Below, one piece after another: positions 1-64,000 of a DNA stretch of 64,000 nucleotides. This DNA comes from Chrysaora quinquecirrha (Eukaryota; Cnidaria; Scyphozoa; Semaeostomeae; Pelagiidae), in NCBI GenBank assembly GCA_014526335.1, contig JACTAT010000059.1, positions 5,364,626-5,428,625 on the forward strand. The letters run 5' to 3'. The stretch's first letter is position 1; each line of letters starts with the position of its first letter. The notes under the pieces are model-generated. The model worked only from the letters and a program-made list of their open reading frames with translations, was not told the origin of the DNA and ran no database searches. Both the position numbers and the translations under genes were made by a program.

Positions 1-596
1 CGTATGTTTCATTTGCTAAACCACTGTACATAACTGTCTGGACAAATTTTTTAGAATATTCGTATGCATGTTCTGGAACAGCATTTACCGATCAAAGGCT
101 GCTGATCAGTTGGCAAAGAGTGTTGTCTTTCAAGATCTTTTTCATAACGGTGGTCTTGCCGACATTGAATTGTGTCACAACCTGTGATTTCATGTACTTG
201 CGGAAGAACATTGCAAACACGATCACCAACATAGGTGACCACTTTCTCGATGTCGACAAACTTCTCCTTGTCTATTTGCATAAACCAGGACTCTTTGGGT
301 TTACATTTTCTCATGGCATGAACGAGAAGAATGAACACATTGGTGTATTTTGCAACAACCACTGCGGGTGTATCTCTTGAAGCAACGTGCAGGATCATTC
401 TCGTATCTGCCTCTTCGTGGTTGCATCTTCTCATTTCTTCAACTTGATTTTTCTCGACTTTAAATGCTTTGTCTTTGCTTGTCACTACCAACGGTATTTT
501 CAAAAGTTGCTGTCCTTTAGTGCTTGTAAAAAACTTTACAGCCAAACTTTTGATATCTTCTTTATCCTCATCGTTATTAAGGAATACTTGCCAATA
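1..596 (-). pseudogene. FEN1/XPG (PIN-like) nuclease gene fragment, inverted copy
   Basis: Minus-strand fragment of the same protein family as the copies at 660-2380 and 5903-8196. It reads through the NHEEADTR motif and the G-C-D-T motif, then runs out of frame because 11 bases are missing after GCDT, compared with the 7471-7520 copy. The segment mirrors 1281-1876 almost base for base, so it is one arm of an inverted duplication cut by the window edge. Where the other arm reads A-K-D-T-D-V-F, this arm reads A-K-Y-T-N-V-F (about 336-353), so two putative metal-binding aspartates are lost. It lies in the intron upstream of the first visible PSME4 exon. It is certainly non-functional; the nuclease assignment is from motif layout only. 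Confidence 0.7.
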
Positions 597-1876
597 GTTT
601 GCTCCAATCAAGTGACTAAAGCTGAAAACAGGTCTTCAGAAAGAAAGAAAAACGCCAAGAGAGATGTCCGTTTTAAAGGAAGATCGCAAAGCATTTGGGA
701 TTCTTATCGGGAAAGCTACCTCTTTGGAAGAAGCATTTGCATTTCCACTGACTACAGTACCTCTCAGCATAGCGTCACCTGATGGTTCATTACGCCAGTC
801 TAATAAAGCTTGTCTTCGAAACTACTTCATCAAAGAAGCAGATGAAGTATCCGAAATTCCACCAGTCCGAGCAAGATGGATCGTTGATGGCATGGCTTTG
901 TTCCGTTGTGTTAAGCCAAAATAACCTACAAGGAATGGTTCAGAAAATTGTTGGAGTCTCGGGGGGTGTATCTAAGCCTAGTTTTGGACGGGGACGTGCT
1001 ATTTCAGTCCAAAATTCGGACCCATAATTCCGCCCACATTTGATCGTTGATGGCATGGCTTTATTCCATTGTGTTAAGTCAAAAACAACCTACAAGGAAT
1101 GGTTCAGAAAAGTGTTGGAGTATGCAAGTCTGCCATCCTCAGCGAATGCCTTGCAGCTTGAAATTGTCAACGATACTTATCTCCATAATAGTGTAAAGGC
1201 AAGTACAAGAGAAAAGAGAGGTGCAAAATTGAGTAGAGTTTATGTGCAGAGTATAGAGCAGAAAATGCCACACGGAAAAGATTGGCAAGTATTCTTTAAT
1301 AACGATGAGGATAAAGAAGATATCATAAGTTTGGCTGTAAAGTTTTTTACAAGCACTGAAGGACAACAACTTTTGAAAATACCGTTGGTAGTGACAAGCA
1401 AAGACAAAGCATTTAAAGTCGAGAAAAATCAAGTTGAAGAAATGAGAAGATGCAACCACGAAGAGGCAGATACGAGAATGATCCTGCACGTTGTTTCAAG
1501 AGATACACCCGCAGTGGTTGTTGCAAAAGACACCGATGTGTTCATTCTTCTCGCTCATGCCATGAGTAAATGTAAACCCAAAGAGTCCAGGTTTATGCAA
1601 ATAGACAAGGAGAAGTTTGTCGACATCGAGAAAGTGGTCACCTATGTTGGTGATCGTGTTTGCAATGTTCTTCCGCAAGTACATGAAATCACAGGTTGTG
1701 ACACAATTCAATGTCGGCAAGACCACCGTTATGAAAAAGATCTTGAAAGACAACACTCTTTGCCAACTGATCAGCAGCCTTTGATCGGTAAATGCTGTTC
1801 CAGAACATGCATACGAATATTCTAAAAAATTTGTCCAGACAGTTATGTACAGTGGTTTAGCAAATGAAACATACGT
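1..1876. repeat. inverted duplication with 596 bp arms
   Basis: Positions 1-596 are the reverse complement of 1281-1876, with a 684 bp spacer. Both arms already carry the same 11 bp deletion after the GCDT codons, so the inversion happened after the gene was broken. The left arm is cut by the window edge and may be longer. Confidence 0.85.
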
Positions 1877-2380
1877 AGAATCCAGGATTCGGCTATACCA
1901 GCGTTTGAAAACGAAGTCATCTGCAGCTATTCCACCAGATCCACCATCCTTAGAGCAAGACATAAAACGTGTCAACGTACAATGCTACACGTGGTTACGC
2001 TGCCTCAATCCAATTGTTGATCAAATAGATCCATCACTATGTGGTTGGGAATTCAACGACAATATAAAACAATTCGTTCCAACTTGGTTAAAGGTAGTCA
2101 GCTCCCACCATCTCTTGTCCGATCAAAGAAAAAGAGGAAGCCAGCAACAAGAGACGGTAATGAAGCTGACATTGAAGTAGACGATGCAGAGAGAATCACC
2201 CCATTACCACACAAGCGATACAGAGCTTCAAAAACAGACGCACCAGATGTGTTGCATTCAGCAGAATCACCAGCGTTTACCACAGATGTCACAGAGACAG
2301 GCGATTCAGATTGGGAAGAGGATTTCACAACCTCAGAGGAAGAGAAAACTGATTCTTCACACAGTGACTTCTTACTTTAA
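660..2380 (+). pseudogene. FEN1/XPG (PIN-like) nuclease gene, decayed copy
   Basis: Three reading-frame blocks can be aligned with the copy at 5903-8196. At 664-924 is the S-V-L-K-E-D-R region followed by W-I-V-D-G-M-A. At 1040-1825 are [18 protein letters not shown] and GCDT. From 1845 to 2380 are the M-Y-S-G / P-P-D-P region and a Ser/Asp/Glu-rich tail. Damage seen: an 80 bp direct duplication (879-958 and 1042-1121) with an 83 bp foreign spacer, an 11 bp deletion after GCDT near 1705, and an in-frame TGA near 1780. The order D...EAD...DTD...GCD...GK.KA follows the acidic residues and helix-hairpin-helix of FEN1/XPG nucleases; that is inference. No terminal repeats are seen around this copy. 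It lies in a PSME4 intron. Confidence 0.72.
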
Positions 2381-2689
2381 TGCGCATAGAGTTTCATTGT
2401 TTGTAATTTCGTTTCCTTGGTTTCGCAAGATCATCCTGGGGTTACCAAAAAAAGTACCTGGCGGATTCTGATAGAGTAAGGACCCCTTTACAAGAATCCG
2501 TAATAAAAACAAACGTTAGGCAGGATGTTAGGTGGTAGGAGTATTTGCCCTGTCTACCTGGGATTATTCTTAAATAATTCTTAAATTTCATCGATTTTGA
2601 TCCTAAATGTTCTTACAAATTGCATTCTCATAAAAAGTTTTTATCAACAGTAACACATGGCGAGCAATATGTTCACAATGATAGAAAAT
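2381..2689. other. intronic stretch without recognised features
   Basis: Follows the stop of the decayed nuclease-like gene. I see no terminal repeat, gene or RNA here. Confidence 0.4.
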
Positions 2690-3300
2690 CGGTCTGAAAA
2701 AGTCCGCATCCTCCACTTTCATGATGATATCCCTCCACGCCACAAATGATAACCTTCCACTGTACTGATGATAACCCTCCACGTTGCAAATGCTAACCCT
2801 CCATTATACTGATGATAACCCTCCATGATACTCCGCATCTTTCACTGTCATGATGAGAACCCTCCACGTTGCATTGGCACCCTCCGCTGTACTGAAGATA
2901 TCCCTCCACGTTACAAATGATAGCCATCCACTATACTGATGATAACCGTCCACGATACTCCGCATCCTCCACTTTCATGATGATATCCCTCTACGTTAGT
3001 GATGATAGCCCTCCATTGTATTGATGATTACCCTCCACATTGTATTGGCACCCTCCACTATACTGATAATATCCCTCCACTGTATTGGCACCCTGCGATA
3101 TACTGATGATATCCCTCCACGATACTCCGCATCCTCCACTTTCATGATGATATCCCTCCACGTTACTGATGATAACCCTCCATTGTTCTGATGATAACCC
3201 TCCACATTGCATTGGCACCCTCCGCTGTTCTGATGATAACCCTCCACGTTGTATTGGCACCCTCCAATATACTGTACATCCTCCACGTTACTGCACATCA
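2690..3300. repeat. degenerate minisatellite, CCCTCCA/TGATGATA core
   Basis: Imperfect tandem repetition of blocks such as ATGATAACCCTCCACGTT and ATTGGCACCCTCCACTAT, unit about 20-35 bp with mixed order. Minus-strand reading frames over it are rich in E-G-Y-H-H and are products of the repeat. It ends about 100 bp before a PSME4 exon. Confidence 0.8.
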
Positions 3301-3395
3301 CTATGTACGGGGTGATTGAGTTCAAAAAGCAAACAAGACTGCTTGCTTCTGCTTGCTGGTTTTGCTTCTCGTCTGTAGGTGTATATTTTTTTTAG

Positions 3396-6300
3396 GTTTC
3401 GACTCGAGCCAACAGTCATTATTGGACGTGCAACCCGGAAACAGACCTGACAACGAATGGTAAGATATACAGTATAGTCTGGTTATAACATACTTGCTTG
3501 TAATGTACTCTCGTAAATATTTGCCATTGAAATTGTCCCTATAGAGCCAGACACACGAAGGGAAGACCCAGTTTATAATTTACCTTGCTTATAACGTACC
3601 AAATAATACGGCCCCTTCAAGTGCGTAATTATATTGTACGGATTACGGATTACTGTAACTTTCAAGGTGTTAAATCTTCTTGGAATTAAGCTGATTATTA
3701 TTGCATGACTGTATGAGGCGATCATGACGGATTGAACATGTAATTGAAACAAATTTCAGCTTAATTGTAGAAATTGTGAAAGCGTAATCCATTTCTACAC
3801 GATGTCACGATCGCTCGAAAGTGATCAAATGATTACAGCGATTGTTACAACAGGTGCTGAAGGTGCTGTGGCGTTGTCGTAGTGTAATCCAGCTGACTCG
3901 TGGTGTCAAGAGCTCAGTGTGGTCAGGGTTCGAACCCAGCTACGGTAGCGTCACAGCCAGGGTCGAAGTCTCGATTAGTTAACCCTTTACTGAGATCCTA
4001 ACGACTGGCGCTAAATACACCATTTCACCTTCACCTTAACAACAACCAAGTCATTACCATTTGCATTGAAGATCTTAATATGTTTGCTGTGAAGCCTCCA
4101 TTAACGGACATCTGTTTACGAACCCCCCAACAAGGGACAAGTGTTTAAGTCTATAAGGCCATTTCTTTTTAAAAATAAACCTCCATACAACGGACACTTC
4201 TCCACAACGGACAATGACATTGATCTATTGTATTGATCCCAAAGGTGTCCGATATATGGAGGCCCATCTATATGCAATTAGAAAATGTATGAAAAGCATG
4301 GAGATCCATGTGCGATCTGTCTAGGGAGTCCGGTGACTTGCTTCCCCTCAAATTTTTTTGCATTTCTTGTAGGCTTGTTTATAGAACTTCAAATTCTCCG
4401 AAGAATGAAGATGAATGGAATCAAATGCAGTTTGTTGACAAAACGTACTTAGGATACTACACATGGCCAAGGTATCAGCTTGCAAACCTTAATCGTGTAT
4501 TAAGTATAAAATGTATTTGTCATGAATGGCGAATACATGGATAGATTTTTCCACAAGTGGCATACCACAATTGATGGGATTTGAACCCAGGACTGCATGA
4601 TCAGAATGCCAACCACGTTTCCACTGAGCTATAGAGCTCAATAAAATCGCCGAGTTATACAGCCCAAGGCTGTCCTCCGTTTTTGAATTTTTTTGTGTTT
4701 CTGCTATAGCTCTATTAGGCAGGACATATACCACTGCAATCTAACAAATAGGGTAACTTTTTGTTTTAATGTGGATTCTAGCGTTTTAAAGCATGGGGAA
4801 CAAAATCAGCCCATGGGCCTTTGCGATATCGTCCGAATTTGGGCGTGGTCGATGACGTCATCAAGGAATGCATTTTTGGTCATTTGCATTGTGTTTTCAA
4901 CACTTTTCCACTTTTTTTAGTGTTTTTGATCAATGCAATGCTAATGGGCCACAAGGATGATGTCGTTTACATTCAAAAATTACATGTGTTGGCAACATGG
5001 TGCACATGTGACCTATGACGTCATTTTTTAAAATTTTCTCAGTTGCACAATTTCTGGTCAAATCCGAAACATTTTCCGCCATTTTAAATTGTCAAATAAC
5101 CTAATATTGTTCTGAAAGTAAATGTATAGTTCTCTATGGCAGCATTGTTCCCTTGATATTTGCCTTCAGATTTAAAAAGAGAATCATCACCATAATCATT
5201 GTTATTATAAAAGTGGAGTTTTCAAAACCTGTGCCCCCATTCGATAAATTTCGTACAATTTTCAGCGTTTATATCCGTTAAAAGCGCGTCTTGGTTTGAA
5301 GCTTGGGATGTCTTCATCCAAGCAATGATCAAATTCCACCCAGATTTAGCCCCAGACCTGCTGTCCTATCAAGGAACGAGTTTTTAAAGCCCCTTATTTT
5401 GTACTGAAGTCAGTGTCAATGAGAGTGGTAATGGATCGGAACAAAAGTAGTGCATTGGCACTTAAAATGTGCAAGGGTGCGGCACTGAAGTCAGTGTCAA
5501 TGAGAGGGGTAATGGATTATGGTCGTGACCGCCAGGAGTTAATGAAGCATTCTACGTGTGCGTAAATGCACGTTAACGCCCAGGTCACATGTGTTGGGTC
5601 AATGAGAGTGGTCATGGATCGGACCAAAAAGTAGTGCATTGGCACTTAAAGGGTGCATGGGTGCGGCACTGAAGTCAGTGTCAATGAGAGTGATAATATA
5701 GCATAGGAGTAGTAGTGCATTGTCACCAATTAGCGCAAGGAAATTGCTCTGAAGTTAGTTTCAATAACGATGGTAATCTCGCATGAGAAAAGTAGCGCGT
5801 TAGCAAATCAAAGCGCAAATGTGCAGCATGCAGCACTGAAGTCAAGGTCAGGGTGAATGGTAATGCTAAATAACTTAACATCGAGAAACAGGGTTGTGAA
5901 TTTTGGTTTCGGCAGTAAGAGAAAACAACATCGAAAAACATCTTCCAGCGGAAAGGCAGATGCTGAAACAAGTCTTTGCTTTTGACCATCACATTTATGC
6001 TCGTTACCTTTCGTATCAACATGTCTTCCTTCGTGAGCTTCAAAGAAACGATCATCCAGCATTTCGCGATCCTGTTGTCCATGGATTTGGAGCAAACCTA
6101 TCCGGGAATAAGCTTGCAAGTATTCATGGCGATCTTGTAACAGAATTGTATAATCGTGAGACAAAGGGTACTGCTGGACCTTTCCGGTCAGGATACAGTA
6201 CTGACATCCAGACTACAAATACATGGGTAAAAACGGCTCACATTCATGCAAAGCTTCGTGTTGCATTGAGAGAAAAATTACGTTTTAAAACATCATCAGT

Positions 6301-9300
6301 TCATAAAGAACTTACTGAATCTGGAAAAAAACGCAATAAAAGCAACGTTGATAATCTTAAGTTGAAGCTTCATTCTTATCACGTAAATCCATTTGAAGAT
6401 GGACATGCGCGAACGAACTATCACCACTGGAGTTGAAATCGATTCAAACGTGGTGAATGGTCTTATAGAAGCAGCTGATATTGGAAATAAAAGATACACA
6501 GAGTTTGTCAAAGAACGTCTTGTAAGTGGAAACCAGAGTATTTTCGATGCAATCAAGAAACAGAAGCTGCTGACTGGAATGGAGAAAAAGAAGAAAGTGG
6601 CGAAGGCAATTTCAGTACTGAAAGAAGATCGCCAAGCATTTGGCTTGCTTATAGCAAAAGCGGTTAGCATTGAGGAAGAATTTCAATTTCCGATCACAAC
6701 CTTGCCTCTCGCCTTAGCAACTCCTGAAGGGCAGTTACGTCAATCCGATAAGGCTGTTCTCCGAAATTACCTTGTGCAAGAGTCAAATGCACTTACCACT
6801 GAATGCCCACGGATGCCATATGGCTTATTGACGGGATGGCCACTTTCAGATCAGTGAAACCAAAAGCCACTTATGCAGAATGGTTTATTCATGTTTTAAA
6901 ATGTGTTATGCCAAAATGTGATATAAGACCTCGGAAAATAGCACTTATAAATGACACATACAGAGCTGATAGCGTGAAAGCAGGAACAAGAGAAAAAAGG
7001 GGCACATTTTCAAAACGTGTTCGTTTACAAAGTTTTGATCAAAAGCAGCTGCAAGGTAAAGAATGGCAAGAGTTTTTGAGATCAGAAACAAAGAAGATCT
7101 GATTCATTTGGCAACAACATTTTTTAAATCTGAAGAAGCAAAAGCAAAACTCAAATTGCCTCTTGTTGTAACAGATAAGGAAAAAACATGGTTAATTGAA
7201 AAAAATCATTCCAGTGCAATGTTCAATTGTAACCATGAAGAAGCAGATACCAGGTTAGTTTTACACGCATCTTTGCAAGAATCAACCACTGTTGTTGTAG
7301 CGAAAGACACTGACGTCCTCATTCTTCTCCTATATGGTCATGTGAAAGTAAACCCAAAATATCCATGGTTCATGAAAATTGATCATGAAAAATACATCGA
7401 CATTGCAAAAATTCGTGATCACATAGGAGATGAAATATGTAAGATATTGCCACAGTTTCACGCAATTACAGGTTGCGACACAACTTCTTATATGTTCAAT
7501 GTTGGGAAGATCAAAGCATTAAAGCAAATAATGAAAAACCCAGAGCTTATTCACTTGATCAGCGAAATTGGAAACGAAAATGATGTTTTACAAGAAAATT
7601 TAGAGAATGCAAGAACTTTTGTTCAAATGGTCATGTACTCTGGAAAATACGATGAAAGTTACGTGGATACACGGGTACGTTTATACAAAAAAATGAAACA
7701 AAAATCTTCAGCAAGTTTGCCACCAGACCCAGCGTCACTAAAACAAGGAATTTTGCGGGCACATCTGCAAGCTCATATTTGGAAACAATGTCTAAAGCCG
7801 ATGGTGGTGGAGGTTTCAGTAACTGATTATGGGTGGATACGCAACAACACTGACATTACACCCTTGTGGTTCGAAGGAAACCAGCTTCCTCCGTCTTTAA
7901 GAAGGCAAAAAAGAGTGAGAAAAAACAATCAAACATCGAATACTGATGATGCAGACGATGAAAGTGACAGCTCCGGTCAAACAAAACTACCACCAACGAA
8001 AGAAGTGAAAGTAGCAAAGAAGATGCATACAATTGATACTGTACTTTACGACGCTGATTGCGAACTTTCTGACATCGCCCACTCTATATTGAAGCCAAGT
8101 GAATCAGAAAATGAATCCAACTCTTCGCAATGGGAAAGTGATTTTTCATCGTCTGATGATCAAGAAAACTCGGATAGTGACTATCTACCATTTTAATTGC
8201 ATTCCCTGTTTTGACTGGACAGTTGTTTTATGTTTTTGTCTATGTTATTTTTTAGTTAATGTTACGTTTTGCCAGGCAAAGAACTCGTGATTAACTAATA
8301 TGAAAATAATTAAAAATTAAAAGTCAAAAAAATGACGTCATAGGTCACATGTGCACCATGTTGCCAACACATGTAATTTTTGAATGTAAACGACATCATC
8401 CTTGTGGCCCATTAGCATTGCATTGATCAAAAACACTAAAAAAAGTGGAAAAGTGTTGAAAACACAATGCAAATGACCAAAAATGCATTCCTTGATGACG
8501 TCATCGACCACGCCCAAATTCGGACGATATCGCAAAGGCCCATGGGCTGATTTTGTTCCCCATGCTTTAAAACGCTAGAATCCACATTAAAACAAAAAGT
8601 TACCCTATTTGTTAGATTGCAGTGGTATATGTCCTGCCTATATAGCTCAGTGGAAACGTCGTCGGCTGTCCCATCATGAAGTCCAGGTTCGATTCCCATC
8701 TAAGTATAGAATGTATAGATAGATAAATAAATTAGATTAGCTATAATATTGAGGAACGTAGAATAGCTTGAATGCAAAGTGTACTAGACAAGAGTCTGCT
8801 ATGAGAAGAGCTCAAGAGCAGTTATTGTAAAAATAGAAATTTTACTTTAAACTCGAACAATACCGCGAAATATGGGAAATATGTATTGGAACCGCATTCG
8901 TTATACTAGAAAATGAAACTAAGTCCGAATAGCATTTTATATTTATGAAAACTTATACTTCGTCCTACAACAAAAGCACCATCAGAGTGCCATTCGGACT
9001 TGCCATGCTTTTTTAAGATTGTCTGTTGGTAAACGATTCCTTGTGATTTGTTGTAACTGAGCTAAAAACCATAAAGACTTAGGTATAAAATCAACTGAAT
9101 GGGTACCCAATAGCGTTGTATTTCAAAACGTCTTTCTTAATTTTTTCATTGAGATTAAATTTTTATTTTCACCGTTAATTCTTCTCTTCCTATAATAATA
9201 ATAGTAATAGCAGTACTAATTTATTAATTTACAGTTTACTAGAAACGAATATAGCCAGGTAGCTTATTGATGCCAGCTTAGTCTGCATACCGAACGTGTC

Positions 9301-12300
9301 AAACAGAAACTCTTAAACCAACTACAATATTGTAGTTTACAGATGCTTTGATTGCCTTTCAGAACATTGTACACTTACGCTTCAAGTGCTGAAACCACAC
9401 CCTCGGATGGTGGAAACAGGGCACTACCTGAGGTAATTAAATTTTCCCTCTAAATGTCCCCTGAATAAGCTAAATAACTCACTTAAATGAAATATATCCA
9501 TGGTGACAGGAGGAAACGGGCCTAAGTCTTTCAAGAGTTCGTTGCTAAGTATTAGCTACCTGTATTATTATAGTGCCTATTTTAGTGTGGTCTTGTTCAC
9601 GTTTTTGGTCTTAAAAAGTGGATGTAGCGGCCCAAGCAAGATAAGCTCTGCTTTTCTTGGGCCGTGTAGAGTACATTTTATTATTGTAAATTGTATTTCT
9701 ACGAATAAAAATGAATTGAATTGAATTGATGTGTGGTCTTGAAAATCTGAAAAAGTCGTCTTTAGAAAGTCATTTAAAAGACATCCTTGAAACCCTTTTG
9801 AAACTTTTCATTCTTCAATAATGTGTACCAAACGTATAATACCAGATCTTCAGAATTGTGATAAACAGTTGAAACATTTTTGGGCCTACTTAAAAGCTTT
9901 TTTAGTTTTCATCTGACACTCCTCAGTGTATGAAACACAATGCCGATTCGGCTTCTCTTTCTGATTAATGCATTTCGAGCCACATCTGTGTGTAAGTCCC
10001 ACCTCAGTTTATTGTTTCGGTCTGTTTCTGATGTTCATACTCTTGAGGAGTGTCAGACAAAAATAGCTTTTAAGTATGCCCGAAAATGTTTCTGCTGTTT
10101 ATCGCAATTTTGAAGTTTTGTACTATTAAAAATAAATACAAGTTCTTTGAAAAAAGTATAGGACCTAGGACCAAACAGGACCCTACTGTTTTCACATCAC
10201 AATCATAGTAAAGGTGTATTTGCTATAAAACACAAATAGTGTCAGTAATATTAAATCTGCATCGATATCTTTCTTCAAGATGAAACAATGTCCTATGTCA
10301 AACCCACTTTTCTCAAGGCTCAGTTCTTTCAGTTCCATCTAGATTTTACGAAAGATTTTGGCAGGGTACGACGTGAGGAACGAGGAAATTAAAGAACAAA
10401 ATTTTCGCTCTAGCCATGAAAAGATTTTTTCCGACGAACTGGGGGTGTGGTCCTCTGAAATTTTTCCTGGGGGCCAAAACCTCGTAGTTGTATTCATTAC
10501 GCTCCCTTGTTCGCTCCTCTTTTTCAGGACCTGCCCCTGCCCCTGTTGGAAGGAGCTCCGCTCTCTCCTCAATTCCTGTCAATTGGGGTCTTGTTAATTT
10601 GGCTTAAAATAGGCACTACTTTATTATCACAATCTGTTTTATAATTTGCGTTCAAGGAAGAGCAAGTTATCTATGATGCCTTCACGAATGGAAACTTCGT
10701 CTCAAAAGTCGTTTCGTTTCTGTCGCTCGAAGAAAAGAAAGGCAAAGACAAGTTTTCTGGTAGCAGATTCTCTATGTTCCATGTAAGAAAGACTTTTCAT
10801 TGTTTTAGTTCCTTTGTTGCAAACAACAGCTTCGCCCCGATTAACTGACAAGTGCCTGGGGGATACATGACTTATGGAGGGACGAGGATGTGCTGCCGAG
10901 ATTTTACAAACCTGCCCACTCATAATGTAGACACAATGGGAGTAATATATGAGAGTAATAAAACTTTCTAGGCCTTATTATTACTTGAATTGCACTCAAA
11001 CATCTTCGAAGTGATATTATACGGAGTCAAATAAAGTGAAGTTTTCTTCAATTTCCCACCCTATTATATGGTGTTTTGGTTAAATCATTCCCATGTTTAG
11101 AGAATTTCAGGGCCAATAACCGTAACCGTAACAACAATTTACAAAACAACAACGAATTGAGCGGCCTAAGTTCTCAGAGTTGTGCTGAGCGACCATTCTA
11201 TCACATTTACCAAGAAGCGACAACTTTCGTAGTCTATCTTTGCCCCTCCCCAACTAATCTGCAGTGCTTGTCACTGCTCTTTCATTTAGAAAATAGCAGA
11301 ACAGATCTGCACTTGGAATACCAAGAATCCAGAATGCTGAACGACATTCTGGTCTATTGTTTGTTATATCCTATATTACTAAACCTTCTCAAATGACTCT
11401 TCTTGCTTGTGATATCATATCCTTTTCAGGGTTTATTTCGAAATCTCAGTAGTGACCTTCTACCAGTGATTCGGCCGATATTAGAAAAACTTCTCAACGA
11501 AAATCAGGTACCTTTGTATAATAATGCAAATTCTAAGAGTGCAGCAAGTAAAATGCGATCCTAATACGCTTCGCGCTGTAGTATTTAGTTTTGGTTCTGC
11601 AGTTTTGGTTGGCTGGATTATTGACTTGTTCATTTTGATCTAATAGTGAGCTTATAGGTTATCAGCTGGTATATCCGAGCAATTTTTAGCCCAAATAGAA
11701 GCAATGCCCATACAACACAATTAGTGCATTTACATATATCCAGAATTAGATACACAAGTGACATACTCTGTTAATGGGATTCGAAACATAGCTTAGCATT
11801 GACGAAACACAATGCAAAAACGGAAGGACAGCCTTGAGCTGTATGACGTGAGGTGTTTCTGGATGATTTCTTGGGCTCTTTAGCTTTTCTAGAGATCTAG
11901 GGATTTTCTTTGACTGTCTGATCGTTCAGTCTTGGGTTCAAATCCAATCAACTGTGGTATGCCGCTTGTGGAAAAACCAACTAACGTTCATGCAAAAATA
12001 TATCCAGAAATAGATTATACAGACCCTTTCGGATATCCTGTAAAAATACTGACGATTATCTAAAGTGACCCAATCGAATTTTCTTTAATTGCATATCTTT
12101 ACATTTTGATCCAGGAAAGTGCACAGAGATGCGCATCGGAGATTGTTTCTGGACTGATTCGTGGATCCAAGCATTGGCAATTTTCTAAGGTAGGTTGTTG
12201 GATAATTAATTTTTCGAGGGGTATTTTATGCAGCAAGGAGAAAATCGCTGAATGAAGTCCACTACACGTTTTTTTCTTATAAGGAGCACCTTTAGCATAA

Positions 12301-15300
12301 GGAACTTCCGCCTCATTTTGTTTAAAAATTAAGGAACTCCAGCCTCAACTCAGAGTTAAGGTTCCTTATAAAAAAACGTGTACACCTTCAGTTTAATCGC
12401 AAGTCAATCATTTGGTTAGTCTGACGGAGCATCTTATGATTACGGGGTGATGGGGTAGATTGCCATCGCATTTTACTAAGCCGGGGCTGTTCGAGTTGGA
12501 TTCATTCCACAGTTCAGGGGTTCCCGAGAGAATGTCGTCGAGTTGCAGCTTTGTTTAATTCAAGTCAACTGAGACAATATTTCTTATTCAAAATGAATAT
12601 TCAGTTGAAACCTCAATTATAAGACTTTTTAAATTCACATTTTACCGCTGTAATGATTTTAAACTTAATATTGTTTAGTATGGTGATTTACTCTTATTTA
12701 CCCTTTCTGTTAAGCTTCGAGAAATGTGGTCATTTTTGATTCCGCTGCTAAGGAAAACTTTCTCAGCCATTATACCCGAAGTACTTCATGACTGGGCAAC
12801 TGCCCTCGTCACTGCAACGGTAAGATAATATTCAGATTACTATTCTGATTCTTGAAAACTCTTTGATATTGGTTTAACATGTTTAACTTTGATACGAGTA
12901 GAATTGTCTGTTGTCATATGGAATCGTTGTTAGTTAGAACCCAACTAAGAAACTTTAACATTGCACTGAACTGTAACCCTCAAATCAATCCTAAAGCTAA
13001 ACATTTATCCTTATACCAAAGCATAACAGTAAAATTTTCCCTTGCGATTAACAGCGGGAAACATCATGCGTAATACTAAAAAGAACTTTTTGTTGGACAC
13101 TCCTCGGAGTATAAATATCAGACAAAGATCGAAACTATTGACCAATCTTCCACTGACCATTTTTGCAGCAATTTTGAAGTTTTGTAAAACTATAAAGCTA
13201 TAACATATTGTTATAACTATAATATTTTTAAATGACTATAATTTGATAAATAACTTTAATATGTTAAAACTATAATATTGGTCTTTTTTACCGAAACCCT
13301 AACGCTTGAACCCTATAATAAACCTCGAATACTGCATTCTAAAACACTTTGTAATCAAGTGCTTTGTTATTTTAGGAAAACAGAGACCCACATCGTTACA
13401 CTGAATTATTTGAATTTCTTCTTGATAACCCTATTTGTGGTGACGGAGGAGCATTTGGCGATGCGGGGTATGTATGTCACTTGTCCTCACAAGCTTCGTA
13501 TGTCAAACACTTTTGTTAAATTGACTCATTTATGAACGGCTTGAAAAATATCTCCTATGCCATTATTTTGATAATAGCTTTTCATATTCCTTTATCTTAG
13601 ACGCTTACTGCTAACGCAGAGCACAATTGTTCAGCAAGAGTGGAGAGCTACTGAATTAAATCATAGATTATTTAATTATCTGATACCTCAGCTTGCTCAT
13701 CCATACAAGGATGTCCGCTCTCGGATTGCAAGGTATCGTGATTTGAATTTGCATGTTCTCTATTTTCGATTTGATTTGATCCCATCTTATCTGATCTCAT
13801 TTGTTAGCTTGGCATTATTCTGCGTTAGTATAGATCACTTTAATTTAGAATTTGCTTTTCTTTGCTTTGCTTAACTAAGCTTACTTTACTTTACGTTGCA
13901 CTTTAGTTTACTTAACTTTTTTTACTCTGGTTCGCATTACTTCACTACTCTTTACTTTACTTTACTTTTCTTTTCTTTACTTTACTTTTCTTTGCTTTAC
14001 TTCAGTTTACTTTGCTTTACTTTGATTTGCTTTACTTCACTTTCCTTAACTTTTCTTTACTTTAATTTATTTAATTTTGCTAAACTTTGTTTTACTATAC
14101 TTAACTTTACTTAACTTAACTTTTCTTTTTTATGCTTCACTTTACACTTCTTTACTATGCTTTACTTTACTTTGCGTAACTTTTCTTAAGTTTGTTTTAT
14201 TTTGCTATATTTTATCCTACTTTGCTTTGCTATACTCTGCATTACTTGCTTTACTTTTCTTGATTCGCTTTACTCAAATTTACCTTTCTTTGCGTTGCTT
14301 GATTTTGCTTTACTTCACTTTGCTTTGTTTAACTTTTTTCTATTTTGCTTTATTTTATTTTGTTTTACTTTGCTTTTCTTTACTTTGCTTTACTTTACTT
14401 CAGTTTGTTTTGCTTTACTTTAGTTTGCTTAACTTCACTTCGCGTTATTTTTCTTTACTTTGCTTAATTTTGCTTAACTTTGTCTTATCTTGGTTTTTTT
14501 TGCTTTATTTTGCTTTACTCTTCTTTACTTGGCTTTGCTTTGATTTTCTTTACTATAATTTACTTTTCTTGAATTTGCTTTAATAAGCTTTGCTTGACTT
14601 TGTTTTATTTTGTTGTATTTTGCTTTACTTTGCTTTATTTTACTTTGCTTCACTTTGCTTTGCTTAACTTTGTTTTGTTTACTTTATTTGCTTTTCTTTG
14701 CTTAAATTCGCTTTACTTTCGCTTTCTTTACTTTACTTTACTTTGCTTTACTGTTGAATGCCTAGTCATGTCTGTGAAGGAAAACAAAGTAATAGACGAT
14801 TAAGTATTGCGTTTGAATTACGAATCTTTAACGATTCTGTAGGAATTAGATTAAAGAACGCAATGCATCATGGTAAAAAATTCCTCGCCGCCATCTTTAG
14901 CGTAATAGTCTATTGTAAATGGTTCCAAAATACAATGGACATGCAAAATTGCAGTTGTATAGGCAATGTCCTCTTAATGTGCCAAACTGAAAGTTTGAAA
15001 GGTTGATACCTTCTGCGCTTTGACCAATCAAATGTCAACTCTTATCTCTTTTCAGTGTTCTAACTTATGTTCTGATGTTTGATGTTTCGTTTGGAAAAAG
15101 CACGCCAACTACATCTCCTAAAGTCAGCGACTTAACTGAAAAAGTAATTCAAGATCTTGAAATGCTGAATGGAATTGAATCTCATTCTACGAACGCAACG
15201 CAAGATACTGAGATGCCCTCAGTTGCAGATTCACCGCAGGGTTCTTCTGCTATTATCGTTACCGATGTTGAAATGACCGATGTATCTGCCGATGACGAGA

Positions 15301-18300
15301 GCAGAAAACATGCTCTTCGACTGGCTAAGTCTGGTAATTCTAATTTTGATATCTGCTTACGCAGTATTTCAGTAACTGCCATCTAATGTCCGTGGCTATA
15401 TGCTCGAAAAAATCTGCCGCTAGTTTGTCTTTGGTACGGCTTTCTTTTCTGCGTTGCATCTACCGCGGAGCTGAACCAAATATTAGCTACTACTGTGTAA
15501 GTAATGGGGTCATTTGGTGGTCTCGTTTTCAAAGTATGTTCATTTGGGGGAGGGGTACTCCCTAAAACCAACTGACGCATAAGTTTTGCCACACTGAGGT
15601 GCTTTTCTTCAAATATTCTCCACAACGGGCTTCAGGTATTTCTTAAATACCTTATAAGTGGGCAAGAATTATATTTCCTTAAAGTAGAGTATACAGAATG
15701 CATATCAAAATCATGAAAATTAGTGATTTCTGGATAGATTGTCTTATAGGTAGAGGGTAACATGGAAATTTAAAAGGGACGTGTTTGAAGAAACACGGGG
15801 GCATTTTCCTGTACATTTGAGGATTAACTGACCCCCCCCCAAAAAATTGTCTTGGTGGTATATTTTTCAAATATTGTTGATCCCTCCGTCTTACAAGAGG
15901 AAATAGGCTAGATAGTAAGAAACAATGTATTCAAGTCTCTTGTATACATTTTCGCGCCTTTTACGTTTTGCATTGAAAAAATTTAGAATGGTAGAATTTT
16001 GACATCTTTTGAAACAGGAGTCTTTTTTCAAAGTTCAAACTATCATTGACACTTGTTTGCTCAAATTGTGCGTAGTCAAACTCATCGAGCACCAGTACAT
16101 CACCCGAAAATCAATTCCACATTTTCCGAGATAGAGTTGGACAAAATTAGCTACATTTTTTCAATGGCACGGCAGTTACACAAGTATGAACTATCCCTTC
16201 AGATTTTCTGTAGAAGTTTTGAAAACGCATTGAAATTGACGTCTTGCGTGAAATTGACTTCTTGCTGAAGTTGACATCTTGCATGATATCTAGCATCTTT
16301 GAAATTGACATCCTTTGCAAATGTATTTTGAATGGGAAATTTACAATTAGTAGTTTTAATTTTGATTTCCATAGTGCAATGACTCCCAACACTGGTCAAA
16401 GCGTCGCTCTTCTCATATGCCGAACCAAACTCATTTGCAGCGACACTTGAGCATATCAAGCGAAACTACCGCTTTAAGCGTCAGACTGAATGTCGCATCC
16501 TTTTTTGGATAGTTACTTAAAAAAGAGTCTAGTTTATTTTTGCAAAATTTCTGCACATAAAAAGCTTGACGTTTGAATAGATGCCGTGAATTTGGCATTT
16601 TGTGTTGCATTGCACGTTATTTATTTTTTAAAAATGTTTTTTTGGGTCAATATTGAAACTTTCTTAGATATTTCTATTTTCAGTACCAAAACTTTCTTGT
16701 GACTTTCTTAGCAAAAATTTTGGAATTCAGTATTGCTGCGCATGCACAGTTAAAGGCACTGTAAAAATTGCACAATACCACTTCTTCCATAAAAAAATTC
16801 ATAAGACCCACTTAATAGCAAGGTAAACAACCGAAGAAGAGAGAAATAAGGTGCAGCACATTAAGAGTGAAAATTGAAACAGAAATTTCTTAAGTTTCTG
16901 AACTTTCTTAAATTTCTAAGACGTAGAGCACTACTTTCTTTGAAACTACTTTCTTACAAAAACGGTGTACTACCTTGGCCTCTGCAAATGGCCTCTGCAC
17001 TTTGTTAAATTGCAAATTCCTATGATTTTTCGTATTTTATTGATTCAAAGTGAATTCACACTTCATGATAATGAAATTGAATTAAAATTGAATTGAAATG
17101 AATTGAATAAGCGGTGACTGTCATGCCTTGATACTTTCGAGTATATTTACTCTAGATTGACACGTCTTTTCTCTCTCATAGTTCTTACGTATCTCTCAAG
17201 CCAGAGATACACAATGCAGCCGATTTCTGAAGAGACATTCAAAATCCTTCCTTACGTAAGTCAAATTTCAGTTAAATATAAAGTACAAATGTGAAACAGT
17301 CTAGACTAAGACCTCGTTTACACGAGAGTAACATTTTTTGCTCCAAAACGCCTTCCGTTTACAAGGGATCTCTTACATCCGTATCATTTCTGTTTAGAGC
17401 TAGGATTGAATCTGTTCAAAAGTAGAGCCATCTCGTTTCTGGCTCTGTTTTGATCCCGTGTAAACGCATTGAAGAAGGGCCAGAACTGGCTCTGGATCGG
17501 ACCAGAGACCAGAACTGTTCCAGAGTCTTAGTTCAATATACAGATGCATGAGCAAAACAGTCAAAGGTGGACTTAAATGGTCTTTGTAGTCTTTTGATAA
17601 GACCCTCTTTTAACAACCATTTTTTCAGGCCGTTAACTTGACCGAATCCTATGTCAGACTCTAATGGAAATATCCTCAGGATTTATTTTGAGTTTTACGC
17701 GCTTTTTTTATAAGGAACCACTTTATAAGGAACCTACATGTAGAAGGCCCGAAAATTTAAAGAACTTATACTACTAAACAGAAAATCACTAAGGAACTTT
17801 TCATTGTTTATTATTTTTATCACTGCAAACAATCAAGAATAAGAAAGCCCGTTCCATGCATTTGCTGTCGAAAATCACATAAATTCTACTTTGCGCATGT
17901 ATCAAATGTTTCCTTGAGTAGTTTCGAGCTTTGCTTACATGCACATGTCTCTGTACAGTACTCATTAAACTGTATGTGGAGTTAAAATTAAGGAATTATT
18001 AAGGAACTTTTGGAACTACAATCGTCTCAAAAGAAGTCAAAAATAAGGAACTTTAAGAACTAGGCCTTGAGCTCGGTTCTTTATGAAAAAAAGTGTGTAT
18101 CATGGTAAGATTTTATCTGTATCTTTTTTTCCTTTGTATTGTAGTTAAGGTCTGCATAAAAACTAACAATAATTCATTGGTATCTTTAACATAGCGATTC
18201 ACGAGAAAGCTAAAATTATGTAGATGTCCCTGTAGATCTTTATGCATCTTAATAGGTATTCTTTGAATGTTTTCATTTGTTGCAGTTAATGCCTTTGGAG

Positions 18301-21300
18301 TCTCGAGAAGATGACCCAGAATTACACGAAAACTGCAGACTGGTAAGTGGAATTTCTTAGAAACCCTTAAACTATTTTCCAGACTTTATATTATTATCTA
18401 GTCAGCCTATTTGATCTTACAAACTTGGATTGGATATATCCATCTACAATTTACCCTTTGCGTGGTCTCTGTGGCTCAGTGGTTAGCGTGCAGGGCTCGC
18501 AACGAGAATGTTGTGGTTTCGAGCCACGGTCTTTCCACTGTGATTGCAGAGATAACAACCTTGGGCAAGTGTTAACACAAATGTGCCCCCTTCTCACCAA
18601 GTTGCAAAATTGGTACCTCAGCAATGAAAGCAACAAAATTTCAGAAGCGCTGAATGTGGCTGCACGCTTTTCAAAACTTACTTCCTAAGGGAGACAAAAA
18701 AAATACATGCTTGAGCTGAGGGGTAATAGAATTGTTAAGCGCCTTAGAATATTGAACTATAGTTAGGGCGCTATATAAATGAAATAGCCTTTACCTTCAC
18801 CTTTACCTTGCTTGAAATGATGCAAGCAAGCACTCTTCTTTGTTGAAGCAGTTTAGGATTCTGCAAGCTGTACTTGTAGTCTAGAATATATACCTTGGGA
18901 ACATATTAAACCGTTAACACAACTATTGTAAGCCGAACACCTTTACCACTTGTTCACGCCACTTCTTCGCAACCAACAGCCTCCTAAAGTGATAGGGTTT
19001 TGGCGAAAGAGGTTAACCGAAGGGAAAATGCAACCACTTTGTTTCTTGTTATCCTAATCTCTGTTTTCAACAGAATTTTAAGATAGCCCCCTTCCCTTAT
19101 GCCCTGCCGCACATCCCCTGCTCTGTGACCGCTGCGAGTCTGTTATTTAGAGTAGCTTCCATTATCTATTCGATATCAACTTCATTGATGTGAATCCCAC
19201 TTTTCCAGGTCTTCCGTCGCCTCCCTGAACTGCAGTTGAGAGATAATTTGATTCCAGTAGCGATTTCTACTTTGGTTAAGGTAAAGTATTCGCTCCCATG
19301 CTTCTATTTTGTTAGGCTATTCACTTTCAAAAACTTTGTAGCAATTTTTAACTCTGATTTTACATTGGTGAACTCAAAAGTAATTTGGGAGATTTTCTGA
19401 ATATAGGTTTCCGCAAAAGATGGCGGCTACTCTGCGCTTTGATTTTATTAAGATTTGTGAATGGAATCGTGGGAATTATTTCCTTAGTTACGTATTTCAC
19501 ATAGCTGCAGACGTTGTTTTCGTAGCTAAGGAAATTATCCCCAGAATTCCCTTCGAAAATCCTTAATAAAAACAAGGGACTGACAGAAACGGCCGCCAGC
19601 TTTTACGGAAACCTCTATTAAATTTTGACATTACGCATATGTTTAAATAAGAAACCTATTTCTAGAGACCCCGGAAACGTTTCACGATTGGCATACTAAA
19701 ATAGATCAGACTCGAACCGGGAATGTATTATCAGACAACCAGGGACGTATCCACCGAGCTAAAGAGCTCATTCAAATCAACGAGTAACTCTTTAGCGTTT
19801 AGCTCTTTAACGCCTTTGGGTCTCTGATCATGCAGTCGAGGCTCGAACCCCATCTATTGTGGTATGCCACTTTTTGAAAAAGATTTGTGTTTGCCATTCA
19901 TGAAAAATAAGTCATAATAATTAGGAAATTTCAGAAACGAAGAAGTTCGATTTTTTAGTAGGAGCATCATGATGAATCAGCGTATTTGCAGCTTATTTTC
20001 GGACATTGTGACCCTTCTATCTCTCTTGAAGGGTTTTCTCTTTTTATGTGAAAAAATAACGTACTTTGAGAGGATTAATTTGAAGAATAAGACTTTTCAA
20101 GTTTTCCTTAGTTTTCAACTAATTTTAGCGTTCTTTTTCCAAAATTGTTGTTATAAAATAAAGTACATCTTGTTTCCTTAACGATTGTAAGAGAAACTTT
20201 CTTGTCCTAGGCATCTACTCACCGCTCATGGAATGTCAGGCGATTAGTCCAGCAATATTTACAAGTGAGTAAAACTTTCACATTTACGACTTTGAGCAAG
20301 ATCTTCTCTTAAAATTGTTAGCGATAATAAATCGGATGAAACTATAACGCCAATGATGTTTCAAGGCCTATTTTGGCTGCTTTCTGCTGTGTGGGAGCAT
20401 TTTCCCAGCAACTGTTTCGTGAGATAATGGCGACCATCTTTTCTGAGAACGTCATCTCTCCTAATGAGATTTAGCCTTTCCGTGGTACAAAAGTTTTTGC
20501 TCTGTCTCTTATGGTCTCTTTCAACCCAATAAACGTTTTTAAAAATTGTAAAAATATGCAAATTGGACGATTTTTTTGTTAAAATTAATCAATCGCTAAA
20601 TATTATTTGTGGCGATTTGGTATCAAAAATGCCAAAATCAAAAATTTAAACCTTAATTATCGTAATCATGATCTTGATCAAGAAGCTAAATAAACACCCC
20701 GGGCTTTTAATCGGAGTGATTTTGAAGTGGCGTTTTCAGAGTAACCACAATGCAAGCAGGCATCTACTCACCGCTGATTGAGTAGATGACAGTGAAGAAA
20801 TTAAATCACTCGTATTTTCTTTACTCTTTAGGTGATGATTTTCCATAATTTATTCACTCTGAAAGAAACTGCATTTTCCGATGACATATGCCGACTTGTT
20901 CTCGATGCCTTGGAAGACGAACAGTTAGAGGTAAGGCTTGAGGCATCGAAATTGCTTAGCGGAATCGTCCATTATGGCTATGTTAAAGTCGACGAGAGCC
21001 TACAGCAGCGCTTCTCTAAAATGGCGAAGACGAAGCTGCCGAAAAAACAACGCACCGCAACTGCTGCTGTCGATGCTAATGCCGTTGCTAATGCCTTGAG
21101 AAAAAGGCATGCCGGTGTTTTAGGTATGTCTGCTTGCATTCAAGCTTTTCCATATGACGTTCCTGATTGGCTGCCACAGATTCTTCTAGAAGTTGGTGAT
21201 CATCTTCACGATGCTACATTCATTCAGGTGACTGACACAATTTTTCACTTACTGAACCTTTTCCTTTGATTTAGCACATTTTTTTCAATTTCACTTTAAA

Positions 21301-22723
21301 CCCAGAGCTGAGACTCCCCTTTTTAACCATAGTCAATAGAATTCTCCGAGTAGAATTCAATAGAATTCTCCGAATGCATGCGATAAGCTGCCCGCAAAGA
21401 CACGTTTTTTTTAAATCTACAAGACCCTCTAAGTGGTTAATTTTCTTTTCTTTTGATTCAGTCCCAGTCACAGACAAAAATTTGTCACAAATGGGTTTCG
21501 TTACGGTCATAAATACACCCCTCCCCTTATATCAATGTTTTGTCGTTGTTATTTATTGTCAATTCATGCAACCTCACACACTAAAAAAAACTTGACAACA
21601 TTGATGTTTGGGGGAAAGTAGGGAAGGGCAGTTTTTTCCGCACTTGTTACGTAATATTTTGGCTGTGATTGCAAAAAGGCTGCTTTTCAGGGAGGCCATA
21701 ACAAATGATCTCAGATTATTAAGCATCTGTTTTCTTTCAAACTTTTGGTTTCAGTTTCTTTGAGAACTACCACTTTCAAATTCGGCCCTGACCAATGATC
21801 AAACATTGTTTGTCAAACATTTGAAATTTGCTTGTCAAGCACAATGTTTGACCCTTTGGCCACAGTACAAAACATTTCTGGTCGAGCGTTTTTGCTTGAT
21901 AAAAGCATAAAATGTTTTTGAAGTTTTTAAAAACACTGCTGAGAGAATTCTGCTTGGCAAGCATTTTTTGTGACGTGTTAAAACGGTCAAATATTTTTTG
22001 TATAGCAAATCTCTAATGTTTGACCAAAATGTTTGGTCTTTGGCCAGGACCTGAAGAGTGTCTATTTGCATAGCGGATCCAAGAGTATACGGATCCACCA
22101 GGTCTCGTGCAAACGCAAGGCCATTCCGAATACTTTTGTAAACGGGGTCTAAAAGAACGTTTCGTTGCGAGCCGTTTATCGCCAGCATGCGATCGCAGTA
22201 ACGGAATTAACACTGTTTTAAGGCCTGGCTAAACTAGGAGACATGTTGTTCGCGATATTGTCTCCCAGTTTAGCCACCTCGAAACCTTTGTAGCGCCCGA
22301 CAAAATTTTTAGCGAGAGACACGCAAATATTTCTGGGAGACAACAGAAACATTTCTTGTCTCTGTGACTCGGGGGACATGCTGCCCTCTTGTCACTCGCA
22401 TGTTTAGCCACCCTGGGAGACACGCCGAATACAATGTCGCGCTCGACATGTCTCCTAGTTTAGCCATAGCTTTACAGTAATTGGTTCAAGGATCCTCTTC
22501 TCAATCCATCGACCAATAGCGTGACATCTATTCCCAACAGAGCCAGCCACTATGCGCAACTAAATGGTGCTTTTCCTTTTTTCGTCAGGCAACTGTGAAG
22601 AAAACCCTATCCGAATTCAGAAGAACTCATCATGATAATTGGCAAGAACATAAACAGAAATTCAAAGACGATCAACTCGCTGTTCTAACAGACTTGCTTG
22701 TTTCACCTAATTACTACGCTTGA
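3396..22723 (+). CDS. PSME4: Proteasome activator complex subunit 4 (PA200/Blm10 family), C-terminal third, 16 exons
   Basis: PA200 is a large HEAT-repeat protein that caps the 20S proteasome and opens its gate. Exons read: 3396-3459, 4373-4471, 9363-9432, 10657-10782, 11430-11507, 12115-12189, 12715-12819, 13376-13467, 13601-13732, 15056-15333, 17182-17255, 18286-18342, 19209-19280, 20211-20264, 20832-21227, 22589-22723. All have AG/GT borders, and the phases join without a break into about 634 residues. Recognised blocks in family order: [14 protein letters not shown]-x-x-x-[45 protein letters not shown], and [13 protein letters not shown]. The protein ends in Y-Y-A, as in vertebrate PA200. 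Human PSME4 is about 1840 residues, so the 5' two thirds lie left of the window. Introns are loaded with mobile elements but the coding exons look intact. Confidence 0.95.
3850..4035 (+). repeat. tRNA-related SINE, family 2
   Basis: Has a B-box-like GGGTTCGAACCC at about 3925-3936 and ends with the tail GGCGCTAAATACACCATTTC followed by ACCTTCACCTT. The same body and tail recur split around a MITE at 22925-23400, as a fragment near 23905-23956, and in weaker form in CENPF intron 1 (25547-25680, 34735-34867). Confidence 0.65.
4094..4263. mobile_element. short element with GCCTCCATTAACGGACA inverted ends
   Basis: Left end GCCTCCATTAACGGACA mirrors right end TGTCCGATATATGGAGGC imperfectly. An internal repeat, CCTCCATACAACGGACA, resembles the end. 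Non-coding, about 170 bp, directly upstream of the PSME4 exon at 4373. Superfamily not determined. Confidence 0.55.
4373..4471 (+). CDS. PSME4: PSME4 exon with the Y-Y-T-W-P motif
   Basis: Enters in phase 2, so its first base completes a Trp codon begun in the previous exon, and leaves after two bases of an Arg codon. It encodes [12 protein letters not shown] and G-Y-Y-T-W-P, a strongly conserved PA200 block. The following intron is about 4.9 kb and contains the whole 3.9 kb XPG-like element. Confidence 0.92.
4505..4686 (-). repeat. tRNA-derived SINE, family 1
   Basis: On the minus strand it reads box A TAGCTCAGTGG (4620-4630 region) and box B GGGTTCAAATCCC (4576-4588). A body follows with TTGTGGTATGCCACTTGTGG and a GCCATTCATGA tail. 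The two boxes have tRNA-like spacing, but no full cloverleaf or poly-T terminator is evident, so it is a SINE head and not a tRNA gene. Confidence 0.7.
4716..5029 (+). repeat. left terminal inverted repeat
   Basis: 314 bp mirrored at 8327-8640. It contains two TGACGTCA palindromes, near both the middle and the inner end, the octamer bound by CREB/ATF factors. A 65-codon open frame inside it is found identically in the other arm and is a by-product of the repeat. Confidence 0.9.
5400..5850 (+). repeat. degenerate tandem repeat inside the TIR element
   Basis: About five partial units built on ACTGAAGTCAGTGTCAATGA, then GTAATGGATCGGA and AGTAGTGCATTGGCACTTAA, roughly 70-90 bp each and increasingly diverged towards the gene. 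Such arrays are common in subterminal regions of DNA transposons. Confidence 0.7.
5903..8196 (+). pseudogene. FEN1/XPG (PIN-like) nuclease gene of the TIR element
   Basis: Four overlapping blocks (5903-6436, 6393-6857, 6803-7102, 7063-8196) form one protein broken by three frameshifts near 6405, 6815 and 7085. Order: an N-terminal region with [10 protein letters not shown] and V-N-P-F; then [19 protein letters not shown] (about 7233-7254); [10 protein letters not shown] (about 7299-7328); and G-C-D-T-T-S...G-K-I-K-A (about 7471-7518). It ends in a Ser/Asp/Glu-rich tail. The first Asp, the E-A-D, the D-x-D and the G-C-D..G-K.K-A match in order the acidic residues and helix-hairpin-helix of FEN1/XPG nucleases. 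Similar proteins are, as I recall, multi-copy and uncharacterised in invertebrates. If the shifts are sequence errors the gene could be intact. Confidence 0.75.
8327..8640 (-). repeat. right terminal inverted repeat
   Basis: Reverse complement of the left arm over its full length, with no mismatch noticed by eye. Identity of the arms contrasts with the decayed gene between them. Confidence 0.9.
8641..8705 (+). repeat. SINE family 1 head, right of the TIR element
   Basis: Box A TAGCTCAGTGG at 8643-8653 and box B AGGTTCGATTCCC at 8685-8697. Together with the sequence left of 4716 it is one SINE head split by the transposon. The body after box B diverges quickly. Confidence 0.75.
8706..9362. 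other. intronic stretch without recognised features
   Basis: AT-rich PSME4 intron sequence between the SINE head and the exon at 9363. I see no gene, RNA or repeat in it. Confidence 0.4.
9620..9730 (+). repeat. probable LINE 3' tail
   Basis: A stem GGCCCAAG ... CTTGGGCC is followed by TTGTAAATTGTATTTCTACG, AATAAAAATG and a terminal (AATTG)n run. A hairpin plus short-repeat tail is typical of truncated non-LTR retrotransposons. No coding part remains. Confidence 0.5.
9848..10115. mobile_element. foldback element with TGACACTCCTCA arms
   Basis: CTTCAGAATTGTGATAAACAG..., GCCTACTTAAAAGCT and TGACACTCCTCA on the left are mirrored, imperfectly, by TGAGGAGTGTCA, AGCTTTTAAGTATGCC and CTGTTTATCGCAATTTTGAAG on the right. 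Related pieces occur at about 13095-13190, 28090-28320 and 28910-28970, so this is a family. Confidence 0.6.
12265..12380. mobile_element. MITE, CACGTTTTT...ATAAGGA ends, TA duplication
   Basis: Ends CACGTTTTTTTCTTATAAGG and CCTTATAAAAAAACGTG are inverted repeats flanked by TA on both sides. This is the shortest of three copies (others at 17698-18097 and 26509-26879). A TA duplication fits Tc1/mariner-mobilised MITEs. Confidence 0.78.
13855..14755 (+). repeat. long CTTTA/CTTTG pentanucleotide tract
   Basis: About 900 bp of degenerate CTTTA, CTTTG and CTTAA pentamers, pyrimidine-rich on this strand, in a PSME4 intron. Reading frames across it give Leu/Phe/Tyr-rich strings of up to 168 codons that are not proteins. 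Confidence 0.9.
15056..15333 (+). CDS. PSME4: PSME4 exon with acidic linker
   Basis: Begins [10 protein letters not shown] and T-P-T-T-S-P, matching the conserved PA200 segment. It then runs into an acidic, low-conservation linker ([11 protein letters not shown]) before returning to helix. It ends one base into a codon that the 74 bp exon at 17182 completes as Val, giving V-L-T-Y-L-S-S. Confidence 0.9.
17698..18097. mobile_element. MITE, same TAAGGAAC family, long diverged copy
   Basis: Starts CGCGCTTTTTTTATAAGGAA and ends GGTTCTTTATGAAAAAAAGTG with a short GTG-like tip, with TA on both sides. Several internal TAAGGAAC repeats. It lies in the PSME4 intron before the exon at 18286. Confidence 0.68.
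18461..18809 (+). repeat. tRNA-derived SINE, family 3
   Basis: Box A TGGCTCAGTGG at 18472-18482 and a worn box B GGTTTCGAGCC at 18515-18525 are followed by a 250 bp body. It ends GGGCGCTATATAAATGAAAT and a TTTACCTTCACC-type tail. Its box A matches the Pol III consensus exactly. Confidence 0.78.
19712..19905. repeat. head-to-head pair of SINE family 1 heads
   Basis: The minus-strand head (19712-19775) has box A TAGCTCGGTGG and box B CGGTTCGAGTC. The plus-strand head follows at once, with a worn box A and box B AGGCTCGAACCCC near 19839, then the family tail TTGTGGTATGCCAC. The two heads diverge from a spacer of about 25 bp. Confidence 0.65.
20832..21227 (+). CDS. PSME4: PSME4 penultimate exon
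   Basis: Encodes 132 residues: the F-H-N-L-F helix, [15 protein letters not shown] and K-R-H-A-G-V-L-G, then [10 protein letters not shown]. These are the best-conserved PA200 C-terminal HEAT repeats. A GT within the V-R codons looks like a donor, but the protein continues through it as in other PA200 proteins. Confidence 0.94.
21784..22051. mobile_element. MITE with GGYCCTGRCCAAWGAYCAAA ends
   Basis: GGCCCTGACCAATGATCAAA at the left mirrors TTTGGTCTTTGGCCAGGACC at the right, followed inward on each side by a GTCAAACATT block. Body repeats GCTTGTCAAGCA-type motifs recur near 48680-48860 and 52370-52480, so it belongs to a family. Target duplication not resolved. Confidence 0.7.
22227..22465. 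mobile_element. MITE with GGCTAAACTAGGAGACATGT ends
   Basis: A perfect 20 bp terminal inverted repeat. Inside, the GTCTCCCAGTTTAGCCACC and TTTAGCCACCCTGGGAGACA blocks repeat the end motif. It is in the last PSME4 intron. Confidence 0.78.
22589..22723 (+). CDS. PSME4: PSME4 last exon, C-terminal Y-Y-A
   Basis: Encodes [20 protein letters not shown] then [14 protein letters not shown], and ends N-Y-Y-A-stop. In Blm10/PA200 proteins the terminal Y-Y-x tail docks in an alpha-ring pocket of the 20S core and helps open the gate. The tail is kept here, which argues for a functional gene. Confidence 0.95.
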
Positions 22724-22782
22724 ACATACAGTATACTGCTATACCTAATTGGTCTCTTTTTTGCCAATATAATAATGATAAA

Positions 22783-22788
22783 AATAAA
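22783..22788 (+). promoter_or_regulatory. PSME4 poly(A) signal AATAAA
   Basis: First AATAAA, 60 bp after the PSME4 stop. Two further AATAAA hexamers follow at 22825 and 22878, so the exact cleavage site is open. Confidence 0.65.
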
Positions 22789-22924
22789 CGCTGTGGTTTT
22801 GTTCATTTTTTTTCTTTAAATTTAAATAAATCTATATTTTTATGTCATTATAAAGCCTAAATATTTAAGATTTTATTAATAAAAGTCGTGAATTTTGGGG
22901 GCACGCTGTGTTTATTTCTGAACT

Positions 22925-23400
22925 GCTCTTTCAACTATATTTGACGGAGCTCGGCGTTCGGGCGTTCGAGCCTGAATAACGGTATAGCTTCACCGCCAGG
23001 GCCAAGGTCTCGTTAGTATGGGCGTATTTTTTTGGTCACATTCTGTTTTCAGCAGACGCCTTCTCTTTTCAGTAGACGTCGAAACGTATTTCTTTGGTAC
23101 TGTCTTCTGAAAACGGCAGGTTTAGAAGGCCTCCAAAACCTTCTGCCCCCGGAGCTGGAAGGTTTCGCAGACATCGCAAGGAATCTCGTTCTCGCTTAAA
23201 ATGAATGGTTTTGGTCGAGGATGTTCTGATCAGCCTACCGTTTTCAGCAACCGTGTTTTTTTTGTACCGGAAACTTTTTCCTGCCAAGTCTACCGTTTTC
23301 GGAATTTGAAAGTCTGCTGAAAACAGAAGATTAACCAAAAAAATACGCCCTATATCTACTTCTGAGATCATAGCAAATTGCGCTAAATAAACCATTTCCC
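22925..23400 (+). repeat. SINE family 2 copy split by a MITE
   Basis: GCCAGGGCCAAGGTCTCGTTAG on the left and CTGAGATC...GCGCTAAATAAACCATTTCC on the right join to the family 2 body seen at 3950-4030. The MITE at 23020-23350 sits between them. Confidence 0.65.
23020..23350. mobile_element. MITE with GGGCGTATTTTTTTGGT ends, TAT duplication
   Basis: A perfect 17 bp inverted end followed by mirrored TCTGTTTTCAGCAGAC / GTCTGCTGAAAACAGA blocks. TAT flanks both sides. It is inserted in a SINE family 2 copy, which dates it after that SINE. Confidence 0.82.
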
Positions 23401-24378
23401 TTTTAAATATGACCCATTGCTGGACGTTTCAAATACGATTTCCAATATCAACATGTGGCTTCATGTAGCAAAAATTTCAGTCTTTGGAATGTTCTACCTC
23501 GTGAAGCTTCTTGATATGTAGTCTTCCCCTGGCGTCCCCCATAAAAACAAAATCTCGATCCCAGTTTACATTCAACAAGCCCGTCAACAACAAAATGTAT
23601 CCCCGGGGTGGGGAACTTCATTTGGCCATGATTACACTTTTTTTTCAAGATTTTCCGACCCATAAATTTCCATGATTAGCTATATGGTAATTTGAAACCC
23701 ATGTGTATTAATGTGATTGACTTTAAAACTTTTTTGCTGTACTAAAATGCGCGCGAAGCCTAGCAAATCAAACATGACCATGATCCTTTGCAAGTAATGT
23801 GACGGGGCTCTGTTGTTGTTGTACAAAAAGTGCTGACTTTATCGTCATCGTTTCGAACGCACAGAATGCAAAGAAAAAAACTTTCAGTTGCTTTGTGGTT
23901 ATTCAGAACGAACCGAGATCCTAGCGACTGGCGCTAAATACACCATTTCACCTTTAAGTCTTGTGGGGCGTCTGGCCAGATCTGTTAGACCAAATCCAGG
24001 GAGCGCTGGCCCGACCAGATCTTTCTATTAAATATGATGCTCTGTTCTTGCTAAAAAAAGGACGTTCATAATATGAATCAAATACATGTTTACGAAAAGT
24101 ATGGTTGTGCAGTTTATTTATGCTCGGGTTCATTAGTTCTGCTTGTCCACCTGCTAGAAGCCCTATTGCAAGCAAGAGGTGCGAGATTCTTAGATGAATT
24201 TGAAATTTTAGATAATTTGCTGGTCTATGGGAGCAAAAAAGTCTAGCCGAAAATTAAAACTAAACTTAAAACCGAAAATCCGAAAGAAAATTGTGAAAAC
24301 TAAGGGAAAATTACCCGAAAATATTCGAATAACCCTGTAGAGGTCTGGGTCGAGGGCACGTTCGATCCTGCCTCCGAA
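23401..24378. other. intergenic spacer upstream of CENPF copy A
   Basis: Apart from a 50 bp fragment of SINE family 2 (about 23905-23956) I see no gene or RNA here. The segment homologous to the copy B promoter begins only near 24297. Confidence 0.4.
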
Positions 24379-24473
24379 GCGGGAAAACCGTTGAGAGTTC
24401 GCGCCAAAAAATTCTGAATGAAGACAAGATGGAAGGACTATCTGCACGAGGATGATTTGATCGCTAATTCAAA
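24379..24473 (+). promoter_or_regulatory. CENPF copy A promoter with paired E2F-like sites
   Basis: GCGGGAAAA at 24379-24387 is the reverse of TTTTCCCGC, and TTCGCGCCAAA at 24398-24408 is the reverse of TTTGGCGCGAA; both are E2F-type. TTCAAA at 24468-24473 is the reverse of a CHR core TTTGAA. Vertebrate CENPF is a known cell-cycle (E2F/DREAM) target, which makes these sites plausible. Confidence 0.55.
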
Positions 24474-24506
24474 GCAACTAAACCCGATCAGAATCCAGAT
24501 TTCAAG

Positions 24507-27500
24507 ATGAGCTGGGCTAGAGATGAATGGAAGAATGAGCTGCCAGCAATTGCTTTGCAGAACATCGAAAAACTCGAGAAAAATCTGGAAGTTTTGAAGA
24601 AGGACAAACAGCAAAGAGCGTATCAGTTGGACTCACTCGAGTCAGCCTTGAACTTACAAAAGAAGAAAAACGAAGAAGACAGAGCGAAAAATGCTGAGTT
24701 AAAAAGAGATATTAATACTTTATCAGAAAGATGTGATGAACTCGGAAGATCTCGAGACAAGATTTCACAAGAATTGCAGACGAAAGACGCAAGGATTGGT
24801 GTTTTGGATTCCACCCTCCAGAGAACAAAACAGGCCTACGAAAATGAACTTGCGAAGTATAATAAACTCACCCAAGAGCTGGAGAAAGAGCAAGCCGAAA
24901 AGATCAGCATAACTTTAAAGCTTGAGAAAGCAAATGAAGATCGACACAAACTCAGTGAAATTAATAATATCCAAAGACAAAAGCTTTCAAGCAGTGGATC
25001 AATCAGTGATGGTAATTTTGATTTTTTTTTGGCATGCTGGGGGAGGGGGACCACGGAATCTACGATAGGATATGATCAATCCCCTACCTGCAAGGTCGAC
25101 CAATCAAGAACCCTATCACGTCACCAGAAATTAATTTTTGAATTTCACTTTAGTTTGCCCTGCTTATTTTGATTCTTGCTGTATTGTCATTTGAACCTGT
25201 TCCTATTTTTGACAAAACGCTTTCTAGACAAGTCGGCCCACTACCAGGCCGGGTCGACTTGTCTAACACATGATGGGCCGATTTATCTAACACATGGTGG
25301 GTTGACTTTGTAGTGGGCCGACTTGTCCTGTTACCAATAAAACCAGAGTCAAAATATATACAAGGGATCAGGTTAAATGTGGTGCTGTGGACTACGTATG
25401 GAGCCCTGATACAAAAGAAACATTGTACTGGACTTGGATATGTGAACTTTAGAGGACCCACTTTCTTACAAAGATTCCCATTGAGTTGAATTTCTGTTTT
25501 CATTGTTTCACCTTCAAAATTTCAAATGCAACTGATTCGATTGTGTAGGTGTTGTGGCATTGTGGCCCAACACAGCTAGCTGGTGGTGTTGGAGCTCAGC
25601 CTGGAGGGTTGTGCTTTCATTAGTTGATCTACTTCTAGAATCCCAGCAAGTGGAGCTTAAACATCATTGCACCTTCACCTTTGTTGTTGAAGTAAAGATG
25701 AAGGCCCTGTCTGCAATCATCCGTTCCTGTATTTGACAAGGGTCTCTGACCTGTTGGGTTTTGAATGCTTGAGTGGCTACTTTCTGGCTTGTTAATGTTT
25801 TACTTACTGAGTTTTCTCCTTTTTAGATAAAGAAACAAACAAAATTATTGATGATTTGCAAAAAATGCTTAGAGAAAAAGAGGATGAGATATGCAGAATG
25901 AAAAAAGACATCAATTCCAATGTAAGCAACAATGTTTTTCTTGTTTTGGTAGATCTCTAATGTTTTAAGAGAATATCATAAAAAACTTAAAGCATTAAAG
26001 CATGAAACTTTGATTGACAGTATGCCTTTATAAAGTAAGACATGTGTTGTGGTGTGCTTGGTGAATGCATGCCTAATAAAACAAGTTCAGTCCCTAGTCT
26101 TGAAAGAAGAATAAAGCATAGGTCAAAATAATGTCAAAATATTTAAGAAATGCTTTTTCCTGCGTACCCTAATCCCTCTAATAAATTTTCATTTAATGAA
26201 CCCCTCCACTTTCCATAAAAAAGGCAATAAACATCTGTCTCTAGCAAGTTTGAAAATTAAAAGGTATTGCTGACCTCGAGAAATGACAAGTTGCTTCATT
26301 CGTTTGATTACTATTATTAGTGTCTTTAGAAAGAAAGAGCAATTTGATATCTTGGCAAACTGATTGGTATTCAAAGCACAATACTTATATAATCTGCTTC
26401 TCTGTTTCTATTCCACATCTTTTTCAATTGTTGTGGCAATTCTGACCTTTTAACATTAAACAAAAAATTTGTCCAGTATCTTCCAACTTGTTTCTACATT
26501 TTGCATTACACGTTTTTTTTTTATAAGGAACACCTTTATAAGGAACTCGAGGCTGAAAATTCCCAAAAAATTAAGGAACTTTAAGGAACTGTCGAGGCTC
26601 AGATGAAAAACTAAGAAACTCTTTTTCAAAGAACAAGACGGTTTGTACGAAAAAGGAACAGAAGTACAATGTATTTCCTATCGTTCTTCCCCAAAAAGGC
26701 TCCATTTATACTTAAAGTTAGAAATGAAGAATAGTTTATATGGATTTGCTGTAAAAATTAGTATTTATACATATCCCACGACAAGGAACAGTATAAGGAA
26801 CTTTCAGCCTCAATTTGTTGAAAAATTAAGGAACTCCAGCCTCAACTCAGACCAAAGGTTCCTTATAAAAAAAAATGTGTACTGAAGTTTAGTGAAGTTT
26901 TGCATATTGAAGTTTTGTAAATTGTGAAGTGTTGTAAATTGTGAAGTTTTGTTCAACTAAAGTACTAGTGAGAGTATTTAAACCACTGATGATCCGCCTC
27001 TAGATTCTTATAAAGTTTTCTCTGATAAAGCAGAAATTTCTTACAGAAAAATTAAAGAAAATTTTAAGAAACTTTTTAAATGATGGTGATATTCTGTAAG
27101 TTGAATTTTTCAAATCAATGATTTTTATTTATTCTTATTAAAGGGTAAATTCTCCGTGCAAGGCAGAAATGAAGATACAATTTCATTGATGGATTTTTCT
27201 GCTAATGGTGATGATCTTATGTCATTTGATTGTGATACAGTTTCAATTCAACCAGCCAAAACCCCAGGAGTCAAGCGTAAATCCTCAGCTAAAAATGATG
27301 TAGATTTGTTGCTGCTGAATGAAGATAAGACTGTGGATCAAACTGAGATTCAGGATCTAAGAGAGGAAATCAAACAATTAAATATCAAGTTGGAAAAGAC
27401 TTTGAAAGAAATTGATTCAAAAGACAGAGCTCTTGATAAAAAAGACAATGATATGCTTCAGGTATGCATGAAGAAATGCTTTTGATATTTTCCCATTTTC

Positions 27501-30500
27501 AACCCTGTTAACATATACAAAATTACTGGGATAGCTATAGCGATACAATTTATCTTGATAGTGATTGGGATAGAGAGTCGCATTGTTGTCAGGATAGGAT
27601 TTGTATCTGGGTAGACTAGGGTGATGTAAATTTGTTGGCTGCTTCAAAAATCTAAATATGCCTAACTTACATTTCATCATCTTTTCAAACAAGTTCAAAA
27701 ATGACTTACCATAATTTCCTCCTTGTATTTTTATTCCTGTTCTAATGAGTTGAACTTATAATTGGCACAAAATTAATTTGTGAAATATTCTCTATGTTTG
27801 ACAGTGTCTTTGATGTGAAGAAAGTCTTCATATTAAGTCTTAGCCTTAAGGAACTCTTATGTTAATGTTGACAGCAATTTTCTCTCTAGATAACTACCAA
27901 ATTTGAGAAGGAGCTTAGCAAAAATGAAGATCTTCAGAAGAAGATCCAAACACTTGCACAAGAGCTTGATTGTCAAAGACACAACTCAGATGCAACCAGA
28001 CAACACCTAGAAGAAAGAATGAAAGAAAAGGAAAAACAATTCAGGTATGCATTTTTTCTTACAGACAACTGAATTAGTTTGAAGATTTAATATTGGTCTT
28101 CCTGCTGCGCCATGCAAGTTGATTTGTGTTGAAAACACAATGCTAGTTCTGCTTCACTTTCTCCTTGGTGCATTTCAAACCACGTCTTGGTTATAACTTC
28201 CGCCTTATTCAATTGTTTCGATATGTTTCTCACGTGTGTACTCTGTGGACTGTAAGACATAAAAATCATTGAAGTATATCCAAAAGTGTTTCTGCTATTT
28301 CTCACAATTTTTAACCTTTGTGCAACTCAAAGGCTCTAAAATTTGTTGAGAGTTTATTCCTGCATCAGGATAATTTTCATCAGCTATGTCTGCAAGGTAG
28401 TTTCATTCAAAATCAAAAACGATTTCAAATAATTTCAGAATTTTAAGATGTATTTTTAGTAACCTTCTGATTTCGGCAGATCCTCCAAGTTTTGATAACA
28501 GTAGACTTAATGCAGCTGTCCCAAACTGAACCAACTCGAACTAAACCAGTAATTTTAAAACAAGAATGAGATTCCCCACAATATATCTTTGAAACCTTCC
28601 AGCTTCCAGGCAGAGGGTTTTATAGGCATGGCGAATCTGCTGACAAAACCAAAGAAAAACATTTTGAGGAAGCCTATTGAAAACAGACAGTGCCCAAATC
28701 ACAAGACCTTAATATTGTTGCTGTTTTCATCTTTTATTGCATTATACCTACTTCCAAATCAGGGCATTGGACCAATATTAATGCAAATACTACCTCATGC
28801 TTTGTTTTAATACTAAAGGCAATGCATGCTTTTATGGTTTAGCTTAGCTCTGCGTCAAAGCAAAGTTTACTTATTTACTTAATTTAGAATAAGAGATACT
28901 GATGTCTTATCAAATGTGTCGGTCTGTTTCTGACGTTTATACTCTGAGGATTGTCAGATGTAAAAATCGTATATATCATTAAGCTAATCTTGTTCTACCT
29001 GCCTGTTTCGAGGGAAAATTCTTTATTCTAGAATCTACGTATTCTAATGTCTCTGTTGAGTCTTATCTTCCTATTTTTATCAGAAATACCTAACTTTTCT
29101 AATCAGTAAACTGCTGCTATTCAGTAAATTGAATGGTATAAAGGTACCAACACGATTCTCTGATTTGCAGGGAAGAGCTTGCCAGTCAAAGAGAATATCT
29201 GTCAAATCAAGAGAAGATACTAAACGAAACAAAACAGAAAGCTCAACAAGAAGTTCAGACGGCAAGAAACAAGCTTATTGAAGCAGAAGCACATGTTGCT
29301 AAACTTGCTCATGATCATCAACAACTTGTACACCAGAAAAAAGATCTGAATTCAGAAAACAATGAATTGAAAACCAATTTGAATGTGCTTGAAAAGAGAG
29401 TTGGCGAGCTGACACGAGAAACGAAAGCTCTTGTTCAACAAAAGGATGCCATGATTAGTGATCTTCAGTCAGCTTATTCAAAAGGCAAGAAGTATGAGGA
29501 GGAACTGAATAATGTCAAACATGAATTACACGAGAAAGAAAACTTGATTAAGTCTTTGGAGAATGATAAATTCAAACTGGGTTCTGAGGTTGAAAAACTG
29601 AAAAGCAGTGCTCAAAAGGAAGCTAATAATTTGAAGGCTGAGGTGGACAGAGCTAAGAAACAATGCTCCCAATTAGAATCGGAAAAGGCTACTGCTCTGG
29701 AGAGCTGCCAGAGACATGATGTTGTGAACAAACAACTACAGGAAAGTATTCATGGGCTTGAAAGTCAGTTACAGGAAATGAAGAAAACCATTGCGAAGAA
29801 AGATCAAGATTTGGAGCAAGAGAAAAACATGAGAGAGCAGATGAAAAAGAAATCTGAGCAGAATTTAGAGCAACTAAGATTAAAGGATGAATCCCTTGCC
29901 AAGTCTTTGCAAGATTTGAAAGATGCCCAATGTCAACTTCAAATAGCTGAAAAGAAGTGTAAAGATGGTCTTCAGGAGTATCAGTGTCTTGATAAAATGA
30001 ATAAAGAACTCAGAGGGAAGTTAGAAGATGCACAGAATGAGTTGCAAGCAAAGAAATGCGACAATGATCAACTGAAAGCTGAGTGTAAAGAGGAGCTGGC
30101 AAAGCAGAAATCTGCTTTTGAAGCAGAGTTCAAACGAGGAGTTTCTGAGTTAGAAAGTAAAAAGATGTCTCTTGATAAAGAAGTAGCTGATTTGAAGGAG
30201 AAACTATCTGTTTTGGCAAAGGAAAAAGACAAGTGGGTTGAAATGAAAGCAGAACTTGAGACCAGGATAATTGAGGTATATTATATTGTTAAGATTTAAA
30301 GATTTATTGTAAAGATTTAAGAAAAAGTCTTTTTTTAAATTTTGAACTGCTTGCTGTTTCCAAGCTGATTGCTCATGGAAAAAGATTTATTAAACTTCGG
30401 TATGCCAACAGTACTCTGAAGTCCCACCATTGTAAAGAGCTGTAAACAAACTCTGGTTCTAGGGTACAACCTCCATCCGTGTGTTTTTACGCAGAGTAAT

Positions 30501-33179
30501 ACAGAATCATTGCGATTTAACTTCCCATAGACTTTTTTCATAATTATGGAGAATTTCAACATATTCGTTGACCTAATCGCCAGTTTTTCAGCTACGTAGA
30601 ATTTTATCCAAACAGGTTAATTTGTTAGACCGACTATGTTTACTATAGCTACTTTTAAGGATGTGGCTGTTGGCTATTCCGATGTCTACCTGTGTGACAG
30701 AATCAGGAAAAGTTGTCGTTTGTTCTAAACTCGACATTTAAAACTTTTAAGGCAACAGTTTCATAGAAACGGGTTTTGTCGTGAATTTTAGAAATTTTGA
30801 ATTCTAGTTGTCTATTTGTTTGAATAATGATTGTTGCTTCTTGGATTTGCTCAGCAACATCTTGATCTTATTTGATGAGTTGTCAGAGTAAACTAATCAT
30901 TTTTTCTAATTCTATTCTGTCCTTATTGCATAGCCATCGATAGGAATGGGCATTCATTGATTAAAGTGGCTATCTTTCAATGGATTGATAATGACTTTTT
31001 TCTTTCACCCAAGGTCAAAAAAGAAGATAATGATAAGCAGTTGAAGTTTGATCAGCTACTGGGAGAGAAGAACGAAATTCTGTCGAATTATGAGAAGATC
31101 TGTTTGGAAAGAGATGGAGTTAGTGAAAAGCTGGTGTTTACTGAAAAGAAGCTTTCTGAAATCGAGAGTGTTACTGCAGAGCAAAAGACACAGTTAGAGA
31201 AATTAATTCAAGAGAAGAATATGGTGCTGTTGGAAGCTGAAAAGATTCAAGATGAAAAAGAATGTTTTAATCAGGAGAAATCTCTGCTTCAGGGTAAATT
31301 ATTGGAGATAGAAGGTTTCCTTGAGGAAAACAAGAAGAGTCTGGAACAAGAAGCTAAGGAGAAGGAAGAAATTAAGTTGAAGTTTGAAGAAGCATTTGCT
31401 GAGAAGAATAAGTTGCTATCCGAAATGGAAAAGTTTGATAATGAAAAGGAAAGTCTTAGTCGAGACAACTCAGAGCTTCAAGGTAAACTTTTGGAAATAG
31501 AGGGCTTGCTGGAAGAAAACAAAAAGATTCTAGAGCAAGAAGCCAGAGGGAAGGAAGATGTTGAGCTGCAGCTTCAGAAAGTGTTGGATGAGAAGAATCA
31601 GTTGTTATCGGATGTAAGGAAGTTTGAGGATGAAAGAGAATCTCTTAATCAGGAGAAATGTCAGCTAAAGGAAATGCTTTTGAAGACGGAAGCTTTGGCG
31701 CAGGAAGCAGCCAAGGACAAAGATGAAATCAATTTGCAGCTAGAACAATTGATGAATGAGAAAAGGCAGTTGCTATCAGATGCAACGAATTTTGAGGATG
31801 AGAGAGAAGCTCTTAATCAAGAGAAATCTCAACTAAAGGATAGTTTCTTGAAGATGGAAGCTTTGGTGCAGGAAAATGAAAAGATTCTGGAACAAGCAAC
31901 CAAGGAAAAGGATGAAGTAAGGTCGCAGGTAGACCATTTACTGGGTGAGAAAGAGAAGTTGCTGTCGGTTGCAAGGAAATTTGACGAAGAGAGAGAATCT
32001 CTAAATCAGGAGAAATCTCAGCTAAAGGATAGTTTATTGAAGATGGGGACTTTGATTCAGGAAAAGGAAAAGATTTTACAACAAGCAACCAAGGAAAAGG
32101 ATGAAGTAAGGTCGCAGCTAGAACATTTACTGGGTGAGAAAGAGAAGTTCCTGTCGGTTGCAAGGAAATTTGACGAAGAGAGAGAATCTCTAAATCAGGA
32201 GAAATCTCAGCTGCAGGAAAGGTTGTTGAAGATGGAGGCTCTGATGCAGGAAAATGAGACAGTTTTGGGAGAAGCAACCAAGGAAAAGAAAGAAGTTTTA
32301 GAAGCATTTGAAAATCTAAGATTTGAAAGAGATGTAATGGAGGAAAATAAGATGGCCATCGAGCAGCAAGTAAAAGAGTTAAATAATTGCCTTCGTGTGA
32401 ACCAGATGAAGTTAGAAGAAGAGATAGCGGGAAAGAAAGAACTAGTTATCAATCTAGAGGCTTTAAAAACGGAAAAGGATAACCTCATCAAAGAGCAAGA
32501 ATCATTAAAGGATAAGTTGGTTGGTTTGGAAAAGGAAAGGCAAGAAAAACAAATGAAGTTTGAAGAAACATTGAGAGAAAAAGAAGAAATTTCCTCTGCC
32601 TTCGAGGAGGTAATAAACCAGAAGAATGACCTTATGAAGGAATTTGCTGCCAAGGAAACAAAAATATCAGAATTAGATAAGGAAAACGAGAATCTGCGTA
32701 AAGTTTTTGTTGATTACCAGGCTTTGAAGGAAGAATGTGCTGGGTTACGATCCACTGCTGAATCTGCTAAGGAAGCACTTGTCTTTGAGAAGGAGAGGTA
32801 TAAGCATGCCTGCTTGTCCTTGGAAAAAGCAGAAAATTCTTGGAAGGACGAGCTTGGGCGTGTGAGTTTAGAGAAAGGAAGTATCGAAGCTGAGCTTGAA
32901 GAAATCAGAAGGGAACTGCAGCAACAGAATCTAGAGATGGCTGAGTTTGAAGGAAAATCCGCTTTAGAGAAAAAAGAAATGCTAGTCAGGGTTGGGAATT
33001 TGCAGAAGGAAGCTGAAGAGAAAAAGGAAGAAGGAGTTAGGTTGAGTGCTGCGTTGGAAGATCATGTCAAGAGTGTGAAGAACTTGAAAGCTGATTTAAC
33101 GAAAGCGGATGATGAACTGAAAAGGGTGACAGCACAACTTGAAATAAAGCAAATGGATATGGATGATCATTGCCTGTAG
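24507..33179 (+). CDS. CENPF: Centromere protein F (mitosin) N-terminal duplicate, truncated copy A
   Basis: Exons: 24507-25011, 25827-25921, 27144-27461, 27900-28044 (acceptor at 27889, so the coding start is 27890), 29171-30275, 31014-33179. All join in frame without a break, giving about 1447 residues of almost pure coiled coil. The start M-S-W-A-R-D-E-W-K and the K-Q-Q-R-x-x-Q-L-D-S-L-E block match the N terminus of vertebrate CENPF closely. Homology with copy B ends inside codons for D-M-D-D; two residues later comes TAG, so the long C-terminal part with the kinetochore-binding region and CaaX box is absent. Exon 6 has six 63-residue repeats against four in copy B. The promoter and splice sites are kept, so a shortened protein could be made. 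Confidence 0.85.
25227..25327. repeat. small foldback in intron 1, copy A
   Basis: GACAAGTCGGCCCACTAC (25227-25244) is mirrored exactly at 25310-25327. The interior repeats TCTAACACATGRTGGG twice. The same structure is at 34414-34514 in copy B, so it predates the duplication. Confidence 0.75.
25547..25680 (+). repeat. SINE family 2-like remnant, intron 1 copy A
   Basis: GGTGTTGTGGCATTGTGG... and GGAGCTCAGCCTGGAGGG resemble the head of the SINE at 3850. The CACCTTCACCTTTG tail is present. The paralogous remnant is at 34735-34867. Confidence 0.45.
26509..26879. mobile_element. MITE, TAAGGAAC family, present only in copy A
   Basis: Ends CACGTTTTTTTTTTATAAGG and CCTTATAAAAAAAAATGTG are flanked by TA (26507-26508 and 26880-26881). 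The matching intron of copy B reads CATTACTGAAG with a single TA at 35744-35745. That is an empty site, which fixes both the borders and the 2 bp duplication. Confidence 0.88.
31260..32350 (+). repeat. six 63-residue coiled-coil repeats, copy A exon 6
   Basis: Units start N-Q-E-K-S-Q-L or S-R-D-N-S-E-L and end F-D-E-E-R-E-S-L. Most are 63 residues (nine heptads, 189 bp) and one is 56 (eight heptads). Copy B has four such units at about 39955-40680. The difference is 357 bp, exactly 17 heptads. Confidence 0.85.
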
Positions 33180-33488
33180 CAGCTGATGACGTCATCAGTG
33201 AAAATTCAACGTTCATTAAAATGAAAGAATTATATATCAATCGAAAGGTCTGTTTGCCCTCTCTGCGAATATACATGTATTATTTGACTTAATGGAATGC
33301 TTGAGATTATATTCTCGAAAAACTACCGAAATCGCGTGTTTATGACGTCATCAAAAAAGGCAACTTCCGGTCAAAATTTCAAAAGTCCCCAGGTGAAATT
33401 CGAATTCAGCATGTTTGAAAACCTAGATTCCGTTTTCAAAAGTTTGACTGGAAAAGTTTTCCGATTTTGCCGGGAAGAGACCTGTCTA
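33170..33488. other. junction segment between CENPF copies
   Basis: About 319 bp with no counterpart near the other breakpoints. It starts right after the last shared base of copy A and ends where promoter homology starts (33489, like 24300). It holds the 16 bp palindrome CTGATGACGTCATCAG near 33181 and another TGACGTCA near 33343. It may be the original upstream region of the gene or an inserted piece. Confidence 0.6.
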
Positions 33489-33566
33489 TAAGGGAAAATT
33501 GCCCGAAAATATTCGAATAACCCTGTAGAGGTCTGGATCGAGGGCACGTTCGATCCTCCCTCCGAA

Positions 33567-33661
33567 GCGGGAAAACCGTTGAGAATTCGCGCCAAAAAAT
33601 TCTGAATGAAGACGGGATGGAAGGACTATCTGCACGAGGATGATTTGATCGCTAATTCAAA
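33567..33661 (+). promoter_or_regulatory. CENPF copy B promoter with paired E2F-like sites
   Basis: GCGGGAAAA at 33567-33575, TTCGCGCCAAA at 33586-33596 and a CHR-like TTCAAA at 33656-33661 keep the same order as in copy A, with nearly the same spacing to the ATG. They are unchanged although neighbouring bases differ. Confidence 0.58.
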
Positions 33662-33693
33662 GCAACTAACCCGATCAGAATCCAGATTTCAAG

Positions 33694-36600
33694 ATGAGCT
33701 GGGCCAGAGATGAATGGAAGAATGAGCTGCCAGCAATTGCTTTGCAGAACATCGAAAAACTTGAGAAAAATCTGGAAGTTTTGAAGAAGGACAAACAGCA
33801 AAGAGCATATCAGTTGGACTCACTCGAGTCAGCCTTGAACTTGCAAAAGAAGAAAAGCGAAGAAGACAGAGCGAAAAATGCTGAGTTAAAAAGAGATATT
33901 AATACTTTATCAGAAAGATGTGATGAACTTGGACGATCTCGAGACAAGATTTCACAAGAACTGCAGACGAAAGAGGCAAGGATTGGTGTTTTGGATTCCA
34001 CCCTCCAGAGAACAAAACAGGCCTACGAAAATGAACTTGCGAAGTATAATAAACTCACCCAAGAGCTGGAGAAAGAGCAAGCCGAAAAGATCAGCATAAC
34101 TTTAAAGCTTGAGAAAGCAAATGAAGATCGACACAAACTTAGTGAAATTAATAATATCCAAAGACAGAAGCTTTCAAGCAGTGGATCAATCAGTGATGGT
34201 AATTTTAATTTTTTTCTGGCATGCTGGGGGAGGGGGACCACGGAATCTACGATAAGATATGATCAATCCCCTACCTGCAAGGTCGACCAATCAAGAACCC
34301 TATCACGTCACCAGAAATTAATTTTTGAATTTCACTTTAGTTTGCCCTGCTTATTTTGATTCTTGCTGTATTGTCATTTGAACCTGTTCCTATTTTTGAC
34401 AAAACGCTTTCTAGACAAGTCGGCCCACTACCAGGCCAGGTCGACTTGTCTAACACATGATGGGCCGACTTATCTAACACATGGTGGGTCGACTTTGTAG
34501 TGGGCCGACTTGTCCTGTTACCAATAAAACCAGAGTCAAAATATATGCAAGAGATCGGGTTAAACGTGGCATTGTGGACTACATATAAAGCCCTGATACA
34601 ATAGAGACATTGTACTGGACTTGGATATGTGAACTTTAGAGGACCCACTTTCTTACAAAGATTTCCATTGAGTTGAATTTCTGTTTTCATTGTTTCACCT
34701 TCAAAATTTCAAATGCAACTGATTCGATTGTGTAGGTGTTGTGGCATTGTGGCCCAACACAGCTAGCTGGTGGTGTTGGAGCTCAGCCTGGAGGGTTGTG
34801 CTTTCATTAGTTGATCTACTTCTGGAATCCCAGCAAGTGGAGCTAAAACATCATTGCACCTTCACCTTTGTTGCTGAAGTAAAGATGAAGGCCCTGTCTG
34901 CAATCATCCGTTCCTGTATTTGACAAGGGTCTCTGACCTGTTGGGTTTTGAATGCTTGAGTGGCTACTTTCCGGCTTGTTAATGTTTTACTTACTGAGTT
35001 TTCTCCTTTTTAGATAAAGAAACAAGCAAAATTATTGATGATTTACAAAAAATGCTTAGAGAAAAAGAGGATGAGATATGCAGAATGAAAAAAGACATCA
35101 ATTCCAATGTAAGCAACAATGTTTTTCTTGTTTTGGTAGCCAGTTTTTTTATCATGCTTAAGATCAGGTTAGATCTCTAATTTTGTAGTAAAGAAATGTT
35201 TAAGAGAATATCATAAAAAAACTTAAAGCATTACAGGCATGAAACTTTGATTGACAGTATGCCTTTATAAAGTAAGACATGTGTTGTGGTGTGCTTGGTG
35301 AATGCATGCCTAATAAAACAAGTTCAGCCCCTAGTCTTGAAAGAAGAATAAAGCATAGGTCAAAATAATGTCAAAATATTCAAGAAATGCTTTTTCCTGC
35401 GTACCCTTATCCTTCTAATAAATTTTTATTTAATGAACCCCTCCACTTTCCATAAAAAAGGCAATAAACATCTGTCTCTAGCAAGTTTGAAAATTAAAAG
35501 GTATTGCTGACCTCGAGAAATGACAAGTTGCTTCATTCGTTTGATTACTATTATTAGTGTCTTTAGAAAGAAAGAGCAATTTGATATCTTGGCAAACTGA
35601 TTGGTATTCAAAGCACAATACTTATATAATCTGCTTCTCTGTTTCTATTCCACATCTTTTTCAATTGTTGTGGCAATTCTGACCTTTTAACATTAAACAA
35701 AAAATTTGTCCAGTATCTTCCAACTTGTTTCTACATTTTGCATTACTGAAGTTTAGTGAAGTTTTGAATATTGAAGTTTTGTAAATTGTGAAGTGTTGTA
35801 AATTGTGAAGATTTGTTCAACTAAAGTACAAGTGAAAGTATTTAAGAAAAATTAAAGAAAGTTTTAAGAAACTTTTTAAATGATGGTGATATTCTGTAAG
35901 TTGAATTTTTCAAATCAATGATTTTTATTTATTCTTATTAAAGGGTAAATGCTCTGTGCAAGGCAGAAATGAAGATACAATTTCATTGATGGATTTTTCT
36001 GCCAATGGTGATGATCTTATGTCATTTGATTGTGATACAGTTTCAATTCAACCAGCCAAAACCCCAGGAGTCAAGCCTAAATCCTCAGCTAAAAATGATG
36101 TAGATTTGTTGCTGCTGAATGAAGATAAGACTGTGGATCAAACTGAGATTCAGGATCTAAGAGAGGAAATCAAACAATTAAATATCAAGTTGGAAAAGAC
36201 TTTGAAAGAAATTGATTCAAAAGACAGAGCTCTTGATAAGAAAGACAATGATATGCTTCAGGTATGCATGAAGAAATGCTTTTGATATTTTCCCATTTTC
36301 AACCCTGTTAACATATACAAAATTATTGGGATAGCTATGGCGATACAATTTATCTTGATAGCGATTGGGATAGAGAGTCGCATTCAAATGACAAATTGTT
36401 ATCAGGATAGGATTTTTATATCTGGGTAGACTAGGGTGATGTAAATTTGTTGGTTGCTTGCAAAAATCTAAATATGCCTAACTTACATTTCATCATCTTT
36501 TCAAACAAGTTCAAAACTGACTAGCCATGACTTCCTCCTTGTATTTTGATTCCTGTTCTCATGAGTTGAACTTATAATTGGCACAAAATTAATTTGTGAA

Positions 36601-39600
36601 ATATTCTCTATGTTTGTTAGTGTCATTGATGTGAAGAAAGTCTTTTTCTTGAGTCTCAGTCTTAAGGAACTCTTAATGTTAATATTGACAGTAATTTTCT
36701 CTCTAGATAACTACCAAATTTGAGAAGGAGCTTAGCAAAAATGAAGACCTTCAGAAAAAGACCCAAACACTTGTACAAGAGCTTGATTGTCAAAGACACA
36801 ACTCAGATGCAACCAGGCAACACCTAGAAGAAAGAATGAAAGAAAAGGAAAAACAATTCAGGTATGCCTTTTTTCTTACAAACAACTGAATTAGTTTGAA
36901 GGTTTAATATTGGTCTTCCTGCTGCGTCATGCAAGTTGATTTGTGTTGAAAAAACAATACCAATTTGGCTTCACTTTCTCATTGGTGCATTTCAAAGTAC
37001 GGCTTGGTTATAACTTCTGCCTTATTCAATTGTTTCAATATGTTTCTCATGTGTGTACTCTGTGAAGTGTAAGACGTAAAAATCATTGAAGATGCCCAAA
37101 GGTGTTTCTACTATTTCTCGCAATTCTTAACCTTTGTACAACTCAAAGGCTATAAAAATTATTGAGAGTTTATTTCTGCATCAGTATAATTTTCATCAGC
37201 CATGTCTGCAAGATAGTTACATTCAAAATCAAAAACGATTTCAAATAATTTCAGAATTTTAAGGTGTATTTTTAGTAACCTTCTAATTTCGGCAGATCCT
37301 CCAAGTTTTGATAACAGTAGACTTAATGCAGCTGTCCCAAACTGAACCAACTCGAACTAAACCAGTAATTTTAAAACAAGAATGAGATTCCCCACAATAT
37401 ATCTTTGAAACCTTCCAGCTTCCAGGCAGAGGGTTTTATAGGCATGGCGAATCTGCTGACAAAACCAAAGAAAAACATTTTGAGGAAGCCTATTGAAAAC
37501 AGACAGTGCCCAAATCACAAGACCTTAATATTGTTGCTGTTTTCATCTTTTATTGCATTATACCTACTTCCAAATCAGGGCATTGGACCAATATTAATGC
37601 AAATACTACCTCATGCTTTGTTTTAATACTAAAGGCAATGCATGCTTTTATGGTTGAGCTTAGCTCTGCGTCAAAGCAAAGTTTACTTATTTACTTAATT
37701 TAGAATATGAGATACTGATGTCTTATCAAATGTGTTGGTCTGTTTCTGACGTTTATACTCTGAGGATTGTCAGATGTAAAAATCGTATATATCATTAAGC
37801 TAATCTTGTTCTACCTGACTATTTCGAGGGAAAAATCTTTATTCTAGAATCTACGTATTTTAATGTCTCTGTTGAGACTTCTCTTCCTATTTTTGTCAGA
37901 ATTACCTAACTTGGTCTGTAACTGCTGCTAATCAGTAAATTGAATGGTATAAAGAAACTAACATGATTCTCTGATTTGCAGGGAAGAGCTTGCCAGTCAA
38001 AGAGAATACCTGTCAAATCAAGAGAAGATTCTAAACGAAACAAAACAGAAAGCTCAACAAGAAGTTCAGACGGCAAGAAACAAGCTTATTGAAGCAGAAG
38101 CACATGTTGCTAAACTTGCTCATGATCATCAACAACTTGTACACCAGAAAAAAGATCTGAATTCAGAAAACAATGAATTGAAAAGCAGTTTGAATGTGCT
38201 TGAAAAGAGAGTTGGCGAGCTGACAAGAGAAACGAAAGCTCTTGTTCAACAAAAAGATGCCATGATTAGCGATCTGCAGTTAGCTTATTCGAAAGGCAAG
38301 AAGTATGAGGAGGAACTGAATAATATCAAACGTGAATTACATGAGAAAGACAACTTGATTAAGTCTTTGGAGAATGATAAATTCAAACTGGGTTCTGAGG
38401 TTGAAAAACTGAAAAGCAGTGCTCAAAAGGAAGCTAATAATTTGAAGGCTGAGGTGGACAGAGCTAAGAAACAATGCTTCCAATTAGAATCGGAAAAAGC
38501 TACTGCACTGGAGAGCTGCCAGAGACATGAAGTTGTGAACAAACAATTACAGGAAAGTATTCATGGGCTTGAAAGTCAGTTACAGGAAATGAAGAAAACC
38601 ATTGCGAAGAAAGATCAAGATTTGGAGCAAGAGAAAAACATGAGAGAGCAGATGAAAAAGAAATCTGAGCAGAATTTAGAGCAACTAAGATTGAAGGATG
38701 AATCACTTGTCAAGTCTTTGCAAGATTTGAAAGATGCCCAATGCCAGCTGCAAATGGCTGAGAAGAAGTGTAAAGATGGTCTTCAAGAGTATCAGTGTCT
38801 TGACAAAATGAATAAAGAACTCCGAGGGAAGTTAGAAGATGCACAGAATGAGTTGCAAGCAAAGAAATGCGACACTGATCAACTGAAGGCTGAGTTAAAA
38901 GAGGAATTGGCAAAGCAGAAATCTGCCTTTGAAGCAGAGTTCAAACGAGGAGTTTCTGAGTTAGAAAGTAAAAAGATGTCTCTTGATAAAGAAGTAGCTG
39001 ATTTGAAGGAGAAACTATCTGTTTTGGCAAAGGAAAAAGAAAGATGGACTGAAATGAAAGCAGAACTTGAGACCGTGATATCTGAGGTATTTTATTATGT
39101 TGTTACAGATTTAGAAAGATTTAAGTTTTAAATTTTGATGTTGTTTTACTGATTGCTCATGGAAAAATTTATTAAACTTCGGTATGCCAACAGTACTCTG
39201 AAGTCATCATTCATTGTATCATTTCTGGTTCTAGCAACCTCCATCCGTGTGTTTTTACCCATTTATACAGAATCATTGCATTTAACCTCCAAAGACTCTT
39301 TCTAATTAGCCATCTTCATCAGTTTCGTTGACCTCTGCCAGTTTTTCAACTCCTTTAGATCCATCAGGTTAATTCCGACTCTGCGGCCTATCCTCTTTTA
39401 AGGATGTGGCTGTTTCCGATTCCACCTGTGCCAATCATTAAAGTTCGTTTGTTCTAAACTCGAATTTCACTTCTCATGTGGTGCCCAAAATATTGAAATT
39501 TTCTTCGTTTTACCATTTCCACCAGTGTTTCTATTTCCCATCAGCCTAATGTCTTCATAACTAATTCCAGTACATACTCGTTCGTCTTTTTCCTTTCCAC

Positions 39601-42600
39601 GAGATTCCCAGCAGCCGTCTGTAACATTTCATGATAGGAATGGGCATTCATTGATTAAAGTGGCTATCTTTCAATGGATTGATAATGACTTTTTTCTTTC
39701 ACCCAAGGTTAAAAAAGAAGATAATGATAAGCATTTGAAGTTAGATCAGCTACTGGGAGAGAAGAACGAAATTCTGTCGAATTATGAGAAGATCTGTTTG
39801 GAAAGAGATGGAATTAGTGAAAAGCTGGTGTGTACTGAAAAGAAGCTTTCTGAAATCGAGAACGTCACTACAGAGCAAAAGACAAAGATAGAGCAATTAA
39901 CTCAAGAGAAGAATTTGGCGCTGTTGGAAGCTGATAAGATTCAAGATGAAAGAGAATGTTTTAATCAGGAGAAATCTCTGCTGCAAGGTAAATTATTGGA
40001 GGTAGAAGGTTTCCTTGAGGAAAACAAGAAGAGTCTGGAACAAGTAGCCAAGGAGAAGGAAGAAATTAAGTTGAAGTTTGAAGAAGCATTTGCTGAGAAG
40101 AATAAGTTGCTATCCGAAATGGAAAAGTTTGATAATGAAAAAGAAAGTCTTAGTCGAGACAAAGCTGAGCTTCAGGGTAAACTATTGGAAATAGAGGGCT
40201 TGCTGGAAGAAAACAAAAAGATTCTAGAGCAAGAAGCCAGAGGGAAGGAAGATGTTGAGCTGCAGCTACAGAAAGTGTTGGATGAGAAGAATCAGTTGTT
40301 ATCGGATGTAAGGAATTTTGAGGATGAAAGAGAATCTCTTAGTCAGGAGAAATCTCAGCTGAATGATCAGTTATTGAAGATGGAGGCTTTGGTGCAAGAA
40401 AATGAAAAGATTTTGGAACAAGCAACCAAAGAAAAGAACAAAGTAAAGTCGCAGCTAGAACATTTACTGGGTGAGAAAGAGGAGTTGCTATCGGTTGCAA
40501 GGAAGTTTGACGAAGAAAGAGAATCTCTAAATCAGGAGAAATCTCAGCTGCAGGAAAGGTTGTTGAAGATGGAGGCTCTGATGCAGGAAAATGAGACAGT
40601 TTTGGGAGAAGCAACCAAAGAAAAGAAAGAAGTTTTAGAAGCATTTGAAAATCTAAGATTTGAAAGAGATACAATGGAGGAAAATAAGATGGCCATCGAG
40701 CAGCAAGTAAAAGAGTTAAATAATTGCCTTCATGTGAACCAAATGAAGTTAGAAGAAGAGATAGCGGGAAAGAAAGAACTAGTTATCAATCTAGAGGCTT
40801 TAAAAACGGAAAAGGATAACCTCATCAAAAAGCAAGAATCATTAAAGGATAAATTGGTTGGTTTGGAAAAGGAAAGGCAAGAAAAACAATTGAAGTTTGA
40901 AGAAACATTGAGAGAAAAAGAAGAAATTTCCTCTGCCTTCGAGGAGGTAATAAACCAGAAGAATGACCTTATGAAGGAATTTGCTGCCACGGAAACAAAA
41001 ATATCAGAATTAGATAAGGAAAACGAGAATCTGCGTAAAGTTTTTGTTGATTACCAGGCTTTGAAGGAAGAATGTGCTGGGTTACGATCCACTGCTGAAT
41101 CTGCTAAGGAAGCACTTGTCTTTGAGAAGGAGAGGTATAAGCATGCCTGCTTGTCCTTGGAAAAAGCAGAAAATTCTTGGAAGGACGAGCTTGGGCGTGT
41201 GAGTTTAGAGAAAGGAAGTATCGAAGCTGAGCTTGAAGAAATCAGAAGGGAACTGCAGCAACAGAATCTAGAGATGGCTGAGTTTGAAGGAAAATCCGCT
41301 TTAGAGAAAAAAGAAATGCTAGTCAGGGTTGGGAATTTGCAGAAGGAAGCTGAAGAGAAAAAGGAAGAAGGAGTTAGGTTGAGTGCTGCGTTGGAAGATC
41401 ATGTCAAGAGTGTGAAGAACTTGAAAGCTGATTTAACGAAAGCGGATGATGAACTGAAAAGGGTGACAGCACAACTTGAAATAAAGCAAATGGATATGGA
41501 TGATCAACAAGAGATTATTAAAGAGAAAGAAGAAAATATTTTGGAATTACAAAAGTCAAACCTGTCATTGACGACAAGAGGTAGTGAATTAGAAGATAAA
41601 CTCAAGCAGTTGTACTCTGATATTGAATCCAACGCTAGGAGCTATGGAGAATTGACTGCTGAGAATGCAAAATTGAACGAAGATCTTGGTTTGAATGCTT
41701 CTAAATTGAAAGACGTGGAAGAAGAGCTGTGTAAAGTACGAGAGGATTTTGATGCTAAAGAGTTGCAAAGGACTTTAGCGGAGAACATGCTATTGGTTAA
41801 AGAGGAGAGCCTAAAAGAGAAAGAAAAGGAGCTAAAGAGGTTGCAAGATACTGTTGATATTTATGATAAGAGTCTGATGCACAAGAGTGAGGAATTGTCA
41901 CAAATAAAGGCAAATTCAGAGCTGCTGGAATCGAATCTAAGGAATTTGCAGGAAGAATTAAAGCAAGTAGAAAATGAGAAGAAAGCTCTAGATGTTGAAA
42001 GAGAGAAAAGCGTTGAACAAATGAACAGTGTTATTGAAGGACAACGTGCTGAGTTACACCAGCTGACTGAACAGATTGAAAGGCTTGTTGAGGAGAATGG
42101 AAAGCTGGAGCAAAAAGCACAAGAAGTGAAGGAGAATTCGGAAAAAAAGTTTCTCAGCTGAGTCGTGATTTCAGGCAAAGGATCAACAGTTTGGAATCAA
42201 ACTTGTCTGAGAAGGAAAGATTGCTTGATGATAAGGATAATGAGCTGGGTGACGTGGAGGTGAAGGTGAATGCCTTGGAGAGAGAAAGCAGTGAATTGAA
42301 ATCAAGATGTGTGGAAGCTGGTGAGAAATTAAAAGAAGCAGAGGACAATGCAAAGAGAAACGTTGTTGATTACAAAGAGAAGATCTTTTCATTGCAGAGA
42401 GAAGTATCAGAGCTCGATCTAAAGCTATCCGAAGCTAATGAAGCAGTCGACTCGCTGAGATTAAAGAACCATTCTCTTGAAGCTAAACTCGAAGAGTATG
42501 CCATGCTAAATGGTGATTTACAAGAAAGGGTCCGAGGTGGTATTGACAATAACGAGCAGCTGGTTTTGAAGATTTCGAACATGGAACAGGCGATGTCTAA

Positions 42601-45600
42601 AAAGGTTATGGCTCTTGCTGAATTGCGTTCAGACGTGGAGAATTTGACTGTGGATTTAGCAGCTGCGCACAACAAGGTCCAGGAGAAAGATGAACAGGTA
42701 GAGGAAATACAGCGGTCTTTGTCGGAAACGTTAGAGAGGATGGAAGTTGAAAACTCTAAATTCAAGCAAGAAATCGAATATTGCGTGAAAGAAAAGAACT
42801 CATTGATGGATACTTTAAACAGTGCAAAGGAAGAGTTTTCGAATGAAAAGGAACAGTATGAAAAGCAATTGAAAAGATTGAACAGGTCCGTTCTTCTTTT
42901 AGAAAATAACGCAAATGAGCTTGATTTGAAGATTAAAAGTAAAGATGAAATGATAAGTGGACTTGAGCTGAGCATGGAAGAATGGAAGAGTGAGTTCGAT
43001 GCTCAGATGAAGATCTTGAGGTCTGATTTGCAAAATCGCCAGGAAGAATATTGTAGATTACAGGTAGAAATTGAAGAGAAGAAACTTGAGAAAGAAGCTT
43101 TGGATTCGAAAATCGTGGAGTTGGAAGAAGATGTTTGCAGCATTAAAGAAGAATTAAAGAAGAAGAATGATGAGTTTGAAAGTCTGCAAAATTCGTCAGC
43201 TCAGAAACTTGATGATGCTAATCGATGTCTTGCTGAGACCGAGACTGCCAAAGCAGACGCTGAGCAGAAACTGAACGACATGTTGATGCGATGTTCTGAA
43301 TTACAAGAAGTGCAAGAGAATTTAAAGGAAGAAATTGAGAGATCACAGGAAGAAACGCAGAAATTGAAGGAAGAAAAGGAGAGATTAGAGGAAGAAACGC
43401 AGAAATTTAAGGAAGAAAAGGAGAGATTAGAGGAAGAAACGCAGAAATTAAAGGAAGAAATGGAGAGATCACAGGAAGAAACGCAGAAATTAAAGGAAGA
43501 AATGGAGAGATCACAGGAAGAAACGCAGAAATTGAAGGAAGAAAAGGAGAGATTAAAGGTAGAGTATCTCTTGAATGAGGAAAAATATCAGCAAGAAATC
43601 GAACAGAAAAAATCTTGTATTGTAGATTTAAACAATGCTGTTTCAACCAATGATGAAAAGATTATAAAACTAGATAAAGCAGTTGAATCGCTAAAGAGTG
43701 AAATGGTAGCAAAAGCAGGTGAGTATGAGAAAGCTTCTGCAGAGAAAGAAGCTATATTGGAAATTGCTAACACTGAAATCCAAGGTTTGAAGAGAGATAA
43801 TGCTGATTTTCAGATAGTTATGGAAGAGAAGAGTTCTGAACTAGAGAGATATAAAAATGATATTACCGAACTTGAGACCAAGATTTGTGAAACCGAGAGA
43901 GAAATGCGTCAAATAATCGAGGGTAAAGATCTGGTAATATCAGAAAGTAAAGAAAAGTTGGAGAGCAATGTATCTGAGATAGAGAAATACCAGGCTGAAA
44001 TTACAAATTTGAGCTCGACTATCAATGGTTTAGAAGATCAGATGAGAGAGTCGATTGCTAAAGCTGATATGTTGGAATGTGCTAAAAAGTGCCTTGAAGA
44101 ACAGGTCAGTGACCAGACTACAGAAGTTGAAAGACTTGATGCTATGGTTAGAAAGCTACAACATGAGATGACTGATGTGGAAAGTAATCTTAAGGAATCG
44201 CACAAGGAAATTGAACTGCTCAAGGCTGGTACAAAAGATCTAGAAGATTCAGTAAGTGAAAAAATTATAGAGATTGGGAAATTGGAGGATAGAATGAAAA
44301 GTGAACAGGGGAAGTTTACTGTAGAGATTGAAAATAAAGTGCAAGAAATTAAACAACTTCAAAGTCAAATCTGTGCTAAAGAAGAAAGCACGTGTGAGCT
44401 TGAAAAGAACATGGAAGAAAAACTTTGCGAGATTGATCTTCTGAAGAAATACTGTGATGATAGAGATGATGAATTCAAAGAAAGTATTGCCAAAATAAAG
44501 GAAACTAAAGCGTTGCTTGAATCAGTTAGAAGTGAGTCTGACTCTAAAGTTCAGTTTGGAATTGAGAAATGTGAAACACTCGCAAAAGAGCTCATTGCCA
44601 AAGAGGCGATGGTTGAAGAGTTGAATGGTTTGTTGCAAGAAGGTATTGATGATAGCAACAAAAAGCAAGAGGAATTTTCGCTAAGAATACAAACTTTGAA
44701 GCTGGAATTACGTGACTTCCAGGAAGTAAACGCAATGAAGGTTGAAGAGATTGAAAAGTTTAAAAATGAGCTAAGCAGCTCTAGCGTAGAAATCACACGT
44801 TTGAAAGCTTTCGAAGACAAATTCAATGAAATTAAAGATGATTTAGGTAAACGAGAGAAAATTCTGCTTCAAAAATGTGAGGAAAACAACAACCTGAGAA
44901 ATGAATTAGAAGTTCAGGCCAAATTAATAGCAGAAACGAAAATATCGCATGAAGAAATTGACATCGCCAGGAAAGAAATGGACAACTTGCGTAAAGAAAT
45001 TTCGTCTCTTGAGAGTTCAATTTCGGAAAAAGAACTGGAAATGTCTGCAGCGAAACAAGAGGTTATTTGTGAGAGAGAAAATAACGAAGCAGAAAAAGTA
45101 AAGTTTTCTGAGATTTTACAGAATAAAGTTGCAGAGCTTGAGAATGTTGCAGAAGAGAATTCAAGGCTTATAAGCAAACTGGAAGGTCGTGAAAGGGACT
45201 TGAGTGAAAAGGAAGCACATTTGATTTCGTATAAGGAGAAATATGAGTCAGTTAAAATTGAGGTGGAAGGAATAATGAAAGAAAATTAACTCTCAAGGAA
45301 TCTTTGGATATGTTTGAGAACGATTTGGAGAACAAAAACGAAGAAATAAACGATCTGCAACGTATGATTTCAGAGCAGGAAAAGTTACTTGAGAAAAATA
45401 AAAGCCTTGATTTTGAAAAAGAAGAGAAATTTCAAGAACTCTGCAATGAAATGACTTCTAAAAGTGATTTTATTGAAAATTTGAAAGAAGATTTACGAGG
45501 AATTCAGGAAGAAATGCAATCAAAAACTCTTGATTATCAGGGAAAGCTGGAGAGCAAATTGAATGACATTTCTGACTTAGAAAAGTTGGTGGAAAAATTG

Positions 45601-48600
45601 CAATGTGAAGTTGACGAGGGAAGTTAGAGGCTGAGGCGTCAAAGAAGATTATGAAAGGAAAATTAAGGTTCTGTCTGAGGAGAAAACTGCTGAAATTATT
45701 GAGCTGAGAGATAAGATATGTAAGCAAGAGGAAGTTTCACAGGAAAATAAGAAGCTGTTGTCTATGATTGATGAAAGAAATAAGGAATTGAAAGCCGTGG
45801 AAGAGCAGCTTCATGGTATCAAAAGTGAGTGTGCGGAATTGAAAGAAATGCTATGTATCCGTGATAATGAATTGAAATCTAGCCAGGATAATATTGTTAA
45901 TTTGAAAGGAGAGCTAGAAAATAACAAAGAAGATAACGCTAAATTACATTCTACGATATCTAACTATGAAGAGGAGATAGCAGTCAAAGACAAATCAATA
46001 AATGAATGTGAAACTCTTGTTGGGGATCTACGACTGGAAATCGAGGAACTGAAGTCTGAGGTTCATCGAATGGATTCGGAGATTGATGAAAAGAGGACTG
46101 CTCATAATGACCTGCAAAGTATGGTTGATAAACTGAGTAAGGAGCTTGAGGACAAGGATATCGTTGTAAAGGAGGAAGTAAGAGTTAAGGAGGAAATTAT
46201 TGAGAATTATGGCAAAGAATTGGATGAATTGCGTAGTAAAATAGATTTAAGAGACGATGAGCTAAGGTTAGCTGTGGAAGAAGAGGAAAAATTGAAGAAA
46301 AAGGTTCAAGAGCAATTGTGGGATTATGAGAAATTGTTTGAACAATCTCAAAGTAATACCGAGAAGATTCTTTTGTTGGAAAAAGCTGAAAAACAACTCA
46401 AAGAGTTGGTTAAAGCGAAGGATCAGGAGATGGAAAATGTGATCAAAAGTCATACAAAAGAGATTGAATCGAAGGAAGATCTTTATGAAAAGTTAAAGCA
46501 AGAATATGAAAATGCCATGTCTACGAATAATGAGAAGATTCTATTGTTGGAAGAAGCATTACAAGAGCTGAAAGAGTTGGTCAAGAAGAACGACAAAAGC
46601 TTGAAGATGTTATTAAAACCCATGAAGACGAGATTTTATCAAAGGAAATTCTTCACAACAAGTTAAAGGAAGAGTTTGAAAATACCAAGTCTACGAAAGA
46701 AAATGAGATTAAAGACTTCAAGTTGAAAATTAAGGAAATTCAAGACTCTGTTCAAATAGCTATGCAAGAGAAAGAAAAGGCTGAAATTCTTTGAAGGAGA
46801 TTAAGGAAGAGGCAGAGAAGAAGGCGGAAATTTTGAGAAAGTTAAGAATGAAGTTGTAGAGCTCAATAGAATTTTGAAAACTAAGGAAGAAGTGTTAGAG
46901 AAGACAGTTACAGAAATCGATGAACTGAAGAAAATTTATAAGGAAACAGAGAGCGATTTTAAAGCAACATTGCAGAAAAGCAATGAAGACATTATAAAGC
47001 TAAACCAAGATTTAGAGAGAAGTCAATCAAAGTTAGCTGGTTTGGAGGAAAATGCTAAAGATGCTCATTTAGAGTATGAAAAGAATTTGGAGTTGAAAGA
47101 TGTTAAGCTGAGTGAAATGAAGGCAGAAATTGAGACTCAGAATCAAGAAATTCATGACTGCAAAAAGAAGATTGAGGATATTGGATTCAGCTTGAAGGAA
47201 AAAGAAGAAATCATTGATGATTTGAAAGAGGAGCAGAAAAGAGCTGAAACTGAATTAAGAAAAAGTAAAAATGAAGTTTCACAATTTAAAGCGGAGTATG
47301 ATAATATATTTTCTGTTTTGAAAGATAAAGACAATTTGATCCAAGAGTTAAATGATAAAGTGAATAATGAATCTGTTGGTCTACGAGGACAAGTTAAATC
47401 GTTAGAGAAAGCGTTGTTGGAGAAAGATGATGAGTTGAAGACAAGTAACGAGAGGTTTCAGAGTTTGAAAGTGAAGTTTGACAGCCATAAGTTTGAGCAC
47501 GATGCCTTGTTCGATACTATGAACAGCGATTCAAGAACATTGAAGGATCAAGTAGATGTTCTTGAGAAGAAGAATGCGAAATTAGATGAAGAAGTATGGG
47601 AAAGGAATGCTGAAATTGAACAGTTGAGAATGGACTATGAAAAGGTGGAAGAGAATGTAAAGGTCTTGAAGATTGAGATTGATGAATTGAAGACAGAAAA
47701 AGAGATTGTTCGTTTGGAGAATGAAGAGAAATTTAAAAGCAGGAAAAGCAGTTGAAGAAATATGCTAATGAGATGATGGAATTACAAATGAAGATAACAA
47801 AATATAAGCGTAATAGTAAAGAAAAGAAGAGAGAAAGTGTTGAAGTTAATGGTAATGAGGTGAGTATTTATATCAGGGTCTCAATCGTATTGCCTCTAAG
47901 GTCTAATTTGCTGTTGTCTGATCATATTACCTCTAGTCTTAAAAAACACTTGAATTCATATGCAAGAATGCACTAAACGCCACCAAATGCACTAGACGCT
48001 TCACTCATTAACATCGCATTATAAAGATAACAATGTGTGTTAGTAGAAAGGATGCCACAGTCCATTTCAACCAATTTGTTTTAATTTGTTAATCTATTTG
48101 ATGAACATCAATACTTGGTTTGGTTATGTACATTTGAGTTTACATGGCGGCGTAAGGTTATAGCTGTATCCAACCTCATCCCCAGGGTGAATAGGCCTCT
48201 ACGTGAAACTCCGCTGTCCATATTCGACCCTGGTATCGGCCTTGTTTATTCGCAATTTGATTGGCTGTTCAAACAATAGAAATTTTAAGTGACGTCACAG
48301 TTTCTTCAAAATTTCACACCAAAATAGGCCGAAAACTATGTAAAAAACATCTATAAAAGCCAAAAAATGGTGCTACATATACCTAAGCCGAAATTGCCAG
48401 TATTTTGGCAGATTTTGTGGCCGGTACCAGGGCCAAAATCGATTTGACGGTGGAGATTCGAGGAAATTCGATTTGGGGCCTGGGGAAGAGGTTGAGTTGT
48501 ATCATTTCAAATCGATCACATGAACATAGCATCCGAGATTGAAATCCGTGTAAATATTCTTAATGAGTATCTCTTTTTCAGCATTCTGTTGTACGAGAGG

Positions 48601-51600
48601 GACTAAAGAATCTTCAGCTACAGGTGTGGTAGACATTAATTAGATTAATTAGACTTCGACCTGTTGTTGCTCAATATTTTGTTATTTGCTTAACAAGCAA
48701 TTTTTGACAGATTATCCACTTTGTTAAGCATCGCTTGACAAGCAAAGTTTGTTAGCAGTTTTTTGAAAATGCAGAAAGAGTTTTCTGTTTGTCACAAGAA
48801 AATTTTTTATCTTTGCAAAAACGTCGCTTGTCAAGCAGTGTTTATAGCTATGTGGCCAAACGGCGTTGTTCACGTGTTTTTTAATGAACAAGAATCATGC
48901 TGATATCACTATGCATTTCGAAAAAGCACAACTCAGCATAACCAATGTCTTCATACGTGTTTATATCCGATGTTCAACATATTGTCTGTCCAATTCCATT
49001 ATTTTTCGAACCCTTGGCCTCAACTGGTCAATTGTTGGATCAATAATCCCTTGCAGTAACGTGCAGCACCAGTCAAAAATTTGCATCGAGTTTGTGCAAT
49101 ATTTTGTGTCAAGGAAATTTATCACAGCATACATTCATGAAATATTAAAACTCATCCTATATTACACACAAGATATGTAATATACAGTGAGTATTATGAC
49201 AAAATTTTATTGTCCTTGAAGCTACGGTTCCTCAGTTTCTCGGATTCCTTTTTTTGGAACACCCTTTTTCTTTATTTATGAATCTCTTTCCTTGCTCCTA
49301 GACCCCAAAAAGTGTGGAACCTACAGAGAGCAAAGGGGAAACTCCATTGAAAAGAACAGATCTTAGTGAAGGTAAAGAAATACCAGAAATTTTGTTCTTT
49401 GCAGGGCTTTACTCTTCTCTGCCTTGTTATAATTAATACACCTTTTCAACTAAGGGCCCCGTTTTCAAAAATTTTTTAAATTGTGTCACAGAAGCATTTC
49501 GAAATCAGATTCGAATTCAACACCATCGTTTTAGCGTTTGGGCCAATATTTACGCTTCTAGCCCTTACGGTGTTGATTTTATAGCGATTAAAAGTTAGAA
49601 AAGTTATAAAGGATTTGACCGTGAAAAATGACCAAGGGTGTAAAATTTCACCCCTAGCGATTTTTCACGGTCAAATTCTTTATAGATTTTCAAACTTTTC
49701 GTCGCTATAAAATCAACATCGTAAGGACCAGAAGCGTAAAAATTTGCGTCAGCACTAAAATGAAGGTGCTGAATCTGAATCTGGGGTCAAAATTTTCGTG
49801 CGAACAAATTTTCGTAAATTTTGAAAACGAGGCTCTTAGTTGAAAAGGTGTATACTATGCATCATTATATGGTGTTCGAAAACACTGATGTTTGGACTGG
49901 CCCTGGCACAATCTGATTTAGACTTATAACACTAGTTGCATGTTCCGCTCTTAATATCTTGACCAACGACCACAGCAATTCGCTACACTGAGACTCGTGT
50001 CCTAGCAATGTTCAAAAGCGGTCAGTTTTAAATTAAAACCGTCTTCCAAATTCGAATATTTTGATCGAAAGTTGCATTTGCCATTTTGTTCTGCTGCTCT
50101 AGACTGGCTATATGTTTTTCTCTCGTTTGATCTAACGCAAATCGTGAGAGGAAGAGTGGCAAAGTGAAATTTTTTTTAGAATTTCTAAATTTGCTCTTCA
50201 TTTTCTGAAAGAGCGTCAAAATAATGTATACATGTGCAAAATCAGTCAAATACATCAAACATTAACTGAGATATGGCCATTCGAAGAAATATATTTCAAT
50301 AGCAAATCACTGTATTTTTGCGCCCGGTTCTAAACTTTATGAACCAGAGCAAAAATACAGGGATTTCCTATTGAAATGTATTTCTTAGGATGGCTATATC
50401 TCAGCCAATATTTAATATTTTCGAATGATTTTCGACATTTTTTTGCATTATTTTTCATGCTCTTTCAGAAAATGAAGAGCAAATGGAGAAATGCTAAAAA
50501 TGTTTTTTCACTTTGTCTATTTCGATCGAGATCAAACTAGGTCGTGCTATCCTGGATGTAGGTTGTAACTGTAACGAAAATGAAAATTTATGTTTTATGA
50601 TCGCCAAGGTTGTGTAAGCTTTAAGTGCGACTTATTACGATTATTACGATCATATGGAAACCAGAGACTGCCAAGACTGTATACTTTTAATCATCATCAT
50701 TATCTAATCATCGAGTCGTCGGTCTATTTGCCCGAAACTTAATGACGCTTTCTCACTCTCCGGACATTCCTCTTCTCCACGGATGCTTTCAGGTTCCTGT
50801 ATGCAGCTCTACATCCTTTGTGCGACATGATCGTACCATGGTCCCCATGGTAAAATTCTATAACCTTGCAATGTAATAATATTGGCGAATAATTCTGCCT
50901 TTTATTACGCTATATACTTGCAGTACTAGCTGTAATGCAGCTGTAATGCATTGGATTTATGGAACGCTTTGACTCATTATATATAATTAAATATATTACT
51001 ATCTTTTTACCTCTTTCCTAGAACGAGTTCCGAAAAATCCGCGAAAAAAGACGAGAATCAGCGTAGTTAAAAATGAGACATCACAGGAACGCAAAAGATC
51101 TTCACCAATAGCTTTAAGGACAAGAAGAAAAATTGCACGACGGGATAGTCCTCATATGAGATGTGAACCGTATCCAAAAAATAAGCCGATGACAGATGAT
51201 TCAGAGAGCGAAAACGAGGTTTGTCTGCAATACTTTCTCGTTTACATGCAGTCATGAAACCCTTCTACTGTAGACCTATTACACGAGTCTCATGTTCCGC
51301 TCATAAAGTCCAGACCAACGACCACAGCAATTCGCTTCACTGAGGAAACAGCTGTATGTTGCTGTAGTTGTTAGTAGCTGTTTCCGAAAGAGTGGGAGGA
51401 AGTTAATATGTCTACTTCTACTGCGATTTAATAAAATCCACAACGACACCGCGACAATTTTTTTTGGATCGAATGTGTGGGATCACTTTCGAAAGCGTTC
51501 CAAAACGGGTATGGATAGCAGATCCAGATGGGATCGAATCCACCGAATCCACCGTATACATACCAGTCTGGGACATGTAAACGGGGTCTTAGTCTACTGC

Positions 51601-52732
51601 AATTTCAAGCAGTCATCAACAAAGTAACTATTTTCCTATCAAACTAAGTAGCTAAAAGTACAATCGACTATCTAGTCAGTGACAAACAATTATCATCTTT
51701 CGTTTGTTTTTTTCTTTAATGCTTAAGCTTCCTTGCTGCACCATTCATCCTTCTTTTATGGCTGACTTCTTTTCCAAAGGTTGCTCGAAATAAAGCCCCC
51801 GAAACAGCCAAGATTTCCAAGCCTCTCGCAAAAGAACAAAAAGATCAACCGAAAGTGGGCCTTTCTCCCTGCAAACAAAACATAAGACGAGACGCAAAAG
51901 AAGAGAAGAAATTGTCAAGACTTCGGAGTGGCATGACCACAGCCGGAAGATATGATTTTGAGAAAGATTTTGAAAAGGAAATCGAAAAAGAAGGTACGAA
52001 GATCATGCTTAATTCCAGAGCTGCAAAAGTTATCGGAACCAAGCAACTAGATTCCCAGAAAACCTTAAACTTTATTTCTTATAATAAAATGTGACACAGT
52101 TTTCAGACTTCCAAAAGAAATTTTCTAATGCAGTTTCAAAGCAGAAATCCTTTAGAATTCAGAGTTATTTGAATTTAAAAATAAATTTTGGCAGTTTTCA
52201 AGAAAGCCTGCCCCATGCTAATTATGAAGAGCAAAAATTATGTAGAACTGTGTTGGTTATTCAACTTCGTAAACTGACCTATTCTATCGTTGGTTGTTGC
52301 ATTCCGAAAGACTGTCATGATGTGCTACCAAATGCCGAATCTAGAGTTTTCGAAAATTGCGTTGCAGTTCTGCTTGTCAGAACAATGTTTCGCAACGTGG
52401 CCAAACTTTGAAACATTACTTGTGAAGCAAATCTCAAATGTTTGACCAACAATGCTTGATCATTTGGCCTGGGCTTTAGGTCTTACTGGGAGTTCTCCTC
52501 CTATCAAGAACATTTCTAACTCAATGTCCCTTCTTGTAACCCCTTTGTAATGACTCCATGAAAAGTAGTTTTGCTTCTTCCTACAGTAACTCAATAACAT
52601 TACGCACAAGCAAATGATATAACGAATCTTCCTTTTGTAGAGAAAAAGAAACCAGTTCGTCTTCGATCGCTGAAAGATTTGAAACAGAAAACAGAAAATG
52701 AAGAAGCAGAACCAGATTGCAACGTTCAATGA
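33694..52732 (+). CDS. CENPF: Centromere protein F (mitosin), full-length copy B
   Basis: CENPF is a giant coiled-coil protein of the nuclear matrix, nuclear envelope and outer kinetochore, made in G2/M. Exons: 33694-34198, 35014-35108, 35944-36261, 36707-36861, 37982-39086, 39708-47859, 48582-48623, 49302-49371, 51022-51218, 51780-51993, 52641-52732. Phases agree throughout. The total is about 3650 residues if the eight one-base gaps in exon 6 are allowed for; human CENPF is about 3100-3200. Evidence for identity: the N-terminal M-S-W-A-R-D-E-W-K block, giant coiled coil, basic C-terminal exons and a terminal C-N-V-Q, matching the farnesylated CaaX end of human CENPF (C-K-V-Q). Exon 1 differs from copy A at only two residues. 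After the stop only an AATACA variant (52790) is seen, not AATAAA. Confidence 0.9.
34414..34514. repeat. small foldback in intron 1, copy B
   Basis: Counterpart of the foldback in copy A. The 18 bp arms are unchanged, while the loop differs at a few bases. Confidence 0.75.
39708..47859 (+). CDS. CENPF: CENPF giant coiled-coil exon with eight apparent one-base gaps
   Basis: An 8.15 kb exon from acceptor CACCCAAG to donor GAG/GTGAGT. The frame steps back by one base eight times: near 42142-42148 (A run), 45282-45285 (A run), 45621, 45645, 46595-46598 (A run), 46790-46792 (T run), 46831-46834 (T run) and 47735-47738 (A run). Between these points there are no stop codons and the heptad pattern continues, and the last step leaves the correct phase for the next exon. 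The composition is Glu/Lys/Leu-rich throughout. As read, translation would end after L-S at 42161. Confidence 0.85.
43320..43560 (+). repeat. 14-residue (42 bp) coiled-coil repeat
   Basis: About five units of E-E-T-Q-K-L-K-E-E-K/M-E-R-L/S-E/Q, each two heptads, nearly identical at DNA level (GGAAGAAACGCAGAAATTAA). It is a recently expanded minisatellite inside the exon that keeps the coiled-coil register. Confidence 0.88.
48171..48494. mobile_element. MITE with CAACCTCWTCCCCAGG ends
   Basis: CAACCTCATCCCCAGG at the left mirrors CCTGGGGAAGAGGTTG at the right with one mismatch. It contains a TGACGTCA. It lies in the CENPF intron before the exon at 48582. Target duplication unclear. Confidence 0.75.
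48680..48870. repeat. fragment related to the 21784 MITE family
   Basis: Repeated GCTTGTCAAGCA / GCTTGACAAGCA palindromes and GTGGCCAAACGGCG near the end resemble the element at 21784-22051. Ends not defined. Confidence 0.4.
49439..49850. mobile_element. foldback MITE with CACCTTTTCAACTAAG ends, TA duplication
   Basis: The exact 16 bp end is mirrored at 49835-49850, with TA on both sides. The whole 412 bp is one imperfect palindrome: GTGTTGATTTTATAGCGA and TCGCTATAAAATCAACA face each other around a TTTCACGGTC centre. It is in a CENPF intron and non-coding. Confidence 0.85.
50127..50541. mobile_element. long imperfect palindrome, decayed foldback element
   Basis: Mirrored blocks from outside in: GTTTGATCT/AGATCAAAC, CAAAGTGAAA/TTTTCACTTTG, GCTCTTCATTTTCTGAAAGA and its reverse, then CTGAGATATGGCCAT/ATGGCTATATCTCAG and CTGTATTTTTGC/GCAAAAATACAG. 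Centre near 50336. Same intron as the element at 49439. Confidence 0.75.
51022..51218 (+). CDS. CENPF: CENPF basic C-terminal exon 1
   Basis: Encodes R-V-P-K-N-P-R-K-K-T-R and L-R-T-R-R-K-I-A-R-R-D-S-P, clusters of Lys/Arg suitable as nuclear localisation signals. Human CENPF has a basic, Pro/Ser-rich region at the same relative place. The first two bases complete a Glu codon. Confidence 0.82.
51780..51993 (+). CDS. CENPF: CENPF basic C-terminal exon 2
   Basis: Encodes 71 residues, including N-I-R-R-D-A-K-E-E-K-K and a short helix F-E-K-D-F-E-K-E-I-E-K-E. It leaves one base into the Glu codon finished by the last exon. Little sequence conservation is expected here, so assignment rests on phase and position. 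Confidence 0.8.
52641..52732 (+). CDS. CENPF: CENPF last exon with CaaX box C-N-V-Q
   Basis: Encodes K-K-K-P-V-R-L-R-S-L-K-D-L-K-Q-K and ends P-D-C-N-V-Q-stop. Cys four from the end, an aliphatic Val and a terminal Gln fit protein farnesyltransferase, and human CENPF ends C-K-V-Q. This is the strongest single sign that copy B is the real CENPF end. Confidence 0.88.
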
Positions 52733-53896
52733 ATGTACACTGAATCTTAAACTAAACAGAACGTCTTATTGAAATTCCAACTAAAAGACAATACATTTTC
52801 GAACTACCCACACTACACTAGCGTAAAATAGACTATTTTCTTCTGCAATTTATTAACTAATATATCTAATTTTAGTTGTTATGTTTTTAGTTCTTGCTAT
52901 CATTTACAGAGTTAGTTCTTAGGGGTATTAAGCGGGTAGAGCCCTTTGTTATCTGTTCGAAGACCTCAGACGGACAACCTCGTTTTCAATTTTTTCAAAC
53001 TTAGTAAAAACATGGCTAGGCCCGATGGTGTCAGACATTTTGCTAGAGGCATCAAACAGAATCACTGGTTTATTACCAAAAAGTTTGCAGTCAAAGATTT
53101 ATCTGCGTTTCAGTTGTATAATCGCCTGAGCTGCCCTGAACAACAACAGCAACAATTATACCGAGGTGAGAGTCTGGTGCAGCAATTCTAATTAGCCCTT
53201 TCATGCACCCAATCGTGCCCAAACCATCATGTTATCCTGATGTTTTTTCTGCATAAAAGTGATATTGTAACTTCAAGAGAGATTGGAAAGACACGAAATT
53301 CAAATATGATCAATTGATGTGTTTACAGTATCATTTAGATAGAATTACAACTTGTCAGTTTGTTGTTCAATTAACTTTTCTGGAACACTCGGAACCGAAA
53401 TTCTGAGAATGTTAAGAAACTTTCTCATGAAAATGCATGTATAGCTATGTAGGTAGTGATTGAACATGATGTTTTTCTCTCGTTTCATAAAACATGATTC
53501 TGGCTATAGGTTGAAACGAAGAACTTAAGTTGTCCCAGAGATCCTCAATCATCTGCTGCCCCAGGAGGTCCTTACTTACTTACTAAACATTGATCCAATC
53601 ATTAATCCGTAATTAGTCATTACTCAGTATCCTACTTCGACGAGGTTAAATTTAATGAATGTAGATAAAACGTTTTGATATTTTCTTTTTGTCGATTAAA
53701 TAACTTGATATTGTTTGATATAAGAAAAACTTGAATTTCTTTTGTCTTTCTTTCTTCTATATAGACTATATAGACTTGCCTTTTGGCGATTTTCCGTGGG
53801 TATATTTTTTCTCCATTCATTTCTATCTCAATATTATTTAGAGAGCTCAAGTTGATAGATATCTGGTAGGATATTATCACTAGAGTTGAAGAAAAA
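52733..53896. other. downstream spacer without recognised features
   Basis: Between the CENPF stop and the SINE pair. An open frame at 52946-53191 has a CAA run (Q-Q-Q-Q) but no recognised domain, splice context or conservation. I call no gene. Confidence 0.4.
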
Positions 53897-54040
53897 TTGA
53901 TGGGATTTGAACCCAGGACTGCATGATCAAAGAGCCAACGACGTTTCCACTGAGCTATAGATTCCCTCATGGCGATTTCATTGAGCTCTATAGCTCAGTG
54001 GAAACGTCGTTGGCTCTTTGATCAAATCCTGACACAAGAC
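53897..54040. repeat. head-to-head pair of SINE family 1 heads at the satellite edge
   Basis: Minus-strand head with box B GGGTTTGAATCCC-type sequence near 53906 and box A at 53953-53963; plus-strand head with box A TAGCTCAGTGG near 53991. A stretch of about 37 bp, from TGATCAAAGAGCCAACG to GAGCTATAG, is mirrored exactly, so the locus is a near-perfect hairpin with a loop of roughly 25-30 bp. Confidence 0.82.
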
Positions 54041-54059
54041 ATTCGACAACCCATAATTC

Positions 54060-57000
54060 TGGCAGATCTTTGGCCTTTAGCAAGGCTATTCGGCCTTATT
54101 TGATAGAAAAGCAAAAAGGCTGTTAAGGGGGTATCTCGTAGGATTTAGTACCTATTTTGGAAGAAAAGAAGGACATTTACCCCCTAGAAGCTCTTTAGGG
54201 GGTTTCTGGTGGGATATAATAACTATTTTTGAAGAAAAAAGGCAGTTTTCAAAGCCCCTGATTTTGGCCGATTTTCGGTAATTTAGCAAGGCTATACACT
54301 TGCTTTTTTGGCCATTTTTTGAGGGGAATTTTTTCCCCTAAATTGGACCAAAATCGATAGAAGAACACTTTATTTAACCCCTAGAAGCTATTTAGGGGGT
54401 TTCTGGTCGGATATAATAACTATTTTTGAAGAAAAAAGGCAGTTTTGAAAACCCCTGATTTTGGCCGATTTTCGGCCATTTAGCAAGGCTATAGACTTGC
54501 TTTTTGGTGATTTTTGAGGGAATTTTTCCCTAAATTGGACCCAATTCGATAGAAAAACACTTTATTTACCCCTAGAAGCTCTTTAGGGGTTTCTGGTGGG
54601 ATATAATAACTATTTTTGAAGAAAAAGGCAGTTTTCAAAACCCTGATTTTGGCCGATTTTCGGCCATTTAGCAAGGCTATAGACTTGCTTTTTGGTGATT
54701 TTTGAGGGAATTTTTCCCTAAATTGGACCCAATTCGATAGAAAAACACTTTATTTACCCCTAGAAGCTCTTTAGGGGTTTCTGGTGGGATATAATAACTA
54801 TTTTTGAAGAAAAAGGCAGTTTTCAGAACCCCTGATTTTGGCCGATTTTCGGCCATTTAGCAAGGCTATAGACTTGCTTTTTGGTGATTTTTGAGGGAAT
54901 TTTTCCCTAAATTGGACCCAATTCGATAGAAAAACACTTTATTTACCCCTAGAAGCTCTTTAGGGGTTTCTGGTGGGATATAATAACTATTTTTGAAGAA
55001 AAAGGCAGTTTTCAGAACCCCTGATTTTGGCCGATTTTCGGCCATTTAGCAAGGCTATAGACTTGCTTTTTGGTGATTTTTGAGGGAATTTTTCCCTAAA
55101 TTGGACCCAATTCGATAGAAAAACACTTTATTTACCCCTAGAAGCTCTTTAGGGGTTTCTGGTGGGATATAATAACTATTTTTGAAGAAAAAGGCAGTTT
55201 TCAGAACCCCTGATTTTGGCCGATTTTCGGCCATTTAGCAAGGCTATAGACTTGCTTTTTGGTGATTTTTTGAGGGAATTTTTCCCCTAAATTGGACCCA
55301 ATTCGATAGAAAAACACTTTATTTACCCCTAGAAGCTCTTTAGGGGGTTTCTGGTGGGATATAATAACTATTTTTGAAGAAAAAAGGCAGTTTTCAGAAC
55401 CCTGATTTTGGCCAATTTTCGGCCATTTAGCAAGGCTATAGACTTGCTTTTTGGTGATTTTTTGAGGGGAAATTTTTTTCCCTAAATTGGACCCAATTCG
55501 ATAGAAAAACACTTTATTTACCCTCTAGAAGCTCTTTAGGGGGTTTCTGGTGGGATATAATAACTATTTTTGAAGAAAAAAGGCAGTTTTCAAAACTCCT
55601 GATTTTGGCCGATTTTCGGCCATTTAGCAAGGCTATAGACTTGCTTTTTTGGCGATTTTTCGAGGGGAATTTTTTCCCCTAAATTGGACCCAATTCGATA
55701 GAAAAACACTTTATTTACCCCCTAGAAGCTCTTTAGGGGTTTCTGGTGGGATATAATAACTATTTTTGAAGACAAAAGGCAGTTTTGAAAACCCCTGATT
55801 TTGGCCGATTTTCGGCCATTTAGCAAGGCTATAGACTTGCTTTTTGGAGATTTTTAGAGGAAATTTTTTCCCCTAAATTGGACCCAATTCGATAGAAAAA
55901 CACTTTATTTACCCTCTAGAAGCTCTTTAGGGGGTTTCTGGTGGGTTATGATAACTATTTTTGAAGAAAAAAGGCAGTTTTCAAAGCCCCTGATTTTGGC
56001 CGATTTTCGGCCATTTAGCAAGGCTATAGACTTGCTTTTTGGTGATTTTTGAGGGAATTTTTCCCTAAATTGGACCCAATTCGATAGAAAACACTTTATT
56101 TACCCCTAGAAGCTCTTTAGGGGTTTCTGGTGGAATATAATAACTATTTTTGAAGAAAAAGGCAGTTTTCAGAACCCCTGATTTTGGCCGATTTTCGGCC
56201 ATTTAGCAAGGCTATAGACTTGCTTTTTGGTGATTTTTGAGGGAAATTTTTCCCTAAATTGGACCCAATTCGATAGAAAAACACTTTATTTACCCCTAGA
56301 AGCTCTTTAGGGGTTTCTGGTGGGATATAATAACTATTTTTGAAGAAAAAGGCAGTTTTCAGAACCCCTGATTTTGGCCGATTTTCGGCCATTTAGCAAG
56401 GCTATAGACTTGCTTTTTGGTGATTTTTGAGGGAATTTTTTCCCTAAATTGGACCCAATTCGATAGAAAAACACTTTATTTACCCCTAGAAGCTCTTTAG
56501 GGGTTTCTGGTGGGATATAATAACTATTTTTGAAGAAAAAGGCAGTTTTCAGAACCCTGATTTTGGCCGATTTTCGGCCATTTAGCAAGGCTATAGACTT
56601 GCTTTTTGGTGATTTTTGAGGGAATTTTTCCCTAAATTGGACCCAATTCGATAGCAAAACACTTTATTTACCCCATAGAAGCTATTAGAGGGGTTTCTGG
56701 TGGATTATGATAACTATTTCTGAAGAAAAAAGGCAGTTTGAAAACCCCTGATTTTGGCCGATTTTCGGCCATTTAGCAAGGCTATACACTTGCCTTTTTG
56801 GCCATTTTTTGAGGGGATTTTTTTCCCTTAAATTGGACCTAATTTGATAGAAAAACACTTTATTTACCCCCTAGAAGCTCTTTAGGGGGCTTCTGGTGGG
56901 ATATAATAACTATTTTTGAAGAAAAAAAGGCAGTTTTCAAAACCCCTGATTTTGGCCGCTTTTCGGCCATTTAGCAAGGCTATAGACTTGCTTTTTGGTG

Positions 57001-60000
57001 ATTTTTGAGGGAATTTTTCCCTAAATTGGACCCAATTCGATAGAAAAACACTTTATTTACCCCTAGAAAGCTCTTTAGGGGTTTCTGGTGGGATATAATA
57101 ACTATTTTTGAAGAAAAAGGCAGTTTTCAGAACCCCTGATTTTGGCCGATTTTCGGCCATTTAGCAAGGCTATAGACTTGCTTTTTGGTGATTTTTTGAG
57201 GGAAATTTTTCCCCTAAATTGGACCCAATTCGATAGAAAAACACTTTATTTACCCCCTAGAAGCTCTTTAGGGGGTTTCTGGTGGGATATAATAACTATT
57301 TTGAAGAAAAAAGGCAGTTTTCAGAACCCCAGATTTTGGCCGATTTTCGGCCTTTTAGCAAGGCTATAGACTTGCTTTTTTGGTGATTTTTTGAGGGGAA
57401 TTTTTCCCCTAAATTGGAACCTAATCAATAGGAAAACACTTCATTTACCCCCTAGAAGCTCTTTAGGGGGTTTCTGGTGGGATATAATAACTATTTTTGA
57501 AGAAAAAGGCAGTTTTCAAAACCCTGATTTTGGCCGATTTTCGGCCATTTAGCAAGGCTATTTTTGGCGATTTTTCGAGGGGAATTTTTTCCCCTAAATT
57601 GGACCCAATTCGATGGAAAAACACTTTATTTACCCCTAGAAGCTCTTTAGGGGGTTTCTGGTGGGATATAATAACTATTTTTGAAGAAAAAGGCAGTTTT
57701 CAGAACCCCTGATTTTGGCCGATTTTCGGCCATTTAGCAAGGCTATAGACTTGCTTTTTGGTGATTTTTGAGGAAATTTTTCCCTAAATTGGACCCAATT
57801 CGATAGAAAAACACTTTATTTACCCCTAGAAGCTCTTTAGGGGGTTTCTGGTGGGATATAATAACTATTTTTGAAGAAAAAAGGCAGTTTTCAGAACCCT
57901 GATTTTGGCCGATTTTCGGCCATTTAGCAAGGCTATAGACTTGCTTTTTGGTGATTTTTGAGGAAATTTTTCCCTAAATTGGACCCAATTCGATAGAAAA
58001 ACACTTTATTTACCCCTCTAGAAGCTCTTTAGGGGTTTCTGGTGGGATATAATAACTATTTTTGAAGAAAAAGGCAGTTTTCAGAACCCCTGATTTTGGC
58101 CGATTTTCGGCCATTTAGCAAGGCTATAGACTTGCTTTTTGGTGATTTTTGAGGGAATTTTTCCCTAAATTGGACCCAATTCGATAGAAAAACACTTTAT
58201 TTACCCCTAGAAGCTCTTTAGGGGTTTCTGGTGGATATAATAACTATTTTTGAAGAAAAAAGGCAGTTTTCAGAACCCTGATTTTGGCCGATTTTCGGCC
58301 ATTTAGCAAGGCTATAGACTTGCTTTTTGGTGATTTTTGAGGGAATTTTTCCCTAAATTGGACCCAATTCGATAGAAAAACACTTTATTTACCCCTAGAA
58401 GCTCTTTAGGGGTTTCTGGTGGGATATAATAACTATTTTTGAAGAAAAAGGCAGTTTTCAGAACCCCTGATTTTGGCCGATTTTCGGCCATTTAGCAAGG
58501 CTATAGACTTGCTTTTTGGTGATTTTTGAGGGAATTTTTCCCCTAAATTGGACCCAATTCGATAGAAAACACTTTATTTACCCCTAGAAGCTCTTTAGGG
58601 GTTTCTGGTGGGATATAATAACTATTTTTGAAGAAAAAGGCAGTTTTCAATACCCTGATTTTGGCCGATTTTCGGCCATTTAGCAAGGCTATAGACTTGC
58701 TTTTTGGTGATTTTTGAGGGAATTTTTCCCTAAATTGGACCCAATTCGATAGAAAAACACTTTATTTACCCCTAGAAGCTCTTTAGGGGTTTCTGGTGGA
58801 TATAATAACTATTTTTGAAGAAAAAGGCAGTTTTCAGAACCCCTGATTTTGGCCGATTTTCGGCCATTTAGCAAGGCTATAGACTTGCTTTTTGGTGATT
58901 TTTGAGGGAATTTTTCCCTAAATTGGACCCAATTCGATAGAAAAACACTTTATTTACCCCTAGAAGCTCTTTAGGGGTTTCTGGTGGATATAATAACTAT
59001 TTTTGAAGAAAAAAGGCAGTTTTCAGAACCCTGATTTTGGCCGATTTTCGGCCATTTAGCAAGGCTATAGACTTGCTTTTTGGTGATTTTTGAGGGAATT
59101 TTTCCCTAAATTGGACCCAATTCGATAGAAAAACACTTTATTTACCCCTAGAAAGCTCTTTAGGGGTTTCTGGTGGGATATAATAACTATTTTTGAAGAA
59201 AAAGGCAGTTTTCAGAACCCTGATTTTGGCCGATTTTCGGCCATTTAGCAAGGCTATAGACTTGCTTTTTGGTGATTTTTGAGGAAATTTTTCCCTAAAT
59301 TGGACCCAATTCGATAGAAAAACACTTTATTTACCCCTAGAAGCTCTTTAGGGGTTTCTGGTGGGATATGATAACTATTTTGAAGAAAAAGGCAGTTTTC
59401 AAAACCCCTGATTTTGGCCGATTTTCGACCATTTAGCAAGGCTATAGACTTGCTTTTTTGGCGATTTTTTGAGGGAATTTTTTCCCCTATATTGGACCCA
59501 ATTCGATAGAAAAGCACTTTATTTACCCTCTAGAAGCTCTTTAGGGGGTTTCTGGTGGGTTATGATAACTATTTTTGAAGAAAAAGGCAGTTTTCAAAGC
59601 CCCTGATTTTGGCCGATTTTCGGCCATTTAGCAAGGCTATAGACTTGTTTTTTGCCGATTTTTCGAGGGGAGTTTTTTCCCCTAAATTGGACCCAATTCG
59701 ATAGCAAAACACTTTATTTACCCCATAGAAGCTATTAGAGGGGTTTCTGGTGGATTATGATAACTATTTCTGAAGAAAAAAGGCAGTTTTCAAAACCCCT
59801 GATTTTGGCCGATTTTCGGCCATTTAGCAAGGCTATAGACTTGCATTTTTGGCGATTTTTTGAGGGGAATTTTTTTCCCTAAATTGGACCCAATTCGATA
59901 GAAAAACACTTTATTTACCCTCTAGAAGCTCTTTAGGGGTTTCTGGTGGGATATAATAACTATTTTGAAGAAAAAGGCAGTTTTCAGAACCCTGATTTTG

Positions 60001-63000
60001 GCCGATTTTTGACCATTTAGCAAGGCTATAGACTTGCATTTTTGGCGATTTTTTGAGGGGAATTTTTTTCCCTAAATTGGACCCAATTCGATAGCAAAAC
60101 ACTTTATTTACCCCATGGAAGCTATTTGGGGGGTTTCTGGTGGGTTATGATAACTATTTCTCAAGAAAAAAGGCAGTTTTGAATACCCTGATTTTGGCCG
60201 ATTTTTGACCATTTAGCAAGGCTATAGACTTGTTTTTTGCCGATTTTTCGAGGGGAGTTTTTTCCCCTAAATTGGACCCAATTCGATAGAAAAACACTTT
60301 ATTTACCCCTAGAAGCTCTTTAGGGGTTTCTGGTGGATATAATAACTATTTTTGAAGAAAAAGGCAGTTTTCAGAACCCCTGATTTTGGCCGATTTTCGG
60401 CCATTTAGCAAGGCTATAGATACACTTGCTTTTTGGTGATTTTTTGAGGGAATTTTTTCGCCTAAATTGGACCTAATTTGATAGAAAAACAGTTTATTTA
60501 CCCCTAGAAGCTCTTTAGGGGTTTCTGGTGGATATAATAACTATTTTTGAAGAAAAAGGCAGTTTTCAGAACCCTGATTTTGGCCGATTTTCGGCCATTT
60601 AGCAAGGCTATAGACTTGCTTTTTGGTGATTTTTGAGGGAATTTTTCCCTAAATTGGACCCAATTCGATAGAAAAACACTTTATTTACCCCTAGAAGCTC
60701 TTTAGGGGTTTCTGGTGGGATATAATAACTATTTTTGAAGAAAAAGGCAGTTTTCAGAACCCTGATTTTGGCCGATTTTCGGCCATTTAGCAAGGCTATA
60801 GACTTGCTTTTTGGTGATTTTTGAGGAAATTTTTCCCTAAATTGGACCCAATTCGATAGAAAAACACTTTATTTACCCCTAGAAGCTCTTTAGGGGTTTC
60901 TGGTGGGATATAATAACTATTTTGAAGAAAAAGGCAGTTTTCAGAACCCCTGATTTTGGCCGATTTTCGGCCATTTAGCAAGGCTATAGACTTGCTTTTT
61001 GGTGATTTTTGAGGGAATTTTTCCCTAAATTGGACCCAATTCGATAGAAAAACACTTTATTTACCCCTAGAAGCTCTTTAGGGGTTTCTGGTGGGATATA
61101 ATAACTTTTTTTGAAGAAAGAAGGCAGTTTGCAAAACCCTGATATTGGCCGACTTTCGGCCATTTTGCAAGGCTATAGACTTGCTTTTTTGGCGATTTGT
61201 TGAGGGGAATTTTTCCTCCTAAATTGGACCAAATTCGATAGAAAAACACTTTATTTACCCCCTAGAAGCTCTTTAGGGGGTTTCTGGTGGGATATAATAA
61301 CTATTTTTGAAGAAAAAAGGCAGTTTTCAGAACCCCTGATTTTGGCCGATTTTCGGCCATTTAGCAAGGCTATAGACTTGCTTTTTGGTGATTTTTTGAG
61401 GGAAATTTTTTCACCTAAATTGGACCCAATTCGATAGAAAAACACTTTATTTACCCCCTAGAAGCTCTTTAGGGGGTTTCTGGTGGGATATAATAACTAT
61501 TTTTGAAGAAAAAGGCAGTTTTCAGAACCCCTGATTTTGGCCGATTTTCGGCCATTTAGCAAGGCTATAGACTTGCTTTTTGGTGATTTTTGAGGGAATT
61601 TTTCCCTAAATTGGACCCAATTCGATAGAAAAACACTTTATTTACCCCTAGAAGCTCTTTAGGGGTTTCTGGTGGATATAATAACTATTTTTGAAGAAAA
61701 AGGCAGTTTTCAGAACCCTGATTTTGGCCGATTTTCGGCCATTTAGCAAGGCTATAGACTTGCTTTTTGGTGATTTTTGAGGGAATTTTTTACCTAAATT
61801 GGACCCAATTCGATAGAAAAACACTTTATTTACCCCTAGAAGCTCTTTAGGGGTTTCTGGTGGGATATAATAACTATTTTTGAAGAAAAAGGCAGTTTTC
61901 AGAACCCCTGATTTTGGCCGATTTTCGGCCATTTAGCAAGGCTATAGACTTGCTTTTTTGGTGATTTTTTGAGGGGAATTTTTTCCCTAAATTGGACCCA
62001 ATTCGATAGAAAAACACTTTATTTACCCCTAGAAGCTCTTTAGGGGGTTTCTGGTGGGATATAATAACTATTTTTGAAGAAAAAGGCAGTTTTCAGAACC
62101 CCTGATTTTGGCCGATTTTCGGCCATTTAGCAAGGCTATAGACTTGCTTTTTGGTGATTTTTTGAGGGAATTTTTTCCCCTAAATTGGACCCAATTCGAT
62201 AGAAAAACACTTTATTTACCCCTAGAAGCTCTTTAGGGGGTTTCTGGTGGGATATAATAACTATTTTTGAAGAAAAAAGGCAGTTTTCAGAACCCCTGAT
62301 TTTGGCCGATTTTCGGCCATTTAGCAAGGCTATAGACTTGCTTTTTTGGTGATTTTTGAGGGGAATTTTTTCCCCTAAATTGGACCCAATTCGATAGAAA
62401 AACACTTTATTTACCCCTAGAAGCTCTTTAGGGGTTTCTGGTGGGATATAATAACTATTTTTGAAGAAAAAGGCAGTTTTCAGAACCCCTGATTTTGGCC
62501 GATTTTCGGCCATTTAGCAAGGCTATAGACTTGCTTTTTGGTGATTTTTGAGGGAATTTTTCCCTAAATTGGACCCAATTCGATAGAAAAACACTTTATT
62601 TACCCCCTAGAAGCTCTTTAGGGGTTTCTGGTGGGATATAATAACTATTTTTGAAGAAAAAAGCAAGTTTTCAGAACCCCTGATTTTGGCCGATTTTCGG
62701 CCATTTAGCAAGGCTATAGACTTGCTTTTTTGGTGATTTTTGAGGGAATTTTTTCCCCTAAATTGGACCCAATTCGATAGAAAAACACTTTATTTACCCC
62801 CTAGAAGCTCTTTAGGGGGTTTCTGGTGGGATATAATAACTATTTTTGAAGAAAATAGGCAGTTTTCAGAACCCCTGATTTTGGCCGATTTTCGGCCATT
62901 TAGCAAGGCTATAGACTTGCTTTTTGGTGATTTTTGAGGGAATTTTTCCCTAAATTGGACCCAATTCGATAGAAAAACACTTTATTTACCCCTAGAAGCT

Positions 63001-64000
63001 CTTTAGGGGTTTCTGGTGGGATATAATAACTATTTTTGAAGAAAAAGGCAGTTTTCAGAACCCTGATTTTGGCCGATTTTCGGCCATTTAGCAAGGCTAT
63101 AGACTTGCTTTTTGGTGATTTTTGAGGGAATTTTTCCCCTAAATTGGACCCAATTCGATAGAAAAACACTTTATTTACCCCTAGAAGCTCTTTAGGGGTT
63201 TCTGGTGGGATATAATAACTATTTTTGAAGAAAAAGGCAGTTTTCAGAACCCCTGATTTTGGCCGATTTTCGGCCATTTAGCAAGGCTATAGACTTGCTT
63301 TTTGGTGATTTTTGAGGGAATTTTTCCCTAAATTGGACCCAATTCGATAGAAAAACACTTTATTTACCCCTAGAAGCTCTTTAGGGGTTTCTGGTGGGAT
63401 ATAATAACTATTTTTGAAGAAAAAGGCAGTTTTCAGAACCCCTGATTTTGGCCGATTTTCGGCCATTTAGCAAGGCTATAGACTTGCTTTTTGGTGATTT
63501 TTGAGGGAATTTTTCCCTAAATTGGACCCAATTCGATAGAAAAACACCTTATTTACCCCCTAGAAGCTCTTTAGGGGGTTTCTGGTGGGATATAATAACT
63601 ATTTTTGAAGAAAAAGGCAGTTTTCAGAACCCCTGATTTTGGCCGATTTTCGGCCATTTAGCAAGGCTATAGACTTGCTTTTTTGGTGATTTTTGAGGGG
63701 AATTTTTTTCCCTAAATTGGACCCAATTCGATAGAAAAACACTTTATTTACCCCCTAGAAGCTCTTTAGGGGGTTTCTGGTGGGATATAATAACTATTTT
63801 TGAAGAAAAAGGCAGTTTTCAGAACCCCTGATTTTGGCCGATTTTCGGCCATTTAGCAAGGCTATAGACTTGCTTTTTGGTGATTTTTGAGGGAATTTTT
63901 CCCTAAATTGGACCCAATTCGATAGAAAAACACTTTATTTACCCCTAGAAGCTCTTTAGGGGTTTCTGGTGGGATATAATAACTATTTTGAAGAAAAAGG
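54060..64000 (+). repeat. satellite array, about 188 bp unit, about 52 units
   Basis: Unit landmarks in order: GGCCGATTTTCGGCC, TAGCAAGGCTATAGACTTGC, a GAGGGAATTTTTCCCT hairpin, GGACCCAATTCGATAG, CCCCTAGAAGCTCTTTAGGGG, GGGATATAATAACTATTTTT and AGGCAGTTTTCA. TAGCAAGG recurs at 54481, 54669 and 54858, giving a period of 188-189. The first units (54060-54300) are the most diverged, and the array runs off the window. Each unit holds three perfect or near-perfect inverted repeats. Minus-strand frames of 60-125 codons across it come from units near 189 bp and are not genes. Confidence 0.97.

Follow-up and report, generated by a model that had tools for sequence, protein, structure and literature searches.

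A recently inserted DNA transposon with the remains of a transposase-nuclease gene in Chrysaora quinquecirrha, most likely of the AcademX lineage

The element at 4716-8640 (3,925 bp) of the window, by which we mean the whole stretch of 64,000 nucleotides that was analyzed as part of contig C420, is with high confidence a recent insertion of a non-autonomous cut-and-paste DNA transposon, for which AcademX is the most likely lineage. As read from the sequence, its cargo codes for the C-terminal half, now broken, of a transposase-nuclease protein of about 1,600 amino acids. The earlier note had guessed at a new family, and as far as tested, with the named AcademX families compared by their printed descriptions, this guess holds within an already known kind of transposon.

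Insertion site and copies of the arm family

The two arms, which had looked identical in the earlier note, match at 314 of 314 bases (4716-5029 and 8327-8640), and repeat detection lengthens the pair to 322 nt with three mismatches. The target-site duplication (TSD) TAT is present once on each side of the element (4713-4715 and 8641-8643) as had been claimed, and the host sequence reads AGCTCTATAGCTCAGTGG once the element is taken out. We take the target to be the head of a SINE, as we recognize tRNA-like box A and box B words in it; ARAGORN found no tRNA genes in the window. TATAGCTCAGTGG is present in three other SINE-head copies of the window (53989+, 53959- and 4633-), two of which hold the exact empty-site sequence GAGCTCTATAGCTCAGTGG, in agreement with the proposed exact restoration on removal. 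The features of the element are as follows (strand in brackets where assigned):

4713-4715: target-site duplication TAT, left, read from the flanks
4716-5029 (+): left terminal inverted repeat, 314 bp, starting with TAGGCAGGACAT, from arm comparison
4853-4860: TGACGTCA palindrome, left arm position 138
5016-5023: TGACGTCA palindrome, left arm position 301
5030-5205 (+): non-coding left subterminal part, partly or wholly common to other copies (element positions up to 490)
5206-5901: filler at the internal deletion, satellite-related at 5403-5865, in common with the C146 copy
5903-6400 (+): C-terminal end of the DUF6589/DDE-type transposase domain, with the third proposed acid E at codon 6143-6145
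6387-6857 (+): frame piece, linker joining the transposase and nuclease domains
6803-7102 (+): frame piece, N-terminal part of the XPG/FEN1-like nuclease (LIDG 6824, INDTYR 6947)
7060-8196 (+): frame piece, remaining nuclease (HEEADTR 7234, KDTDV 7303, GCDTTS 7471) and acidic C-terminal tail
8327-8640 (-): right terminal inverted repeat, 314 bp, from arm comparison
8333-8340: TGACGTCA palindrome, right arm
8496-8503: TGACGTCA palindrome, right arm
8641-8643: target-site duplication TAT, right, read from the flanks
8644-8701 (+): remainder of the tRNA-like SINE head used as target (SINE in our reading)

Using an arm query of 335 bases we searched the genome (328 Mb in 740 contigs; match counts are lower bounds) and identified at least 40 matches, 19 to the same arm and 21 to a sister arm that is 71-74% alike to the window arm over arm positions ~22-146. 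The 314-bp arm is therefore not confined to the window. The 19 same-arm matches comprise eight two-armed copies of 3,258-4,384 bp, including the window copy, and single arms on C202, C337 and C380. All eight two-armed copies are flanked by 3-bp duplications, every one of a different sequence, which excludes inconsistent borders or a lack of duplication as an objection to the element, and the termini read TAGGCAGG at 15 of 16 ends with the remaining end one base off. The sister-arm set read consists of nine two-armed copies, all with duplications; the length is 3 bp in eight of them, and the ninth, TTTT, is readable as 3 or 4. C361 (L028) has one arm within the stretch read, and the places on C275 and C439 were left out of this set.

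A fused transposase-nuclease gene

The coding part of the window copy consists of four overlapping open frames (5900-6436, 6387-6857, 6803-7102 and 7060-8196) with three frame changes, so that what was described earlier as an XPG/FEN1-like gene is not one open gene. A match to the C-terminal end of DUF6589 covers 5900-6433 (E 4.7e-4, 19.4 bits, under the Pfam cut-off of 27), and longer relatives show this stretch to be the end of a transposase domain, which corrects the earlier impression of a cargo without a recognizable transposase. Residues 819-1498 of the relative P0175 are present in broken frames, and the match to the relative P0125 reaches the last residue of that protein at 8190. No trace of the first ~800 residues of the relatives was found between 4300 and 5878, and N-terminal exons hidden in 4716-5878 are ruled out, as tblastn with nine relatives (E <=0.01) was empty there. 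Because nothing of these ~800 residues was found, the proposed catalytic set D, D, E is incomplete: the window copy lacks the first two acids and keeps the third (E). All seven nuclease acids are kept. A PDB sequence search with the longest frame gave no match up to E 1; in a structural comparison the P0003 model shares the EXO1/FEN1/XPG fold over residues 90-449. The domain is like these 5'-nucleases in fold and acidic set, with D replacing one E in our motif reading, and differs from them in identity (~8-13% in the structural alignments listed) and in being part of a transposase; it is not known to be active.

Near-complete relatives of 6-6.6 kb with 3-bp TSDs, in which the transposase is joined to the XPG-like domain, are present in the same genome. 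C306 (6,263 bp; 462-bp arms, 98.9% identical; TSD GTA) and C121 (6,442 bp; 308-bp arms, 99.7% identical; TSD TGT) have TAGRCAGG ends and, between these, the long gene in whole or for the most part, and C257 has arms of ~773 bp, the end of which, read as TACAGGGG, gives the TSD ATT in our reading of the flanks. The matches of C306 and C257 (the latter from P0175 residue 126 on) have no internal stops, and the gene of C121 lies in three frames. In the sister-arm copies C246 and C224 the gene lies in several frames, which cover P0175 residues 1-510 and those from 544 on, and the gap between residues 510 and 544 in L024, L025, L028 and others suggests a conserved short intron. In relatives of 1,567-1,625 aa both regions are found in one protein. 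Relatives show DUF6589, although in several of them it falls short of the cut-off or is missing, as well as a conserved D-D-E set, and the N-terminal part appears, in our reading, to carry Cys/His motifs. Foldseek with the transposase gave weak rows (HzTransib, E 0.14, prob 0.30; RAG1, E 0.44, prob 0.06) and the VIA fold rows covered the nuclease part only, so the DDE fold was not confirmed in the fold search. P0125 and P0166 carry the labels of bacteria, as proteins from MAGs (Flavobacteriaceae, Sedimenticola), which likely reflects animal DNA in the MAG bins; among viral contigs no relatives of P0003 were confirmed and the exact 26-base arm-end pattern had 0 matches.

The longest frame between the same arms is that of C516, with 1,063 unbroken amino acids and the transposase and nuclease regions in one frame. 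Its match starts only at P0175 residue 542, so the first proposed catalytic acid, at residue 486, falls outside this frame. The longer copy between the same arms that the earlier note proposed to look for is present as C516, and a complete copy with exactly the arm of the window was not found in the genome search, in which counts are lower bounds. None of the eight two-armed same-arm copies showed an unrelated transposase. One might consider the XPG-like gene to be host cargo, captured by a transposon that lost its own transposase, as the nuclease is the most complete part of the window copy. This is already contradicted, and we regard it as very improbable, because both regions share one frame in C516 and one protein in the 1,567-1,625 aa relatives, and because the nuclease parts of C516 and C224 differ with dN 0.32 and a saturated dS of ~2.5 (ratio ~0.13). 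The parent gene most probably encoded one long protein with an N-terminal part, an RNase-H-like DDE-type transposase (DUF6589) and a C-terminal XPG/FEN1/EXO1-like 5'-nuclease. Together with the 3-bp TSDs of all same-arm copies, the longer C516 and the fused-gene relatives agree with the earlier suggestion of a deletion derivative of an XPG-bearing AcademX-like element.

The nuclease of AcademX transposons is of the XPG type. In PMC10045372, AcademX elements are described as encoding a nuclease and producing TSDs of 3 or 4 bp, and AcademH elements as encoding a helicase and producing TSDs of 9 or 10 bp; PMC10294476 gives an average of 5,565 bp for curated bivalve Academ elements. The window family has an encoded nuclease and 3-bp TSDs, and its 6-6.6 kb relatives have a similarly long gene, which resembles AcademX as far as these sources describe it; the window copy differs in the missing N-terminal half. 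AcademH would belong to the same superfamily if the assignment holds, with a nuclease and 3 bp found here instead. As no helicase family is among the Pfam matches (E <=0.1) of six long relatives and nine others, an AcademH or helicase reading is ruled out by this result and by the TSD length in 8/8 copies. It is also conceivable that the same kind of derivative stems from another DDE superfamily with an independently acquired XPG-like domain, since the label DUF6589 names no superfamily and Academ sequences were compared by description only, but the nuclease and the 3-bp TSDs agree with AcademX as described in PMC10045372, and we consider such an origin unlikely. Literature searches found nothing on Academ with an XPG nuclease (by titles), nothing on FEN1/XPG/PIN in a domesticated transposase and, for DUF6589 paired with transposase, no paper naming DUF6589 among those listed.

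Internal deletions and decay of the frames

The deletions differ between copies. They retain about 347-490 bases of the left end, after which the sequence resumes at an internal point that varies from copy to copy; the four junctions that we read show 1-4 shared bases. Among the loci compared, the filler at the window deletion (5206-5901) is found besides the window only in the C146 copy. Its part 5403-5865 resembles a host tandem satellite (71-87% among the matches listed, 223 matches), and the first ~197 bases match only C146 besides the window itself, among the matches listed. Because the window and C146 copies share this filler yet sit in separate places, each with a duplication of its own, the derivative moved once it had been formed, presumably in trans. 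C294 and C202, the latter with one arm only, have another derivative in common (99.5% identity). A repeat of ~450 bp within the C294 copy (L014:1557-2005) has at least 38 further genome matches (85-94%). Nested in the C276 copy is a 1,103-bp element with TAGGCAGGGAATT ends (L015:1866-2968) and its own TGACGTCA pairs; its 3-bp duplication has one difference, and the window copy shows the uninterrupted sequence.

In internal-deletion derivatives of P and Ac/Ds elements the ends are kept and the interior is lost, with short shared bases and filler at the junctions; the window copy differs in that its filler includes host satellite DNA. We infer an excision followed by interrupted gap repair, in which the left end would have been rejoined to an internal point and, in the window copy, host satellite DNA picked up as filler. 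A more complete transposase from elsewhere would then bind the arms, excise the derivative and join it to a 3-bp staggered target. The probable task of the nuclease domain is to trim or open flaps or hairpins in excision or joining. The near-complete XPG-transposase elements, several derivatives with readable junctions and recent insertions, all in one genome, are in combination good material on why some transposases carry a flap-type nuclease.

Set against C516, the window copy has three frame-shifting indels and no stop, with 6 synonymous and 22 non-synonymous changes in 761 codons (dN/dS 0.99). All six copies compared in this way contain 2-5 frame-shifting indels, and five of them 1-4 stops. 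Over all codons dN/dS is 0.37 in C102, 0.53 in C276 and up to 1.16 in C146; in the nuclease part it runs from 0.33 to 3.36 with small counts. The low values of C102 and C276 argue against purely neutral decay, and the changes may be older than the deletions. The C516/C224 nuclease ratio and the indels of the derivatives together imply conservation of the nuclease between complete lineages and loss of its open frame in those derivatives that were compared. The nuclease region is retained in seven of the eight two-armed copies, as would be expected if the XPG-like protein alone mobilized the element, which would then be a transposon type lacking a DDE enzyme; in view of the indels in all six copies, the neutral ratio of the window copy and the absence of most of the nuclease from C294 and the one-armed C202, we give practically no credence to this explanation.

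Paired palindromes in the arms and neighboring features

TGACGTCA, which we take to be a CRE/ATF-type palindrome, occurs seven times in the window, six times within three arms of this kind. In 20 records we counted 73 in 15.5 kb of terminal 380 bases, seven in 69.9 kb of interiors (five in the element nested in L015 and two in the long C257 arms) and three in 103 kb outside the elements. As copies within a family are not independent, the fair count is per arm family: exact pairs are present in six of seven families, in five of them ~138 and 287-301 bp inside the arm end (window family 138/301, sister 138/287 in L024, C306 138/297, the 33.5-kb arm 139/295 and the L015 nested element 139/293) and in C257 at 266/469. 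C121 is without exact TGACGTCA and has the partial word GACGT at 139 and 276. Of the 34 arms in the two main families, 31 have both sites, at 137-140 and 278-302, and three are without one. The pair spacing is roughly one nucleosome, and the arms of most families hardly align mutually; in an alignment of five arms, which left out the 33.5-kb and nested arms, the window arm aligns with the sister arm over 22-146 and otherwise in pieces of <30 bases. It seems possible, with slightly less than even confidence on our part, that the arms hold a conserved two-site control or recognition element, either as candidate internal transposase sites or as a host CREB/ATF link coupling transposition to host signaling. 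A literature search for TGACGTCA with terminal inverted repeat gave one match, about human CSB-PGBD3. The paired palindromes were unexpected and are a direct, testable candidate for a site bound by transposase or host factor.

Inverted 1,004-bp arms (99.0% identity) at -408..595 and 1281..2284 relative to the window (L032) contain the 3' half of another XPG-transposase gene; because the repeat edges lack transposon termini, -408..2284 was rejected as a transposon and we do not count this relic among the elements. At 33170-33488 (-), with the terminus TAGACAGGTCTC at 33488, there is a single arm of another element of the kind studied here. It sits precisely where a tandem duplication has its junction: 33489-33700 is 96.7% identical to 24301-24513, and the other flank, 33101-33169, equals 41438-41506 (100%). 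This duplication may have been made by aberrant transposition. The long coiled-coil gene at 24301-47755 is present in two tandem copies, the first of which ends early at the 33.17-kb junction.
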